DNA of 64,000 bases from an uncultured Desulfuromonas sp. (lineage in GTDB: Bacteria > Desulfobacterota > Desulfuromonadia > Desulfuromonadales > Desulfuromonadaceae). The stretch covers positions 2,356,001 through 2,420,000 of the forward strand of contig NZ_OY787469.1 in NCBI RefSeq assembly GCF_963678835.1, given 5' to 3'. The notes under the pieces are model-generated. The model was given only the letters and a program-made list of their open reading frames with translations. It was not told the DNA's origin and did not search any database. The position numbers were made by a program, and so were the translations under genes. Shown here one piece after another: positions 1 to 64,000 of the stretch. How positions within the stretch are numbered: the stretch's first letter is position 1; each line of letters opens with the position of its first letter.

Positions 1-354
1 GCCATCAATGAGCAACTGGATATTCTTTATGAATATGTTCAGGCCGAATTGGCCTGCCGGTTTCCTGAGCAGCTATGGCGTACCCTGTATCGCGGTATTA
101 ATGATTTTGAAGAACATCAGATTGTTGAACAACAGTCGAAACGACGTTACCTGATACAATTGAACAACCTCAACTCTTTTACGACGGATTTTGAACGTGC
201 CTGGGAATTCGGCAGCCGGGTTATGGTGGCCAAAGTTCCTTTGTGTAAAGTCCTTTTCCAAAGTGATATGTTTCCGTCCTCCCTGCTCAAGGGCGAGGAC
301 GAAGTGATGGTCATTGGTGGCCAGTTTGAAGTGGAGATCCAAATCGGTGGATAA
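1..354 (+). CDS. draT: NAD+--dinitrogen-reductase ADP-D-ribosyltransferase (DraT), C-terminal part
   Basis: The reading frame is open from the left edge, so only the last 117 residues are present. DraT transfers ADP-ribose from NAD+ to an arginine of the nitrogenase iron protein NifH and so switches nitrogenase off when ammonium or darkness/energy limitation is sensed. Family-type segments are visible: LYRGINDFEEHQIV, NNLNSFTTDFERAWEFG, PLCKVLFQSDMFP and KGEDEVMVIGGQFEVEI near the C-terminus. The match to DraT is from recognition of these blocks, not from a search. The target nifH and the reversing enzyme draG are both downstream. The stop codon overlaps the start of the next gene, a histidine kinase, suggesting co-translation. 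Confidence 0.88.
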   Translation, partial: AINEQLDILYEYVQAELACRFPEQLWRTLYRGINDFEEHQIVEQQSKRRYLIQLNNLNSFTTDFERAWEFGSRVMVAKVPLCKVLFQSDMFPSSLLKGEDEVMVIGGQFEVEIQIGG

Positions 355-1945
355 CTGTTCGAAACAGACAACGCAAAAAGAGAACTCTCAAGAACAGAAA
401 CTTCTTCGCGCTTACCATGCCATTGGCGATGAACTGATTTCCCTGACATCTCTTCCTGAGCTGCTCAATAAAATTCTTGAGATTTCCAAGAATGTTTTTC
501 AATTCGAAAATGCCATCATGCGTCTGGTGTCTGATGATGGTACCGAATTGGTCCTGGCCGCCTCATACGGCTATCCTGACCCGGCATTAAAACGCAAGCT
601 GCAGATGGGCGAGGGAATTATGGGCCGTGTTGCCGCCAGTGCTGCTCCGGTGTTGATCGATAATGTGACGCAGGACCATGACTATATCCCCGGTATTCCT
701 GATGCGCGCAGTGCCTTGTGTGTCCCGTTAGTTGCCCGTGACCGGGTGATCGGTGTGTTTAATGTTGAAAGCCATCAGGAGAGTTCATTTCACTCCGGCG
801 ATGTTGCGCCGCTGATGACCATGGCGGCCCAGGCGGCCATCGCCATTGAAAATGCGCGCCTCTATGAACGCACCAGCCAGTTGACGGAACGTTTTCGTCA
901 ACTCCATCAATTCAATGATCGCATTTTGCAAAGCACCACGTTAGGGATTTACACCCTTGATGCCAATCTGTGTATCACGTCGTGGAACAAGCGCATGGAA
1001 AAAGCCAGTGGCATGACGGAGAATCAGGTTCTTGGTCGCCCTTTGTTAACGCTGTTCCCTGTGCTCGCCGAAGAGGGCTTTGATGACCGGCTTAACCGGG
1101 TGTTGAAAACCGGCAAGCCGGAGAAGTTGCAACTGATTCATTACAATCTTCAGGGGCAGCGCCGTGTTCAGAAGCGACGTCTTAGTCCATTAAAAGACGG
1201 TGATGTGACCACCGGCGTGGTGATTGTTGTCGAAGACATTACTGAGTTCAAGGGGTTGCTCGACCAGATGATCCAATCTGAAAAACTTGCAGAGATTGGT
1301 CGGCTGTCCAGTGGGGTTGCTCATGAAATCAATAATCCGCTGGAAGTGATCTCCTACAGTGCGCAACTGTTGCTGCGTGAAGAGAGCCTGTCCGATTTTC
1401 ATCAAGAGCTTTTGACCCGTATCGGCAGTGAGGTGGAGCGTCTTCAGGCTTTGACCAGTGGTCTGCTTGGTTTTTCCCGTAGCGGCAGCATGAAAAAATC
1501 GCGCATTGATGTCAATGAGGTTCTGGAACAGGTTCTGACCTTTATTGGCTACCAGATTCAGCGCGGACAGCATGAGGTGGTGCGGAACTTCGGTGAGGTG
1601 CCGGCGATTATGGCGGATCCCAATCAGCTCAAACAGGTGTATATCAATCTGATTATGAATGCGGTTCAGGCCATGAAGACACCGGGAACCATTACTTTAA
1701 CAACGCGGGCATTGGCTTACGGCGTAGAAATTGATATTGCCGACACCGGTGATGGGGTAGAAGAAGAGCTTCGTGACAAGATTTTCGAACCCTTTTACAC
1801 CACTAAACCGGAAGGTGAGGGCACCGGTCTGGGACTTTATCTGTGCCGCAAGATCATGTCGGACCACGAAGGCTCACTCAATTTTGAATCAACTCGTGGC
1901 GAAGGCAGTCGCTTCATTCTCCGTCTGCCATTGAGGACTCGATAA
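347..1945 (+). CDS. GAF-PAS sensor histidine kinase, translationally coupled to draT
   Basis: A soluble sensor kinase of 532 residues; no membrane segment is seen. Domain order: a GAF domain at about residues 20-170, a PAS domain at about 185-300, a HisKA dimerisation/phosphoacceptor domain with the phosphorylatable His near residue 326 (SGVAHEINNPLEVI), and a HATPase_c domain at about 425-530 with N box (NLIMNAVQAM), DTGDGV and GTGLGLYL. The GTG start at 347 is preferred because GGAG lies about 10 nt upstream; it overlaps the draT stop by 8 nt. An in-frame TTG at 314 lies deeper inside draT and is less likely. No response regulator is adjacent. Its place between draT and glnK suggests a nitrogen or redox role, but that is inference. 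Confidence 0.85.
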   Translation: MDNCSKQTTQKENSQEQKLLRAYHAIGDELISLTSLPELLNKILEISKNVFQFENAIMRLVSDDGTELVLAASYGYPDPALKRKLQMGEGIMGRVAASAAPVLIDNVTQDHDYIPGIPDARSALCVPLVARDRVIGVFNVESHQESSFHSGDVAPLMTMAAQAAIAIENARLYERTSQLTERFRQLHQFNDRILQSTTLGIYTLDANLCITSWNKRMEKASGMTENQVLGRPLLTLFPVLAEEGFDDRLNRVLKTGKPEKLQLIHYNLQGQRRVQKRRLSPLKDGDVTTGVVIVVEDITEFKGLLDQMIQSEKLAEIGRLSSGVAHEINNPLEVISYSAQLLLREESLSDFHQELLTRIGSEVERLQALTSGLLGFSRSGSMKKSRIDVNEVLEQVLTFIGYQIQRGQHEVVRNFGEVPAIMADPNQLKQVYINLIMNAVQAMKTPGTITLTTRALAYGVEIDIADTGDGVEEELRDKIFEPFYTTKPEGEGTGLGLYLCRKIMSDHEGSLNFESTRGEGSRFILRLPLRTR

Positions 1946-2072
1946 GTCAGCAAAGCCCCAATATTCGCGGTTTGCCCGTTAACTACACAAGGTCTATTAG
2001 GGATGCATTAATTTTAAGCACAGCGGATGTTGTCGGGGATCGTAAAGCCGATACTTACGGGTTTTTCAATTT

Positions 2073-2088
2073 TGGCACACCCCGTGCA
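2073..2088 (+). promoter_or_regulatory. sigma-54 promoter for glnK-amtB
   Basis: TGGCACACCCCGTGCA matches the -24/-12 consensus (TGGCAC-N5-TTGC) with GG and GC exactly 12 nt apart and one change at the -12 TTGC. Transcription would begin near 2099, leaving a leader of about 240 nt before glnK. No TGT-N10-ACA NifA box was seen between the histidine-kinase stop and this site, so another enhancer-binding protein is probably used. Confidence 0.8.
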
Positions 2089-2201
2089 TTATCACATGTT
2101 AACTAGAATGACCTCGTATCATGAATAACGGGGGATTCGATGGAAAAGACAAAAGGCAAGATTTGACCAGGGTGTGAACGTCCTGTGCAGATAAAATTTG
2201 A

Positions 2202-2675
<474 letters not shown>

Positions 2676-2712
2676 TCCCAACCGATAATTTAAAGAAACA
2701 GGAGAACGTGAA

Positions 2713-4026
2713 ATGAAGAAGTTGAAATTACTTACTCTGGTGGCTCTGCTTGTCGCACTCCCTTCTCTAGCTCTGGCCGAAGAAGAAGCCGTCTCGGAAA
2801 TGACTTATATCCTGAACACCTTTTCTTTCCTGATCAGCGGTGTTCTGGTTATGTGGATGGCCGCCGGTTTCGCCATGCTCGAAGCCGGTCTGGTTCGTTC
2901 CAAAAACGTTGCAACGATCTGTTTGAAAAACATTGCCCTGTTCGGCATTGCCGGCATTCTGTTTTACCTGATTGGTTACAACCTGATGTACATGAATGTT
3001 GACGGTGGTTTCATGGGGTCCTTTGCTGTCTGGGGAGCTGATGATGCCGCTGCTCTGGCTGGTGATTACTCGGCCGGTTACTCTGCCGGTTCCGACTGGT
3101 TCTTTCAGATGGTCTTCTGCGGTGCGGCTTGCTCCGTTGTCTCCGGTTGTGTTGCCGAGCGTATCAAGCTGTGGTCCTTCCTGATCTTCTGCGTCGTTCT
3201 GACCGGTATTATTTATCCGATCCAGGGGTCCTGGGGCTGGGGCGGCGGTTGGCTGTCTGCCATGGGTTTCTCTGATTATGCCGGTTCCACTCTGGTTCAC
3301 TCCTGCGGTGGGTGGGCTGCTCTGACCGGTGCCATTATTCTCGGTGCCCGTAAAGGCAAGTACAGCAAGGACGGTCGTGTTAATCCGATCCCCGGTTCCA
3401 ATATCCCCATGGCCACCATCGGTACTTTTATCCTGTGGATGGGTTGGTTCGGTTTCAACGGCGGTAGTGCTCTGGCTCTGGGCGTTGCCAGCTCCGCTAT
3501 CGAGCAAGGCGGTGTTTATATCAATACCAACCTGGCTGCCTGCGGTGGCATGATCGCTGCGATGATCGCTGTTCAAATTATGTACAAAAAGACAGACGTT
3601 ACCATGGCTCTTAACGGTGCTCTGGCTGGTCTGGTCAGTATCACTGCTGGTCCTGCAGCTCCCAGCCCGGGGGCAGCGATTTTGATCGGTGCTGTTGGTG
3701 GTGTTCTGGTGGTTCTGGCTGTTCCTTTCTTTGACAAGCTGAAAATCGATGACGTTGTTGGTGCCCTGTCAGTCCACTTGGTGTGCGGCATCTGGGGAAC
3801 CCTGGCTGTACCTTTCTGCGATGATGGCACCAGCTTTATGACGCAGCTGATCGGTGTTGTCTCCATCGGCGCCTTTGTGGTTGTGACAAGCTCCATCGTT
3901 TGGTTGGCCATCAAGTTCACCATTGGTGTTCGTTGTGATGAAGAAGACGAGTACCGTGGTCTGGATATTGCTGAAATCGGTGTTGAAGCGTATCCCGACT
4001 TCCAAGCGATTACCAACAAGCGTTAA
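2713..4026 (+). CDS. amtB: ammonium transporter AmtB
   Basis: A 437-residue inner-membrane ammonium channel. A cleavable signal peptide (residues 1 to about 22, ending ALAEEEA) is followed by eleven predicted membrane segments. The conserved twin pore histidines are visible as His196 (STLVHSCGGWAAL) and His355 (ALSVHLVCGIWGT), and the C-terminal tail has DEEDEYRGLDIAEIGVEAY, the conserved regulatory tail contacted by GlnK. GGAG lies 9 nt upstream of the ATG. It is co-transcribed with glnK. With draG two genes downstream the layout fits the known ammonium switch-off pathway in which AmtB-bound PII sequesters DraG at the membrane; that role here is inferred. Confidence 0.95.
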   Translation: MKKLKLLTLVALLVALPSLALAEEEAVSEMTYILNTFSFLISGVLVMWMAAGFAMLEAGLVRSKNVATICLKNIALFGIAGILFYLIGYNLMYMNVDGGFMGSFAVWGADDAAALAGDYSAGYSAGSDWFFQMVFCGAACSVVSGCVAERIKLWSFLIFCVVLTGIIYPIQGSWGWGGGWLSAMGFSDYAGSTLVHSCGGWAALTGAIILGARKGKYSKDGRVNPIPGSNIPMATIGTFILWMGWFGFNGGSALALGVASSAIEQGGVYINTNLAACGGMIAAMIAVQIMYKKTDVTMALNGALAGLVSITAGPAAPSPGAAILIGAVGGVLVVLAVPFFDKLKIDDVVGALSVHLVCGIWGTLAVPFCDDGTSFMTQLIGVVSIGAFVVVTSSIVWLAIKFTIGVRCDEEDEYRGLDIAEIGVEAYPDFQAITNKR

Positions 4027-4037
4027 TTGACTCGTAA

Positions 4038-4140
4038 CTCTGCCATCCCAGTGTGGGATGGCAGAGCGTAAAGCCTCTCAAATCCGCATGAGTGCGGAGA
4101 TGACTGCCACATCAATGAGATCGTTCCAACAGGTGGAACG
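4038..4140 (+). repeat. three stacked inverted repeats between amtB and the porin gene
   Basis: Three perfect hairpins in 103 nt: arms of 13 bp (4038-4050 and 4054-4066, loop GTG), 6 bp (TCCGCA 4083-4088 with TGCGGA 4093-4098), and 7 bp (CGTTCCA 4122-4128 with TGGAACG 4134-4140). None is followed by a T-tract, so they look like RNA-stabilising or processing structures rather than terminators. Confidence 0.65.
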
Positions 4141-4171
4141 GGCTCAACTCAACAAGGAAAAGGAGAGTAAA

Positions 4172-4903
4172 ATGCAAAAATTTAATGTAGCTCTGGTAGG
4201 ACTGATCATGCTTCTGGTGGGCCTGTGTTCCACTGCTTCCGCTCTGGACGTTTCCGGCGATGCTTATGTCGGTGTTTACGATAAATATTTGTGGCGTGGC
4301 TTTGACCTCAGCGGCAGCATGCCTGTTGCTCAAGGTGGGGTTGATGTTTCTGCCGGCAACTTCACTTTCGGTTACTGGACCAACCTGCAATTGTCCACCG
4401 ATGAAGGTGAGGGTTTCACCTCTGGTGAGGCAACTGAAACAGATATCGTCATCGATTACAGCCGTGATCTCAACGACATGGTTTCCATCAGTGTTGGTAA
4501 CATCTTCTACCAGCTTGAAGGCATGGACGACACCAACGAGATCTACCTGGCAGTTGCTCTGAATACTATTCTCAGTCCCTCTTTAACTATTTACTACGAT
4601 TGGGACAAAGCTGACGAAGACGGCCTGTTCTACACACTGTCCTGTGGTCACGACATTGCTCTGTCTGATGCTCTGAGCCTGAGCCTCGGCGCACTGGTCA
4701 GCTACAACCAGTCCAGTGACTATTCTGTTGGCGATTATGATGAGTTCCACAACTATGAGCTGAGCGCTGCCGTTGACTATGCAGTGACTGAAAACATCAG
4801 TGTTGGTGCTTCCTTCATGTTCTCCGAAGGTATCAGCGACGAAGCTTGTGATGCGATCGACTCTGAAATGGTTTCTGGTGCTGGTGTTACACTGGCATTC
4901 TAA
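4172..4903 (+). CDS. TorF-like putative outer-membrane porin
   Basis: A 243-residue protein with a signal peptide (residues 1 to about 24, cleavage after TASA) and alternating beta-strand pattern ending in a hydrophobic strand with a terminal Phe (GVTLAF), typical of an outer-membrane beta-barrel. The start VSGDAYVGVYDKYLWRGFDLS resembles the TorF/Gcw_chp family of proteobacterial putative porins. The ATG at 4172 follows AGGAGAG by 7 nt; an upstream in-frame extension crosses the hairpin region and is unlikely coding. It follows amtB, so it may pass small nitrogen compounds, but the substrate is unknown. Confidence 0.75.
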   Translation: MQKFNVALVGLIMLLVGLCSTASALDVSGDAYVGVYDKYLWRGFDLSGSMPVAQGGVDVSAGNFTFGYWTNLQLSTDEGEGFTSGEATETDIVIDYSRDLNDMVSISVGNIFYQLEGMDDTNEIYLAVALNTILSPSLTIYYDWDKADEDGLFYTLSCGHDIALSDALSLSLGALVSYNQSSDYSVGDYDEFHNYELSAAVDYAVTENISVGASFMFSEGISDEACDAIDSEMVSGAGVTLAF

Positions 4904-4949
4904 GAAATCGTATCGCATAACCTGATTTTCAGGTGAATACGGCAATGGG

Positions 4950-4980
4950 GCCGTCAGCCATAGAGGTTGACGGCTCTCTT
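4950..4980 (+). terminator. weak terminator-like hairpin before draG
   Basis: GCCGTCA (4950-4956) pairs with TGACGGC (4968-4974) across an 11-nt loop, followed by TCTCTTTATT. The T-tract is poor, so partial readthrough into draG is likely. Confidence 0.4.
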
Positions 4981-4996
4981 TATTCCGGGAGGAAAC

Positions 4997-5896
4997 GTGT
5001 CACTTACGACACAACATATCGAACGAGCACAAGCGGCATTTGTCGGTTTAGCGGTTGGTGATGCACTTGGGGCAACCACGGAATTCATGACCCCCAACGA
5101 GATCAGGGCCAGACATGGAATCCATCGGACTTTGAGCGGTGGGGGATGGCTGAACCTTAAGCCCGGCCATGTTACTGATGATACTGAGATGTCCATGGCA
5201 ATTGCCAATGCTGTCCTGGCGCATGGTGAGTGGAACCAGAAGGAGATTGCTGACGCTTTTGTCGCCTGGATGAAAAGCAAGCCCATTGATATCGGATCGA
5301 CTGTACGCAAGGGGATCCGCACTTATATGACCAAAGGCACATTGGGCATGCCACGTAATGACTGGGATGCCGGCAATGGTGCGGCCATGCGCATGGTTCC
5401 CGTTGCCATTTACACCCTTGGCGATAAAGAGTTGTACAAGCACTGTACGCTCGAACAGGCACATCTTACGCACAACCACCCTTTGTCGGATGCTGGAACA
5501 TTGTGTGTGGGAGAGATGGTTCAGGCCGCCATCCTCGGCGCGGATCGCTTTCAGTTGCATGAATGTACCCGTCGCTTGACCGATGAGTTCCCGAACTTCA
5601 AGTTTCAGAACTATCGTGGCAATGCCTCTGGTTATATTGTCGACACGCTGCAGACGGTTTTTCACTATCTGTTCACCACCGCCTCCTTTGAAGAGTGTCT
5701 GGTTGGAATCGTCAACCAAGGTGGTGATGCGGATACCACCGGCGCCATTGCCGGTATGATCGCCGGTGCGTTTTATGGCATGGATGCGATTCCACGCCAA
5801 TGGAAGAATAAATTAAATAAGCAGGTGCGTCATGAAGTGACTGCTGCGGGGGAGAGCTTGATTCGATTGTCACCTCTGGCGACTCGGCCGCAGTGA
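4997..5896 (+). CDS. draG: ADP-ribosyl-[dinitrogen reductase] hydrolase (DraG)
   Basis: A 299-residue ADP-ribosylglycohydrolase that removes ADP-ribose from the NifH arginine and so reactivates nitrogenase. The binuclear-metal acidic motifs are seen: HVTDDTEMSMAIA near residue 55 and NQGGDADTTGAIAGMIAG near residue 245. It starts RAQAAFVGLAVGDALGATTEF as in the family. The GTG at 4997 is favoured by GGGAGG (4987-4992) directly upstream; an in-frame TTG 30 nt earlier lies inside a hairpin. It is downstream of glnK-amtB rather than next to draT, which places the hydrolase with the ammonium sensor. It is followed closely by two small genes and a macro-domain gene. Confidence 0.93.
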   Translation: MSLTTQHIERAQAAFVGLAVGDALGATTEFMTPNEIRARHGIHRTLSGGGWLNLKPGHVTDDTEMSMAIANAVLAHGEWNQKEIADAFVAWMKSKPIDIGSTVRKGIRTYMTKGTLGMPRNDWDAGNGAAMRMVPVAIYTLGDKELYKHCTLEQAHLTHNHPLSDAGTLCVGEMVQAAILGADRFQLHECTRRLTDEFPNFKFQNYRGNASGYIVDTLQTVFHYLFTTASFEECLVGIVNQGGDADTTGAIAGMIAGAFYGMDAIPRQWKNKLNKQVRHEVTAAGESLIRLSPLATRPQ

Positions 5897-5935
5897 TTTT
5901 GTTACACACCCCTCACGCACTAAAGGAGAAATGTT

Positions 5936-6181
5936 ATGTCTGATGCAAGCGAAAATGGCGCCATGTGTACTCTGGAACGCGCCGCGGAGATTCTTGGAAC
6001 AACCCCAATGAGTGTTTTGATGCACTTGAAACACAAATTAATGGTCGGTCTTGAAGTCAACGGTCAATGGTACGTGACGCTGGACAGCCTGGAAGCGTAT
6101 CGTCAGGAAAATGATTCAGCCAGTAAGTCGCTGTGTAAAAAACACGATTGTCAGCACTCCAGCTGTGAATCCTGTTCTTAG
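5936..6181 (+). CDS. small protein with helix-turn-helix-like region and Cys-rich tail
   Basis: An 81-residue protein that I do not recognise. Residues about 10-55 (LERAAEILGTTPMSVLMHLK and YVTLDSLEAYRQ) resemble the winged HTH fold of excisionase/MerR-type small DNA-binding proteins. The C-terminus holds a cluster of five cysteines and two histidines (CKKHDCQHSSCESC), suggesting metal or Fe-S binding. It starts with ATG after AAAGGAG and lies 39 nt downstream of draG, in the same direction as the rest of the operon. A regulatory role in nitrogenase control is possible but only inferred from place and shape. Confidence 0.6.
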   Translation: MSDASENGAMCTLERAAEILGTTPMSVLMHLKHKLMVGLEVNGQWYVTLDSLEAYRQENDSASKSLCKKHDCQHSSCESCS

Positions 6182-6252
6182 CAGGCCATCTGTGTACCCC
6201 ATGAAAAGACGATTTAGCACCCTGTTTGTCTTCGTTGACCAAGGAGGACCCA

Positions 6253-6552
6253 ATGATTGAGATTAAACCTTCAGATCTCTACTATAAGTATCCGAAAAAC
6301 CATGAGCGACGCCAATTGGCCAAATTTTCCGGATTACCCGATGATGAACCTTTTGATCGTGATGACCTTTACGAAGTTCTGCCGATGTTTGAGCACGTCA
6401 TGGACGCTCTCGGAACCGTCGAAGATGTTGTTCTGCACAAAATGGAAGAAGTTCTCGATACAATGCCCGGCTTTGTACAGACTCGCAGTGAAGTTTATAC
6501 CTACCTGTGTGAGGTGATGTCGGATATGCTGGGGCTTGTGTACAAAAAATGA
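6253..6552 (+). CDS. conserved-looking small hypothetical protein in the draG operon
   Basis: A 99-residue acidic, helix-rich soluble protein of unknown function (MIEIKPSDLYYKYPKNHERR near the N-terminus, MFEHVMDALGTVEDVVLHKM in the middle). No known motif is seen. The ATG at 6253 follows a strong AGGAGG (6242-6247) at 5 nt. Its stop overlaps the start of the macro-domain gene by 4 nt (ATGA), so the two are translationally coupled and may act together. Codon use matches its neighbours. Confidence 0.65.
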   Translation: MIEIKPSDLYYKYPKNHERRQLAKFSGLPDDEPFDRDDLYEVLPMFEHVMDALGTVEDVVLHKMEEVLDTMPGFVQTRSEVYTYLCEVMSDMLGLVYKK

Positions 6553-6974
6553 TCGAAGTCAGCGCCGACATGTGGTCCTATCTGGGCAAAGCCGTGATCG
6601 CCATCACCACAGGTGGTGCGGTCAGTCGCAGTGGGCGTTGTTCCATGCCGCGCGGTTGTGCCGCGCAGGCCCGTGAGCGATTCCCCGGACTTGACGAACA
6701 ACTCGGACAATTGATTTTAGCGCATGGTAATCATGTGTTTTGTCTTGATCACGGTCTGGTCAGTTTTCCCGTTGAGGCAACGCCCTATGAGGTCCCCAGC
6801 TTGGCATTGATTGAGCAGTCTTGCTCTGAGCTGGTGACTTTAGCTGATGAGAAAGGGTGGCGACAGGTCGTTGTACCGCGACCGGGATGTGGTGGCGGTG
6901 GCCTGAGTTGGGGCGATGTCCGACCCATTGTTGAGCGTTACTTTGATGATCGATTTATCATCATCAGTTTATAA
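6549..6974 (+). CDS. macro-domain protein, probable ADP-ribose-binding
   Basis: A 141-residue single-domain protein. It shows the pattern of the small macro-domain family: ITTGGAVSRSGRCSMPRGCA near residues 19-38, ARERFPGLDEQLGQLI, GLVSFPVEATPYEV, and the glycine-rich VVPRPGCGGGGLSWGDVRPI near residues 108-127. Macro domains bind ADP-ribose and some hydrolyse it from proteins or from ADP-ribose derivatives. Here it is coupled by a 4-nt overlap to the preceding small gene and lies in a draG operon, so a role in handling ADP-ribose from the DraT/DraG cycle is a natural inference. It is not a standard draTG-operon gene as far as I know. Confidence 0.78.
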   Translation: MIEVSADMWSYLGKAVIAITTGGAVSRSGRCSMPRGCAAQARERFPGLDEQLGQLILAHGNHVFCLDHGLVSFPVEATPYEVPSLALIEQSCSELVTLADEKGWRQVVVPRPGCGGGGLSWGDVRPIVERYFDDRFIIISL

Positions 6975-6994
6975 AAGAGACAAGGATAGATGTT

Positions 6995-7432
6995 ATGCAA
7001 ACTGCACAAAAAGGTGACAAAGTCAGTATCCACTATATAGGTACTCTGGATAATGGACGTATTTTTGACAGCACAGAAGGGGCGGACCCACTGGTCTTCA
7101 CTGTTGGAGCCCATGAGGTGTTTCCGCTCCTTGAAGACGCCGTGATCGGCATGCGCGTCGGTCTGGCTAAAAATGTTGTGATCCCTTCGGACCAGGCGTA
7201 TGGTCCACGGCGCGATGAAAATGTCGTGGTTTTTCACCGCAGTAAATTGCCTGCCGACATGGAACCGACGGTCGGTCAGAAAATGCAGATTCGCCTGCCG
7301 AATTCCAATGATGAAGTCATCATGCTGGTGACAAAGGTTGAGGGAGATGAGGTGACTTTGGATGGTAATCACTTCCTGGCCGGCCTTGATTTGACCTTTG
7401 CCATTCAGTTGGACAAAATTGAACCAGCGTGA
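6995..7432 (+). CDS. FKBP-type peptidyl-prolyl cis-trans isomerase (SlyD-like)
   Basis: A 145-residue cytoplasmic FKBP. The FKBP half-domains (VSIHYIGTLDNGRIFDSTEG at the start, GLDLTFAIQLDKIEPA at the end) flank an IF insert-in-flap segment, the SlyD layout; the His/Cys-rich metal tail of E. coli SlyD is missing. It starts with ATG 21 nt after the macro-domain gene and is the last gene before the nifH leader. In other diazotrophs NifM, a parvulin-type isomerase, is needed for NifH maturation; this FKBP could play an analogous part, which is inference from position only. Confidence 0.85.
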   Translation: MQTAQKGDKVSIHYIGTLDNGRIFDSTEGADPLVFTVGAHEVFPLLEDAVIGMRVGLAKNVVIPSDQAYGPRRDENVVVFHRSKLPADMEPTVGQKMQIRLPNSNDEVIMLVTKVEGDEVTLDGNHFLAGLDLTFAIQLDKIEPA

Positions 7433-7575
7433 TGCAACTTTGTTCACCAGTAAGGCAGCGGACGATTAAATAATAATCAAAACCTGAAAAATTGGCGACT
7501 TGGTTCTGGACTGAAAACAGTATTTAGTTTTACAAGTCGTTGATAAATAAGCGATAAAATATTTTTTATAGTTTT

Positions 7576-7591
7576 TGGCACACCGTCTGCA
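7576..7591 (+). promoter_or_regulatory. sigma-54 promoter for nifHDK
   Basis: TGGCACACCGTCTGCA carries the -24 TGGCAC and -12 CTGC elements with GG and GC 12 nt apart. The predicted start is near 7603, giving a leader of about 250 nt before nifH. The stretch 7433-7575 is AT-rich and shows no TGT-N10-ACA NifA site. Confidence 0.82.
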
Positions 7592-7622
7592 TTAAGAGAC
7601 GTAACACAAAACAATAATGGAT

Positions 7623-7664
7623 GCGGAAACAGAGTGGTTTTCCGCTTTTGATGGCAACGGAGCC
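7623..7664 (+). promoter_or_regulatory. ANTAR-type antitermination RNA motif in the nifH leader
   Basis: Hairpin P1: arms GCGGAAAC (7623-7630) and GTTTTCCGC (7637-7645, one bulged T) around hexaloop AGAGTG. Hairpin P2: arms GGC (7653-7655) and GCC (7662-7664) around hexaloop AACGGA, with outer TG/CA pairing. Both loops have A1 and G4. The 3' arm of P2 is the first part of the terminator stem that begins at 7662. The same design occurs in the glnK leader, though sequences differ, so the structure rather than sequence is conserved. Confidence 0.75.
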
Positions 7665-7711
7665 TGCAGCAGATTTTTCTTTTTGAGAATTTTGTTGCAG
7701 GCTTTTTATTT
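7662..7711 (+). terminator. leader terminator before nifH (attenuator)
   Basis: GCCTGCAGCA (7662-7671) pairs with TGTTGCAGGC (7693-7702, one wobble) and is followed by TTTTTATTT. It lies about 60 nt after the predicted transcription start and 145 nt before nifH, so it must be read through for nifHDK expression. Confidence 0.82.
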
Positions 7712-7766
7712 GCCGTCACAAAACAGAATTAGGCGACACAAGGTTGCTGTCGCGCAGGGTAACGGG

Positions 7767-7807
7767 GCCCCATCTGAATCGGATCAGGTGGGGCTTCACA
7801 TTTTTTT
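7767..7807 (+). promoter_or_regulatory. second structured element in the nifH leader, hexaloop hairpin plus T-tract
   Basis: GCCCCATCTGA (7767-7777) pairs over 11 bp with TCAGGTGGGGC (7784-7794) around loop ATCGGA, again A1 and G4. A run of seven T follows 6 nt later (7801-7807). It may be a second attenuator, a further ANTAR-like site or a transcript-stabilising hairpin; the sequence alone does not decide. Confidence 0.5.
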
Positions 7808-7843
7808 AAGATTGGTCCTGGCTCACGGTCGGACCGAAAATGA

Positions 7844-8734
<891 letters not shown>

Positions 8735-8768
8735 TTAAATCCGGCTTGTTTGACGGGATAAATGGCTT

Positions 8769-8791
8769 AAGGGCGGTCCCTCTCCGCCCTT
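8769..8791 (+). terminator. hairpin between nifH and nifD
   Basis: AAGGGCGG (8769-8776) pairs with CCGCCCTT (8784-8791) around a 7-nt loop; only a short GCTTTA follows. Probably a partial terminator or a 3' stabiliser that keeps nifH mRNA more abundant than nifDK mRNA. Confidence 0.5.
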
Positions 8792-8864
8792 GCTTTACCC
8801 GCTAACCAAAAGATCAAAAACTCACTGCGGGTTTAAATAGTCTGTAAGTGAAGGAGATAACGTA

Positions 8865-10307
8865 ATGGCAGAGAGAAAACCTATTGAAGGTGTAACCATA
8901 GAAAAAACTGAGAAGCTGATTGAGGATACTCTGGCGTTTATGCCTGAGAAAGCGGCCAAGAAGCGTCGCCCTCACGTTGGCGCCAATGAGCCTTCCGCTT
9001 CTCCCTGTGCGGTTAAATCAAACCGTAAAATCGTTCCCGGTGTTATGAGCCAACGCGGCTGTGCTTACGCCGGTGCCAAGGGTGTTGTTTGGGGTCCGAT
9101 TCGTGACATGGTTCACGTTTCCCACGGCCCGATTGGTTGTGGTGTGTACAGCTGGGGTACGCGTCGTAACCTGGTTCAAGGCATTCCCGGTATCACATCG
9201 TTCCCTCTGGACTTCACTTCCGACTTCCAGGAGCGTGACATTGTTTACGGTGGTGATATCAAACTGGAAAAACTGCTGCGTGAAGCGGATGAACTGTTCC
9301 CGCTGAACAAAGGTTTGTCGGTATTGTCCGAGTGCCCGGTAGGTCTGATTGGTGACGACATCAATGCCGTTACCAAAAAGATGGAAAAAGAACTCGATAA
9401 ACTGGTTGTTCCCTGTAACTGTGAAGGTTTCCGTGGCGTCAGTCAGTCGCTGGGTCATCACATCTCCAACGATTCCATCCGTGACTTTGTTATCGGCAAG
9501 CGTGAGTTTGATGAAGAGCCGGGTCCCTACGATATCGCCCTGATCGGTGACTACAATATCGGTGGTGACGTCTGGGCGGCCAAGCCGATTCTCGAAGAGA
9601 TGGGCTTGAACGTAAAAGCGATCTGGACCGGTGACGGTGAGATTGAAAAGATTGCAGCCACCTACCAGGTAAAACTGAATGTTATCCACTGTTACCGTTC
9701 CATGAACTACATGTGTAAGGTTATGGAAGAGAAGTGGAATATTCCCTGGATCGAGTATAACTTTTTCGGCCCGACTAAAATTGCTGAAAGTATCCGCGCG
9801 ATTGCTGAACGCTTTGACGACACCATCAAGGAAAAAGGCGAGCAGGTTATCGCTAAGTATACCCCGATGGCCGAGGAGATCATCGCTCAATACAAACCTC
9901 GCCTCGATGGCAAAACCGCCATGCTGTTTGTCGGTGGTCTGCGTCCCCGCCACACCGTTGGTGCTTACGAAGACTTAGGTATTCAGGTGACTGGTACCGG
10001 TTACGAGTTTGCTCACCAGGACGATTATGATCGTACTGCTCCTGAAATGGCTAAAGGCACCATCATTTATGACGACGTCTCCGAATTCGAATTGGAGAGA
10101 TACGTTGAAACCATGAAACCTGACCTGGTTGGTAGTGGCATCAAGGAAAAGTATGTCTTCCAAAAAGCCGGCATTCCTTTCCGCCAGATGCACAGCTGGG
10201 ATTACTCCGGTCCTTATCACGGCTATGAAGGTTTCAAAATCTTTGCCCGCGATATTGACATGGCGATCAACAGCCCGACCTGGAAACTGGTGAAATCTCC
10301 TTTTTAG
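8865..10307 (+). CDS. nifD: nitrogenase molybdenum-iron protein alpha chain NifD
   Basis: A 480-residue alpha subunit of Mo-nitrogenase, which holds FeMo-cofactor and shares the P-cluster with NifK. P-cluster cysteines lie in [19 protein letters not shown] and [11 protein letters not shown]; cofactor ligands are the Cys in [11 protein letters not shown] and the His in [15 protein letters not shown]. The presence of both cofactor ligands and the length mark the Mo form rather than VnfD or AnfD. ATG 8865 follows AAGGAGA by 8 nt. It is in an operon with nifH upstream and nifK 81 nt downstream. Confidence 0.97.
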
Positions 10308-10388
10308 GCTCTGTTGAACAACATAACGACGTATTAACCCAATTAGCCATGACCTTTGTCACGGTTGGATGACAGGGAGATAAAGACA

Positions 10389-11849
10389 ATGACTGAAAAT
10401 GCAGTTAGAAAAATAACAACTCACACCCCAGAAGAGATCGAGCGGGTGGCCGAGTGGACCAAAACAGAAGAATACAAAGAGAAAAACTTTGCCCGTGAAG
10501 CGCTGGTTGTTAACCCGGCTCACGCCTGCCAGCCTCTCGGCGCTCAAATGGTTGCCAGCGGTTTCGCAGAAACCCTGCCGTTTGTTCACGGTTCTCAGGG
10601 GTGCGCTTCTTACTTCCGCAGCACCTTCAACCGTCACTTCCGTGAGCCTTCTGCGGCCACCTGTGATGCGATGACTGAGGACGGCGCGGTTTTCGGTGGC
10701 CAGAATAACCTGTTTGAAGGTCTGGAAAACGCCTACACTCTGTATAAGCCGAAAATGATGGCGGTTTATACCACCTGTATGCCTGAAGTTATCGGTGATG
10801 ACCTGACAGCATTTATTAAAAATGCCAAAACAGCAGGACATGTTCCTGAGGAGCTGCCGATCCCTTATGCCAATACGCCGAGCTTCAACGGTACGCATCT
10901 GCACGGTTTTGACGCCATGCTCAAGGGTATTCTTGAGTACCTGACCAAGGATCAAAAGGTTGAAGACAAGTGTACCGGCAAGCTGAATCTGATCCCCGGT
11001 TTCGAAGGCAATATCGGCAACCTGCGTGAGTATCAACGTATTCTCGATTTGTTCGGTATCCCGTTTGTCATGATGCCGGATATTTCCGAAGTGTTTGACT
11101 CCGGTTGTGACGGAAATTACAAGCTGTATCCCGGTGGTACTTCCTTGGAAGAGGCTGCTGAATCCATCAACGGCAAAGTAACCATGTCCTTGCAAAAGTG
11201 GACCACGCCGCAAACCATGCGCTTTGTTAAATCGGAATTCTCCGGTGTGCATGAAGTGATGTCGATGCCGATGGGCATTGAAAAAACCGACGCATTGTTG
11301 ATGAAACTCAGCGAGTTGTTCGACAAGCCGATCCCTGAGCAGCTGAAAAAAGAGCGTGCTCGTGCTGTTGATGCCATGACGGACGGCCATCAGTACATCC
11401 ACGGCAAGAAGTTCGCTGTTTACGGCGATCCTGACTACCTGCTGGGTATTGTCTCCTTCCTGCTCGAGATGGGAGCGCATCCGCATCACATTGTCTGCTC
11501 TCGCAGCAACAAGAAGTTCAAGAAGGAGATGGAAGCACTTCTAGAAACGTCTGAGTACGGTGCGGGTTGCACCGTTTATGTGAATCGCGACCTGTGGCAT
11601 CTGCGCAGCTTGATTTTTACCGATCCTGTTGATGGGATTATCGGCGACACCCACGGTAAGTTTGTGGCTCGTGACACAGGGCTGCCCCTGTTCCGCGTCG
11701 GTTTCCCGATCATCGACCGTATCAACCTGCACCGCAGTCCTATTGTCGGTTACCAGGGCGTCATTAACCTGATGTCCATGATTTGTAACAAATTCCTCGA
11801 CATTAAAGACGAGACTTGTGAAGACCAGTGGTTTGAGATGATGCGTTAA
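10389..11849 (+). CDS. nifK: nitrogenase molybdenum-iron protein beta chain NifK
   Basis: A 486-residue beta subunit, shorter than the about 520 residues of the Azotobacter protein, mostly at the N-terminus, as in many anaerobes. P-cluster cysteines lie in NPAHACQPLGA, HGSQGCASYFRS and TTCMPEVIGDD. The ATG at 10389 is chosen because GGGAG lies 10 nt upstream and MTENAVRKITTHTPEEI is a normal NifK N-terminus; an in-frame upstream alternative would start in the nifD-nifK spacer. It is followed by a region with three inverted repeats before nifX. Confidence 0.96.
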   Translation: MTENAVRKITTHTPEEIERVAEWTKTEEYKEKNFAREALVVNPAHACQPLGAQMVASGFAETLPFVHGSQGCASYFRSTFNRHFREPSAATCDAMTEDGAVFGGQNNLFEGLENAYTLYKPKMMAVYTTCMPEVIGDDLTAFIKNAKTAGHVPEELPIPYANTPSFNGTHLHGFDAMLKGILEYLTKDQKVEDKCTGKLNLIPGFEGNIGNLREYQRILDLFGIPFVMMPDISEVFDSGCDGNYKLYPGGTSLEEAAESINGKVTMSLQKWTTPQTMRFVKSEFSGVHEVMSMPMGIEKTDALLMKLSELFDKPIPEQLKKERARAVDAMTDGHQYIHGKKFAVYGDPDYLLGIVSFLLEMGAHPHHIVCSRSNKKFKKEMEALLETSEYGAGCTVYVNRDLWHLRSLIFTDPVDGIIGDTHGKFVARDTGLPLFRVGFPIIDRINLHRSPIVGYQGVINLMSMICNKFLDIKDETCEDQWFEMMR

Positions 11850-11855
11850 ATCACA

Positions 11856-12047
11856 CACTCCCCGAAACAGTGTGTTTCGGGGAGTGACTCTCAATACTTC
11901 TATCGTCGGAAAATCATGAAGAGCACGAAGATTCAAGTGATTTAACCGACTCCTGGTTCTCGGTTAGGGAAGCTTGTCTTCGTGCTCTTTGTGCCTTAAA
12001 CAGCACAGCTGAGCGGCTGAGTCGGTCAACGCTGAACTGTGCTGTTT
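11856..12047 (+). repeat. three consecutive inverted repeats in the nifK-nifX spacer
   Basis: Hairpin 1: 14-bp perfect stem CACTCCCCGAAACA (11856-11869) with 11873-11886 and a GTG loop. Hairpin 2: AAGAGCACGAAGA (11919-11931) with TCTTCGTGCTCTT (11977-11989), enclosing a second stem TAACCGA/TCGGTTA. Hairpin 3: AAACAGCACAG (11998-12008) with CTGTGCTGTTT (12037-12047). The spacer is about 255 nt and has no other feature. No clear T-tract follows hairpin 1, so readthrough to nifX is likely; the structures may set NifDK to NifX ratios or be an unannotated RNA. Confidence 0.7.
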
Positions 12048-12104
12048 ACGGAAGACTTTTTTCCGCCAGACGAATCGGCAGTGATCAAAAGCAAGAGGAT
12101 GGAT

Positions 12105-12548
12105 ATGCAGAGAACACGTCGCCTCAGTATCGTCAAAAACATCCGAAAGAGAGGTTTATATATGAAAGTCGCCTTCGCAAGTACGGATAAAGTTCATGTC
12201 AATGAACATTTCGGTCGCGCCCAGGAATTCTACATCTGGGATGTCGCTGCCGATGATGCCTCACTCAATGGGGTGGTTCAGGTCAAGCAGGAGGGCAATG
12301 ACGAAGCCGAACGTATTGAAGCGCGTTGTTCCGGTGTTGCGGATTGTTCACTTGTCTATGTGGCTCAAATTGGCGGACCTGCGGCAGCCCGGCTGGTGCA
12401 GAAAAAAGTTCATCCCATCAAAATCAAGGATGAAGCAACCATTACGGAGACGGTTGAGAAACTTCAGGAAGTTTTGAGGAATAATCCGCCGCCCTGGCTG
12501 CGTAAAGCGATGATGAAAGGGGAGCGTCCCAGCTTTGCTGATCGCTAG
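12105..12548 (+). CDS. nifX: nitrogenase cofactor carrier/assembly protein NifX
   Basis: A protein of the NifX/NafY/NifB-C-terminal family that binds FeMo-cofactor precursors. Core segment MKVAFASTDKVHVNEHFGRAQEFYIWDV is typical (His of EHFG is conserved). I chose ATG 12105 (AGAGG 6 nt upstream; 147 residues) because the extension MQRTRRLSIVKN resembles the short N-terminal tail of Klebsiella and Azotobacter NifX. A start at 12162 (128 residues, GAGG 7 nt upstream) is almost equally possible. It is followed 47 nt later by fdxB. Confidence 0.88.
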   Translation: MQRTRRLSIVKNIRKRGLYMKVAFASTDKVHVNEHFGRAQEFYIWDVAADDASLNGVVQVKQEGNDEAERIEARCSGVADCSLVYVAQIGGPAAARLVQKKVHPIKIKDEATITETVEKLQEVLRNNPPPWLRKAMMKGERPSFADR

Positions 12549-12595
12549 GAGCGGTTTTTGAACCAACATAGAAAGTCTACAAGGAGATTTAAAAG

Positions 12596-12865
12596 ATGGC
12601 GTATTTAACTGGTAAAACCAAAGGTGGCAAGGATTGGACTCCGAATTTCGTCGAGAGCATTGATCCTGAAAAATGTATCGGCTGCGGACGTTGTTTCAAA
12701 GCCTGCTCTCGTAAAGTTCTCGGTCCCGAGGATTTTTATGACGAAGAGACCGACACTGAGCGTATGGTCATGACCATTGTGAATGATGACAACTGTATCG
12801 GTTGCATGGGCTGTATCGTCACCTGCCCGAAAAAATGTTTTACCGTGGCTCCGTTGGAGGTTTAA
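12596..12865 (+). CDS. fdxB: nif-specific ferredoxin III (FdxB)
   Basis: An 89-residue 2[4Fe-4S] ferredoxin. Two cysteine clusters are visible: [20 protein letters not shown] and [18 protein letters not shown]. The spacer between them and the N-terminal [17 protein letters not shown] are typical of the nif-associated ferredoxin III family rather than general bacterial ferredoxins. It probably donates electrons for nitrogenase or cofactor assembly. ATG follows AAGGAG by 9 nt. It is the last gene of the nif island; a strong terminator follows. Confidence 0.93.
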
Positions 12866-12882
12866 TTTTATAGAGATATCTT

Positions 12883-12925
12883 CAGCGACAACCCTACCTG
12901 ATCGGGGTTGTCGCTGTTTATTTTC
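12883..12925 (+). terminator. rho-independent terminator after fdxB
   Basis: CAGCGACAACCC (12883-12894) pairs with GGGTTGTCGCTG (12905-12916), a perfect 12-bp stem, followed by TTTATTTTCTTT. It closes the nif transcription unit. Confidence 0.92.
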
Positions 12926-12999
12926 TTTCCAGAGTGCAATTGCCTAAGGCTTAGCAAAGTGGTAACGAGGGGTTTCCACTTTGCTTTTTTTTATCTTTT

Positions 13000-14049
13000 T
13001 TATACCACCAGATCCAGTTCTTGAATCGTGCCCGCACGTCCATCTTCATGCAGAAAAATACCGGTTTCACGCGTCTGTCCGAGCAAGCTGTTGTCACTTG
13101 AGTCTGTCAGTGAAAACGGTGTTGATGTTGAACCGAGATAGATGGCGCCAATCCCTGCCTGTCCCAATGACAACAGTTTCTGATTGCCGTCACTGTCGCG
13201 TGTCCAAATGCGCAGGCGGTCATAAATGCTGTCTTGTTCATCAATCCACATATTGCCATCGTTGTCGTAGGCTGCCAGTTCTGAAAATCCGTCATTGGTG
13301 GTTGGGCCAAACAGTTCGCTGCCATCGTTGATGACACCATCACTGTTTTTATCCAGGGCCAGAAAACCGCTGCCGGGAGTAACAAATGAGATCTGGTCTT
13401 GCTGTCCATCCAAGTCAAGGTCAAAGCTGATTTTGTCTGTTGTCAACTGGGCGGCTGTGCCATTAAAGTTGATAACGAGTGGGTCTTTAAGGGCCTGCCC
13501 AGCGCGGACGTTAACGTTCATTTCCTGATGAAATTCACGACTCATATTCAGTTCAACATTCAAGTCGATTTGGCGTCCATCCGCTGTCGTAACTTGAGCC
13601 TGGGCGGAAAAATTGACACTCTCCTGTTCATGGTAGGACTCGTGATAACTGTAGACCAGACCAAAATTTTCAGGAATGTCTGACTCTTGAGGCTGGATGC
13701 TGAGCTGGGCGGCTGTGGCCTGTTTCTGTAGACTCTGAGCGATATTGATTTTGTGGTTCAGCTTGATCTCTTTACCGGTCAGCATTTCCGTAAGTCGCTT
13801 AAGCAGCAGGATATTGAGCTCTTCGATCGGATCTTCAGTGTCGAGTGGATCGACAATCTCCGTTTGTATTTGCTGAGCGTTGTGAGCAGCCGCACTCAGG
13901 TTGACATGGCTGGCTATTTGCCCAGGAGGGGGAAGTGTGTTTTCGTCTTCTCGTTGCGCTGTCCAGAATTGCAGGGTCTCTTTCTGAACGCTGGTTTGTG
14001 ATTTTTGATGTTGGGCTTGCAGTTGGACGGTTGATTCGGTGATAATCAT
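13000..14049 (-). CDS. EF-hand/VCBS-like calcium-binding repeat protein, function unknown
   Basis: A 349-residue protein without signal peptide. The N-terminal half (residues 1-150) is Gln-rich and low in known motifs. The C-terminal half has Asp/Asn-rich loops of EF-hand or dockerin type: DLDLDGQQDQISF, ALDKNSDGVINDGSELFG, AYDNDGNMWIDEQDSIYDRL and TRDSDGNQKLLSL. These suggest several calcium sites. Similar proteins occur as hypothetical genes in marine proteobacteria, sometimes near secreted repeat proteins. The start follows GGAGG on the minus strand. It is transcribed towards the nif terminator and is divergent from the next gene; no functional link to nif is seen. Confidence 0.7.
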   Translation of the reverse strand: MIITESTVQLQAQHQKSQTSVQKETLQFWTAQREDENTLPPPGQIASHVNLSAAAHNAQQIQTEIVDPLDTEDPIEELNILLLKRLTEMLTGKEIKLNHKINIAQSLQKQATAAQLSIQPQESDIPENFGLVYSYHESYHEQESVNFSAQAQVTTADGRQIDLNVELNMSREFHQEMNVNVRAGQALKDPLVINFNGTAAQLTTDKISFDLDLDGQQDQISFVTPGSGFLALDKNSDGVINDGSELFGPTTNDGFSELAAYDNDGNMWIDEQDSIYDRLRIWTRDSDGNQKLLSLGQAGIGAIYLGSTSTPFSLTDSSDNSLLGQTRETGIFLHEDGRAGTIQELDLVV

Positions 14050-14183
14050 CGCGGCCCTCCGTGGCTATGTGTTGATAAAGCGAGCACGTGGCAATGTCTT
14101 CCGTGACATTAGCCAGTGTCTATTTCTATCGGCACAATGTCTAAAAACTTTAACGTTTTTTTTGCCAACATCATGGAGTTTTT

Positions 14184-14729
14184 GTGCGTAGTAGTTTGTT
14201 TATTCTTATCTCTTTGATTTTATTGTGGATTTCAAGAAATCCCTTACGCAATTTTCGCAGCCACGGTTTTTATCGTTTCTTTGCTTTTGAGGGTGTCGTG
14301 GCTCTGGTTCTTATCAATCATCCCTACTGGTTTGACGACCCCTTTGCCTTGAGGCAGTTGCTATCATGGCTGTTGCTGATTTGTTCAGTTGGTTTTGTTA
14401 TCCATGGTGTTCAACTGTTACGCATTGTCGGTGGTCGTGGTGACCGTCATGATATGCCCGAAAATCTGGCTTTTGAAAATACCGTTAAACTGGTTGAGGT
14501 CGGCTTGTATCGTTTTATTCGTCATCCCATGTATGCATCGTTGCTGTTGCTGGCCTGGGGGGCCTTTCTCAAGCATCCGGCACCGTTGACCGTCGCTCTT
14601 GCTGTGACGACAACTCTTTTTCTGGTGGCGACCGCCAAGGTTGAGGAACGGGAAAATCTGCGTTTTTTTGGTGACCAGTATCAGGACTACTGCCGCCGAT
14701 CAAAAATGTTTATTCCATTCGTGTTCTGA
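14184..14729 (+). CDS. isoprenylcysteine carboxyl methyltransferase-like membrane protein
   Basis: A 181-residue protein with about four membrane segments. The C-terminal region has the ICMT/PEMT signature: GLYRFIRHPMYASLLLLAWG at about residues 113-132 and EERENLRFFGDQYQDYCRRS further on, which bind S-adenosylmethionine and substrate. The methylated substrate is unknown in bacteria of this kind. GTG start at 14184 after TGGAG; no ATG fits better. The next gene begins 4 nt after its stop. Confidence 0.75.
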   Translation: MRSSLFILISLILLWISRNPLRNFRSHGFYRFFAFEGVVALVLINHPYWFDDPFALRQLLSWLLLICSVGFVIHGVQLLRIVGGRGDRHDMPENLAFENTVKLVEVGLYRFIRHPMYASLLLLAWGAFLKHPAPLTVALAVTTTLFLVATAKVEERENLRFFGDQYQDYCRRSKMFIPFVF

Positions 14730-14733
14730 TGGG

Positions 14734-15688
14734 ATGAAAAAACTGCGACCGTTTGTCTTAAAACTTGTCCGTGAAACGCTCACCACCAGTGTTGCGTTGT
14801 TCAAAATAACGCTTCCCGTTTCTGCGTTAGCCAAGCTATTGACGGATTTTGGAGTGACAGACGGTATTGGCTCTATGCTTGGCCCGCTGATGGGGATGTT
14901 CGGGCTGCCCGGTGAGATGGGATTGGTGTGGGCCAGTGCCTTGCTGACAAATCTTTACGGCGGGTTGAGTGTCTTTGCCTCTTTGCCGCAGGCTGGCGAC
15001 CTCACCATTGCCCAGGTCAGCGTGTTAACCACGATGATGCTGATGGCTCATGGTTTACCGGTGGAAATGATGATTGCTCGCAAGGCTGGAGTTCGACTAC
15101 GTTTTTCACTGCTTGTCAGGGGTGGTGGGGCCTTGTTGGCGGGACGTGTTCTTCATGGAGCTTACCAATGGACTGGGTGGTTAAATCACCCCCAGCCAAG
15201 CTCTCTGGCAGCCGCCAAAAGTTGCTCCAGGTTGGCTGAATTGGACTCTGGCCCAAGGCCAGAACATGCTCTCTATTGCCAGCGTGATTATGCTGCTTCT
15301 TATCGTGATGCATCTGCTCGAATTCTCGGGAGTTGTCTGCTTAATGACATGTTGGCTGCGCCCTTTGCTGTCAATCCTTGGTCTGAGTGGCGCTGCGGCT
15401 CCGGTGACGATGATCGGGATGTTTCTGGGACTGAGTTACGGGGGCGGTCTGATCATTCAGGAAGCGCGCAGCGGCAAACTGCCAGCGCGAGAGGTTGTCC
15501 TGTCCCTGTCGTTGATGGGACTGTGCCATAGTGTCATTGAAGATACGCTGTTGATGGGCATGGTCGGGGGACACTGGTCAGCGATCCTGGTTGGCAGGAT
15601 TGTGGTTTCTCTGTTTGTGGTGATAGGCTTGCGGCTGGTGTTTCAGATGGTGCCGCTGACAGTGCTTAAGCGTTATGTTTATGCTTGA
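14734..15688 (+). pseudogene. nucleoside-recognition (Gate) domain membrane protein, frameshifted
   Basis: Two halves of one membrane protein lie in different frames. The first (from ATG 14734) reads MKKLRPFVLKLVRETLTTSV to TGWLNHP; the second continues as SQALWQPPKVAPGWLNWTLA and ends RLVFQMVPLTVLKRYVYA at 15688. The switch falls in a run of five C at 15189-15193: removing one C joins the halves into about 317 residues with the Gate-domain pattern (GMFGLPGEMGLVWASALLTN; GLSYGGGLIIQEARSGKLP). The defect may be a real mutation, a phase-variable tract or a sequencing error. The family is thought to be transport-related, but its substrate is unknown. Confidence 0.75.
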
Positions 15689-15692
15689 TTGA

Positions 15693-15842
15693 GCAGGATG
15701 TTGAAAAAATCCCATCCGGGGGCAACGATGCAAGCCGAAAATATGATTTCCGTCGTGCTCACAACATCAACTACCTGAAAACCTGCCCTTGATTTTGGCC
15801 GCCCGTCCATGGCCTCCACAGGCTGTTTTTCAACAGTCTGTT
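15693..15842 (-). repeat. MITE-like repeat, copy A
   Basis: A roughly 150-bp segment whose reverse complement closely matches 22507-22660. Its ends are imperfect inverted repeats: GCAGGATGTTGAAAA at the left and, read on the other strand, ACAGACTGTTGAAAAAC at the right. It contains no credible gene. It lies just after the frameshifted membrane-protein gene and reaches into the end of the DUF1858 gene. Confidence 0.8.
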
Positions 15843-16051
15843 AGACTGACTGCGGCGTGGTTAAGGTCGGTCAGCAGGGCTGCCAGATCCAGTTGATAGG
15901 CAGACGCGACAGCCTCCACGGTTTCAAACAGGACGGTGCAACAGAGACAGACGCCAGCCTGTTCGTCATAACGGTGAAAAATTTCAATGGTTTGTTCGTG
16001 AGCGCTGACGATGTCCAGCAAGGTCATATCAGGCCGTATAATTTGATTCAT
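15830..16051 (-). CDS. DUF1858-domain small protein
   Basis: A 73-residue protein resembling the DUF1858/ScdA N-terminal domain: IRPDMTLLDIVSAHEQTIEI, a CLCC-type cysteine cluster (AGVCLCCTVLFETVEAVASA), and LDLAALLTDLN. Such domains occur alone or at the start of Fe-S repair and redox proteins in anaerobes. The start is preceded by AAGGAACAG on the minus strand. Its 3' end overlaps the tip of the MITE-like repeat, so the last residues may derive from the insertion. Confidence 0.72.
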   Translation of the reverse strand: MNQIIRPDMTLLDIVSAHEQTIEIFHRYDEQAGVCLCCTVLFETVEAVASAYQLDLAALLTDLNHAAVSLTDC

Positions 16052-16758
16052 GGTTACTGTTCCTTGTTTGTCCGCCGATTTTTTTCTTAATTTCGTCTAA
16101 ATCCGTATTTTATGTTCCGGCAAAGGTTGCAGACCTGACCATCGACAGAGACCTGTTGTCTCACATTTTATGAATGCCAGTCTGCTCTTAGCGGAATGCA
16201 GCTCCAGTTGAATGTGCCACCGATTCATCGGATCGCATCGATGGCTATGGATAGCGTATCTGGCGATGTGCGAAGTTTATTCTACTTATTCTCAGTGGTT
16301 AAAACTAGGGAAGTCATGCAAAAAATGGTTTTTTTTTCGCCGCTTGACATAAGGGCTACCTATGTCGAAAAGCCGAGTGATTTGCCAATTTATTAAGGTA
16401 AGATGCTGATATTATGATCATTTGACTGTAGTGATGCTATATTTTAATACATGGCATTCCCTATATGCGGAGGTGACTATTAATTGGTGATCGCTATTTT
16501 TAATCTTGTTTCTTTGAATCTTTTGTTTATAATGCAGACAGATTTTGTCATTATTTCTGGGTTGAATTTGGATGAAATTCGTCATTAATTGCCGCCTGAA
16601 AAGAGGACAGTTTTTGTTAGCTATTTGAGCGGCATCATTGAATTGACGTTTGATCGTTTTAGATGCGCTGCTGATTTGTACATCGGGAGAGGGGGTTGTA
16701 GGAACCCTGTTTGCTCCTGATGTTTTAGACAATCTGTAGGAAAAGGGAGGTTTTTCAA
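16052..16758. other. 700-bp AT-rich intergenic region
   Basis: No supported gene. Short frames here have no ribosome-binding site or recognisable protein. Features noted: an inverted repeat GACATA (16346-16351) / TATGTC (16361-16366) overlapping a TTGACA hexamer at 16345, which could be an operator, and a possible promoter TTGTTT (16506-16511), 16-nt gap, TATAAT (16528-16533) pointing to the outer-membrane protein gene. Confidence 0.4.
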
Positions 16759-17727
16759 ATGGGAAAAACAGTTACATTTCAAAAATGTCTATGTGTTGCA
16801 ATTGTGCTGGTTGCAGGGCTTTTGTCGATGGTACCGCAAACAGGGCATGCTGATGAATTTGATCGGTATATTATGCCTGTGTCGAATCCGGTCTTCAATG
16901 CTGAAGCCCGCAACAAGACAATGGTTCGCCCGCTCTATTTTCATCAGAATCTGCCGGAAAAAGTTCAAACCATTGTTGGTAAAGTGCCCGTGGATGGTAA
17001 GGTTACCGGGATCGCTGTGCAGGCAACTATTGCCTTAAGTGAGCGTTTTTCCATTGTCGCGGTCAAAGATGGATACCTGGACAGCGAACCGGATGAAACG
17101 TTAAGTGCCCACAGCGGTTGGGGCGACTTGGCTGCCGGACTTCAGTATTCGTTGATTTACGATCCGGAAAATCAGTTCATCCTCTCCGCTCGCGGCGTGT
17201 ATGAACTGCCTTCAGGTGATGACGAAATTTATCAAGGCAATGGTGATGGAACGATTACCCCTTCACTTCTTTTCCTTAAAGGTTTTGATCGGTTGCAGCT
17301 TTCAGGAGCATTGGGCGTCATTCTGCCGATTGATTCCGGCGAAGAAGATACCCTGCTGTATGATTCCTGGCATCTAAGCTATGCTGTAACGGATTGGTTT
17401 TTCCCACTGGTGGAATTCAATCACTTCTACGTTCTTGAAAGTGGTGACCGTGATGTTCCCGCATCCGGCCTTGGCGCGATCGGAACTGGCGATGAAGATG
17501 ATCTTGTCGCTGGCATTGCCGAGTTCAGCGGTTGTGATCTGATCAACCTCGGCGGTAGTAACAGCGATGAAAATCGCAACTATGCAACCATGGCCCTTGG
17601 TGCCCGTTTCCGCTTGACGGAATGGCTGGATGCCGGTGCCGCCTATGAATTTGCCGTCACCGATGAATCCCATGGCTTGTTGGATGACAGATACATTTTT
17701 GATATGGTTATTTCTGTCCCGTTATAA
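16759..17727 (+). CDS. outer-membrane beta-barrel protein, function unknown
   Basis: A 322-residue exported protein with a signal peptide of about 31 residues (positively charged start, hydrophobic core AIVLVAGLLSMV, cleavage near GHADEF). The rest shows alternating beta-strand pattern (GDLAAGLQYSLIYD, LQLSGALGVILPI, YATMALGARFRLTEWLDAGA) as in outer-membrane channels or transporters of the phenol-degradation/meta-pathway type. ATG follows GGGAGG at 9 nt. It is monocistronic, with a strong terminator behind it. The ligand cannot be told. Confidence 0.7.
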   Translation: MGKTVTFQKCLCVAIVLVAGLLSMVPQTGHADEFDRYIMPVSNPVFNAEARNKTMVRPLYFHQNLPEKVQTIVGKVPVDGKVTGIAVQATIALSERFSIVAVKDGYLDSEPDETLSAHSGWGDLAAGLQYSLIYDPENQFILSARGVYELPSGDDEIYQGNGDGTITPSLLFLKGFDRLQLSGALGVILPIDSGEEDTLLYDSWHLSYAVTDWFFPLVEFNHFYVLESGDRDVPASGLGAIGTGDEDDLVAGIAEFSGCDLINLGGSNSDENRNYATMALGARFRLTEWLDAGAAYEFAVTDESHGLLDDRYIFDMVISVPL

Positions 17728-17750
17728 GCAGAAGATGACTGTTTCTGTGT

Positions 17751-17794
17751 AAAAAAGCGGCCGGGATGCATTTGCATCCCGGCCGCTTTTTTTT
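17751..17794. terminator. bidirectional rho-independent terminator
   Basis: AAAAAAGCGGCCGGGATGCA (17751-17770) pairs with the segment 17773-17794 ending CCGGCCGCTTTTTTTT. A-tract and T-tract on the two sides allow termination from both directions. Confidence 0.93.
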
Positions 17795-17836
17795 ATCCAA
17801 CGAGACGGTTCAGAATGTTCCGCCGGTTGTAAATAT

Positions 17837-18446
17837 CCCCCGGCCAGGCCGGGGGGGTTATCTGTGAACCGCTCAAAGCGGTTGATTTAAACCATGGGCC
17901 GCCTGAAGGCGGCTAGCTGAGCAGTTTCAATTGAGCCATGCTACGATCAACGTCTTCTTGACTCCGAATATCGTTCCGGATCACTTCTTCATCTCGGCCT
18001 ACAGTGGATAAAATAACCTCTTTTCCCCAAAGTGCTCTCCGGTAAAGCTCCGGCTTCGCTTCCCATACCTACGTGCTATATGGATAGCGCTTTTGCCTTT
18101 GATATATCCGACAACCTGAGCAACCGCATATTTCGGCGGGATTGCGATATCTACATGGATATGGTCACTGCACAAATGTCCTTCCAAGACCAGACTTTCT
18201 CGCTGGCAGGCTAACTCGCGTATCGATTCACCAAGTTCTTGACGTCTCCGTCCATAAAGAACTTTACGACGACACTTGGGGATCCAAACGATGTGGTCCT
18301 TGCCGTCCCATACTGAATGACATAAGCTTTGGATGTTGTTCATCGAAAGCCTCCTTTTCTGAGAACTTTGAGCGGTTCACAGAATGGAGGCTTTCAATTA
18401 CTCCCGGAACTGTCAAACTTTTCGGGTCTCCCGGCATAGCCGGGAG
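17837..18446 (-). mobile_element. decayed IS200/IS605-like element
   Basis: A single IS200-type transposase gene bounded by GC-rich hairpins: CCCCCGG / CCGGGGG at 17837-17855 and CTCCCGGC / GCCGGGAG at 18428-18446. Inside these lies a perfect 17-bp inverted repeat, CTGTGAACCGCTCAAAG (17862-17878) and its reverse complement (18366-18382). IS200 elements normally carry subterminal hairpins and no terminal inverted repeats; the exact ends here are estimated. The transposase is frameshifted. Confidence 0.7.
17913..18343 (-). pseudogene. tnpA: IS200-family transposase TnpA (Y1 transposase), frameshifted
   Basis: The first 114 residues are a clear IS200 TnpA: VWDGKDHIVWIPKCRRKVLY, the HUH metal-binding motif as SDHIHVDIAIPPKY, and VGYIKGKSAIHIARRYG. 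After FTGEHF the frame breaks; adding one T at about 18019-18022 restores WGKEVILSTVGRDEEVIRND and the rest of the C-terminus to a stop at 17913, which contains the position of the helix-D residues. The catalytic Tyr position appears not to be preserved in the restored part, so the enzyme was probably already inactive. AGGAGG precedes the start. Confidence 0.85.
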
Positions 18447-18467
18447 GTTTCCTTCCGTTCTAAAAGA

Positions 18468-20750
18468 TCAATGGTAACCGTTGTTGATCTCTTTTTCAAA
18501 AGCATCCTGAGCATCGACAACCGCCACGGCAGCCATGTTGACAATGTCATTGACTTCATCGCCGCGCTGCAGCACGTGGACGGGTTTTTTCATGCCCATG
18601 AGAATGGGGCCGACAGCTTCGGCGCCGCCAAGCTTGCTCAGCAGTTTGTACGAAATGTTGCCGGAGTTGAGATCCGGGAAGACCAGTACATTGGCATTGC
18701 CTTTGATTTGAGAAAACGGATACTGCTGCTCCGTCAGATCAGGGTCCAGGGCAACATTGGCCTGAACTTCACCATCGACAACCAGATTGGGGGCCCATTC
18801 TTTAACCAGTTGCGTGGCGCGGATAACCTTGCTGGTGAAGGGGTGAATTGCGCTGCCGTAGTTGGAGAAAGACAGCATGGCCACGCGTGGTTCCACTTCA
18901 AAATGGCGCGCCTTGTTGGCGGCAAGAATAGCTGTCTCCGCCAGTTCTTCCGCGGTCGGGTCAATGGTCACTGTGGTATCAGCGCAGAAAATCACTTCCT
19001 TTTTGAACACCATCATATACAGACCGTGAACCCCTTTGACCTGGGGTTGTTTACCAATCACTTCCAAGGCCGGGCGGATGGTTTCCGGGTAATGATGGTT
19101 GATACCGGACAGCATGGCGTCAGCATCACCCATGCGGACCATCATGGCACCGTAGTAGTTACGTTCACGGCAAATGGTGCGGCTCGCTTCCGCCTCGGTG
19201 ACCCCTTTACGCTGACGTAAACGGAACAGCTCATTGGTGTATTCGTGATGTTTGGGGCTGCCTTTGGTGTCGATAATCTGGACACCGTGAAGATCCAGGC
19301 CGAGCTCCTTAATCATCCCTTTGATCTTGTCCTCAGGGCCGAGCAGAATAGGGATGGCGATTTTTTCATCGATAAGGATCTGGGTCGCACGGAGAATTTT
19401 TTCATTGTCGCCCTCGGGGAAGACGATACGTTTGCGATCCGACTTAGCCTTGTTGATCAGGGTGCGCATGATCTCTTTGGAACGGCCCTGCAAGGCTTCG
19501 AGGGATTCGGTGTATTTATCAATATCACCGATATCGCGCGTGGCAACACCGCTGTCAATGGCGGCTTGAGCGACGGCCGGAGCAACGTGGAGTAAGACGC
19601 GCGGATCAAATGGCTTCGGGATCAGGTAATCGCGACCAAAGGAGAACTTGGTGTTGCCGTACGCCTTGATGACCGAGTCGGGAACATCTTCTTTGGCCAG
19701 ATTGGCCAGTGCCTTGACGGCAGCCATTTTCATTTCATCATTGATGGCGGTGGCATGGGTATCAAGCGCACCGCGGAACAGGAACGGAAAGCACAGGACG
19801 TTATTGACTTGGTTGGGAAAGTCACTGCGGCCGGTACCGACAATCACATCGCTGCGCACCTTAATTGCTTCACTGGGCAGGATTTCCGGGTCCGGGTTGG
19901 CCATGGCAAACAGAATCGGGTCGGCGGCCATGGAGGCGACCATCTCCGGTGTTACGGCATCTTTGGCGGAAACGCCGAAGAACACATCCGCATCAACCAT
20001 GGCTTCGTCCAAGGTCCGGCATTCCATTTCCGTGGCCAAGCGGGCTTTGTAATCGTTCATCCCTTCGGTGCGGCCTTTGTATATTACGCCTTTACTGTCG
20101 CACAGAACCATATTTTCTTTTTTGGCTCCAAGAGTCAAAGCCATCTGGGCACAGGCAATGCCGGCTGAACCGGCACCATTGACAACGATTTTGATCTTGC
20201 TGATGTCCTTTTTGATCAGTTCGAGGGCGTTGATCAGGCCGGCATTGGCGATAATCGCTGTGCCGTGCTGATCATCGTGGAATACCGGAATATTCATCAC
20301 CTCTTTGAGTTTTTCTTCAATATAGAAGCATTCGGGTGCTTTGATATCTTCAAGATTAATGCCGCCGAAGGTTGGTTCGAGCAGGCGGACGGTATTGATG
20401 ATCTCGTCCGGGTCTTTGGTGTTGAGTTCGATGTCGAACACGTCGATATCTGCGAAACGCTTGAACAGAATCCCTTTGCCTTCCATGACCGGCTTTCCGG
20501 CCAGGGCGCCGATGTCACCAAGGCCAAGGACCGCGCTACCGTTGGAGACAACGGCGACCAGGTTACCTTTGGCGGTGTATTTGTAGGCATCTTCAGGAGA
20601 TTTTTCAATGGCCAGACAGGGTTCCGCAACGCCGGGACTGTAGGCCAGTGAAAGATCGCGGCTGGTATCGCACGGCTTTGTGGCGATGACTTCAATCTTT
20701 CCTTTGCGCCCACTGCTATGATAATCGAGTGCGTCTTGCTTCTTTGCCAT
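18468..20750 (-). CDS. maeB: NADP-dependent malic enzyme with phosphotransacetylase-like domain
   Basis: A 760-residue bipartite enzyme. Residues about 1-420 are a malic enzyme ([43 protein letters not shown](P) fold [17 protein letters not shown]), converting malate to pyruvate and CO2. Residues about 430-760 resemble phosphate acetyltransferase ([40 protein letters not shown]), a regulatory domain without proven activity in MaeB proteins. This two-domain length is the family norm. It likely feeds pyruvate and NADPH to biosynthesis. It is monocistronic, with a long upstream region. A possible promoter on the minus strand lies at 20873-20900 (TTGACA, 16 nt, ATTATT). Confidence 0.94.
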
Positions 20751-21362
20751 AAGAGGAAGTCCTTTCGTTTTTACTGGTATTAAAAATAAGTTGCAGTCCA
20801 GATCATGGGGGCCGTCATCGGAAATGACGATGAATCTGCTAAACTAGCCCTTTTAGTCAGGGTAAAAAAGACAATAATCCTGTCTACGCCATGCTGTCAA
20901 GGACAAAGGGGAGAAATGAAACTCTGTTTAATATGAGTAAAAAACATTGTTGTGGCGAAATCAAGTTATCAGTCATTGTTGTTTTCAGTGTAGCAATGAA
21001 TCAATTAAAGTCATCATTTACCGGGAATTATGCGGTTTTTGTCGCAAAGGATGGTTGTTTTAATTGACGATAAAATTAATTTTTCTGTGTTGGAAAAGTT
21101 GATGTTTGTGATTTTTTTTAAAGGCTTTATTTCTTTTAAACAAACAATGTTATTTTTTTACAGGTCGGGTGTCCAGCAGGGGAAGGGTCCTTTGACTTCA
21201 CTGTTTGCCAGCAATCGCTGATAATGCTAAACTTTTCTGTGAGTTACTGGATAGGGTGTTGAGACGAAAGTCGTCCGCGTCAGCCGCAACTAACTGTGGT
21301 CGCATCGCGGGCGTAGTCCTGTGTCTCTTTTGTCTTTTTAAATTGAGTAAAGGAACAACAAC
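20751..21362. other. 612-bp intergenic region between maeB and hldD (divergent)
   Basis: No supported gene. The maeB side has a possible minus-strand promoter (TGTCAA at 20895-20900, AATAAT at 20873-20878) and a short hairpin CGTCAT/ATGACG near 20814-20828 that would lie in the maeB leader. The remainder is AT-rich with T-tracts. A frame of 63 codons at 21030-21221 lacks a ribosome-binding site and recognisable motifs. Confidence 0.35.
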
Positions 21363-22358
21363 GTGATTATTGTAACAGGTGGAGCAGGTTTTATCGGCAG
21401 TGCCATGGTATGGAAGCTCAACCAGATGGGACGGCAGGATGTGTTGATCGTCGACTCTCTGGGATGCAGTGAAAAATGGAAAAACCTGGTTCCATTGCGC
21501 TACAGCGATTATATCGAAAAAGATGATTTTCTGGAGTTGGTTTTGGCGGATCAATTGGAACAACGCTTTGATCTGGGTGAGCAGGGCATTGAAGCTATTT
21601 TGCACATGGGTGCCTGTTCTGCGACGACGGAACTGGACGCCCGTTATCTGATTCACAACAACTTTGAATACACGAAGCATATGGCGCGGCTTGCTTTGCG
21701 CAGTAATGCCCGCTTTATCTATGCCTCCAGTGCGGCGACCTATGGCGACGGCGAAGACGGGTTTGCCGATGATGAAAATGCCCTGGACGGTTTGCGCCCT
21801 TTGAACATGTACGGATACTCAAAACAGATGTTTGATCAATGGGCCAAACGGGAAGGGATTCTTGACCGTATTGTCGGTTTGAAATTCTTCAACGTGTTTG
21901 GACCCAACGAATATCACAAGGGCGACATGAGTTCGCTGGTGGTCAAAGCGTACCACCAGATTCTTGAAACCGGCAAAATCGGTTTGTTCAAATCCTATCG
22001 CCCTGAGTATGCCCACGGTGAGCAGAAGCGTGATTTTGTCTATGTCAAAGATGTGGTGGAGATGTCGTTGTTCTTTCTGGACAATCGCCAGGCCAACGGG
22101 ATCTACAATATTGGCAGTTCTGGAGCCAGTACCTGGAACGAACTGGCCGGGGCCATCTTTGCCGCCCTGGAACGTGACCCGGTGATTGACTATATAGAGA
22201 TGCCGGAACACCTTAAGCCCAAGTATCAATATTATACCTGTTCCGATGTCGGAAAGCTGCGCCAGGCCGGTTTTAAGCAGAGCCAGACGGCATTAACCGA
22301 TGCAGTGCGTGATTATGTGGTTAACTATCTGGTCCCGTCCAAGCACCTTGGTGACTAG
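21363..22358 (+). CDS. hldD: ADP-L-glycero-D-manno-heptose 6-epimerase
   Basis: A 331-residue SDR-type epimerase (also called rfaD/gmhD) that makes the heptose donor for the LPS inner core. NAD(P) motif GGAGFIGSAMVW at the N-terminus; catalytic YGYSKQMFDQW (Tyr-x3-Lys) near residue 140; IVGLKFFNVFGPNEYHKGDM and KRDFVYVKDVVEM are typical of the family. GTG at 21363 follows AAAGGAACAAC; no better ATG exists. It marks a Gram-negative envelope with a heptose core. The nearby repeats downstream separate it from the next gene. Confidence 0.95.
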   Translation: MIIVTGGAGFIGSAMVWKLNQMGRQDVLIVDSLGCSEKWKNLVPLRYSDYIEKDDFLELVLADQLEQRFDLGEQGIEAILHMGACSATTELDARYLIHNNFEYTKHMARLALRSNARFIYASSAATYGDGEDGFADDENALDGLRPLNMYGYSKQMFDQWAKREGILDRIVGLKFFNVFGPNEYHKGDMSSLVVKAYHQILETGKIGLFKSYRPEYAHGEQKRDFVYVKDVVEMSLFFLDNRQANGIYNIGSSGASTWNELAGAIFAALERDPVIDYIEMPEHLKPKYQYYTCSDVGKLRQAGFKQSQTALTDAVRDYVVNYLVPSKHLGD

Positions 22359-22384
22359 TACTTCAGCATCATTGAAATTGTCTA

Positions 22385-22468
22385 TTGTAGGAGCGGCTTC
22401 AGCCGCGAATTCCCCTCATGAAAAGGATCAACGACCAGAGCAATTCGCGAATAAATTCGCTCCTACAA
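22385..22468. repeat. REP-type inverted pair (BIME-like)
   Basis: TTGTAGGAGCGGCTTCAGCC at 22385 and its partly matching inverse ending CGCTCCTACAA at 22468, with GCGAATT/AATTCGC inner arms. The sequence GTAGGAGCGGCTTCAGCCGC is a REP core well known from pseudomonads and other proteobacteria; two copies face each other around a central spacer. Confidence 0.8.
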
Positions 22469-22506
22469 GTGGTCAGTCCGATGGCAAAATTGACTGTGTA
22501 GTATTA

Positions 22507-22660
22507 GCAGACTGTTGCAAAACAGCCTGTGGAGGCCATGGACGAGCGACCAAGATCAAGAACAGGTTTTCAAGTGCTTGATGTTGTAAACAAGACGGAA
22601 CTCGCATTTTCGGCTTGCGCCGTTGAAGAGTCCCCGGATGGGACTTTTCAACATCCTGCT
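22507..22660 (+). repeat. MITE-like repeat, copy B
   Basis: Second copy, opposite in orientation to 15693-15842. It begins GCAGACTGTTGCAAAACAGC and ends CAACATCCTGC; the ends form imperfect inverted repeats. Shared internal landmarks include CCTGTGGAGGCCATGGACG and TTTTCGGCTTGC. Differences between the copies are scattered substitutions and small indels, suggesting age. Confidence 0.8.
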
Positions 22661-22722
22661 AGCTTGGGCCAGGTTGTGGCCTTGTTGGATGTGTTTACCA
22701 GGGACAGGAGGCAACTGCGTCT

Positions 22723-24156
22723 GTGTGGTATCTGATCCGGTTCATATTTTTCACCCTGCTGTTGAGCGGCGGGGTTTTTATCTCCATGGCGGTTCGCTAT
22801 CTGGAGGTGCCGTTTTCGACCAGTTGGCTGTGGTTTATGTCGACCTTTGTCATTGGTGCCGGTCTTGGCCTTCTGGTAAAAAACTGTGGTCGGGGCGGTC
22901 TGTTTGTGGCTATTCCGATTTCGGTTTTAGCGGCAAACACCCTGGTCGGGACGTTGTGGCCCGCCGAGATAAACCAAAATGTTTTTCGCGCCTTTAATAC
23001 CGTTGCCAAACGTGACCCGGTGTATCATCAGCTTAAACGTCATTTTCTGCCGGTGCGCCAACAGGATCTTGAGGTTGCCGAACGATTACAGCGCGGTGTG
23101 TTTGAGCAAGACCGTGAGCTTGTCGTTGCGGGTCCTCTGACCGTTTCAGTCTATGCGGCGGGTCTGGTTGAGGCGCAGGGGCTGGCAATTTCACAGGCCG
23201 GAGATGTTTACGTCAGTTTGTCGCGGGTTGGTAAAGTTGTCCGCTTGCGTGATCACGATGGCGATGGGGTCAGTGATGAAACAACGGTGATCTCGCGGGG
23301 ACTTGATCGTCCCTCCGGTCTGGCGGTTGACGGCAATATCCTTTATGTTGCCACAGCCCATCAGGTGATGCGAATCGGCCCGCTTGATGGGGAGATTCAG
23401 AAAACAGATCTCTTTTGCCGCGATCTGCCCGTTGACAGCCAGTCCTGGCGCCATGCGCTGGCGGTTTCGCCGAGTTCGGATGTGTACGTGTCTGTTGCTG
23501 CCGGGCAGATGGAGGATCCAAGGCGAGATTGGCGTTATGCCTCGGTCGTTCGTCTCGACAGTCAAGGCCGTAGCCACCCCTTTGCCGCCGGTCTGCATGA
23601 ATGTCTGGGGCTGGCCTTTCATCCTCAGAGTGGTTCGCTCTGGGCCACGGATGACAGTCCGGAAACCATTGGTTTTGAAGTCCATCCGGACGAGCTGAAT
23701 GTGTTGCGTGATGGTGGCGATTTTGGTTGGCCGTTTTGTTATGCCGATCGTAAACCGGACGCTCAACTCGGTTCTCTGGGGATTTGCCAGGCAACCGAAC
23801 CCGCGTTAATGGCGTTGCCGTCGCATTCGACCCCAGCAGGGATTGTGTTTGGTGGTCAATTAAAGGCTGATCCGCTTTATCGCTCCATGCTTTATGTGGC
23901 CATGAACGGTTCTGAACATGGCAAGCAGAATCAGGGCTTTCGGCTGATGGCCATTCCTTTGACCGAGGTTGGGCGGATTCGTGGTTGGGGGATTGACCTG
24001 GTCAGTGGCTGGAGCGTTGGCGGTGCCGTCTGGGGGCGACCGCGTGATGTTGCCATTGGCCCGGATGGTGCCCTGTATGTCAGTGATTCGTTGGCTGGAG
24101 CGGTATACCGAATCCTTTTTCCCTTTCATGCGCCGCATGAACCTGCGGACTCTTGA
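22723..24156 (+). CDS. membrane-anchored sorbosone dehydrogenase-like beta-propeller protein
   Basis: A 477-residue protein with two or three N-terminal membrane segments (residues about 3-85) followed by a beta-propeller of the L-sorbosone dehydrogenase / PQQ-dependent glucose dehydrogenase fold. Visible blades: LVEAQGLAISQAGDVYVSLS, RDHDGDGVSDETTVI, ALAVSPSSDVYVSVAAG, and GRPRDVAIGPDGALYVSDSL at the end. The N-terminal anchor is unusual for soluble GDHs. Cofactor and substrate are unknown. GTG 22723 lies 11 nt after AGGAGG. It overlaps slightly or abuts the next gene. Confidence 0.72.
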   Translation: MWYLIRFIFFTLLLSGGVFISMAVRYLEVPFSTSWLWFMSTFVIGAGLGLLVKNCGRGGLFVAIPISVLAANTLVGTLWPAEINQNVFRAFNTVAKRDPVYHQLKRHFLPVRQQDLEVAERLQRGVFEQDRELVVAGPLTVSVYAAGLVEAQGLAISQAGDVYVSLSRVGKVVRLRDHDGDGVSDETTVISRGLDRPSGLAVDGNILYVATAHQVMRIGPLDGEIQKTDLFCRDLPVDSQSWRHALAVSPSSDVYVSVAAGQMEDPRRDWRYASVVRLDSQGRSHPFAAGLHECLGLAFHPQSGSLWATDDSPETIGFEVHPDELNVLRDGGDFGWPFCYADRKPDAQLGSLGICQATEPALMALPSHSTPAGIVFGGQLKADPLYRSMLYVAMNGSEHGKQNQGFRLMAIPLTEVGRIRGWGIDLVSGWSVGGAVWGRPRDVAIGPDGALYVSDSLAGAVYRILFPFHAPHEPADS

Positions 24157-24161
24157 ACCTG

Positions 24162-26807
24162 ATGTTATACCCCCCTGAACATTCTATCTGGTCGCACCTT
24201 GCCGCTGGTGACTGTGTGATTACCGTCAATCGTCGCCTGGCGCGCACTCTCGCAGCTGATTTTGCCGAGTATTGCGCGATGCAGCAGTTGTCCGTCTGGG
24301 AAACGCCGATGATTTTCCCGGTCAATGAATGGTTTGAACGGGAACTTGCACGGCTGGATCTTGACCTGGTGCTGTTGGATTCGTCCCAGGTGGCTGCTGT
24401 GTGGGATCAGGTGATTGAGGAGGATCTTCACCACTGTGGTGTTGATCTGCTACAGGTGCCGGCTACGGTTCGTCAGGCTGTTCGGGCGGATAGCTTATGT
24501 TGCGATTATCTGGTGGATTGTTATGTTCCCGAGGGTGTTGAGCAGGAGGCTTTTTTACGCTGGAGGCAGTGTTATGAAGCCCGTTGCCACGAGCAGAAAT
24601 GGCTGGACCGTGCTCGTCTGCCTGAGGTGATAGAACGGGCCGTCAGCGACGATCGGCTCACTGTCAGCAACGGCCAGATATGGCTGGGCTTTGATGATCT
24701 GACACCGTTGCTGCGCCGAATGCAACAGACGCTCACCAGCGCCGGTTGCACCATTGAAAATCTTGCCGCCACTCGTGTTGATCCGGTTGCATTCGACGCA
24801 GTCAGCAGCGTCGATGAACCCGGTGAATTGCAGGCTGCAGCACGCTGGGCACGCCAGCGTCTTGAACAGCAGGTCGGAGTTGTTGCCGTTGTCGTTCCTG
24901 AGCTGGAGCGCCTTCAGGGCGATGTGCAGAGGATTTTCTTCCGAGAGTTGTCCCGTTCCGATTATCCGGACCGGGTTCCGGTGGACACGTTCAATATGTC
25001 ACTCGGTCATCCGTTGGCGGATCAGGGCATGATTGCAGCTGCATTGACTCTGTTGCAGCTGCACGATTCGTTGGACTTTGACCAGCTGAGTTATCTGTTG
25101 CGCTGCCCATGGTTTGCCGGTGGGAGGGATGAATGGCAACAGCGTGTGTTATTTGAACGCCAGTTGCGTGCGGACAATGTCTTGCGCCTGTCCGTGGCTG
25201 ATCTGCTTTATCGTCTGCGTCATCAACCGCAGGCTCCTCAGGGTATGCTGCGTCTCGTCGAACAGTTGCAACGCTGGCAAGGGCAGCAGGAAGCGATGGC
25301 TCCGGCCGATTGGGTTGAGCAGTTGAACTCATTCCTGCAACAGATCGGCTGGCCGGGGGACGCCTCTCTGGACAGTCACGGTTATCAGGTGTTTGCTGCG
25401 TGGCAGGATAAGGTTCTTACACCGGTGGCCCGTCTTGGTGTGGTGAGCGCAACCATGACGCGAAGCCGACTGAGCTCCTGGGTTCAACGTCTTTCCCGTG
25501 AGATTTTGTTTCAGCCCAAAGCCCAGGATCATCGCCTACAAATCATCGGTCTGCTGGAAACGGCGGGGTTAACGTTTGATGCGTTATGGTTGTGCGGTGC
25601 CGGTGAACAGGTGTTTCCCGGTGGTTTGTCGTTCAATCCGTTCTTGCCGACAGCGCTGCAAAAACAGTGTCAAATGCCCCACAGTGATCTACTCCATGAA
25701 GCACGCTATGCCCGTCTGTTGTTGGAACGTTTACAGCACGCGGCCCAACAGGTGGTGATCAGTTATGCGCAGAATAAGGAAGAGCAACCGTGTCGCTGCA
25801 GTCCTTATCTGACACACCTTTGTTGGCAGTCGAGCGAAGAGGGCGGTGGGACAGACCGGGATCGTGTGCCTTTGGAGTCCTTTGATGATGGGCACGCCCC
25901 CTCGTTGACGGCTGCTCAGCTGGAGCAGCCCCTCCCCGGGGGGACTGGTCTGCTCAAAGAGCAGGCTCAGTGTCCGTTTAAGGCGTTTATTCATTACCGT
26001 GTCGGTGTGCGTGCTCTGGATGTGCCGCAGCCCGGATTGACCAGCCGTCGTCGTGGTGATCTGTTGCACCGGGTTCTCCAGCAGGTGTGGCAGGGTCTCG
26101 GTAGTCATGCCGGACTGTTAAACTGTGACGAAACCACCTTGCGTCAGTTGGTGGCACAGCAGGTTGTTGCCGTTCTTGATGGGACCCGCTTTTCCGGACA
26201 CGAACGGGCTTTACTTGCTGTTGAAAAGCAACGGCTGGAGGCGTTGGTGCACGAATGGCTTGACGTGGAGCGTCAGAGGGAACCGTTCAGCGTGCAAAGT
26301 GTTGAAGAGCGTCAACTGCTCCAGGTGGGACCGTTGCGCCTCAACACGATTCCAGATCGTATCGACGTGACCGACGATGGCCGGATGATTGTTCTTGATT
26401 ACAAGACCGGTCAGGTTGCTGCCGGTGATCTGGTTGGCGAGGTCCTTTTTGAACCGCAATTGCCGGTCTATGCGTTGCATGGTGTGCAGGGGGAGGTGGC
26501 TGCCGTCAGTTTTGCCCAAGTGCGCCATGGTCATTGTGCGTTTAAAGGGGTCTCCGCTGAAGAGGCGGTCCTGCCCGGTGTGCGCAGTGTCGAACGCAGT
26601 CGAGGTGTTAAGTCGGGCCTCAGCAACTGGAATGATTTGATTGATCACTGGCGTCAGCATACGCAATGGACGGCGCAGGCGATTGTTGATGGTGATGCAG
26701 ACGTGACCCCGGTGCATGCCAAGGTCTGCCGGTTTTGCGATTTGAAAGGGCTGTGTCGAATTGATCTGCAGCGTGTTGAAGCGCTCGAAGGGGAGGATGA
26801 GGCATGA
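24162..26807 (+). CDS. AddB-like PD-(D/E)XK nuclease subunit of a helicase-nuclease
   Basis: About 881 residues. The N-terminal two thirds resemble an inactivated UvrD-type fold; the C-terminal part is a RecB-family nuclease with LDYKTGQ (near residue 745) and SRRRGDLLHRVLQQVW (near 625). A cysteine in KEQAQCPFKAFIHYR and three in CRFCDLKGLCRI match the Fe-S staple that closes AddB nucleases. It resembles the proteobacterial probable DNA-repair AddB-like family. ATG 24162 is preferred over an in-frame TTG overlapping the previous stop. The next gene overlaps by 4 nt, forming an AddAB-type recombination-repair pair. Confidence 0.85.
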   Translation: MLYPPEHSIWSHLAAGDCVITVNRRLARTLAADFAEYCAMQQLSVWETPMIFPVNEWFERELARLDLDLVLLDSSQVAAVWDQVIEEDLHHCGVDLLQVPATVRQAVRADSLCCDYLVDCYVPEGVEQEAFLRWRQCYEARCHEQKWLDRARLPEVIERAVSDDRLTVSNGQIWLGFDDLTPLLRRMQQTLTSAGCTIENLAATRVDPVAFDAVSSVDEPGELQAAARWARQRLEQQVGVVAVVVPELERLQGDVQRIFFRELSRSDYPDRVPVDTFNMSLGHPLADQGMIAAALTLLQLHDSLDFDQLSYLLRCPWFAGGRDEWQQRVLFERQLRADNVLRLSVADLLYRLRHQPQAPQGMLRLVEQLQRWQGQQEAMAPADWVEQLNSFLQQIGWPGDASLDSHGYQVFAAWQDKVLTPVARLGVVSATMTRSRLSSWVQRLSREILFQPKAQDHRLQIIGLLETAGLTFDALWLCGAGEQVFPGGLSFNPFLPTALQKQCQMPHSDLLHEARYARLLLERLQHAAQQVVISYAQNKEEQPCRCSPYLTHLCWQSSEEGGGTDRDRVPLESFDDGHAPSLTAAQLEQPLPGGTGLLKEQAQCPFKAFIHYRVGVRALDVPQPGLTSRRRGDLLHRVLQQVWQGLGSHAGLLNCDETTLRQLVAQQVVAVLDGTRFSGHERALLAVEKQRLEALVHEWLDVERQREPFSVQSVEERQLLQVGPLRLNTIPDRIDVTDDGRMIVLDYKTGQVAAGDLVGEVLFEPQLPVYALHGVQGEVAAVSFAQVRHGHCAFKGVSAEEAVLPGVRSVERSRGVKSGLSNWNDLIDHWRQHTQWTAQAIVDGDADVTPVHAKVCRFCDLKGLCRIDLQRVEALEGEDEA

Positions 26808-29800
26808 CGACTCCAATTGACCTTGCCGATGCCTCAGCGCGATGTTTGGCTGTTGATCCGACCCGCTCCTGTCTGGTGCGTGCTCCGGCCGGTTCCGGAA
26901 AAACCGAATTATTGATCCAGCGTTTTTTGGCGCTGCTGGCGACGGTCCAACGCCCCGATGCTATTCTGGCCATCACCTTTACCCGCAAAGCTGCCGCGGA
27001 AATGCGTCAGCGGGTGCTCGATGCGTTGCTGGCAGCTCAGCAGCCGTTGCCCGATGAAGCCGGAGAGCATCAGAGGACGACCTATCGCTTGGCCTCTGCC
27101 GTGTTGCAGCGCAATAAGACTCTGGCGTGGAACCTGTTTGATCATCCGCAGCAGTTGCAGATTCAGACCATTGACAGTTTTAACGCCACTCTGGTTGCCC
27201 GCATGCCGTGGCTCAGTCGTCTCGGCGGCCTGCCGGCCATCAGTGATCAACCGTATCAGCTCTATCGCCAGGCCGTTCGGCAATTGCTCGCTGCTTCGCG
27301 GACGACGGATCAATTGAATCGCGGACTTCTGCAGTTGCAGCACCACCTGGATAACCGCTCCGACCGGCTGGAAGAGCTGTTGGTTCAATTGCTCGAACGC
27401 CGCGATCAATGGTTGCGGCATCTGTTCGGTGAGCAGGTGCGCGCGCGTGACGAGCTGCAGCAGGCTCTTGAAGCGGTGCTGGCCGAGCAACTCGCTGAAG
27501 CGGCGCGGGCCATTCCGTTATCCTGCCGTGACGACCTGATGGCCTTGGGACGCTTTGCTGCTGAGCAGTTGGCGGATGATCAACGGCCGCTCTCACAACT
27601 GTTGGCGGCTCAAGGCTTTCCTGAGACCCATCTGGATGCTTTGCCGGTGTGGCGCGGTCTGGCCGAGTTGTTGCTCACCTCTGAAGGGCAATGGCGCAAA
27701 ACCTGTAATAAGAACATTGGCTTCCCGGCCGGGAAAAAAGAGCCGTTTGCGTCAATGAAGCAGCGCATGCTGGAACTTCTCAGTCTCTTGTCCGACGAAG
27801 ATAGTCAGGCGTTGGCCCAAGTGGTGACGTTGCCGAGCGGTGGCTATTCAGAACGGCAGTGGCAAACGTTGGAAGCGTTACTCGATATTCTTCCCGCATT
27901 GGTTGCCCAGCTGTGGTGGGTGTTTCGACAGAGTGGAGAGGTGGACTTCACAGAAGTTGCCCTCAAAGCACGCCAGGCTTTGGTGGACAGTGGTCAGCCT
28001 ACGGAGCAGTTACTTACTCTGGATCGCCAGATCGACCATATTCTGGTCGACGAATTTCAAGATACTTCGTGGTTGCAGTTTGACCTGCTGACCACGTTGG
28101 TCAGTGGTTGGCAGCCCGATGACGGTCGCACCCTGTTTGTGGTTGGTGATCCCATGCAATCCATCTATCGCTTTCGCGAAGCTGAAGTCGGATTGTTTCT
28201 TCAGGCCGGGCAGCAAGGCATTGGTCCTGTTCGCTTGCAATCGCTCCAACTCAGTGCCAATTTTCGCAGCCAGCAGGGGATCGTCGCCACGATCAACCGC
28301 TGGTTTCCTGAGATTTTTCCTGCAAAGGAAGATGCCGGGCGGGGAGCGGTGTGTTATTCGCAGGCGCAACCGGTTCTTGATGCCTTAACGGGTGATGCCG
28401 TTACCGTTTATCCTGGATATTACAATGATCCTGAAGGTGAAGCGGTTCAGGTGGTGGATCGGATTAAGGGATTACGTCAATGTTCTCCTTCGCAGAGTAT
28501 TGCTGTGCTGGTCCGGTCACGAACCCATCTGAAAAACATCCTGTCGCTTCTGCAAGCACACGCGATTACATATCAAGCCCAGGACATTGATGTCCTGACG
28601 CAACGGCCGGTGGTCTCTGATTTGACGGCTCTGACCAAAGCTCTCCTGCATGGCGGTGATGATCTCAGTTGGCTCACGGTGTTGCGGGCACCCTGGTGTG
28701 GTGTGACCCTTAACGACTTGATTCACTTCGCGCCATCAAAAACAACCACTGTAGCGCAATTGGCAACGAGTGACGCTGTGCTCAGTGCGTTGCCGTCAGC
28801 TTCGCAGCAGCGTGTAGCGGCAGTGGTTGCAATCGTAACTCAGTACCGTTATAAGCGTGGCCAGGTCTCCTTGAGACAACTGGTCGAATCGTGTTGGTGG
28901 GATCTTGATGGCCCCTGTTATTATGGGCCTCAGTCCGTTGATGATGCCGAGCCTTTCTTGCGTTTGCTTGACCGGCTCGATTATGGTGGTGATCTGCTGG
29001 CGATTGAACAGCTCGATGACCATCTTCAGCAGCTTTATGCCGCACCGGCAGCACACTGTGAATCTGCGGTGCAGGTGATGACGATTCATAAGGCGAAGGG
29101 TTTGGAATTTGACCATGTTATTCTGCCGGGCCTGGGACGGAAACCGCGTCGAAGCGATCAGCCCCTGATGCGGTGGCTGGAGCATCCGGCACATGGCTTG
29201 TTGATGGCACCGATTACGGCTCCTGGAGATACGCCGGACCCGATTTATGGACTTTTGGGCCAACTGGAGCAGCGTAAAGAAGACTATGAGGTGGCTCGTT
29301 TGCTGTATGTTGCGCTGACCCGAGCCCGCAGAACTCTGCATCTGTTTGGTCAGGCTGCCCTTAATCGTGATGGTCGGGCGCAGCCAGCGTCAGGCTCTTT
29401 GTTGGCTACCTTGTGGCCGGCAATTGGTGCGCAGTTTGTGCCCGGTGAGTTGGACGTTTCGGAGGACGGGGAAGACCTGGCCGTCGAACGCTGCGGCCCG
29501 CCTTTACTTCGGCGTGCCGAACCGTTGTCTGTTGTTCCTCTGGCAATGGCAGAGGCCGATGGGGTGACGCCGTGGAGCTCTGGCATGATTGCCAGCCATG
29601 TCGGGACGCTGGTACATCACTGGTTTGAGCGTTTTGCCGCAGACCCACAGGCGATTGAAGACTATCAACAGGCCCAAAAGCGCACTGCGTTGATTTGTCG
29701 ACAAGTTCGTCTGCTCGGTCTTGCTGAGCGCCATCTCGAGCAAACAGTTGACCGCATCAACCTGTTGATTGATGCGATGCTGTCCAGTGACCGGGGACGA

Positions 29801-30139
29801 TGGATTCTCGCGCCCCACCAACAGGGGCGCAACGAATATGCTCTGAGCGGTGAGCTTGATGGTCAGTTGGTGAGTGTGATCATAGATCGTACCTTTGTTG
29901 AGGGAACTGACCGTTGGGTTATTGATTATAAAACGTCGGTTCCCGGCGCCTTGTCGATGGAACAATTCTATCAAAGGCAGGCAGAGATGTATGCCGAGCA
30001 GCTCGAACGTTATGCTCGATTGATCGGGCGTCTTGATCCGGAGCACCGTTGTCGTTGTGCACTGTATTTTCCAGCCTGCGATGGCTGGTATGAACTGGAT
30101 TTTCAGGAGGGAACAAATGGCAGAGAAAAGAGATTTTAA
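26804..30139 (+). CDS. UvrD-type helicase with C-terminal nuclease domain (AddA/RecB-like)
   Basis: An 1111-residue superfamily 1A helicase-nuclease for double-strand-break processing. Walker A APAGSGKTEL at residues 27-36; AITFTRKAAAEMR (motif Ia); ILVDEFQDTSWLQ (Walker B); GDPMQSIYRFREAEV (III); QVMTIHKAKGLEFDHVILPG (V) and LLYVALTRARRTLHLFG (VI). The C-terminal nuclease has ALSGELDGQLVSVIIDRTFV and WVIDYKTSVPGA (D..DYK active site). ATGA overlap with the AddB-like gene indicates one complex. The gene's end overlaps the following methyltransferase start by 23 nt. Confidence 0.92.
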   Translation: MTTPIDLADASARCLAVDPTRSCLVRAPAGSGKTELLIQRFLALLATVQRPDAILAITFTRKAAAEMRQRVLDALLAAQQPLPDEAGEHQRTTYRLASAVLQRNKTLAWNLFDHPQQLQIQTIDSFNATLVARMPWLSRLGGLPAISDQPYQLYRQAVRQLLAASRTTDQLNRGLLQLQHHLDNRSDRLEELLVQLLERRDQWLRHLFGEQVRARDELQQALEAVLAEQLAEAARAIPLSCRDDLMALGRFAAEQLADDQRPLSQLLAAQGFPETHLDALPVWRGLAELLLTSEGQWRKTCNKNIGFPAGKKEPFASMKQRMLELLSLLSDEDSQALAQVVTLPSGGYSERQWQTLEALLDILPALVAQLWWVFRQSGEVDFTEVALKARQALVDSGQPTEQLLTLDRQIDHILVDEFQDTSWLQFDLLTTLVSGWQPDDGRTLFVVGDPMQSIYRFREAEVGLFLQAGQQGIGPVRLQSLQLSANFRSQQGIVATINRWFPEIFPAKEDAGRGAVCYSQAQPVLDALTGDAVTVYPGYYNDPEGEAVQVVDRIKGLRQCSPSQSIAVLVRSRTHLKNILSLLQAHAITYQAQDIDVLTQRPVVSDLTALTKALLHGGDDLSWLTVLRAPWCGVTLNDLIHFAPSKTTTVAQLATSDAVLSALPSASQQRVAAVVAIVTQYRYKRGQVSLRQLVESCWWDLDGPCYYGPQSVDDAEPFLRLLDRLDYGGDLLAIEQLDDHLQQLYAAPAAHCESAVQVMTIHKAKGLEFDHVILPGLGRKPRRSDQPLMRWLEHPAHGLLMAPITAPGDTPDPIYGLLGQLEQRKEDYEVARLLYVALTRARRTLHLFGQAALNRDGRAQPASGSLLATLWPAIGAQFVPGELDVSEDGEDLAVERCGPPLLRRAEPLSVVPLAMAEADGVTPWSSGMIASHVGTLVHHWFERFAADPQAIEDYQQAQKRTALICRQVRLLGLAERHLEQTVDRINLLIDAMLSSDRGRWILAPHQQGRNEYALSGELDGQLVSVIIDRTFVEGTDRWVIDYKTSVPGALSMEQFYQRQAEMYAEQLERYARLIGRLDPEHRCRCALYFPACDGWYELDFQEGTNGREKRF

Positions 30140-30752
30140 CCGCGTCGCTATTCAGTGGGATGACAAACCGCGCCGGGTGCAATTGGCCGCTGGTGTCGCT
30201 GACGGGATTCGTCGGGCCGTTCCGTTGAAAGAGACCATGACCGCCCTTGATTTTGGCTGTGGTACAGGGCTGGTAACCTTTCATCTGGTTGACTCACTCA
30301 AGCACGTCCTCGCTGTGGACAGCGCGGAGAAGATGTTGGAAGTCACTCTTGAAAAAGCGCGAGAGAATGGGATTCGCCAAAAAATTGATACGCAGTTAAG
30401 CCACGATCATTTTCCCGATAACATCACCCAATCGTTCGATGTGATTTACAGCTCGATGGTGATGCACCATGTGCCCGATGTCGCAGCACTGGTTCGTTCA
30501 ATGACTCGGCACCTGGCTCCCGGCGGCTACCTAGCCCTGGCAGACCTTGATGTGGAAGACGGGACTTTTCACGATGATCCCACCGGCGTGTTTCATCACG
30601 GTATCGACAGAGACTGGCTTGTCAGCTATCTAGAAGACCAGGGGCTGTGTGATGTTCAGGCCGGGACTGTGCATACCATTGTCAAGCAACGTAAGGGCAA
30701 GGAAGACACCTTTACGGTCTTCCTTGTGAGTGGTCGTCGGCAAGCAGAATAA
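30117..30752 (+). CDS. class I SAM-dependent methyltransferase
   Basis: A 211-residue Rossmann methyltransferase. Motif I LDFGCGTGLVTFHL at about residues 43-56, motif II region LAVDSAEKMLEV, and SFDVIYSSMVMHHVPD as post-II/acidic motif. Substrate unknown; the MAEKRDFNRVAIQWDDKPRR N-terminus recalls UbiE/COQ5-like small-molecule enzymes. ATG 30117 is backed by AGGAGGG 5-6 nt upstream. It overlaps the helicase gene by 23 nt, so it is probably the third gene of that operon, without obvious functional link. Confidence 0.82.
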   Translation: MAEKRDFNRVAIQWDDKPRRVQLAAGVADGIRRAVPLKETMTALDFGCGTGLVTFHLVDSLKHVLAVDSAEKMLEVTLEKARENGIRQKIDTQLSHDHFPDNITQSFDVIYSSMVMHHVPDVAALVRSMTRHLAPGGYLALADLDVEDGTFHDDPTGVFHHGIDRDWLVSYLEDQGLCDVQAGTVHTIVKQRKGKEDTFTVFLVSGRRQAE

Positions 30753-30813
30753 TCTTGTGTCCTGACTGTTTGCGGCGGTCCTGCAAAGGGATCGCCTGGA
30801 GACGTCATTGGGC

Positions 30814-31206
30814 TCAGCCTCGGTAAATTCGAATATTGCCCTGAGAAGACATTTTCTCCATCCAGTGGCGCACCCATTGCTTGATCATGTTGCGCGTGAC
30901 CGGCACCAGAAGGAAAAATCCTGCCAAATCAGTGCAGAATCCCGGAGTGAGCAAGGTCAAGCCACCCGCAAGAATCATTGCTCCATCCAATAACTCTTCG
31001 GTCGGCATTTCACCGCGATCTAACGCCAGTTGAATTTTTCTCACGGTTTCACTTCCCTGGGTTCGTGCCAGGTAAGCCCCCGCCACTCCAGTGAGTAAAA
31101 CCAGCGCGACAGTTGGCCCAAGCCCGATGATTTCGCCAGCTTGCAGCAAAACATAAATTTCAACAATCGGAATAACTATAAATAAAATGAGTAACCTTAT
31201 AAACAT
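30814..31206 (-). CDS. fxsA: FxsA family membrane protein
   Basis: A 130-residue inner-membrane protein with about three to four membrane segments and the FxsA pattern: FIVIPIVEIYVLLQAGEIIG, VALVLLTGVAGAYLARTQG, LDGAMILAGGLTLLTPGFCT and DLAGFFLLVPVTR. FxsA of E. coli affects phage exclusion when overproduced; the native role is unclear. It points away from mazG's upstream region and is convergent with the methyltransferase gene. Confidence 0.9.
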   Translation of the reverse strand: MFIRLLILFIVIPIVEIYVLLQAGEIIGLGPTVALVLLTGVAGAYLARTQGSETVRKIQLALDRGEMPTEELLDGAMILAGGLTLLTPGFCTDLAGFFLLVPVTRNMIKQWVRHWMEKMSSQGNIRIYRG

Positions 31207-31564
31207 TTTTACACCCTTTATGTACCTTCGCTAATTTTTATTTTCCGTTTTCAATCACAGATCGTGTGTATTGACAATAATTTCATCGCAAAACAGTTAA
31301 CTTACTGAAATATAAAAGAAAATATATGTGCGCAAAAAATAGGCAAAACGATGAAAGCCTTTTTTGCTGTGGCATTTAGAGACCCATTAACAGTTTTATC
31401 AACAGGTTATCAACAGTTTTTGTGGGTAAAATCATAAGTGGCTTGAAATGTGTTGTTTTTTTTCGTGTCAAGGTTTTTGTTCGCCCGAAATCATTTTTTC
31501 CAACACAACCTTAATAAACTAAAAACATATTTTTAATAATTGTTCTGTCCGGTCAAAGAGCTGG
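31207..31564. other. AT-rich spacer with tandem TTATCAACA
   Basis: A 358-bp spacer between mazG (ending) and fxsA (starting), both on the minus strand. No gene is seen. TTATCAACAG occurs twice in tandem at 31396-31416, one mismatch from the DnaA-box consensus TTATCCACA, next to AT-rich runs and TTTTTGTGGG. This may be chance, or a DnaA-responsive promoter or site. The fxsA promoter should also lie here. Confidence 0.35.
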
Positions 31565-32239
31565 CTATTGTGTATTGCTTGAGTGGTTAATCAGCTGCTG
31601 GCGCAAACATGTCTCAGCATCGATACCGTGCTGCTCGGCTAATTGAACGCAATAGACAAGCAGCTTACCGAGGATTGTTTCAGCTGTCGACTGGTTTGTG
31701 CTGATTTTCAGTTGGTTCAGGTGTGCGCTCATCTGTGGAGCTGGAGGTAGCGGGGTGGTGTCGTGTCTTCTGAGCCACTTTTGCGTTGCCAGCAGTGATG
31801 GTAGCGGAGCAATGTCATGCTCCGGCGGAGCCGGTTGGCTGCGGTGTTTTTTTTCTTTGGCTTTAATGGTCTCCCATTGTTGCTTGATCTGTTCTTCACT
31901 CATTGCCGGCAGGTTGTCAAAGACATGCGGGTGGCGACGGATCAGTTTTGCCTGTATCGATTCGCTGATATCGAACAATTTAAACAGACCCGCTTCCTCA
32001 TAAAGATCGGCAAGAAAGAAAATCTGCATGAGCAGATCGCCAAGTTCACTGCAGATATCTTCCGGAATATTGTGGTCGATGGCATCAAGGACTTCGTAGG
32101 CTTCCTCAATAAGGTGTTTTTTGATGGAGTGTGGCGTTTGTTTCCTGTCCCAGGGGCATCCATCGGGTGCGCGCAGTGTCTTAATGATGTGGTTAAGGTT
32201 GGTCAGGGAGCGATCAAGTTTTTGCCGTGAATCTGACAT
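31565..32239 (-). CDS. mazG: nucleoside triphosphate pyrophosphohydrolase MazG
   Basis: A 224-residue MazG-type pyrophosphatase that cleaves NTPs/dNTPs to the monophosphate and pyrophosphate (house-cleaning). First MazG domain: TLRAPDGCPWDRKQTPHSIK, then the metal-binding EExxE-x-ExxD pattern as LIEEAYEVLDAI and ICSELGDLLMQIFFLADLYE. The second domain is short and divergent (residues about 160-215, AETILGKLLVYCVQLAEQHG), so the protein is shorter than E. coli MazG (263). It is divergent from the DUF177-rpmF operon. Confidence 0.9.
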   Translation of the reverse strand: MSDSRQKLDRSLTNLNHIIKTLRAPDGCPWDRKQTPHSIKKHLIEEAYEVLDAIDHNIPEDICSELGDLLMQIFFLADLYEEAGLFKLFDISESIQAKLIRRHPHVFDNLPAMSEEQIKQQWETIKAKEKKHRSQPAPPEHDIAPLPSLLATQKWLRRHDTTPLPPAPQMSAHLNQLKISTNQSTAETILGKLLVYCVQLAEQHGIDAETCLRQQLINHSSNTQ

Positions 32240-32319
32240 GGTTTTAAATCCCTTTTTTGAGGTTGTGAATTGTCAGAGAAGGCCAGTAAATTTCTGCTTT
32301 AGAGTCCCTGTCTTTTTGC

Positions 32320-32347
32320 TTGACAAAAGAGGGTTAGACTCTATACT
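32320..32347 (+). promoter_or_regulatory. sigma-70 promoter for the DUF177-rpmF-plsX-fab operon
   Basis: TTGACA (32320-32325), 16-nt spacer, TATACT (32342-32347). It lies 30 nt before the DUF177 start, so the leader is only about 20-25 nt. It matches the consensus better than any other site seen in the window. Confidence 0.78.
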
Positions 32348-32377
32348 GACCGCTTTCTTTAACAGGTTGAAAAACAA

Positions 32378-32923
32378 ATGCAATTACGAGTAGAAGATAT
32401 TAAAGACCATCGCTCTGGTCTGCATATCGAACAATCGGTTGAGCAGTATCCCATCCTGGCACAGTTGGTCAAGGATGGTGGTTATGTTTTTCGCACACCG
32501 GTTCAGGTTGATGTGCACGTCAATGTTGTCGGTGGCGTAATTGAGCTGGACGGGCACATTCAGGTTGAGGTTGAGATCCCCTGTGGCCGGTGTTTGACTC
32601 CGTCGGTCTATTCACTCTCTGGCGACTTTCATCAGTCTTTTGTTGAGGAGCTCCCAAATATTACCGGGGAGGATGGCGAGGAGTTGGAGCTGACGGCAGA
32701 AGAGATGGGTCTCGAATTGTTCGATGGCGAAGCCATTGATCTGGATGATGAGGTTCAGCAGCAGGTGGTGTTGTTGCTCCCTACTCATCCGTTGTGTGAT
32801 GAGGCCTGTAAAGGGTTGTGTGTGGAATGCGGCGCCAATCTGAATGAGGAGCCCTGCCAGTGCGCTGAAAAAAAAGTCAGTATGCACTTTGCGGCTCTTA
32901 AAGATTTTAAGGTTGAAAAATAA
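32378..32923 (+). CDS. yceD: DUF177 (YceD) family protein, 23S rRNA accumulation-linked
   Basis: A 181-residue DUF177 protein, here next to rpmF as in most bacteria. Features: IEQSVEQYPILAQLVKDGGY near the N-terminus, EIPCGRCLTPSVYSL (first Cys pair) and LCDEACKGLCVECGANLNEE (C-terminal Cys cluster, probable zinc site), ending with NxxPCQC-type. YceD is linked to 23S rRNA and ribosome assembly in E. coli and plants. The ATG follows AACAGG. Co-transcribed with rpmF and plsX. Confidence 0.9.
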   Translation: MQLRVEDIKDHRSGLHIEQSVEQYPILAQLVKDGGYVFRTPVQVDVHVNVVGGVIELDGHIQVEVEIPCGRCLTPSVYSLSGDFHQSFVEELPNITGEDGEELELTAEEMGLELFDGEAIDLDDEVQQQVVLLLPTHPLCDEACKGLCVECGANLNEEPCQCAEKKVSMHFAALKDFKVEK

Positions 32924-33022
32924 CATCGTTTCGGTTTACTTTTGGTCGGTTGTCGGCGGAATGACGCCGTCAGGTAATTGATAAAATATCAGATAGATAC
33001 AAGAGCAAAGGAGATTCAGCTC

Positions 33023-33202
33023 ATGGCAGTACCCAAGAAAAAGACCTCTAAGTCCAGACGTGATATGCGTCGTGCACACGATGCTCTCACCGCACCTGGT
33101 GTTTCCGTATGTCCTCAATGTGACGAACCTAAGCAGCCGCACCGTGCGTGCCCCAGCTGTGGTTTCTATAAAGATCGCAATGTTCTCGATTCTGAGGATT
33201 AA
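33023..33202 (+). CDS. rpmF: 50S ribosomal protein L32
   Basis: A 59-residue L32 of the zinc-binding type: [20 protein letters not shown] at the start and two CxxC motifs (VCPQCDEP and ACPSCGFY). ATG 33023 is preceded by AAAGGAGA. It lies between DUF177 and plsX, the standard linkage of ribosome and lipid genes. Confidence 0.97.
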
Positions 33203-33213
33203 GGGTTGAATAG

Positions 33214-34260
33214 ATGAAATCAATCGTGATTGCGGTTGACGCTATGGGTGGCGACAATGCTCCGGCTGTTGAAGTCGAGGGTGCTGTCGCTGCAGCTCGT
33301 AAGTGGGGCATGGCGATTGTTCTGGTCGGCGACGAAGAGCGGATCGGGCAGGCATTGGCAAATCACGATGTGACGGGTCTGGATATCCGGACCCATCATG
33401 CCTCTGAAATTGTCACGATGGACGATTCCGCTTCCGATGCAGTCCGGAAGAAAAAGGATTCGTCTATTCGTGTTTCTTTTGATCTGGTGAAACAGGGTCA
33501 GGCTCAAGCCGTGGTCAGTGCTGGCAATTCCGGCGCTACGATGGCGGCCGGGATGTTTGTTACTAAGCGCATCAACGGTATTGAGCGTCCGGCAATCGCC
33601 ACGATTGTGCCCAATCTCAAGGGCCAGTCTCTGGTTCTTGATGTTGGCGGCAATGTCGATTGCAAACCTGTTCATTTGGAGCATTTCGCGATTATGGGTC
33701 ATGTCTATGTTCGTCAGATCATGGGCAAAGCCAAACCTCGGGTGGGATTACTTTCCAATGGTTCCGAAGAGAAAAAAGGCAACGAACTGACGCGCGAAAC
33801 CCATCGACTGCTCAAACAACTTGATCTGAACTATATTGGTTACGTTGAGGGGCGTGACGTTTATAGTGGTGCTGTTGATGTTGTTGTTTGTGACGGATTT
33901 GTCGGCAATGTGGTTTTAAAGGTCTCGGAAGGACTTGCTGAAGCCATCGGTACGATGTTGCGCCAGGAACTGAAGTCGCGTTTCTGGGCTCGCATCGGCT
34001 ATGTGTTGTCGCGTCCGGCATTCCAGGCGTTTAAGAAGAAAATTGATTATGCCGAGTATGGTGGTGCACCGCTGTTGGGCATTCGTGGCACAGGGATTAT
34101 CTGTCACGGTGGTTCCAATGTGAAAGCGATGACCAATGCCATTGGCCAAGCAGCTGACAGTGTTCAGAAAGCCGTCAATGATACGTTGGTTGAACAGCTT
34201 CACGAGCTGAGCAGTCATCCCGATGCAGCTGCAGTGGTAGCAGTTGCCGGCAGTAAGTAA
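33214..34260 (+). CDS. plsX: phosphate acyltransferase PlsX
   Basis: A 348-residue PlsX that makes acyl-phosphate from acyl-ACP for phosphatidic acid synthesis. Family blocks: [20 protein letters not shown] at the start, [40 protein letters not shown], and [20 protein letters not shown]. The ATG is 11 nt after rpmF. First of the phospholipid and fatty-acid run. Confidence 0.97.
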
Positions 34261-34281
34261 TTTCGTGGTTTCAAAGGGGAA

Positions 34282-35268
34282 ATGCCAGTGAAAAAGGCAC
34301 GTATTGTCGGAACGGGCTCTTATCGGCCTGAAAGGGTCTTAACCAACTTTGAGCTCGAAAAGATGGTTGATACCAATAACGAATGGATCACGGCTCGTAC
34401 CGGCATTAAAGAGCGACGGATTGCCGCAGACCATGAAATGACCTCGGATCTGGCTGTCAACGCTGCACGCAAAGCGTTGGAGATGGCAGACACAAAACCC
34501 GAAGAGATTGATCTGGTGATTGTTGGGACGATTACCGGGGATTATCCCTGGCCGTCCACCGCCTGTCTGGTTCAGGATAAGCTCGGTGCCGTTAATGCGG
34601 CAGCCTGGGATGTTTCCGCCGCCTGCAGCGGTTTTGTCTACGCTCTGGCATCCGCAACACAATATCTTGAAAGTGGTCATTCCAAAAAAGCCTTGGTGAT
34701 CGGTGCCGAAGTTCTCAGTCGTATTATTGATTGGGAAGACCGCAATACCTGTATCCTTTTTGGCGATGGTGCCGGCGCTGTTGTTCTTGAAGCTCAGGAC
34801 GGGGAGCAGGGCATTTTGTCGAGCCATCTGCACTCTGACGGCTCCTATTGGGAGCTTCTTTATCAGCCTGGTTTCGGATCGCGTAATCCTGCCAGTGTTT
34901 CCGGTATTGAACAGCGTCTGCCGTTTCTTCATATGGCAGGGAATGAAGTTTTCAAGGTTGCTGTCCGCTCGCTTTATGATGTTGCGATTGAGGCTCTTGA
35001 TGCGAACCAGATGACGGCTAAAGATGTTGATCTGTTGTTTCCCCATCAAGCCAATCGTCGCATCCTCGATGCGGTGAAAAAGCGCCTGAAGCTCAATGAT
35101 GACCAGATGTATGTGAATGTTGATATGTGCGGAAACACCTCCGGCGCATCCATTCCTCTGGCTTTGGATGAAGCCAATCGCAACGGGCAGCTCCACGAAG
35201 GCGATATTCTGCTCTTTGATGCTTTTGGTGGCGGTTTTACCTGGGGTGCGGCACTGGTACGCTGGTAA
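34282..35268 (+). CDS. fabH: beta-ketoacyl-ACP synthase III
   Basis: A 328-residue KAS III that starts fatty-acid synthesis by condensing acetyl-CoA with malonyl-ACP. Catalytic triad segments: Cys in DVSAACSGFVYALA, His in FPHQANRRILDAV, Asn in DMCGNTSGASIPLAL. FELEKMVDTNNEWITARTGI at the N-terminus is typical. ATG 34282 (AAGGGGA upstream); GTG 34288 is possible too. It lies between plsX and fabD. Confidence 0.97.
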   Translation: MPVKKARIVGTGSYRPERVLTNFELEKMVDTNNEWITARTGIKERRIAADHEMTSDLAVNAARKALEMADTKPEEIDLVIVGTITGDYPWPSTACLVQDKLGAVNAAAWDVSAACSGFVYALASATQYLESGHSKKALVIGAEVLSRIIDWEDRNTCILFGDGAGAVVLEAQDGEQGILSSHLHSDGSYWELLYQPGFGSRNPASVSGIEQRLPFLHMAGNEVFKVAVRSLYDVAIEALDANQMTAKDVDLLFPHQANRRILDAVKKRLKLNDDQMYVNVDMCGNTSGASIPLALDEANRNGQLHEGDILLFDAFGGGFTWGAALVRW

Positions 35269-35307
35269 TGTGCGACCAATAAAGTAAAACGGATAAAGGT
35301 TAAGAAG

Positions 35308-36222
35308 ATGCTAGCATTTATTTTTCCCGGTCAGGGAGCACAACACGCTGGAATGGGTAAGGAATTGAGTGAAAACTTTTCTGTCGCCCGAGACGTGTTT
35401 GAAGAAGCCAATGACGCGCTGGGTTTCGATCTGGCCAAAATGTGTTATGAAGGACCGGAAGAAGATCTGAAACTGACGGCCAATACGCAGCCGGCGATTT
35501 TAACCATGAGTATTGCGGCGCTACGCGTGTTGCAGCAGGAGAGTGATCTGCAGGCTGATTTTGTTGCCGGGCATTCACTTGGCGAATATTCGGCTCTTGT
35601 TGCATCGGGTGGCATGACGTTTGCCGACGCCGTTCGTACGGTGCGCCAACGCGGTACCTTTATGCAACAGGCTGTTCCTGTCGGCGAAGGTGCCATGGCT
35701 GCGGTTTTGGGTGTTGATGGCGAAACTCTGGAAAAAATTTGCGCTGATGCAGCGGGTGATCAGATTGTGTCACCGGCGAATTTTAACAGCCCCGGACAGA
35801 TTGTTATTGCCGGTCATACGGCCGCCGTTGAACGGGCCATCGCATTGGCCAAGGAAAACGGTGCGAAAAAGGCTATGCCGCTGCCGGTCAGTGCACCGTT
35901 CCATTGCGCTTTGATGAAACCGGCTGGTGAGCAACTCGCCGGTGTTCTCGATGCGGTAACACTGTCGGCTCTGACGATTCCAGTGGTCACAAATGTGGAA
36001 GCCTCGGCCAATAGTGATATGGCGCGTGTCAAGTCATTGCTGGTTTCTCAAGTGAGTGCTCCGGTGCGCTGGGACGAGTCCGTACGCTATATGGTTGAAC
36101 AGGGCGTTGAGCGTTTTATCGAGATTGGTCCGGGCAAGGTGTTGTGTGGTCTGATCAAGCGTATTGAGCGCCGCATGCCTGTGGCTAATATTGAAAACCT
36201 GGCGTCCCTTAAGGCGCTGTAA
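35308..36222 (+). CDS. fabD: malonyl-CoA:ACP transacylase
   Basis: A 304-residue FabD that loads malonate onto ACP. Oxyanion/nucleophile motifs FPGQGAQHAGMGKEL and GHSLGEYSALVASG (active Ser); catalytic His in PVSAPFHCALMKPAGEQLA. Normal length. Within the fab operon, 39 nt after fabH. Confidence 0.97.
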   Translation: MLAFIFPGQGAQHAGMGKELSENFSVARDVFEEANDALGFDLAKMCYEGPEEDLKLTANTQPAILTMSIAALRVLQQESDLQADFVAGHSLGEYSALVASGGMTFADAVRTVRQRGTFMQQAVPVGEGAMAAVLGVDGETLEKICADAAGDQIVSPANFNSPGQIVIAGHTAAVERAIALAKENGAKKAMPLPVSAPFHCALMKPAGEQLAGVLDAVTLSALTIPVVTNVEASANSDMARVKSLLVSQVSAPVRWDESVRYMVEQGVERFIEIGPGKVLCGLIKRIERRMPVANIENLASLKAL

Positions 36223-36249
36223 GTAAACGGACCCGGTAAGGAGAGATAC

Positions 36250-36987
36250 ATGCTTAACGATCGCGTGGCCATTGTCACCGGCGCTTCACGAGGAATTGGC
36301 CGTTGTATTGCCCAGTACCTGGCTCGTCAAGGCGCACGTATTGTCGCTGTCAGTCGTAAACAGCAGGATACGGAAGCACTGGTCGCGGAAATCAAAGGTC
36401 AGGGAGGTGACGCTATCAGCGTTGCGGCGGATGTTGCTGTTGAGAGCGACGTGGCAGCAATGATTGAAGCGGCTCAGGAAGCCTTTGGTCAAATTGATAT
36501 TCTGGTCAACAATGCCGGGATCACTCGTGATACACTGCTGGCGCGCATGAAGGAAGACGATTGGGATGCGGTGATGAACATCAATCTCAAAGGCGCTTTT
36601 TTGTGCACTCGTGCCGCAGCGAAAGTGATGAATAAACAACGCTATGGACGGATTATTAACGTGACATCGGTGGTTGGCCAGATGGGCAACATCGGCCAGG
36701 CGAATTATTGTGCCAGTAAAGGCGGTTTGATGGGACTGACCCGTTCCAATGCCCGCGAACTGGCACGGCGTAATGTCACGGTTAATGCCGTAGCACCGGG
36801 ATTTATCGAAACAGATATGACAGCAGAATTGCCGGAGAAGGTGCGGACCGACATGGCCGCCCAGATCCCTCTGGGCCGTTTTGGCTCACCGGAGGATGTT
36901 GCAGCAGCGGTAGCCTTTCTGGCTTCCGAGCAGGCTGGCTACATCACTGGCCACGAGCTGTCTGTTAATGGCGGAATGTATATGTAA
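36250..36987 (+). CDS. fabG: 3-oxoacyl-ACP reductase
   Basis: A 245-residue SDR reductase. NADPH motif TGASRGIGRCIAQYL, NNAGITRDTLLARM, catalytic Ser (NVTSVVGQMGNIGQ) and YCASKGG (Tyr-x3-Lys), and the C-terminal GYITGHELSVNGGMYM. It is the housekeeping FabG, between fabD and acpP; a second FabG-like enzyme occurs at 59736. AAGGAGAG precedes the ATG. Confidence 0.97.
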   Translation: MLNDRVAIVTGASRGIGRCIAQYLARQGARIVAVSRKQQDTEALVAEIKGQGGDAISVAADVAVESDVAAMIEAAQEAFGQIDILVNNAGITRDTLLARMKEDDWDAVMNINLKGAFLCTRAAAKVMNKQRYGRIINVTSVVGQMGNIGQANYCASKGGLMGLTRSNARELARRNVTVNAVAPGFIETDMTAELPEKVRTDMAAQIPLGRFGSPEDVAAAVAFLASEQAGYITGHELSVNGGMYM

Positions 36988-37073
36988 TCACATTTGGCCG
37001 GATCGGATTGTCTCCGTATCTGGCACTGAACACATCAGCTTAGGCTGTTACCACACATCATGGAGGTAAAATC

Positions 37074-37307
37074 ATGGCTTCAATCGAGGAAAGAGTACAA
37101 AAAATCGTTGCTGAGCAACTGGGTGTTGAAGAAGATCAAGTGACTCCCGAAGCTTCTTTTATGGACGATCTCGGTGCGGATTCTCTGGACACCGTTGAGC
37201 TGGTTATGGCTCTGGAAGAGGAATTCGATATTGAAATCTCTGACGAAGACGCAGAGAAAATTCAAACCGTTAAGGACGCTATCTCTTACGTTAGCAATAA
37301 CTCCTGA
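37074..37307 (+). CDS. acpP: acyl carrier protein
   Basis: A 77-residue ACP, highly acidic. The phosphopantetheine serine lies in [16 protein letters not shown] near residue 38. ATGGAGGTAAAATC directly precedes the ATG. A hairpin-rich spacer of about 250 nt separates it from fabF, which lets ACP be made in excess over the enzymes. Confidence 0.98.
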
Positions 37308-37325
37308 TTGGTTGATATGGTTCAG

Positions 37326-37360
37326 GGGAGGTGCAGATTGTCTGCCCTCCCTTTACCTTT
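37326..37360 (+). terminator. partial terminator after acpP
   Basis: GGGAGG (37326-37331) pairs with CCTCCC (37346-37351), with inner GCAG/CTGC and a bulged T, followed by TTTACCTTTT. Likely allows high acpP mRNA with reduced readthrough into fabF. Confidence 0.6.
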
Positions 37361-37378
37361 TAAACGATTCTTCCTGCG

Positions 37379-37431
37379 TCTCAGCGTGATTTCAGACGAC
37401 AGCCGTCTCTGTCGTGTGAAATCGTTCTGAG
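37379..37431. repeat. long imperfect palindrome in the acpP-fabF spacer
   Basis: GATTTCA (37388-37394) pairs with TGAAATC (37417-37423), then after a G-G mismatch ACGACAG (37396-37402) pairs with CTGTCGT (37409-37415) around a CCGTCT loop; flanking CTCAG/CTGAG extend it. A 15-bp stem with one mismatch and no T-tract. It could be an operator or an RNA processing site. Confidence 0.6.
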
Positions 37432-37556
37432 TGTTTTGTTTTTTCAGGACACGGGATTTTAGTTCAACATGTTGTTTTTACACGAATGAATTCGGCACAT
37501 GTCCTTGTCGAAGATCTGACTGTTAACTTTTAAAATTCAGAGTAAAGGACGTAATC

Positions 37557-38789
37557 ATGCGTAGAGTAGTTGTGACAGGTGTTGGTGCGGTTTCTTCACT
37601 GGGCACTGGAGTGGATAAAAACTGGTCGGCACTGACCGAGGGACAATCCGGAATTGATTTGATTACACGTTTTGATGCGTCGGACCTCCCTGCCCAGATT
37701 GCAGGTGAAGTCAAAGACTTTGTGCCCACAGATTTTATCGATAAAAAAGAGGTCAAGAAGATGGACCTCTTCATTCAATATGCCTTGGCCGCAGCCGATA
37801 TGGCGATGAGCGATTCCGGCCTCGAGATTACCGATGAGAATGCCGAACGCGTTGGCGTTTTGGTTGGGTCAGGACTTGGCGGCCTTCCGGCGATTGAAAA
37901 ATATCATGATGTGTTGAATAAGAGCGGTCACAAACGTGTTTCGCCGTTTTTTATTCCCATGCTGATCATCAACTTGGCCCCGGGACAGATTTCGATTCGC
38001 TTTGGTGCCAAAGGACCCAATGTGTCTTCAGTTAGTGCTTGCGCAACGGGAACTCATTCCATTGGTGATGCTTACCACATGATCAAGCGTGGCGATGCCG
38101 ATGCCATGATCGCTGGTGGCAGTGAATCGACGATTACTCCGTTGGGTGTTTCCGGTTTCTGTGTCATGAAAGCCTTGTCAACCCGCAATGATGATCCGAA
38201 AGCGGCCAGCCGACCGTTTGACAAGGACCGTGATGGGTTTGTCATGGCCGAAGGTGCCGGGATTGTCATACTTGAAGAATATGAGTCGGCCCTGAAGCGT
38301 GGTGCCAAAATTTACGGTGAACTGTGCGGTTATGGCCTGACTTCTGACGCGTATCACCTGACGGCTCCGGCTCCAGAGGGCGAGGGCGCAGCACGCTGCA
38401 TGAAAATGGCCATGAACGGTGCCGGTGTCAATGCTGAAGAGATCGATTACATCAACGCCCATGGCACATCGACGCCGTTTAATGACATGTTTGAAACCAT
38501 GGCAATCAAAACTGCTCTGGGTGATCATGCCAAATCGGTGATGGTCAGTTCGACCAAGAGTATGACCGGTCACGGACTGGGTGCTGCCGGTGCACTGGAA
38601 GCTGTTTACTGTCTGAAGGCGATGGAAACCGGCATTGTTCCGCCGACCATCAACCTGCAGAATCCCTCGGAAGAGTGTGATCTTGATTATGTGCCCAATA
38701 CAGCGCGGCAGGCCGATGTGAACGTGGCTATGTCCAATTCACTGGGCTTCGGTGGTACCAACGCCACCTTGCTGTTTAAAAAAATCTAA
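37557..38789 (+). CDS. fabF: beta-ketoacyl-ACP synthase II
   Basis: A 410-residue elongating ketosynthase. Cys-His-His triad: [30 protein letters not shown] and [15 protein letters not shown]. Normal FabF length and housekeeping context. Two further ketosynthases at the right end of the window are more divergent. Its start ATG follows AAAGGA; rpiB starts 9 nt after its stop. Confidence 0.97.
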
Positions 38790-38798
38790 GGAGCAACC

Positions 38799-39251
38799 AT
38801 GCTATTGATTGCCAGTGATCACGGAGGATTGGAACTCAAGCAGATTCTGGTCGAGTATCTCAAGCAGCAGGGCGTCGAAGTCAAAGACCTTGGTGTTCAC
38901 GCTGAAGATTCTGTTGATTACCCCGACTATGCCGCGCTGGTGGCGGAGCCGATTTCCAAGCAGGAATCTGATCAGGGGATCCTGGTCTGTGGAACCGGAA
39001 TCGGCATGTCGATCGCAGCGAATAAATTCCCCGGTGTGCGTGCTGCATTGGCCCATGATGAATTTACCGCACAGATGGCCCGTGAGCACAATAATGCCAA
39101 TATTCTCGTCCTTGGCGGTCGTGTCCTTGACCCTGAGTTGGCCTGTCGGATGGTTTCTGTCTGGTATGATGGTGCCTATGAGGGGGGACGTCATCAGAAT
39201 CGACTGAATAAAATCATTCAGCTCGAGCGTCACTGCGACGCCGACGCATAA
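38799..39251 (+). CDS. rpiB: ribose-5-phosphate isomerase B
   Basis: A 150-residue RpiB/LacAB-family isomerase of the pentose phosphate pathway. [17 protein letters not shown] at the start, the active-site Cys in [20 protein letters not shown], and [20 protein letters not shown]. Normal length. It follows fabF by 9 nt with GGAGC as ribosome site. Confidence 0.95.
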
Positions 39252-39261
39252 CAAATCAGTC

Positions 39262-39300
39262 AAGTCATGGGTGGGCCGGGCCTGCCCATGACTTTTTCTT
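39262..39300 (+). terminator. terminator between rpiB and glyA
   Basis: AAGTCATGGG (39262-39271) pairs with CCCATGACTT (39285-39294), followed by TTTTTCTTTAAG. It ends the fab-rpiB transcript at least in part. Confidence 0.85.
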
Positions 39301-39328
39301 TAAGTCATCAAGAACCACGGAGGTTGAT

Positions 39329-40576
39329 GTGAAGACTCTTGCCCAATTTGATCCTGAAATCGCTCAGACCATCCAGGAAGAAACAGAGCGTCAAGAATAT
39401 AATCTCGAATTTATCGCTTCGGAGAACTTTGTCAGTGAGCCGGTGCTGGAAGCCCAGGGCTCCATCATGACCAACAAGTATGCTGAAGGTTACCCCGGCA
39501 AGCGCTACTACGGCGGGTGTGAAGTGGTCGATGTTGCTGAGCAACTGGCCATTGACCGTGCCAAGCAATTGTTTGGTGCTGACCATGCCAATGTTCAGCC
39601 CCACTCCGGCTCTCAGGCTAACATGGCGGTCTATTTTTCCGCCTGTCAACCGGGAGATACCGTTTTGGGCATGAACCTGGCCCATGGTGGTCATCTGACC
39701 CACGGCTCCCCGGTGAATTTCTCCGGCAAGCTGTACAATATTGTGCCCTACGGTGTTAAAAAAGAGACCGGTACCATTGATTACAACGAGGTCGAATCTC
39801 TGGCAATGGAGCACAAACCGAAATTGATTGTCGTTGGTGCCAGTGCTTATCCGCGTACCATCGATTTTGAGGCTTTCCGCCAGATTGCGGATAAAGTTGG
39901 CGCTCCGGTAATGGTCGATATGGCCCATATTGCCGGACTCGTTGCTGCCGGTGAGCATCCCAGCCCGGTTCCCCATGCTGAATTTGTCACTACAACGACG
40001 CATAAAACCCTGCGTGGTCCGCGTGGCGGCATGATTCTGTGTCGCGATGAGTTTGCCAAGAAGGTGAACAGCAATATCTTCCCCGGCAGTCAGGGGGGGC
40101 CGCTGATGCACGTGATCGCCGCCAAAGCGGTTGCCTTCAAAGAAGCCTTGGACGCCGAGTTTAAAACCTATGCTCAGCAGGTTGTCCTCAATGCTAAAGC
40201 TTTGGCAGCCGGTCTGCTGGAGCGCGGTTATAACCTTGTTTCCGGCGGTACCGATAACCATCTGATTCTGGTTGATCTCAGCGGGACCGAAACCACCGGT
40301 AAGCTGGCTGAAGAAGCGTTGGAAAAAGCCGGGATTACGGTGAACAAAAATGCCGTGCCGTTTGACACCCGTTCACCGTTTGTCACCAGTGGTTTCCGTA
40401 TCGGAACTCCGGCAACCACCACACGTGGCCTTAAAGAAGCGGAAATGGGTAAAGTGGCTGACTGGATCGACCGCGCCTTGACCAACATTGACAATGAAGA
40501 CGCTCTGACTGCGATTCGCGGTGAAGTAAAAGAGTTGTGCCAGCAGTTTCCTCTTTATGCCCATCGTCTGAAGTAG
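39329..40576 (+). CDS. glyA: serine hydroxymethyltransferase
   Basis: A 415-residue PLP enzyme converting serine and THF to glycine and methylene-THF. PLP lysine in [33 protein letters not shown] and [16 protein letters not shown] are family blocks. GTG 39329 start, GGAGG 8 nt upstream. It heads a run of nucleotide and cofactor genes. Confidence 0.97.
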
Positions 40577-40586
40577 GCTGAATGTC

Positions 40587-41057
40587 ATGACTCGTCCGTC
40601 GTGGGAAGACTATTTTATGGACATTGCCCGTCTTGTGGCCAGTCGATCGACCTGTTTGCGTCGTCAGGTTGGTGCGGTGATTGTCAAAGATAAAAATGTT
40701 CTGACCACCGGATATAACGGCACCCCGTCCGGGGTGCGCCACTGTCAGGAAACCGGGTGCCTGCGGGAAAAAATGCAGGTACCCTCCGGACAGCGCCATG
40801 AGTTGTGTCGCGGACTGCATGCTGAACAGAATGCGATTATTCAGGCGGCTAAACATGGGGTCAACATTAGTGGTGGGACGCTCTATTGTACCAATGCTCC
40901 GTGTGTGATCTGTGCCAAGATGCTTATCAACGCCGGACTGAGCCGCATTGTTTATCTCGACGGTTATCCCGACGAGTTGGCTGAAGAGCTGCTGCTGGAA
41001 TCGGGCATGGAAGTTTTTGAACATGTTTCATCGACCGATCAACCTTGCGAGGGCTAG
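40587..41057 (+). CDS. deoxycytidylate (dCMP) deaminase family protein
   Basis: A 156-residue zinc deaminase. Zinc/catalytic motif [12 protein letters not shown] (HAE) and [13 protein letters not shown] (PCxxC). The N-terminal [20 protein letters not shown] and [20 protein letters not shown] match the dCMP-deaminase (ComEB) group, which supplies dUMP for thymidylate. Its stop is immediately followed by nrdR. Confidence 0.93.
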
Positions 41058-41534
41058 ATGAAATGTCCATTTTGTTCCTGTATTGATACACGTGTTGTTG
41101 ATTCCCGTCTGGCAAAAGAGGGAAATAGCATCCGGCGTCGGCGTGAATGCGCAGAGTGCAATCGCCGTTTTACCACCTATGAGCGGGTTGAAGATATTTT
41201 GCCGTTGGTGGTTAAAAAAGATGGTCGACGGGAACCGTTTGATCGCCAGAAGATTATTTCCGGTATGCAGCGGGCATGTGAAAAACGGCCCGTGTCTATA
41301 GCGACGATTGAGAAGATCGTTGATCAGATGGAGATGGAATTTCAGGAATGCCCTGAGCGGGAAATTCCGGCGAGCCGTGTTGGTGAAGCGGTGATGAAGG
41401 CCTTGCACGATCTGGATGAAGTCGCCTACGTGCGCTTCGCTTCGGTGTATCGTCAGTTTAAAGATATCAATGAATTCATGCAGGAGCTGAAGGATATTCT
41501 CGGCAACCAGCATGACCTCCATAGCGACTCCTGA
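41058..41534 (+). CDS. nrdR: transcriptional repressor NrdR
   Basis: A 158-residue repressor of ribonucleotide reductase genes. Zinc ribbon [20 protein letters not shown] with [20 protein letters not shown], followed by an ATP-cone ([20 protein letters not shown]). It directly follows the dCMP deaminase gene, consistent with a role in dNTP control. Confidence 0.96.
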
Positions 41535-41549
41535 AAGTTCAAGTAATCT

Positions 41550-42677
41550 GTGAAGACTCAGGCTGAAACCCACGAACAATTCATGCAAATTGCATTGGAT
41601 CTCGCACGTAAGGCGTTGGGGCGAACGACCCCCAATCCCCCCGTTGGGGCCGTCATTGTCCGTGATGGTCAGGTGGTTGGTCGCGGCTTCCATCCCAAAG
41701 CAGGTGAGCCGCATGCTGAAGTTTTTGCCCTGCGTGATGCCGCGGATCAAGCCCGTGGTGCCGATGCCTATGTGACCCTTGAGCCCTGTTCCCATCATGG
41801 TCGTACCCCTCCCTGTTGTGAGGCCTTGATTGCTGCCGGTGTCAGCCGTGTCTTTGTTGGGCTGATCGATCCCAACCCTCAAGTCAGTGGACAGGGTGTC
41901 GAGCGCCTGCGTGCTGCCGGTGTTGACGTAGAAGTGGGGGTTCTCGAAACACCGTGCCGTCGTCTCATTGCCCCGTTTATTAAACATATGATCAGCGGTC
42001 GTCCTCTGTTTATCCTCAAGTCAGCTTTGACCTTGGATGGTCGGACCGCGACACGTACCGGCCACTCTCAATGGATTACCAGCGCACGCAGTCGTGAGCA
42101 TGTCCATCACTTGCGTGATCAGGTGGATGCGATTATGGTTGGTAGTGGCACGGCCTTACGCGACAATCCGCGTCTGACAACCCGACTCACCCCGCCCGGT
42201 CACGATCCGATCCGTATTGTTGTTGACTCGCGGTTGCAATTGCCTGAAACGTCGCACCTGATCAACCATCAGTCGGCATCGCCAACCTGGGTGGTCACTG
42301 TGGCGCAGGCCGATCCTGCTAAGATCAAAGCGTTGCAGGCGCATGCAGGCGTCGAGGTGGTGACTGTTGCCGAAACCTCAGCCGGACAGGTTGACTTGCA
42401 TGCCTTGGCTGACATGCTCGGCCAGCGCGATATCCAATCGGTCTTGGTTGAAGGTGGCAGTGTTTTGAACCAGAGCTTATTTTCAGCGGGCTTGATTGAT
42501 CGGGTGATGGTCTATATGGCTCCGAAATTACTTGGCGGCAACGATGGCTTCGGTCTGTTTACCGGCCAGGGCGTTGATCATTTGGATGATGCTCTGCAGT
42601 TGCGTGATTTCCGTGTTACCTGTCTTGGCGACGATGTTCTGTTGGAAGGGGAGGTGTGTTCATGTTCACCGGGTTAA
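41550..42677 (+). CDS. ribD: bifunctional riboflavin deaminase/reductase RibD
   Basis: A 375-residue RibD. Residues 1-150 are the deaminase (GEPHAEVFALRDAA; VTLEPCSHHGRTPPCCEALI); residues 150-375 the reductase (LKSALTLDGRTATRTGHSQW; VEGGSVLNQSLFSAGLID). Catalyses steps 2 and 3 of riboflavin synthesis from GTP. GTG 41550 start with GAAAG upstream. Overlaps ribE by 16 nt. No FMN riboswitch is seen before it. Confidence 0.96.
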   Translation: MKTQAETHEQFMQIALDLARKALGRTTPNPPVGAVIVRDGQVVGRGFHPKAGEPHAEVFALRDAADQARGADAYVTLEPCSHHGRTPPCCEALIAAGVSRVFVGLIDPNPQVSGQGVERLRAAGVDVEVGVLETPCRRLIAPFIKHMISGRPLFILKSALTLDGRTATRTGHSQWITSARSREHVHHLRDQVDAIMVGSGTALRDNPRLTTRLTPPGHDPIRIVVDSRLQLPETSHLINHQSASPTWVVTVAQADPAKIKALQAHAGVEVVTVAETSAGQVDLHALADMLGQRDIQSVLVEGGSVLNQSLFSAGLIDRVMVYMAPKLLGGNDGFGLFTGQGVDHLDDALQLRDFRVTCLGDDVLLEGEVCSCSPG

Positions 42678-43309
42678 TTGAAGATATCGGCACCGTCCGA
42701 GAGTTGCGCCGTGGGGCTTCCAGTGTTCAACTGACGGTGGCCACGACCCTTCCTATGGACGAGATTGCTTTGGGCGACAGTATAGCCGTTAATGGCATTT
42801 GCCTGACGGTGATCCGCTACGGCAGCGGTGTTTTTGTTGCCGATGTCTCTCCTGAAACACTTGAATGCACTAACCTTGGCGCTGTTTCACCCGGTTCACA
42901 GGTGAACCTCGAACGTGCATTACAGCTCAGTGATCGACTTGGGGGCCATCTGGTCAGCGGCCATGTTGATGATGTGGCTACTGTGGTTGAGCGACGCCGG
43001 GATGGTAACGCCATCCGTTTTACCTTTCGCCTTGCCGCACACACGTTGCGTTATGTGGTAGCAAAAGGATCAATTACTATTGACGGCATCAGTTTGACGG
43101 TTAATGAGGTAACGGAAGAGACCTTCTCAGTGGCAATTATTCCGCACAGCCTGGAGAAAACGACGCTGAAAAATGTACAAGTGGGTGGACGAGTCAACAT
43201 CGAAACGGATATCATCGCTCGATATGTTGAAAAACTTCTTGGTCAGGGGTCTGCAACGCAGGAGGGTTCCCTGACGTTGGAACATCTGGCCCGTAACGGG
43301 TTCATGTAA
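42662..43309 (+). CDS. ribE: riboflavin synthase alpha chain
   Basis: A 215-residue riboflavin synthase made of two similar barrels (MFTGLIEDIGTVRELRRG; LGGHLVSGHVDDVATV). Joins two lumazines to riboflavin. ATG 42662 lies inside the end of ribD; GGGGAGG precedes it. The typical MFTG start decides over a GTG 6 nt earlier. Confidence 0.96.
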   Translation: MFTGLIEDIGTVRELRRGASSVQLTVATTLPMDEIALGDSIAVNGICLTVIRYGSGVFVADVSPETLECTNLGAVSPGSQVNLERALQLSDRLGGHLVSGHVDDVATVVERRRDGNAIRFTFRLAAHTLRYVVAKGSITIDGISLTVNEVTEETFSVAIIPHSLEKTTLKNVQVGGRVNIETDIIARYVEKLLGQGSATQEGSLTLEHLARNGFM

Positions 43310-43357
43310 GGCGGTCATGGACCGCATGGATGTGTCATACTGCGAAAGGAGCACATT

Positions 43358-44563
43358 GTGCCTATAGCAAAAATTGAAGCGGCGCTTGAAGATATTCGCC
43401 AAGGGAAAATGGTTATCCTCGTTGATGATGAAGATCGGGAAAATGAGGGAGACCTGACCATGGCGGCGGAAATGGTGACGGATGAAGCGATCAACTTTAT
43501 GGCCAAAGAAGGGCGTGGTTTGATCTGCCTGTCTTTGACCGAAGAGCGCGCTGATCACCTTGATTTGCCTTTAATGGTGACGGAAAACAGTTCCTCGTTC
43601 GGCACGGCTTTTACGGTATCCATTGAAGCTCGCAAAGGGGTTTCCACCGGTATTTCCGCAGCGGATCGTGCCCAGACCATTCGTGTTGCCATTGACGAAA
43701 ATTCAACGGCGCACGATCTGGCCCGCCCCGGTCATGTGTTTCCTCTCCGGGCGCGTAAAGGTGGTGTGCTGGTACGTACCGGTCAGACGGAAGGTTCTGT
43801 GGACCTGGCGCGTCTGGCGGGATTAAAACCGGCCGGTGTTATCTGCGAAATCATGAATGACGACGGCACCATGGCGCGTATGCCGCAACTGAAAGTGTTT
43901 GCCGAGCAACATGACCTGCGTATTGTCACTGTCGCTGATCTGGTCGAGTATCGGATGCGTAAAGAGTTGCTGGTGCGCCGTGCGGCGGAAACGGCTCTGC
44001 CCACCTGCTTTGGCGGTGATTTTCAGGCCATTGTTTATGAAAATGATGTTGATAATGCTCAGCACGTTGCCTTGATTAAAGGGGAAATCAAGGAGGATAC
44101 GCCGGTTCTGGTCCGGGTTCACTCCGAATGCCTTACTGGCGATGTGTTTGGCTCGATGCGTTGCGACTGCGGTCAGCAGTTGCAAGCGGCCATGGCGCAG
44201 ATTGAAGAGGCTGGCAGCGGCGTGGTGGTGTATATGCGTCAGGAAGGCCGCGGCATCGGGCTGGTCAACAAGCTGAAAGCTTACGCACTACAGGATTGTG
44301 GCCACGATACTGTCGAAGCCAATGAAGCCCTGGGTTTTAAAGCGGATTTGCGTGATTATGGCATTGGTGCTCAGATTCTTGCTGACCTCGGGGTCCGCAA
44401 GATCAAACTGATGACCAACAACCCGAAAAAAATTGTCGGCCTTCAGGGCTATGGCCTCGAAGTGGTGGAGCGGGTGAAGATTGAAATGCCGGCCAATCGC
44501 GTTAACCAGCGTTATTTGCTGACCAAAAAAGAGAAAATGGGCCATTTGCTGGAAAACCTGTAA
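43358..44563 (+). CDS. ribBA: bifunctional DHBP synthase / GTP cyclohydrolase II
   Basis: A 401-residue fusion. DHBP synthase: [18 protein letters not shown] and [18 protein letters not shown] cyclohydrolase [22 protein letters not shown] (zinc cysteines) and [20 protein letters not shown]. Both active sites look intact. GTG 43358 after GAAAGGAG. It makes both precursors for RibD and RibH. Confidence 0.96.
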
Positions 44564-44572
44564 ATAGAGTGT

Positions 44573-44608
44573 GTTGCCAAAAGGTCCAGATGGCTTTTTT
44601 GCAGCAAC
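44573..44608 (+). promoter_or_regulatory. two-level hairpin in the ribBA-ribH spacer
   Basis: Outer arms GTTGC (44573-44577) / GCAAC (44604-44608) and inner arms AAAAG (44579-44583) / CTTTT (44594-44598), with six T at 44595-44600. A weak attenuator or stabiliser; a full terminator would be surprising within the rib operon. Confidence 0.45.
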
Positions 44609-44666
44609 CTTCATAAACCAATCGGCTGACCAGAGTTGGCCAGTGACTTAAATTGGGAGTGTAATC

Positions 44667-45134
44667 ATGGCAAATCAACTAGCAGGACAACTGGATGCCA
44701 GCGGCCAGAAAGTCGCAATCGTTGTTGCTCGTTTTAACAGCTTTATTTGCGAACGGCTCGTCGAAGGCGCTATCGATGCCATTGTTCGTCACGGCGGCAG
44801 TGATGAAGCTATTACCATTGCCCGTGTGCCGGGCGCGTTTGAAATTCCCATTGTCGCGCAAAAAATGGCGGCTTGCGGCAAGTACGATGCTGTGATCTGT
44901 CTGGGTGCTGTCATCCGTGGCGCGACCCCGCACTTTGATTATGTCAGCAATGAGGTGACTAAAGGTGTTGCTTCGGTCAGTCTGGCGACCGGTGTTCCGA
45001 TTGCCTTCGGCGTTTTGACCACCGACACCATTGAGCAGGCGGTTGAGCGCGCTGGGACAAAAGCCGGTAACAAAGGCTTTGAAGCGGCAGTAACTGCCAT
45101 TGAAATGATCAACCTTTTGAAAAGTATTGATTAA
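44667..45134 (+). CDS. ribH: 6,7-dimethyl-8-ribityllumazine synthase
   Basis: A 155-residue lumazine synthase. Motifs [33 protein letters not shown] and [20 protein letters not shown] with the catalytic His. The stop is immediately followed by nusB, a conserved linkage. Confidence 0.97.
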
Positions 45135-45593
45135 ATGGCCAAGGGAACACGACGTAACGGGCGTGAGTATGCGCTGAAGATATTGTATAGCCTCTATGAT
45201 CAGGACGCGCCGCTGGATCAGGTGCTCAGTGATTTTTGGGGGAATTTTCGCTTCAGCAATGATGTGTTGGGTGAACCGGAAGAGCCGCAATCGCCGCTGT
45301 CCGATGATGTGATTTTTTTCGCTGAGCAACTGGTGAAGGGGGTCTACGAACACCTCGAAGAGATTGATGCCATGTTGCTGGACACATCAAAGAACTGGGC
45401 GCTGGATCGTATGCCGCGCCTGGATTTGTCACTGATGCGCATGGCGTGCTACGAACTGATATATGTCGATAAAACGCCGACTAACGTTGTCATCAATGAA
45501 GCGATTGAGATTGCCAAACGTTATGGCACCAAAGATACGCCGGCATTTCTCAATGGTGTGCTCGATCGTATTGCTAAACGGTCACGGTCTTAA
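45135..45593 (+). CDS. nusB: transcription antitermination factor NusB
   Basis: A 152-residue NusB (RREYALKILYSLYDQDAPLD at the start; ELIYVDKTPTNVVINEAIEI; GTKDTPAFLNGVLDRIA at the end) of the rRNA antitermination complex. Adjacent to ribH with no spacer. It contains a small insertion around residues 35-55 relative to E. coli NusB. Confidence 0.95.
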   Translation: MAKGTRRNGREYALKILYSLYDQDAPLDQVLSDFWGNFRFSNDVLGEPEEPQSPLSDDVIFFAEQLVKGVYEHLEEIDAMLLDTSKNWALDRMPRLDLSLMRMACYELIYVDKTPTNVVINEAIEIAKRYGTKDTPAFLNGVLDRIAKRSRS

Positions 45594-45613
45594 TTTCGTA
45601 ATTGGGGAGATTC

Positions 45614-46924
45614 ATGAAAGAAATAAAAGTCGGATTGCTGGGGTTTGGAACCATTGGAACCGGTGTTGTAAAGGTTATTCAACAGAATGCTGACGTGATC
45701 TCGCAGCGGTTGGGCACCAAACTGACTCTGGCGGCTATTGCTGATCGCGATACCACCACAGATCGTGGTGTCGTTGTCGAGCCCGGTGTTTTAACCGATG
45801 ATGCGGACAATGTTCTGACCAATCCGAATATTGATGTGGTCATTGAGCTGATCGGCGGCTATGAGCCGGCGCGCACCTTTGTGTTGAAAGCCTTGGAAAA
45901 CGGTAAACATGTGGTGACGGCGAACAAAGCGTTGCTGGCCCTGTATGGACAGGAGTTGCTCCTCGCAGCAGAAAAAAACAATGTCAGCCTGCTGTTTGAA
46001 GCGGCTGTAGGTGGTGGTATTCCCGTGCTCTCCTCGATTCGGGAAAATCTGTGTGCCAACCAATTCAGTGATGTGTTTGGTATCCTTAATGGGACCTGTA
46101 ATTACATCCTCACCCGCATGACTGAAAATGGCGAAGACTTTGCTGATGTTCTGGCAGACGCTCAAGAACTGGGCTATGCCGAAGCGGATCCGACCTTCGA
46201 TATTGAAGGGATTGATACGGCTCATAAACTGTCGATCCTCATGACCATGTGCTTCGGCACCTGGGTTGATTTCGATTCGATCTACACCGAGGGGATTACC
46301 CGTATTACGTCTCTGGACATCCAGTACGCACGTCAATTCGGTTATCAGATCAAATTGCTGGCGATTGGTAAACAAGAGGATGGTGTGGTTGAAGCGCGAG
46401 TCCATCCAACCATGATTCCGGACACCTATTCACTGGCTGAAGTGCGTGGCGTGTTGAACGCGGTGCGCTTGATTGGTGATTTTGTCGGCCCGGTGACTCA
46501 GGTGGGCAGCGGCGCCGGAATGGATGCCACGGCCAGTGCCGTTCTCGGTGATGTCATGAGTTTGTCGCGTCAGATGCTCGGTGAGAGCAGTTTCCTGCCG
46601 CCAGCGCTCAACTACCTGACCAAAAACATTACCACACTGCCGGTTCGGGCGATGGAAGACATTACCAGCCCGTATTATGTTCGCGTGATGGTGGAAGATA
46701 GCCCAGGTGTGTTGGCCAAAATTGCTGCAACCCTCGGTGAATATAACATCAGTATCTCCTCAATGATCCAACCTGAGCGGGAACTGGGTGGTTGTGTTCC
46801 CATTGTGCTCATGACCCACGATGCCGTTGAAAGCGATGTGCGTGCGGCGTTACAGAAGATTGATCTGCTCGAAATCTGCCGTGAAGCCAGTCTGTTTATC
46901 CGCATTGAGAACGATTTGGCCTAA
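45614..46924 (+). CDS. hom: homoserine dehydrogenase
   Basis: A 436-residue enzyme of threonine/methionine synthesis. NAD(P) motif VGLLGFGTIGTGVVKVIQ, ANKALLALYG, FEAAVGGGIPVLSSIRENL, and a C-terminal ACT domain (VMVEDSPGVLAKIAATLGEY) for feedback inhibition. ATG 45614 follows GGGGAGA. Terminated directly downstream. Confidence 0.96.
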   Translation: MKEIKVGLLGFGTIGTGVVKVIQQNADVISQRLGTKLTLAAIADRDTTTDRGVVVEPGVLTDDADNVLTNPNIDVVIELIGGYEPARTFVLKALENGKHVVTANKALLALYGQELLLAAEKNNVSLLFEAAVGGGIPVLSSIRENLCANQFSDVFGILNGTCNYILTRMTENGEDFADVLADAQELGYAEADPTFDIEGIDTAHKLSILMTMCFGTWVDFDSIYTEGITRITSLDIQYARQFGYQIKLLAIGKQEDGVVEARVHPTMIPDTYSLAEVRGVLNAVRLIGDFVGPVTQVGSGAGMDATASAVLGDVMSLSRQMLGESSFLPPALNYLTKNITTLPVRAMEDITSPYYVRVMVEDSPGVLAKIAATLGEYNISISSMIQPERELGGCVPIVLMTHDAVESDVRAALQKIDLLEICREASLFIRIENDLA

Positions 46925-46935
46925 GCGACTGTTTT

Positions 46936-46963
46936 AAAAAGGCGCCTGTGTGGCGCCTTTTTT
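46936..46963 (+). terminator. rho-independent terminator after hom
   Basis: AAAAAGGCGCC (46936-46946), loop TGTGT, GGCGCCTTTTTT (46952-46963). Symmetric A and T tracts. Confidence 0.93.
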
Positions 46964-46981
46964 GTCACCTGAATCACGCCT

Positions 46982-47479
46982 ATGAAGAAGATTGCCGTAC
47001 TTTCCGATACGCATTTCAACATGTTACCTGAGGCAACAGCGCTGGTTGAACGTTTGCTGACGAGCTGTTTCTCTGAGGTGGATGCTGTCATTCATGCGGG
47101 GGACCTTGTTCATCCGGAGTTGGGACTGCTATTTAACGGGCTGCCTTTCTATAGTGTCCAGGGCAATATGGACAGCAGTCAACCCGGTGTGCCGTTGCAG
47201 CGTATTTTGACCATTGAGTCGTGGCGCATTGGTGTCGTTCACGGTTGGGGACCGAAAGAGAACCTTGAACAACGCCTGCTGGAACACTTTGCTTCGACCC
47301 AGCTCGATTGTCTGATTTACGGTCACAGCCATCGTCCGGTCTGCCACCGGGTCGGGGAGATCCTGGTGGTCAATCCCGGCAGCGCGGCAGATCGACGCAG
47401 TCAACCCTGGCATTCCGTCGCGCTGCTTTATGTCGGCGAAACCCTTGAAGCCGAGATTATCAATATTGACGCTTTGTAG
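46982..47479 (+). CDS. YfcE-type metallophosphoesterase
   Basis: A 165-residue calcineurin-like phosphodiesterase. Metal motifs: AVLSDTHFN, IHAGDLVHPE, VQGNMDS, VVHGWG and YGHSHRPV. Acts on phosphodiesters of unknown identity. The ATG lies about 20 nt after the hom terminator; its own promoter must overlap that region or readthrough occurs. Confidence 0.9.
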   Translation: MKKIAVLSDTHFNMLPEATALVERLLTSCFSEVDAVIHAGDLVHPELGLLFNGLPFYSVQGNMDSSQPGVPLQRILTIESWRIGVVHGWGPKENLEQRLLEHFASTQLDCLIYGHSHRPVCHRVGEILVVNPGSAADRRSQPWHSVALLYVGETLEAEIINIDAL

Positions 47480-47591
47480 GAAATCGTCTAACGTCAACGG
47501 GAACTGTGCTTCGTCAATTGTTGATGTCGCGTATATTTAGTAAATTGAAGCGATCATTTTAATATTCGATATAGTTTTGGGGGATCGTGCA

Positions 47592-48134
47592 ATGAAATTT
47601 GTTAAGCTTTTTATGGCTCTGGTGGGCCTGGCTCTGGTTTTTATCTTTTGTAAAGACAACGATACAAAAGTTGTCATTAGTTTCCTTGATTACCAATCGC
47701 CTGAGATCTATCTTTTTTTGCTGATCATGACCACGTTTGTCCTTGGTATGATCGCCGCCTCATTTGCTAACACCATTAAAATCATCCAGCTTAAGCGACA
47801 GCTTAAACAGCTGCAGCCTGAGGGTGCTGAGCAAGACAAACACACCAAGCCGGAGAAGAAGAAAGATCGCAAAGCCCGTAAGCAGGAGTTGGAAGAAGAG
47901 ACCAAGTCAACAACTCCTGAACCAAAAAACGTGGTTGAACAAGCCCCTGCTGTGGTTGAAGAGACGCCTGCGGCGCCGGTTGCCGACGAGGTGAGCGATG
48001 CTGTTTACGAGGATCCCGCTGCTGAATCTGCTGCGGAGGAAACGCCGGAAGTGATCGAATTGCCCCAGGGGCCGGTGGACGAGCCGCAGACGGATAAACA
48101 GGCGGAAGATGAATCCCAACCTAAACACTCTTAA
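47592..48134 (+). CDS. LapA-domain membrane protein with acidic/charged tail
   Basis: A 180-residue protein. Residues 1-75 form a LapA/DUF1049 unit: two membrane helices (FMALVGLALVFIFC and LFLLIMTTFVLGMIAASFA) and a basic segment after the second (KIIQLKRQLKQLQ). Residues 85-180 are a low-complexity tail, first Lys-rich, then Glu/Pro/Ala-rich, without known domain. E. coli LapA is a partner of LapB in LPS control; no LapB is nearby. ATG 47592 is chosen over an upstream GTG by family length. Confidence 0.75.
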   Translation: MKFVKLFMALVGLALVFIFCKDNDTKVVISFLDYQSPEIYLFLLIMTTFVLGMIAASFANTIKIIQLKRQLKQLQPEGAEQDKHTKPEKKKDRKARKQELEEETKSTTPEPKNVVEQAPAVVEETPAAPVADEVSDAVYEDPAAESAAEETPEVIELPQGPVDEPQTDKQAEDESQPKHS

Positions 48135-48158
48135 CCGTTAAATAACAAGGACCTCGAC

Positions 48159-48773
48159 ATGCTGGAAATTTTCCAAAAAGGTGGTCCTCTGATGTATCCG
48201 ATCCTGTTCTGTTCTGTCTTGGCTTTGGCCATTTTTCTGGAACGGATCTGGGTGTACAGAGGGTTGATCAAACAATCCACACGCTTAAGAGACGAGGTCG
48301 AACTTCTGGTGCGCAATGAACACATTGCCGATGCTCTGGCAATCTGTCGCGAACGGCGGACAATTCTGGCGCCTATCTATGTTGTCGCCCTGAATGCCGC
48401 TGGTCGCAGCCGGGACCAGATCAAAACGCTGGTGGAAGAGGTCGGAGAACGCTACAGCGTGACCCTCGACCGCTATCTTGGTTTACTCGGCACCATTGCC
48501 ACGATTACACCATTACTCGGATTGCTCGGCACTGTTCTCGGGATGATCCGCGCCTTTACTCAGTTGGCTGCCCAGGGTGTTGGTACGCCAGCGACGCTTG
48601 GTGGGGGCATCTCCGAAGCTCTGATCACCACGGCGACAGGTCTGTCCGTTGCCATCCCGACCATTCTCTTGCACAAATATCTGACCAGCCGGTCTGATAA
48701 TATTGCCCACAAACTTGAAATTCATGCCCTGGATCTGGTGGATCTTCTGGCTCATGATTCCAAGCGTTTATAA
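48159..48773 (+). CDS. exbB: MotA/TolQ/ExbB proton channel family protein
   Basis: A 204-residue inner-membrane protein of the ExbB/TolQ family: N-terminal helix near MYPILFCSVLALAIFLERIW, then LLGTIATITPLLGLLGTVLG and ATLGGGISEALITTATGLSV. It forms the proton channel with the ExbD-like protein next to it. TonB/TolA partners are not adjacent, so the energised receptor is unknown. Confidence 0.9.
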   Translation: MLEIFQKGGPLMYPILFCSVLALAIFLERIWVYRGLIKQSTRLRDEVELLVRNEHIADALAICRERRTILAPIYVVALNAAGRSRDQIKTLVEEVGERYSVTLDRYLGLLGTIATITPLLGLLGTVLGMIRAFTQLAAQGVGTPATLGGGISEALITTATGLSVAIPTILLHKYLTSRSDNIAHKLEIHALDLVDLLAHDSKRL

Positions 48774-48803
48774 GCCTTAAATCCCATCGGACAAAGACAC
48801 GTC

Positions 48804-49217
48804 ATGGCGTTTAAACGAAAAGAGCGAGACGAAGTTCGTGTTGAATTGACCTCCATGGTTGATGTGGTTTTTTTGCTGCTGATTTTCTTCATGATTTCAA
48901 CTACTTTTGTCGATTCTACCGGAATTGATATCAATTTACCTCAAGCCGGTAGCCAGAAGATCGATAAGCAGCCGGAAGAAGTTAACGTCTATCTGGAAAA
49001 GTCGGGGTTGATTCATCTCGAAGATCGATTAGTCTCTATGGAGGATCTCAGATCTCATCTGGCTGGTTACGGTGAACGTGCGGCAAAAACCACATTTATC
49101 CTTCTGGCCGATAAACAGGCTCAGCACGGTAAAGTGGTGCAACTGATGGATGCTGCTCAGAGCGCCGGTTTTGCCAAGCTGGCGATTGCCACGGAACCTG
49201 AGACGAAAAAACGTTGA
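48804..49217 (+). CDS. exbD: biopolymer transport protein ExbD/TolR family
   Basis: A 137-residue protein with one N-terminal membrane helix (VELTSMVDVVFLLLIFFMIS) carrying the conserved Asp used in proton movement, and a periplasmic domain (VNVYLEKSGLIHLEDRLVSM). Pairs with the preceding ExbB-like gene, 30 nt away. Confidence 0.9.
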   Translation: MAFKRKERDEVRVELTSMVDVVFLLLIFFMISTTFVDSTGIDINLPQAGSQKIDKQPEEVNVYLEKSGLIHLEDRLVSMEDLRSHLAGYGERAAKTTFILLADKQAQHGKVVQLMDAAQSAGFAKLAIATEPETKKR

Positions 49218-49263
49218 TTGGCAGGGGAGACCCTGTTTCTTTGTGATTTTCACAGGAGGGTGA

Positions 49264-50352
49264 ATGAAAACCATTGCAGTGTTGACTGGAGGGGGCGATT
49301 GCCCGGGGTTGAATGCCGTTATTCGCGGTGTTGTTCGCAGTGCTGTTGGGACTCACGGTTGGCGGGTCATCGGTATTGAAGATGGCTTTGATGGGCTATT
49401 GTCGGGAATCAAGACGCGTGAGCTGGATCTCAAGGCGGTCCGAGGTATTTTGCAACTGGGGGGCACCATTCTTGGCACCAGCAACCATGGCAATCCCTTA
49501 CATTATCCGGTGATGGAAGACGGTGAAATCCACTGGATGGATGTTTCATCTCAGGTGGTGGAGCATTTTAACAGTATCGGTGCGGATGCTCTGATTGCTG
49601 TTGGCGGCGATGGCACGCTGAAAATTGCTCAACGGCTGTACGAGCTGGGGATGAACGTGGTCGGCATTCCCAAAACCATTGATAATGACCTTAAGGCCAC
49701 GGATGTGACCTTTGGCTATAATACCGCTGTCGGAGTTGTCACTGAAGCTCTTGATCGTCTTCATACCACAGCTGAAAGCCATCACCGGGTTATGGTCGTC
49801 GAAGTGATGGGTCGTGATGCCGGCTGGATTGCTCTGGAATCCGGTATTTCTGGTGGTGCCGATGTCATTCTTCTTCCTGAAATTCCTTTTTCCATTGAAA
49901 AAGTCTGTGCTGCGATCCGACGACGCCGTGAACGGGGTGGACGTTTTTCCATCGTTGTCGTTGCTGAAGGCGCCAGTGCCCTTGACGGTGAGCAGGTGGT
50001 TCAAGAATCCGCGAACAACCGTCGTGGTGGGGTGGATCGTCTTGGTGGCATCGGTGAACAGGTGGCTGGACAGATTACCCAGTGTCTTGATATGGAAGTG
50101 CGGACCGTCGTTCTAGGCCATCTCCAACGTGGTGGAACGCCATCGCCGTTTGATCGCATTCTCGGCACCCGTTTTGGTGTGAAAGCGGTTGATCTGATTG
50201 CAGATGGAGATTTTGGGAAAATGGTTGCGCTGCGTGGCCGTTCCGTCGTATCGACCACCCTGGCTGAAGCTGTTGGCTCGCTGAATCTGGTGCCGGCGAA
50301 CGGTGAAATGGTTCAGGCCGCAGAGAAACTGGGGATCATGCTGGGTCGTTAG
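49264..50352 (+). CDS. pfkA: 6-phosphofructokinase, phosphoryl donor uncertain
   Basis: A 362-residue phosphofructokinase, longer than E. coli PfkA (320). LTGGGDCPGLNAVIRGVVRS at the N-terminus; AVGGDGTLKIAQ and GIPKTIDNDLKATDVTFGYN. At the two donor-selecting positions it has Gly in GGDGT (ATP-like; PPi enzymes usually have Asp there) and Lys in PKTIDND (PPi-like; E. coli has Gly). The mixed signature is known from ATP- and PPi-dependent long-form enzymes alike, so the donor cannot be assigned. Its 3' end overlaps the convergent CDF gene by 17 nt. Confidence 0.93.
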   Translation: MKTIAVLTGGGDCPGLNAVIRGVVRSAVGTHGWRVIGIEDGFDGLLSGIKTRELDLKAVRGILQLGGTILGTSNHGNPLHYPVMEDGEIHWMDVSSQVVEHFNSIGADALIAVGGDGTLKIAQRLYELGMNVVGIPKTIDNDLKATDVTFGYNTAVGVVTEALDRLHTTAESHHRVMVVEVMGRDAGWIALESGISGGADVILLPEIPFSIEKVCAAIRRRRERGGRFSIVVVAEGASALDGEQVVQESANNRRGGVDRLGGIGEQVAGQITQCLDMEVRTVVLGHLQRGGTPSPFDRILGTRFGVKAVDLIADGDFGKMVALRGRSVVSTTLAEAVGSLNLVPANGEMVQAAEKLGIMLGR

Positions 50353-51295
50353 GCGAGGACTCCACCGGCTGTGTTGCCCGGTGTTGCTTGGCCTCACACG
50401 GTCTGTTGCAAGCGGTGCAGTTGCGACACTGCTCGCATTCCGTCGGCTCAAGGTGAATCGTAATATCGGCGTTGGGAATCTGTTGATGGATATCTTTCTC
50501 AACACTATCGGCAATGGCATGCGCCTCCTGAATGGTTTTGAAGCGACAGAAGGTCAGATGGAAATCAATTAATCTCGTGGTCCCGCTACGGCGGGACCGC
50601 AGGTGATGGTAGCCGGTCACATCACTGCGGTGCTGTTCGATGCACTGTGAAATTTTTTCCAATTGTTCCGCTGGTAACCCGGCATCGAGAAACTCATCCA
50701 GGCACGGCCGAAACAATCCGTACGCGGCTTTTAGCACATAGACTCCAACGCCCACCGACAGGGCCGGATCCAGCCACTGCCAGCCCAGTGTGCTGACGGC
50801 TATCAATCCCACCAGCAAGACCAGGTTGCTATAGACATCGGTTGCATAATGGAGTGAATCCGCCTGCAATGCCGAAGATTCAGTCTGCTTGCCCACCCGT
50901 TTCAAATAGCGGCTCAAAATCCATGAGACCAGAACACTCAGTGCCAGAACGCCAATGCCGTAGTCGACATGGCTCAAGGTCACTCCCCGGGTGAGACGGT
51001 GGATAGATTCGTAGAGGATGTATCCACCGGAGACGCCGACCAGGACGCTTTGCAGAAATGTGGCGGCTGTTTCGTATTTGCCATGGCCATAGGGGTGGGT
51101 ATCGTCGGCCGGTTTATGGGCCTGCTTCAGGGCAAAGAAGTTGCCCAGTGACATGAGAATGTCCAAAAGGGAATCTGCGGCAGAGGACAATAAGGCCATA
51201 GAACCGGTGAGGATGCCGGTGGCCAGCTTGATGATGGCCAGACACGTGGCGGTGATAATTGCCAGACGGGCTGCGCGGAGGCGTTTCTGTTCCAT
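50336..51295 (-). CDS. cation diffusion facilitator (CDF) metal exporter
   Basis: About 319 residues with six membrane segments. Metal-site motifs SSAADSLLDILMSL in helix II and SLHYATDVYSN in helix V; HPYGHGKYET is a typical CDF loop. The cytoplasmic C-terminal domain ends in a Cys-rich tail, ECEQCRNCTACNRPCEAKQH, unusual in length and probably metal-binding. Likely exports Zn, Fe, Co or Cd. ATG 51295 is preferred because upstream in-frame sequence overlaps the next gene's 3' end. Confidence 0.88.
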   Translation of the reverse strand: MEQKRLRAARLAIITATCLAIIKLATGILTGSMALLSSAADSLLDILMSLGNFFALKQAHKPADDTHPYGHGKYETAATFLQSVLVGVSGGYILYESIHRLTRGVTLSHVDYGIGVLALSVLVSWILSRYLKRVGKQTESSALQADSLHYATDVYSNLVLLVGLIAVSTLGWQWLDPALSVGVGVYVLKAAYGLFRPCLDEFLDAGLPAEQLEKISQCIEQHRSDVTGYHHLRSRRSGTTRLIDFHLTFCRFKTIQEAHAIADSVEKDIHQQIPNADITIHLEPTECEQCRNCTACNRPCEAKQHRATQPVESSPNDPA

Positions 51296-51300
51296 GGCCG

Positions 51301-51795
51301 TTATGCGGTGCTTGCGCACTCGGGCAGAGGACAGTCCTGACACCATTGCGGATAGTCGTTGTCGTCGTTAATCTCCCAGAACGATTCAATGCGACGCCGG
51401 TAAAAATCGATATCCGTCGCATAGGTTTTGATCTTTTCAAGCGTGCTGGTGTCGATTTTATCCTGTTGCTGCAGGTAGGTATAAAAAATGGTCACCCCTT
51501 GAAGAACCTGGGTTAGTTCCTTGAGGTTGGGTTCCAGTGTTTTAATAATATACCAATGTCCGGCAAATTGGCGGATGCGTACTGGGGAAATGTCGAAAAG
51601 GTTTTCGCGACAGGTGCCGATAATAAATTCGCGCAAAAAATAATCCGCGCCATGGGCCAACTGTCCAGCCTCCAGAGGCTCGATCCCTTCATTGAGCAGG
51701 TTGGTGTGAAATTGTTTAAGCAGCGCGACGCAGCGATGATCGATGGCAATTTCGCTTTCAAGGGAATCAATGTTAAAACTGTTGGTGTCGATCAT
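51301..51795 (-). CDS. hypothetical protein with C-terminal Cys cluster
   Basis: A 164-residue, mostly helical soluble protein that I do not recognise. IDHRCVALLKQFHTNLLNEG and ADYFLREFIIGTCRENLFDI near the N-terminus; the end has WCQDCPLPECAS, a possible metal site. It lies 5 nt upstream of the CDF gene on the same strand, so it may act in metal homeostasis; this is only by position. Confidence 0.6.
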   Translation of the reverse strand: MIDTNSFNIDSLESEIAIDHRCVALLKQFHTNLLNEGIEPLEAGQLAHGADYFLREFIIGTCRENLFDISPVRIRQFAGHWYIIKTLEPNLKELTQVLQGVTIFYTYLQQQDKIDTSTLEKIKTYATDIDFYRRRIESFWEINDDNDYPQWCQDCPLPECASTA

Positions 51796-51956
51796 GAGCC
51801 GATTTCTCCTGAAAAAATTTTGGGGATTGTAACATAAACCCGTGAGTTTGCGGGGATGGAATTGGACCCTGGATTGAAAAAAGGTTACATTTGTTTTGAG
51901 ATTGTATAGTATTCAACCCCACTGATTCGAAGCGTATTTTCAAAAAAGGAGTGCCC

Positions 51957-52133
51957 GTGGACGTACCGTGCCCTCAGTGTAAAAAAATGACCCCTTGGGA
52001 AGACAATCCATGGCGACCGTTCTGTTCCGAACGGTGCCGTCTGGTGGACCTGGGCTGTTGGGTGGACGAAGATTACCGCATTGCCGGTGATCCGGCACCT
52101 GTGACCGATGATGAATCGGACTATAACGTATAA
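51957..52133 (+). CDS. yacG: DNA gyrase inhibitor YacG
   Basis: A 58-residue zinc-ribbon protein: [20 protein letters not shown] and [20 protein letters not shown], the YacG pattern (CxxC...CxxxC). It binds GyrB in E. coli. GTG 51957 with AAGGAG (51946-51951) at 5 nt decides the start against GTG 51951. A single gene before queD. Confidence 0.93.
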
Positions 52134-52167
52134 CGATTCTATTTCAGATAGATTGCTGGAGAATTCT

Positions 52168-52539
52168 ATGTATCGTCTTAAAATTTGTACCCACTTTGCC
52201 GCTGCGCACAACCTGATTAATTACGATGGCGATTGTGAAAACCTTCATGGACATAACTGGAAAGTTGAAGTGACGGTGCGTGCCAAAGAACTGGATGAGT
52301 CCGGCCTCGGCATCGACTTCAAGATCCTCAAGGCCCGCACTAAAGAGCTGCTCGCCACATTGGACCACAAATATCTCAACGATTTGCCGCCGTTCAAGGA
52401 GGCGAGTCCCTCTTCGGAGAACATTGGCCGTTATCTGTTTGACGTTCTCGAAGGGACGCTGAATACAGACAATGTTGAAGTGGAATGTGTGAATGTCTGG
52501 GAATCGGATAACGCTTGTGCCAGTTACAGCCGTGACTGA
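52168..52539 (+). CDS. queD: 6-carboxy-5,6,7,8-tetrahydropterin synthase QueD
   Basis: A 123-residue PTPS-family enzyme of queuosine synthesis. Zinc histidines in CTHFAAAHNL and ENLHGHNWKVEVTV; catalytic residues in LDHKYLNDLPPF; SSENIGRYLF. ATG 52168 after GGAGAA. Its 3' end overlaps queE by 47 nt. Confidence 0.95.
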   Translation: MYRLKICTHFAAAHNLINYDGDCENLHGHNWKVEVTVRAKELDESGLGIDFKILKARTKELLATLDHKYLNDLPPFKEASPSSENIGRYLFDVLEGTLNTDNVEVECVNVWESDNACASYSRD

Positions 52540-53272
52540 TTTGCCCGTTGTTGAGGTGTTTTCGTCTATTCAGGGCGAAGGCCCTCTGGTTGGTTGCCGC
52601 CAGGTATTTCTGCGCCTGGCAGGGTGTAATCTGGATTGTGCGTATTGCGATACCGAGTTTCAACCGACCGACCAGGCCCGTATTGAGACCCACCCAGGCA
52701 GCGAACAGTTTTTTTTCTGGGAAAACCCCTTGGAAAGAGAACGTGTGCTTGCTCATCTGCATCAGTGGAAACGACAACAGCCGCATCTACATCACTCGCT
52801 GTCACTGACCGGCGGAGAACCGCTGCTTCATGCTGAGGCGCTTCAGGTGTGGTTGCCGCAACTCAGCGCGTTATTTCCGATCCAGCTTGAGACCAACGGC
52901 ACGCTGCCACAGGCACTGCAATCGGTGATTGATCTGGTTGATTGGGTGGTCATGGATATCAAGCTGGAATCGCAGACGCGTGAGGCAACCCCTTGGGCGC
53001 AACATGGTGAGTTCCTCCGCGTCGCCCGGAAACGTTCCTGCAGTGTCAAGTTGGTGGTGGGCCAGGGTACACCTGAAGAGGAATTGGTTCAGGCGGCGCA
53101 GTTGGTTCGAGACAATGCTCCGGACGCTGAGATGTTCCTCCAGCCACGGACCGTCGAGGGACGGTGTTCGCTCAATGGTCGTATTCTATTGCAGTGGCAG
53201 GCGCTGATGGCAGAACAGGGCGTGAAGGTGCGCGTTGTGCCGCAGACGCACTGTTTCTTAGCTGTTCTTTAA
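52493..53272 (+). CDS. queE: 7-carboxy-7-deazaguanine synthase QueE
   Basis: A radical SAM enzyme of up to 259 residues that converts the QueD product to CDG. EVFSSIQGEGPLVGCRQVFL and the CX3CX2C motif GCNLDCAYCDTEFQ near residue 44; LTGGEPLLH. The start is uncertain: ATG 52493 (used here) or GTG 52517/52532. queC and queF are not in the window. Confidence 0.94.
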   Translation: MSGNRITLVPVTAVTDLPVVEVFSSIQGEGPLVGCRQVFLRLAGCNLDCAYCDTEFQPTDQARIETHPGSEQFFFWENPLERERVLAHLHQWKRQQPHLHHSLSLTGGEPLLHAEALQVWLPQLSALFPIQLETNGTLPQALQSVIDLVDWVVMDIKLESQTREATPWAQHGEFLRVARKRSCSVKLVVGQGTPEEELVQAAQLVRDNAPDAEMFLQPRTVEGRCSLNGRILLQWQALMAEQGVKVRVVPQTHCFLAVL

Positions 53273-53635
53273 GTTGTGCTGGTTTTTGTCTACTTTTGCA
53301 CGGCCAGGCAAGAGTCCGTTGGCTTCTGAGATGAAACCCGGCGGTTTTGGCTTTGATTCTTTCTTCTCTGGAGTCCACGGAACGGAAACGAATCGCTTTG
53401 GCGAATCTTATCCATTCTGGTAATTGGTCCCACGTGACACAGGCTGTCGTGGCCCTATGACGATTCACTTTTTACGTCGACAAACGTCGCGCAAACCCGA
53501 CCCCGTCATTGTATCTTATGAGGTCCTTCATTCCAGTCGCTTACACCGTGATGTCGGCAAAAACGCGCTAACACTCTTTCCCTTCAGCGCGGCTGAACAG
53601 GAGGGCGTTGCTCAATAACAACGGTGTAAATTTTG
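53273..53635. other. 363-bp spacer between queE and coaD (convergent)
   Basis: No supported gene. Frames on both strands (such as 53424-53618 plus, 53172-53468 minus) lack good ribosome sites. The minus-strand frame translates to Arg/Lys/Gln-rich sequence with the look of intergenic repeat DNA, but no second copy was found in the window. Confidence 0.35.
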
Positions 53636-54127
53636 TCAGGACTCTGCTACAGGAAACTTCTCCGCCAGCTTCTTCAGGACAATTTCCGGAACAAACTCAC
53701 TGATCGGACCATTTAAGGATGCCATCTCCTTAACGATCGATGAGCTCAGGTAGCCGTAGCGTACCGAGGTCATCATGAACATGGTCTCCACTTCCTTCTG
53801 TACCGTATGGTTCATTTGGGCCAGTTGAAATTCGTATTCGAAGTCGGAAACAGCACGCAGTCCGCGCAAAATGACGCGTGCTTTTTTGCGCATGACATAA
53901 TCAATCAGCAAACCGTCAATGGTGTCGACAACGATTCGTGGGTTATCACCGACGATATCGCGGATCATCTCGACCCGTTCTTCAACAGTGAACAGCCCTT
54001 TTTTGGATGAATTTTTGGCGACAGCAACAATAATCGTGTCAAAAGCATGCAAGCCGCGCTGAATGATGTCCAGATGGCCGTTGGTAATTGGATCAAACGA
54101 ACCCGGGTAGACTGCGGTACGGTTCAT
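53636..54127 (-). CDS. coaD: phosphopantetheine adenylyltransferase
   Basis: A 163-residue CoaD of coenzyme A synthesis. Nucleotidyl-transfer motif AVYPGSFDPITNGHLDII (TxGH); RGLRAVSDFEYEFQLAQMN; SYGLSSS-type C-terminal segment YGYLSSSIVKEMASLNG. Overlaps rsmD by 4 nt (ATGA). Confidence 0.97.
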   Translation of the reverse strand: MNRTAVYPGSFDPITNGHLDIIQRGLHAFDTIIVAVAKNSSKKGLFTVEERVEMIRDIVGDNPRIVVDTIDGLLIDYVMRKKARVILRGLRAVSDFEYEFQLAQMNHTVQKEVETMFMMTSVRYGYLSSSIVKEMASLNGPISEFVPEIVLKKLAEKFPVAES

Positions 54128-54693
54128 GGCGTCTCCTTGGTCGGGGTGTGGGCAAAAAGGTGCAGAGTGGTGGAACCATAGCTTTTCAGGTCAATGCGCT
54201 GATAACGCCCAAGAATCTGCGGTACTTCGGTTGTTTTGTCTTCTTCCGCACAGATCAGACCGTCCGGTTTTAAAAGGTCCCGTTGACTGAGCAGGCTGAG
54301 GGTTGTATCGATAAGCCCTTTGCGGTAGGGCGGGTCAAGAAAAATCAGGTCAAATCTTCCCCGGATTTTTCCCAGAGCATGTTCAACCGGCAGCGCAATA
54401 AGTTGGCAGTGTTGTGCCATTGCACATTTGACACTGTTGGTTTGGATCAGTTTTTGTGCCTGACGGCCGGAATCAACAAAACAGGCACGTGTTGCTCCGC
54501 GGCTCAACGCTTCCAATCCAAGAGCGCCGGTACCGGCAAACAGATCGAGGATCTCCAAACCTTCAAACGACCCAAAACGGCTGGCCAGGCTGCTGAACAG
54601 CGCTTCGCGAACGCGATCACTGGTTGGCCGGATTTCCATCCCTTGAACACTGGCCAGTTGTTTGCCGCGGGCCCGGCCGCTGATGATGCGCAC
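54124..54693 (-). CDS. rsmD: 16S rRNA (guanine(966)-N2)-methyltransferase RsmD
   Basis: A 189-residue methyltransferase. RIISGRARGKQLASVQGMEI, RPTSDRVREALFSSL, motif I LDLFAGTGALGLEALSRGA and the catalytic LIFLDPPYRKG. rsmD-coaD is a common pair. Confidence 0.95.
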   Translation of the reverse strand: MRIISGRARGKQLASVQGMEIRPTSDRVREALFSSLASRFGSFEGLEILDLFAGTGALGLEALSRGATRACFVDSGRQAQKLIQTNSVKCAMAQHCQLIALPVEHALGKIRGRFDLIFLDPPYRKGLIDTTLSLLSQRDLLKPDGLICAEEDKTTEVPQILGRYQRIDLKSYGSTTLHLFAHTPTKETP

Positions 54694-54708
54694 TCTTGTC
54701 GTCTCCTG

Positions 54709-55014
54709 TTATTTTTTCGGCAGCTCAATCTTGTTTTCCGGTGTTGCCCGGAACAACAAAATGGTGCGACCGAGAATCTGGACGACGGCGCTGCCTGTGT
54801 TTGTGCGGAGATGCTCGGCGACGTCTTTGCGATCCACCAAGCAGCTTTCAAGCAGCTTGATTTTGATCAGTTCATGTTGGTCGAGGACCTCTTCAACACT
54901 ATCAAGGACGCCCTGGCTTACGGCGTCCTTGCCGATCAGAACCACCGGATTAAGGTGGTGGCCAAGGCCACGGAGAAAGCGATTCTGTTTTCCACTCAGG
55001 GGTACTGCGGGCAT
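54709..55014 (-). CDS. yhbY: ribosome assembly RNA-binding protein YhbY
   Basis: A 101-residue CRS1-YhbY (CRM) domain protein: LSGKQNRFLRGLGHHLNPVV, LIGKDAVSQGVLDSVEEVLD, and VQILGRTILLFRATPENKIE. Binds the pre-50S particle. First gene of the yhbY-rsmD-coaD run. Confidence 0.93.
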   Translation of the reverse strand: MPAVPLSGKQNRFLRGLGHHLNPVVLIGKDAVSQGVLDSVEEVLDQHELIKIKLLESCLVDRKDVAEHLRTNTGSAVVQILGRTILLFRATPENKIELPKK

Positions 55015-55227
55015 AGTTCTGTGTCCATTTCAGAGAACGGAGTTGATAGAATTTTTTTTTCGATTATTTTAACAGCCTGTTATACCTGTTGCATCGTCAA
55101 ATAGCAATTCCCCAATTTTATTGACGATCTAACGACCCCACGGTACAACTGAATACAACTCATGACGTTGGATCAGAATTCTGATCTGGCTCTTTATCCT
55201 CTGGAGAATCGTCGTATTCGGAGAACG

Positions 55228-56376
55228 ATGGCAGAACAATTCGCACTTATTTATTCCAGTCGTTTCAGCCAGTATTCCTATGGGGACTTCCATCCCTTTA
55301 AGGTTGACCGCTATCGGCTGACTTATGAACTGATGGAACATTGTGGTTTATTGGCTGTTCCACACGTGATTCAGGTGGAATGTCCCGAGGCGGATGAAGC
55401 GGCTCTGGAGACGTTTCATCGGCCCGATTACCTGAAAACACTGGCATCTTTCAGCGCCGACGATGATGTCCATGCCAATTTTTTTTATGGCCTTGGTGAT
55501 GTTGAGAACCCTGTTTTTAAAGGTTTATATGATTGGGCACGTTTGATGTGCGGTGGCACTCTGGAAGCTGCCCGCCTGGTGTGCGATTTCAAGGCGCGCG
55601 CCGCGTTCAGTATGGCCGGTGGCTGGCACCATGCCCATGCCGCCCGCGCTTCCGGGTTCAGTTATCTCAATGATGCCGTGGTGGCGATCAACGCGCTGTT
55701 GCTTCAGGGTAAGCGGGTGGTTTATGTCGACCTTGATGCGCATCACGGTGATGGTGTTCAGGAAGCGTTTTATACCACAGATCAGGTGATGACCATCTCA
55801 ATCCATGAAAACGGTAAAGACTTTTATCCGTATTCCGGATTTGTTGATGAAGTGGGTGAGGGGGCCGGTTATGGTTATTCCATTAATATTCCTCTGATGC
55901 CCCATTCCGATGATTTGATTTTTGAGCAGGCGTTTTCCCGTATTGTTTTGCCGTTGATTGAGTCCTATTGTCCAGATGTGCTGGTGACCCAGTTGGGTGC
56001 GGATTTTATGCGCACCGATCCGTTGACCCGTCTGGAAGGAACCACGTCCTTTATGGAATACGCCGCCCGCCGGTTTTTAGCAACCGGCATCCCCTGGGTG
56101 GCTGTGGGCGGTGGTGGTTATCATCGGCTCAATGTCGCTCGGGCGTGGACATTGCTGTGGGCAACCATGATTGGTCACCCTGTCGCAGATGCCTTGCCGG
56201 AGAACTTTTTGCCCACGGTTACGTCCCTTGGCGAGGAGACGTTATTACTGCGCGACCCGCCCCATCTGGCGTCGCCGGATGATTTTTCCCGCGCTCAGCA
56301 ACATCTGGATAAAACCTGCTCATATCTGGAAAGACATATTTTCCCCCTGTTTCATTTGCGGGCGGGAGGTGTCTGA
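55228..56376 (+). CDS. histone deacetylase family protein (AcuC-like)
   Basis: About 382 residues with the zinc-dependent arginase/deacetylase fold. GWHHAHAARASGFSYLNDAV (active-site His pair), VYVDLDAHHGDGVQEAFY (metal ligands), TQLGADFMRTDPLTRLEGT (third ligand) and WVAVGGGGYH. Bacterial members deacetylate acetyl-CoA synthetase, polyamines or other amides; the substrate here is unknown. ATG 55228 with GGAGA upstream is preferred over ATG 55162. The next gene overlaps by 1 nt. Confidence 0.87.
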   Translation: MAEQFALIYSSRFSQYSYGDFHPFKVDRYRLTYELMEHCGLLAVPHVIQVECPEADEAALETFHRPDYLKTLASFSADDDVHANFFYGLGDVENPVFKGLYDWARLMCGGTLEAARLVCDFKARAAFSMAGGWHHAHAARASGFSYLNDAVVAINALLLQGKRVVYVDLDAHHGDGVQEAFYTTDQVMTISIHENGKDFYPYSGFVDEVGEGAGYGYSINIPLMPHSDDLIFEQAFSRIVLPLIESYCPDVLVTQLGADFMRTDPLTRLEGTTSFMEYAARRFLATGIPWVAVGGGGYHRLNVARAWTLLWATMIGHPVADALPENFLPTVTSLGEETLLLRDPPHLASPDDFSRAQQHLDKTCSYLERHIFPLFHLRAGGV

Positions 56377-57209
56377 TGCCGCTGTCTCCGTCTGTTAATC
56401 ATTTGCTTGATGCCAACGGACTGCCGTTGTTCAGCCTGAAAGAGATCAACGCGTTGGCGAAAAAGGAGAAAGAGCGGATTTATGCCACGCTGGTTCCGGA
56501 TATTGTTTTCGAACGGTACGGTTTTGATCGAAACAGCTATCTAAGTCCTGATGGTCGCGAACGTATCCGTTTTATTTGTCCGCAAGGGTTAGGCTTGTTG
56601 CGGATTGCTGTGCGGCGACAACCGGAAGATTCCGATAATCTGTTTTTTGTTGAAGTCGCGGATACGCCCTTCAGGCAAATGGAGTTCTCTTTTTGCCTGA
56701 TTAACGATCCGGAAGCTCCGCGATTTGATGTTGATTACGACAGCAGTGGCCGGGATAACATGTTTGGAACATTGCGGCGTAACATTGCTGAGGAGATCAG
56801 AGCGATGGCTGCAGGATTGACCCCAAACCAGGTTCGCTCCGGATTGAACACCTTCAAGCCTTTTTTTGAGCGTTTCGAACGTTTTGTCGCCTCTCTTGGG
56901 ATCGATATTATCGTCGCTGAACCGCTCTCCTACAACAATGCGATTCATTATGAGCGTTACGGGTTTGACTATACGACCGGAAAGCAGTTGATGTTGTGGA
57001 TTGATCGTGAGTTTCAGCCCGGCGGTGTGCTTTACCGGCGTCTTGACGGCTCAACGCCGTTTCGTCAGCAGGGCATGGAGAAGACTGTGCGTGGGCGTAG
57101 TTGGGCTATCCATGACGGCATTTTACAACAACCCTGGGATGGCATCAAAATTTACAAAAGTGTCGGGAAGCATGCCCATGTGAACACATTTGCCGACTTG
57201 AACTATTGA
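56376..57209 (+). CDS. conserved-looking hypothetical protein paired with the deacetylase
   Basis: A 277-residue soluble protein that I do not recognise (FSLKEINALAKKEKERIYAT; VEVADTPFRQMEFSFCLIND; EPLSYNNAIHYERYGFDYTT; a long His/Tyr/Trp-rich C-terminus). TGATG overlap with the histone-deacetylase-like gene means translational coupling and suggests a shared pathway. The HYERYGF segment recalls acyltransferase (GNAT) ends but the fold is not evident. Confidence 0.7.
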   Translation: MPLSPSVNHLLDANGLPLFSLKEINALAKKEKERIYATLVPDIVFERYGFDRNSYLSPDGRERIRFICPQGLGLLRIAVRRQPEDSDNLFFVEVADTPFRQMEFSFCLINDPEAPRFDVDYDSSGRDNMFGTLRRNIAEEIRAMAAGLTPNQVRSGLNTFKPFFERFERFVASLGIDIIVAEPLSYNNAIHYERYGFDYTTGKQLMLWIDREFQPGGVLYRRLDGSTPFRQQGMEKTVRGRSWAIHDGILQQPWDGIKIYKSVGKHAHVNTFADLNY

Positions 57210-57227
57210 TGAAAGGGGCGGGATACC

Positions 57228-57308
57228 ATGTTTGGTAATTTATTTTTTATTGTACTCATTTGTGGTGTGATTTACGCGGCTGTCTATTGGAGTCAACGTA
57301 AATCCTGA
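57228..57308 (+). CDS. 26-residue single-span membrane microprotein (candidate)
   Basis: ATG at 57228 opens a frame of 26 residues: MFGNLFFIVLICGVIYAAVY then a short polar tail WSQRKS. It is one hydrophobic helix with a basic C-terminus. GGGGCGGGA lies 5-10 nt before the ATG, a plausible ribosome site. It is 19 nt downstream of the unknown gene. Function unknown; the frame could be chance. Confidence 0.45.
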   Translation: MFGNLFFIVLICGVIYAAVYWSQRKS

Positions 57309-57417
57309 AATTTAGCTGTTTTTTCTTGAATATGTATACAATTTTGAACATAATGCCGACTATTTTGTAATGAACGTTTAAAAATATCATTAAACAAAAA
57401 GACAAGGGAGTCGAGCA

Positions 57418-58737
57418 TTGAAATTATTGGTTACTGCTGTTGTCCTGGCATTGATGATGCCGGGTTGGGTGAGTGCGGCGGGTTTTCATATCCGCGAACA
57501 GGGGAGCAAGGCGATGGGAATGGCCAATGCCTTTGCTGCTCAGGCCGATGATCCTTCGGCTGTCTTTTACAATCCTGCCGGGATTGCCTTTCAAACCGGA
57601 ACCCAGGTCAGTCTCGGGGTGACCGTCATCAACGTACCGGAAACGGAATTTCGTGGCACAACCAAGCTGGGTGATGTAGCAAGTGGCCTTGGTGTGGTGC
57701 AACAGGTGGATACCGAAGCGCGTGATGACATCTTTTTCCCGCCCAATTTTTATATGACGACGCGCAAGGAAGGTTCTCCCTGGGCGTTTGGGATCGGTAT
57801 TGGATCACTTTACCCACTCGCAAAACGCTGGGATACCACCAGCCCATTTCGCGATGAGATTAAAGAAATTGCCATCAAGCCGATTAACGTCAATCCGACA
57901 GTGGCTTATCTGTTTGAATCAATCAATCTCGGTGTTGCTGTTGGTATCGATTATACCTACGCTGATGTGTGGCTTGAAAAGTCGGGTTGTGTCGATGCCT
58001 ATGCGTTAGGGGCCGTGCCTGTTCCGGGTTTGACTGCCGTTCAATTGGGTGAGTTGGAGCTCGAAGCCGATGGCGATGGTTGGGGATATAACTTTGGTTT
58101 GTTGTGGCAGCCGTTGGAAACCTTGTCGTTTGGCATTGCCTATCGTAGTGAGATCGAACTGGATTTTGATGGTGATGCTGATTATCAGATCACCAGCGCA
58201 GGCCAGAGTGTTTATGGTGCTCCACCACTTTCCTACACAGATTCTATTTACAGCACAGGTGCTGAAACGGAAATCGTCCTGCCGGATACCTGGAGCTTTG
58301 CCGTGGCTTGGAAGCCAACCAGTAAGCTGACCGTAGAGTTCGATGCGGATCGCTTTGGTTGGAGCTCCTATGACAGTTTGGACATCCTGTTTGATGAAAA
58401 TACCGTGCTGTCGGATTCTCTGAATCGTAAAGATTGGAACGATGTCTGGGCTTATCGCTTTGGTGCCCAGTATGCGGTGACAGAAACTCTTGATTTGCGT
58501 GTCGGCTATGCCCGTGACAACACTCCGGTACCCAATGATACCATTGGTCCTGAGCTTCCCGATGCCGACCGCAACAACTACACCTTTGGTTTCGGCTACC
58601 ATACGGATCGGGCGGTGTTTGATTTTGCCTACATGTGGGTTGATTTCGATGATCGTAAAGTCGACAACGAGACTCAAACCGGTACATACAAAAGTGACGC
58701 TTATCTGTTTGCCGCCAATCTGACCTATTTTTTCTAA
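57418..58737 (+). CDS. FadL/OmpP1-type outer-membrane transport protein
   Basis: A 439-residue beta-barrel for hydrophobic compounds. Signal peptide of 20 residues; then AGFHIREQGSKAMGMANAFA and DDPSAVFYNPAGIAF, the NPA motif of FadL/TodX. C-terminal strand ends AANLTYFF. TTG start at 57418 with AAGGGAG upstream. Likely imports fatty acids or aromatic compounds. Followed by a strong terminator. Confidence 0.9.
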   Translation: MKLLVTAVVLALMMPGWVSAAGFHIREQGSKAMGMANAFAAQADDPSAVFYNPAGIAFQTGTQVSLGVTVINVPETEFRGTTKLGDVASGLGVVQQVDTEARDDIFFPPNFYMTTRKEGSPWAFGIGIGSLYPLAKRWDTTSPFRDEIKEIAIKPINVNPTVAYLFESINLGVAVGIDYTYADVWLEKSGCVDAYALGAVPVPGLTAVQLGELELEADGDGWGYNFGLLWQPLETLSFGIAYRSEIELDFDGDADYQITSAGQSVYGAPPLSYTDSIYSTGAETEIVLPDTWSFAVAWKPTSKLTVEFDADRFGWSSYDSLDILFDENTVLSDSLNRKDWNDVWAYRFGAQYAVTETLDLRVGYARDNTPVPNDTIGPELPDADRNNYTFGFGYHTDRAVFDFAYMWVDFDDRKVDNETQTGTYKSDAYLFAANLTYFF

Positions 58738-58763
58738 CGTGGTGGATTGCAAGCAATGAGCTT

Positions 58764-58799
58764 AAAGGGTGCCATCATTTCGGATGGCACCCTTTTTTT
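58764..58799 (+). terminator. rho-independent terminator after the FadL-like gene
   Basis: AAAGGGTGCCATC (58764-58776) pairs with GATGGCACCCTTT (58783-58795), followed by TTTT. Perfect 13-bp stem. Confidence 0.93.
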
Positions 58800-58828
58800 C
58801 TTTATTTATGATGGAAGAAGGAGTGGGA

Positions 58829-59560
58829 ATGCGACACTTTACACCGATTGTTGTTCTTGTTGAGCCTCGGCACCCAGGTAATGTCGGTGCGGTTTGTCGG
58901 GCCATGGCTAATTTTGGTGTGTCGCAATTGCGGCTGGTTAAGTCCTGTGACCCCTTTCATCCCGATGCGGTTAAATTTTCTGTGGGAGCCCGTCCTTTAT
59001 TGGGGCAGGCGGAACATTTCCCCGATTTGGCTGCGGCACTGGCTGATGTGCATCACAGTGTTGCACTAACACGGCGAACAGGGCGTCTGCGTGGCAACCT
59101 GTTACCCCTCGAAGAACTGTCACAACGCTTTCAATCTGTGGCGTCGCAAAGCCGTGTTGCTTTCGTGTTTGGTCGTGAAGACAGGGGATTGACGACACAG
59201 GAGGTTGCTCTGTGTTCCCAGGCCGCTACCATTGAAACCACTGACGAGACCGGATCGCTGAATCTGGCCCAAGCGGTGGTCGTCACTCTGTATGAACTGT
59301 CTCGCCGACAGGATCGGGTGGGTATAGTGCAACGGGATCAACCCACCCACGATCAGTTTGAGCCGTTGTTCCAGCAGCTCGATGAACTGGTGCACCGAGT
59401 GGGCTATGTCAATCCGAGTCGACCTGAAGTTATTCCGACGATGTTGAGACGGCTCCTGCATCAGGCGGCTCCTGACGTTGCTGAATTGAACCAGTTGCGA
59501 GGGCTCATTAATCGGCTGTCTGAAAGCGTTCAGGACTGGCCGGGCCGTCGTCGGGGGTGA
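58829..59560 (+). CDS. trmJ: TrmJ/TrmH-family tRNA/rRNA methyltransferase
   Basis: A 243-residue SPOUT methyltransferase. VLVEPRHPGNVGAVCRAMAN (motif 1), FVFGREDRGLTTQEVALC (motif 2) and SLNLAQAVVVTLYELSR (motif 3). The pattern matches TrmJ, which methylates 2'-O of tRNA position 32. ATG 58829 after AAGGAG at 6 nt is chosen over an upstream in-frame ATG at 58808. Confidence 0.9.
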   Translation: MRHFTPIVVLVEPRHPGNVGAVCRAMANFGVSQLRLVKSCDPFHPDAVKFSVGARPLLGQAEHFPDLAAALADVHHSVALTRRTGRLRGNLLPLEELSQRFQSVASQSRVAFVFGREDRGLTTQEVALCSQAATIETTDETGSLNLAQAVVVTLYELSRRQDRVGIVQRDQPTHDQFEPLFQQLDELVHRVGYVNPSRPEVIPTMLRRLLHQAAPDVAELNQLRGLINRLSESVQDWPGRRRG

Positions 59561-59735
59561 CTGACTGTAAATGAGGAAGAGAATGCATGCTATCTTATTA
59601 GAATTATAATGGTTTTTATTTTCCAATCTTTCCCGGATAAGCAGTTGTGCCAGCCTCTCTATTTGTATAGAATACGCCCCATGTTACATTTATCTACTTT
59701 GACTAATTAGATCATCACATGAGGTTGAATTTCTG

Positions 59736-60473
59736 ATGGTAGATCCACAACGTAAAATTGCACTGGTGACAGGAGGCAGCAAGGGGATTGGTGCTGCCAT
59801 TGCAATCACGCTGGCGCAGTCCGGATTTGATATCTGGCTCAATTACCGTAGCGACCACGATGCGGCCACACTGGTTAAGAACGAAATTGAGCAGGCGGGT
59901 GGTCAGTGCCTGCTGCTGCCATTTGATGTGGCTGATATCGCGGCCTGTGAAAACGCGTTAAAGCCCTATCTCGAAAACGCGACCCCTTTTGCCATTATCA
60001 ACAATGCCGGTTTTGCCAAGGACACCCTGTTGGCTCTGATGAGTTCTCAGGAGTGGAATGATGTGATTTCAGTGCATCTTGGCGGCTTTTTTAATGTGAC
60101 CCGTCAGGTCTTGCCCCAGATGTTACGCAAGCGCTGTGGACGTGTCATCAATATCGTCTCCACCTCCGGTCAGACAGGTGTCGGCGGCCAGACCAATTAC
60201 TCCGCCGCCAAAGCCGGGATGATTGGTGCGACCCGTTCTCTGGCGATGGAAGTGGCCAAGCGCAAGATTCTCGTGAATGCCGTTGCCCCGGGTTTTATCG
60301 AAACGGAAATGACCGAAGAGTTGCCGCTGGATAAAATTTTACCGATGGTTCCCCTTGGCCGAATTGGTAAAGCGCAGGAAGTGGCTGATATGGTCGATTT
60401 TCTATGTTCGGATAAAGCCGAATACATTACCGGTCAGGTGTTCTCCGTTAATGGCGGCGCCTGCATGCCGTAA
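59736..60473 (+). CDS. 3-oxoacyl-ACP reductase-like SDR enzyme (second FabG)
   Basis: A 245-residue SDR: VTGGSKGIGAAIAITLAQSG, IINNAGFAKDTLLALM, catalytic Ser (IVSTSGQTGVGGQ) and YSAAKAG, and the FabG-type end EYITGQVFSVNGGACMP. It is distinct from the housekeeping fabG at 36250. It precedes two ketosynthases and an FAD oxidoreductase, so it probably reduces intermediates in a dedicated polyketide or polyene pathway; the product is not known. Confidence 0.88.
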   Translation: MVDPQRKIALVTGGSKGIGAAIAITLAQSGFDIWLNYRSDHDAATLVKNEIEQAGGQCLLLPFDVADIAACENALKPYLENATPFAIINNAGFAKDTLLALMSSQEWNDVISVHLGGFFNVTRQVLPQMLRKRCGRVINIVSTSGQTGVGGQTNYSAAKAGMIGATRSLAMEVAKRKILVNAVAPGFIETEMTEELPLDKILPMVPLGRIGKAQEVADMVDFLCSDKAEYITGQVFSVNGGACMP

Positions 60474-60511
60474 TTTTTCTGTTTTTCGTTGTTTTCAGGA
60501 ATCGAGAAGCG

Positions 60512-61747
60512 ATGACGACATTGAATCGTGTAGCTATAACCGGTATCGGGATTATTTCGTGCCTCGGCTGTGATGTCGATAGTGTTAGTGACGCCTTGCG
60601 CCAGGGCCGTTCCGGAATCGTTGTGGACGAGGAGCGTAAGTCGCTCGGGTTTCGCAGTGCGCTCACTGGCCGTATTGACGGGTTTGACGGCAAAAAGGTT
60701 TTGTCGCGCAAGGAGCGCAAAAGTATGCCGGAGTTCGCTGTTCAGGCGTATGCGGCCAGCCGTCAGGCGTTGGACATGGCGGCTCTTGATGAAATCCTGG
60801 TGCGCAGCGAAGATACCGGTTTGATTTTCGGCTGTGACTCAAGTTGTCTGGCCGCCATTGAACAAGTTGATCTGTTGCGCGAGCGTCAGGAAACCAAATC
60901 TATCGGCAGTGGGCAGATATTTCGTTCCATGACCTCCTGCGTGACGATGAATCTCAATACGTTGCTGGGCACCAAAGGAGCCTGCTGGTCACTGAGCTCG
61001 GCCTGTTCCAGTGGCGGGCATGCCATCGGTCAGGCCGCAGACCTGATTGCCATGGGGCGTCAAAAGCGAGTAATTTGCGGTGGTGCGCAGGAGATCAACT
61101 GGCAATCCATGTGCAGTTTTGATGGCCTTGGAGCGTTTTCAGTGCGCGAAGATGAACCGAGTGCGGCGTCTCGTCCTTTTTCCGCAGACCGCGATGGTTT
61201 AGTCCCCAGCGGCGGCGCGGCAGCAGTGGTGCTGGAGAATTATGACGATGCCCTGCAGCGTGGTGCTACGATTCTCGGCGAGGTTGTCTCCTACGGTTTT
61301 TCATCCGATGGTGAAAACCTTTCCGTTCCCAGCCGTGGTGGCTTGCAGCGCGCCATGCTTCAGGCTTTGCAGCGGGCCAATCTTCAACCGCAACAGGTCG
61401 ATTATCTGTGTGCACATGCCACCTCGACCCCGGCTGGCGATGTTGCTGAAGCGGAAAATATCAAGGCGGTATTTGGTGAAAACAGCCCGCTGGTTTCGTC
61501 ATTGAAGTCGATGACCGGTCATGAGCTGTGGATGTCCGGTGCCGCACAGGTGGTGTATTGCACCCTGATGGCCCGCGACGGCTTTATTGCCGCGAATATC
61601 AATTTTACGGAACCGGATGAGGCGGCCAGAGGGTTACGTATTGTAACGCAGACGTTGCCCCATCCACCCAAGACGGTGCTGTGCAACTCGGCTGGCTTTG
61701 GCGGGACCAATGCGTGTCTGGTTCTGGAATTTGGGCAAAGCCATTGA
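60512..61747 (+). CDS. beta-ketoacyl-ACP synthase (divergent FabF-like)
   Basis: A 411-residue ketosynthase. Cys-His-His triad visible: LSSACSSGGHAIGQAA, LCAHATSTPAGDVAEAEN, and LKSMTGHELWMSGAAQ. HATST in place of the usual HGTGT and ELWMSGA are divergent from FabF, hinting at a specialised substrate. It overlaps the oxidoreductase start slightly. Confidence 0.88.
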   Translation: MTTLNRVAITGIGIISCLGCDVDSVSDALRQGRSGIVVDEERKSLGFRSALTGRIDGFDGKKVLSRKERKSMPEFAVQAYAASRQALDMAALDEILVRSEDTGLIFGCDSSCLAAIEQVDLLRERQETKSIGSGQIFRSMTSCVTMNLNTLLGTKGACWSLSSACSSGGHAIGQAADLIAMGRQKRVICGGAQEINWQSMCSFDGLGAFSVREDEPSAASRPFSADRDGLVPSGGAAAVVLENYDDALQRGATILGEVVSYGFSSDGENLSVPSRGGLQRAMLQALQRANLQPQQVDYLCAHATSTPAGDVAEAENIKAVFGENSPLVSSLKSMTGHELWMSGAAQVVYCTLMARDGFIAANINFTEPDEAARGLRIVTQTLPHPPKTVLCNSAGFGGTNACLVLEFGQSH

Positions 61748-63213
61748 ATTATGACGCGGTGATCGTTGGTGGGGGGATCAGTGGTGCGACCTGTGCGCTG
61801 GTGTTGTCCCGCTTTGGTTGGCGCGTTGCCGTGGTTGAGCGGGAAGCTCATGTGACTCCGTTGCTGCGTGGTTTTTCGCGGCATGGCGTTCACCACGACA
61901 CGGGCTTCCATTACGCTGGTGGCCTTGGCAAAGGAGAGGTGCTGGACCGCTTTTTGGGTTTTCTTGGTCTGAGCCGGAAGGTCGAGCTTTATCCTTTCAA
62001 AAAACAGGGGTTTGATCGGATCATTGACCGTTCTACGTCTGATGTCATTGACTTCAGTTACGCAGAGCAGGACTGGCGTGATTCACTGCTGGCTGCATTT
62101 CCACACGAAGTTGCTGCCATTGATCGCTTTCAGCAGACGGTGTTGTCTATTTGTGATTCTTTGCCGTATCTCAATAATAACAAGACCTTTGGCGAAGAAG
62201 GGTTATTTGCTCACGGTCAGGATGTCAGCCTGCAGGCGTTTGTTGCGGAATTAACGCAGGATTTTCGTTTGCGCGCGGCATTGTGTATGCATTGTTTACT
62301 GCATGGCACCCCCCCGGACCAGATTCCACTGCGTCTTCATGCGGCAGTGGTTGGCCCTTATTGTCGTTCGGTACATGGTGTTCGTGGCGGGGGTGAGCAG
62401 TTAAGTCAGGCGTTTGACGATTGTCTGCAACAGGCCGGTGTTGACCTGTTTTGCTCTTCTACGGTGACGGCCATGTCCGTGGGGCATGAGGGCGAGATTG
62501 CCGGTGTTCTTCTCGCCTCCGGGCAGCAACTTGTTGCCAAGCAGGTTATCCATGCTGCGGACCCGCGCCTGTTGCTTGACTGGCTCGATGAACGCTGTTT
62601 TCGTCCGGTGTATCGACGCCGTCTGGCCGCATTGCAGGAAACACAGTCTGCTCTGGTGTTGTTTGGTCGCAGTGCGCAACCCGTTGATGCGTTGGCGGGC
62701 CGGAATTTGTATTTGGCGGACCTTCAACAGGGAACGCAGTTGTTTTCCGGAACCATTGCTCAGCGCCCTTTGTACCTGTCCTCTGCCGGACAGGGCTGTG
62801 GCATCATCGGCATCATGCCGGAAGATTATGGGCGCTTTAAGCCCTGGCAAAACAGCTGTCGCGGCCAGCGTCCTGACGACTATCGGCACTTAAAACAGCA
62901 GTGCTGTGAGCAGGTTCTGGAGCGCATTGAACAGGATGTGCCGGAGGTCGCACAAGCGCTTCAGCAGTCGTTTCTGGCCACGCCGCTGACGTTGCGGGAT
63001 TATTTGCACTACCCGCACGGCGCTGTGTATGGAATCAGCCATCAGTTGGCCCAATACCCCCTGCAGGTGGCCACTCGGGTGCGGGGACTCTATCTTTCGG
63101 GACAGGCCTTGGCGGCACCTGGATTGATGGGGGCGATGGTCGGTGCTTTTTATACCTGTGGCACCTTATTAGGACATCAACGCGTTGCAGAGGAGTTGAA
63201 CCAGTGGCATTAA
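61744..63213 (+). CDS. FAD-dependent oxidoreductase, phytoene-desaturase/retinol-saturase-like
   Basis: About 489 residues. Dinucleotide motif DAVIVGGGISGATCALVLSR at the N-terminus with VAVVERE; GVHHDTGFHYAGGLGKGEVL; C-terminal FAD segment GLYLSGQALAAPGLMGAMVG. Resembles the CrtI-type desaturases. Start is uncertain: TTG 61744 (4-nt overlap with the ketosynthase) or GTG 61714. Flanked by ketosynthases, so probably desaturates a polyketide-like chain; inference. Confidence 0.83.
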   Translation: MNYDAVIVGGGISGATCALVLSRFGWRVAVVEREAHVTPLLRGFSRHGVHHDTGFHYAGGLGKGEVLDRFLGFLGLSRKVELYPFKKQGFDRIIDRSTSDVIDFSYAEQDWRDSLLAAFPHEVAAIDRFQQTVLSICDSLPYLNNNKTFGEEGLFAHGQDVSLQAFVAELTQDFRLRAALCMHCLLHGTPPDQIPLRLHAAVVGPYCRSVHGVRGGGEQLSQAFDDCLQQAGVDLFCSSTVTAMSVGHEGEIAGVLLASGQQLVAKQVIHAADPRLLLDWLDERCFRPVYRRRLAALQETQSALVLFGRSAQPVDALAGRNLYLADLQQGTQLFSGTIAQRPLYLSSAGQGCGIIGIMPEDYGRFKPWQNSCRGQRPDDYRHLKQQCCEQVLERIEQDVPEVAQALQQSFLATPLTLRDYLHYPHGAVYGISHQLAQYPLQVATRVRGLYLSGQALAAPGLMGAMVGAFYTCGTLLGHQRVAEELNQWH

Positions 63214-64000
63214 ACAGAGTTGTGATCACCGGGATGGGAGCCGTTTCTCCATTTGGCGCAACCGTTGCTGATCTGCTCAGCGGGCTGTATGAAGGACGAA
63301 GCGCTGTAGCTTATTATGAAGCGTTACGCCAGGTCCAGGGGTTGCGCAGTTTGGTGGCCAGTCGCGTTCACGGCATTGACCCAAAGCAGATTGCCCGCAA
63401 GCATCGCCGTTCTATGTCGAAAATGTCGATTTACGCCACGCTTGCGGCAACCGAGGCCATGGCGCAGGCCGGAATTGACGAAAAGCTCTGTGCGTCAGGC
63501 GAGCTGGGGGTGGCGGTCGGTTCCACTGTCGGCAGCACTGAAGTAACTGAAGCTTTTTTTGAAGACTATTTTACCGACCACAGCCTTGAACGGATGAAAT
63601 CGACGCTGTTTTTTCAGATGATGAACCACACCTGTGCGTCCAACATTGCTCAAACGTTTAATATCACCGGTCGTCTCCTCGCGCCTTCGGCGGCCTGTGC
63701 CACAGGGAGTCAGGCGATCGGTTACGGCTATGAGATGATTGCTCAGGGCCATCAGCAGATGATGCTGTGTGGCGGTGCCGATGAACTGCATCCCTTGACC
63801 TGTGCCACCTTCGATGTGATGCATGCAGCTTCCACCGCCTACAATGATCAGGCGCAGCAGACGCCTCGACCCTTTGCCGCAGATCGCGACGGGATGGTGT
63901 GTGGTGAAGGCAGCGGTGTTGTCGTTCTTGAGTCGTTGGACTCCGCCCTTCGTCGTCAAGCCAATATCCTCGGTGAGGTGATTGGTTTTGCGACGGTTTC
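63204..64000 (+). CDS. beta-ketoacyl-ACP synthase, partial (cut by right edge)
   Basis: The first 265 residues of a ketosynthase, frame open at the window end. VVITGMGAVSPFGATVADLL at the start; active-site Cys in APSAACATGSQAIGYGYEMI; PFAADRDGMVCGEGSGVVVL. GTG 63204 with GAGGAG at 8 nt; it overlaps the oxidoreductase by 10 nt, showing one operon. Second ketosynthase of the cluster, different from 60512. Confidence 0.9.
   Translation, partial: MALNRVVITGMGAVSPFGATVADLLSGLYEGRSAVAYYEALRQVQGLRSLVASRVHGIDPKQIARKHRRSMSKMSIYATLAATEAMAQAGIDEKLCASGELGVAVGSTVGSTEVTEAFFEDYFTDHSLERMKSTLFFQMMNHTCASNIAQTFNITGRLLAPSAACATGSQAIGYGYEMIAQGHQQMMLCGGADELHPLTCATFDVMHAASTAYNDQAQQTPRPFAADRDGMVCGEGSGVVVLESLDSALRRQANILGEVIGFATV

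Follow-up and report, generated by a model that had tools for sequence, protein, structure and literature searches.

The nifH leader of an uncultured Desulfuromonas is very probably a two-step ANTAR transcription-attenuation switch

Control of nitrogen fixation (nif) genes is usually presented as control of transcription initiation by sigma-54 together with NifA-type activators. For Geobacter sulfurreducens, Ueki and Lovley reportedly described in 2010 a two-component system, GnfK/GnfR, whose RNA-binding response regulator acts in nif antitermination, and the nif genes under its control are said to have sigma-54-type promoters followed by terminators. In the portions of the literature cited here, gnfK (GSU0941) is given as a sensor kinase and gnfR (GSU2822) as a response regulator of nitrogen fixation (PMC7962754), and Geobacter is named as one of the bacteria whose nitrogen use is under ANTAR control (PMC8164766). 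Judged by these locus numbers, the two genes lie far apart in Geobacter, whereas regulator, draT and kinase are found together in the genome described below. EutV/EutW of Enterococcus faecalis, as described in the cited text, resembles the present system in its receiver-ANTAR regulator, its RNA-contact residues (seven of eight) and the overlap of its target with a terminator (PMC8934654). It differs in that ethanolamine genes are controlled and the linkers between hairpins are 5-12 nt long.

According to the cited part of Ramesh 2012, three nitrogenase-related transcription units carry ANTAR sites in Pelobacter carbinolicus, which belongs to the same order as our genome (Desulfuromonadales). 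In Desulfotomaculum acetoxidans, 13 ANTAR systems are spread over six units, and thus several per unit (PMC3369931). Like the RNAs examined here, the targets in that work consist of two short A1/G4 hexaloop hairpins, the second stem of which overlaps an intrinsic terminator. From these nitrogenase-operon sites and the reported GnfK/GnfR work, this kind of switch is therefore already known. A search of the text of open-licence papers (figures and supplements outside its scope) returned no mention of a tandem gate before nifH. The additions made here are a conserved tandem gate, a Cache/CheW gene as a target, and, in 36 of 64 relatives, a third hexaloop that is likewise conserved. The nitrogenase operon of this genome would carry a second, post-initiation layer of control that is doubled and conserved.

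The window is the whole stretch of DNA analysed, 64,000 nucleotides in length. The original prediction took positions 7576 to 7711 as the leader of nifHDK and placed a single double-hairpin there. The features of this module and of the operon are as follows.

7576..7590, forward strand: sigma-54-type (-24/-12) promoter of nifHDK, TGGCACACCGTCTGC, with GG-N10-GC spacing
7623..7645, forward strand: P1 hairpin of module 1, GCGGAAAC[AGAGTG]GTTTTCCGC, loop AGAGUG at 7631-7636; fold -8.9 kcal/mol
7653..7664, forward strand: P2 hairpin of module 1 (antiterminator), GGC[AACGGA]GCC, loop at 7656-7661; -2.8 kcal/mol alone
7662..7707, forward strand: terminator 1, stem 7662-7702 followed by a U run; -27.9 kcal/mol, z -7.09
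7856..8734, forward strand: nifH (TIGR01287, 470.5 bits, above cut-off)
8865..10307, forward strand: nifD (TIGR01282, above cut-off)
10356..11849, forward strand: nifK (TIGR01286, above cut-off)

Both predicted hexaloops, AGAGTG and AACGGA, and the GCC arm of P2 shared with the terminator were found where they had been placed. The interval is sound as a leader from module 1 onward, but its first 15 positions (7576-7590) are a -24/-12 promoter-like site. Sites matching this promoter by regular expression lie at a similar distance 5' of nifH in most of 64 order-level leaders. The P1 stem of module 1 contains one bulged U, and its 7-nt linker to P2 falls inside the range of eut sites (5-12 nt). 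The first GCC of the terminator 1 base (7662-7664) is also the 3' arm of P2. Although P1 is present as drawn in folds of 7611-7700 and 7603-7820, the minimum-energy fold of 7576-7711 has other pairings 5' of the terminator. Forcing P2 to form costs about 9.5 kcal/mol relative to the terminator fold (-38.3 to -28.8), and termination is therefore the expected default, with P2 needing to be held by something.

The double-hairpin proposed before nifH is thus present, but a second complete module at 7733-7807 had been overlooked.

7733..7753, forward strand: P1 hairpin of module 2, one C bulged, loop AAGGUU at 7740-7745; returned by the strict scan and supported by covariation in relatives
7757..7770, forward strand: P2 hairpin of module 2, GGGU[AACGGG]GCCC; -5.3 kcal/mol
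7764..7807, forward strand: terminator 2, stem 7764-7797, U run 7801-7807; -25.4 kcal/mol, z -5.50

Here GCCC (7767-7770) is common to P2 and terminator 2, and a consensus terminator scan reported terminator 2 and not terminator 1. All four loops of the leader (AGAGUG, AACGGA, AAGGUU and AACGGG) have A1 and G4, each on a stem of at least 3 bp. Because module 2 stands behind module 1 with a terminator of its own, two serial gates would precede nifH.

A strict scan of the 64-kb window returned two places on the forward strand and none on the reverse, both between the promoter and nifH. Ten Markov-shuffled strands of the same length gave 0, 1, 0, 0, 0, 1, 2, 0, 0 and 1 places, and the scan was dropped as sole proof since shuffled strands reach two matches. 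The original argument that chance is unlikely therefore draws only a modest excess from the window, and it is the comparison across the order that proves decisive. A NifH search covering 118 genomes from the order identified a close nifH in 65. We compared 64 leaders, each comprising up to 400 bases 5' of nifH and the window included; in the 65th, the contig does not extend upstream of nifH. Three paralogues resembling nifH were omitted from the set, as were five named loci because they possibly duplicate sampled genomes. With a module defined as a loop of six bases, A1 and G4 among them, on a 3-pair stem and with an overlapping terminator, at least one was present in 61 of the 64 leaders (two in 35, one in 26, none in 3; kinship ignored). 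Among 1280 dinucleotide shuffles, one module was present in 8 and two in none.

When the loop rule was dropped, 106 loops were recovered, with A1/G4 in 94, G4 in 104 and A1 in 95, compared with A1/G4 in 9 of 89 loops from shuffles. In a non-redundant count on 69 leaders, 62 of 73 loops have A1, 71 have G4, and position 3 is free. Unselected P1 hairpins give a different picture for A1. A hexaloop hairpin lies near 57 of 136 such anchors, with A1/G4 in 18 and G1/G4 in 21 (25/297 for each combination in shuffles), and loop position 1 is often G in the P1 hairpins of module 1. These counts indicate that G4 is the firm feature and that A1 is not strict in P1. In the EutV-RNA structure, as given in the cited text, G4 is contacted base-specifically and A1 is uncontacted (PMC8934654), in agreement with the firm G4 and looser A1 of P1 in nifH leaders.

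Base pairing was also evaluated by covariation. Module 1 has 94.9% paired cells versus 83.3% when shuffled (30 rows, chosen beforehand to have R1, G4 and no fewer than 4 inner pairs) and module 2 has 93.5% versus 84.5% (23 rows, hand-picked from 35), each above all 500 shuffles, with the percentages inflated because the rows were preselected. Throughout the order, nifH leaders retain this ANTAR design.

The alternative that survives best, although we consider it rather unlikely, is that only one nifH module is ANTAR-responsive in this species, while the other has decayed or serves simply as a terminator. Module 2 departs from the target RNAs in the cited part of Ramesh 2012 in its 3-nt linker and bulged P1. 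This linker is below the eut-site range that works for EutV, and induction by EutV fell strongly when the eutP linker was cut to 3 bases (PMC3369931, in the part cited). The energy model closes an additional A-U pair within the P1 loop, which is accordingly not predicted as an open hexaloop, and in relatives position 1 of this loop is A or C. The 26 leaders with one module by the strict rule also favour a single working gate. However, module 2 is the better conserved of the two within the genus. Its counterparts in relatives have an invariant G at loop position 4 (23 rows) and a linker that is itself kept short (1-3 columns). We retain the reading with two responsive gates.

Much less probable is attenuation by a translated leader peptide or a metabolite-binding RNA without any ANTAR protein. 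An ATG at 7617 does start a 117-codon frame across the nifH leader, but the pattern conserved across the order is, by eye, the overlap of hexaloop and terminator rather than a reading frame. Leader-peptide attenuation at nifH was set aside on this visual judgement of conservation, and a metabolite-binding RNA is disfavoured by a search of the whole window against Rfam, which gave no match above the gathering threshold; that empty result also counts against the ANTAR reading. That the hairpins simply terminate the upstream FKBP-like gene (end 7432) and carry their loop letters by coincidence is scarcely credible, for although intergenic intrinsic terminators are common and the window-only statistics are modest, these hairpins sit 3' of a sigma-54 promoter and G4 is found in 104 of the 106 unselected loops.

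A leader of the same design had also been proposed before glnK-amtB, and it is indeed present.

2073..2087, forward strand: sigma-54-type promoter of glnK-amtB
2211..2226, forward strand: P1 of the glnK-amtB leader, loop AAUGGC; recognised by eye and by folding
2242..2259, forward strand: P2 of the glnK-amtB leader, loop AAAGGC; by eye, fold -6.7 kcal/mol
2251..2306, forward strand: terminator of the glnK-amtB leader, overlapping P2; fold of 2249-2306 -29.4 kcal/mol
2337..4026, forward strand: glnK (P-II, PF00543) and amtB (PF00909, 2713-4026), the start codon at 2337 being our reading

This leader was reported neither by the strict scan nor, among the 150 of 1410 candidates scored, by covariance model R1.

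The original prediction implied one trans-acting regulator for both operons and depended on an ANTAR-domain protein being encoded in the genome. The PF03861 profile finds one such protein (E 3.7e-19) and none in 14 control genomes, and a kinase gene lies two genes on.

G000:C1:2354987-2355553: receiver-ANTAR response regulator, 188 residues (PF00072 and PF03861)
314..1945 of the window, forward strand: GAF-PAS-HisKA-HATPase histidine kinase (Pfam), the likely partner of the response regulator

The ANTAR gene is located 448 bases before the window start, about 8 kb upstream of the nifH leader. Its product has an intact phospho-acceptor (Asp54 in VMDVTMP) and, in a hand-read alignment, keeps seven of the eight RNA-contact residues of EutV (R141, K142, K146, K148, E158, Y162 and M170); the eighth, R168, is replaced by Q166. 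With one ANTAR protein in the genome and a kinase nearby, a single regulator is available to both leaders, as had been proposed. We infer that this protein binds the hairpins, is phosphorylated by the kinase and acts on both operons. An ANTAR protein is encoded in all 65 genomes with nifH versus 31 of the 53 without it (p 1.1e-9, kinship ignored).

Genes in this region are ordered ANTAR regulator, draT, GAF-PAS histidine kinase, glnK, amtB and draG. Among 17 Desulfuromonadales ANTAR loci, 13 have draT next to the regulator gene, and 8 have a kinase (identity 47% or higher) within the retrieved flank, several contigs ending nearby. With draT beside the ANTAR gene and draG near it (G000:C1:2355560 to window position 5893), the genes for nitrogenase ADP-ribosylation travel with the antitermination regulator.

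With high confidence, we read the nifH leader as an ANTAR-type attenuation switch that acts on transcription in two steps and would be relieved by the upstream regulator under nitrogen shortage. The scheme that we infer for binding, phosphorylation, signal, antitermination and cooperation of the two gates is as follows. RNA polymerase would begin at the sigma-54 promoter of nifHDK and, by default, stop at terminator 1 (7662-7707), or at terminator 2 (7764-7807) once terminator 1 had been passed. When fixed nitrogen is scarce, the kinase would phosphorylate the ANTAR response regulator, a dimer of which would bind both hexaloops in each module, that of P1 and that of P2, and hold the short P2 stem. 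A held P2 would keep GCC or GCCC from the terminator base, so that transcription could continue into nifHDK. Two gates in series are expected to give a tighter off state than one, and the same regulator would probably open the glnK-amtB leader and further sites in the genome. If both gates work, their product would explain a tight off state, and the leader would offer a natural two-stage antitermination device to measure.

Further A1/G4 double hairpins before terminators, for which the original prediction suggested a search, are represented in this genome by nifH module 2, a Cache/CheW leader and probably a nifB leader. Scanning the genome for P2 plus terminator gave 18 matches versus 13 with a reversed-pattern control, which indicates that most are due to chance; after inspection, the nifH and Cache/CheW sites were kept. 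Covariance model R1 gave at least five matches at E up to 10 among the 150 of 1410 first-look candidates that were scored. The best of those scored is nifH module 1, itself a training sequence, followed by the leader of the Cache/CheW gene (21 bits, E 0.46). Three more were dropped, as they have no convincing terminator. Among the same 150 candidates, nifH module 2, glnK and nifB were not reported.

L168 1052-3694 (G000:C1 near 3428200), minus strand: gene for an 880-residue Cache and CheW-like protein, with an ANTAR-type leader 5'
L018 19521-19564: ANTAR-type nifB leader in a relative
L016 16367-16414 (minus): ANTAR-type nifB leader in a second relative

By eye, the Cache/CheW leader comprises a sigma-54-like site, both hairpins (P1 and P2) and a terminator. 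Of 14 genomes of the family, 4 were found to have the gene, and in each of these the leader retains A1/G4 loops, P2 and the terminator (by eye), with a mismatch in P1 in one. Upstream of nifB in our genome there are, by eye, hexaloop hairpins and a terminator with unusually wide spacing, and an ANTAR-type leader is probably present there; nifB leaders are clear in the two relatives listed (R1 33.3 and 28.5 bits). No module was seen in the nifE leader of our genome. ANTAR sites thus predict additional targets, including a chemotaxis-like gene.

A second nitrogenase cluster is located at G000:C1:2311076-2317709 (L092, L176), its alpha subunit scoring above the VnfD cut-off (909.7 bits). A scan 5' of the nifH-like gene beside vnfD detected a sigma-54-like site and no ANTAR module.

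In 36 of the 64 order-level nifH leaders (e.g. L140, L141, L154 and L156), the sequence ATC[AANGNN]GATGCCGCC lies within a variable outer stem, about 65-130 bases before the nifH start and 3' of the terminators. It is absent from the nifH leaders of this genus. All 33 non-redundant copies have A1, A2 and G4, and the outer stem scores 16.6 with its own flank versus 13.4 when flanks are swapped (the highest of 200 swaps reached 15.6). No Rfam family was found at gathering in the loci tried. From its sequence, the element looks like a third ANTAR hexaloop without a terminator, and it is perhaps a further ANTAR landing site that acts on translation or mRNA stability.

As a tentative and rather doubtful extension, the order may share a multi-gate ANTAR device in which serial antiterminators (the second with a linker of 1-3 nt) are combined with a third hexaloop landing site (the 36 leaders above) and a Cache/CheW regulon. 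If this is true, the chemotaxis-like Cache/CheW target would extend the regulon beyond nitrogen metabolism and tie nitrogen fixation to behaviour. The nifH leader had no match in a plasmid collection. Another conserved stretch, GCGGGACGGTCYATCCGACGTCCAAGGGTYACGCCGGCAG, which matches no Rfam family at gathering, lies 5' of nifH in four leaders (L110, L136, L137 and L151).
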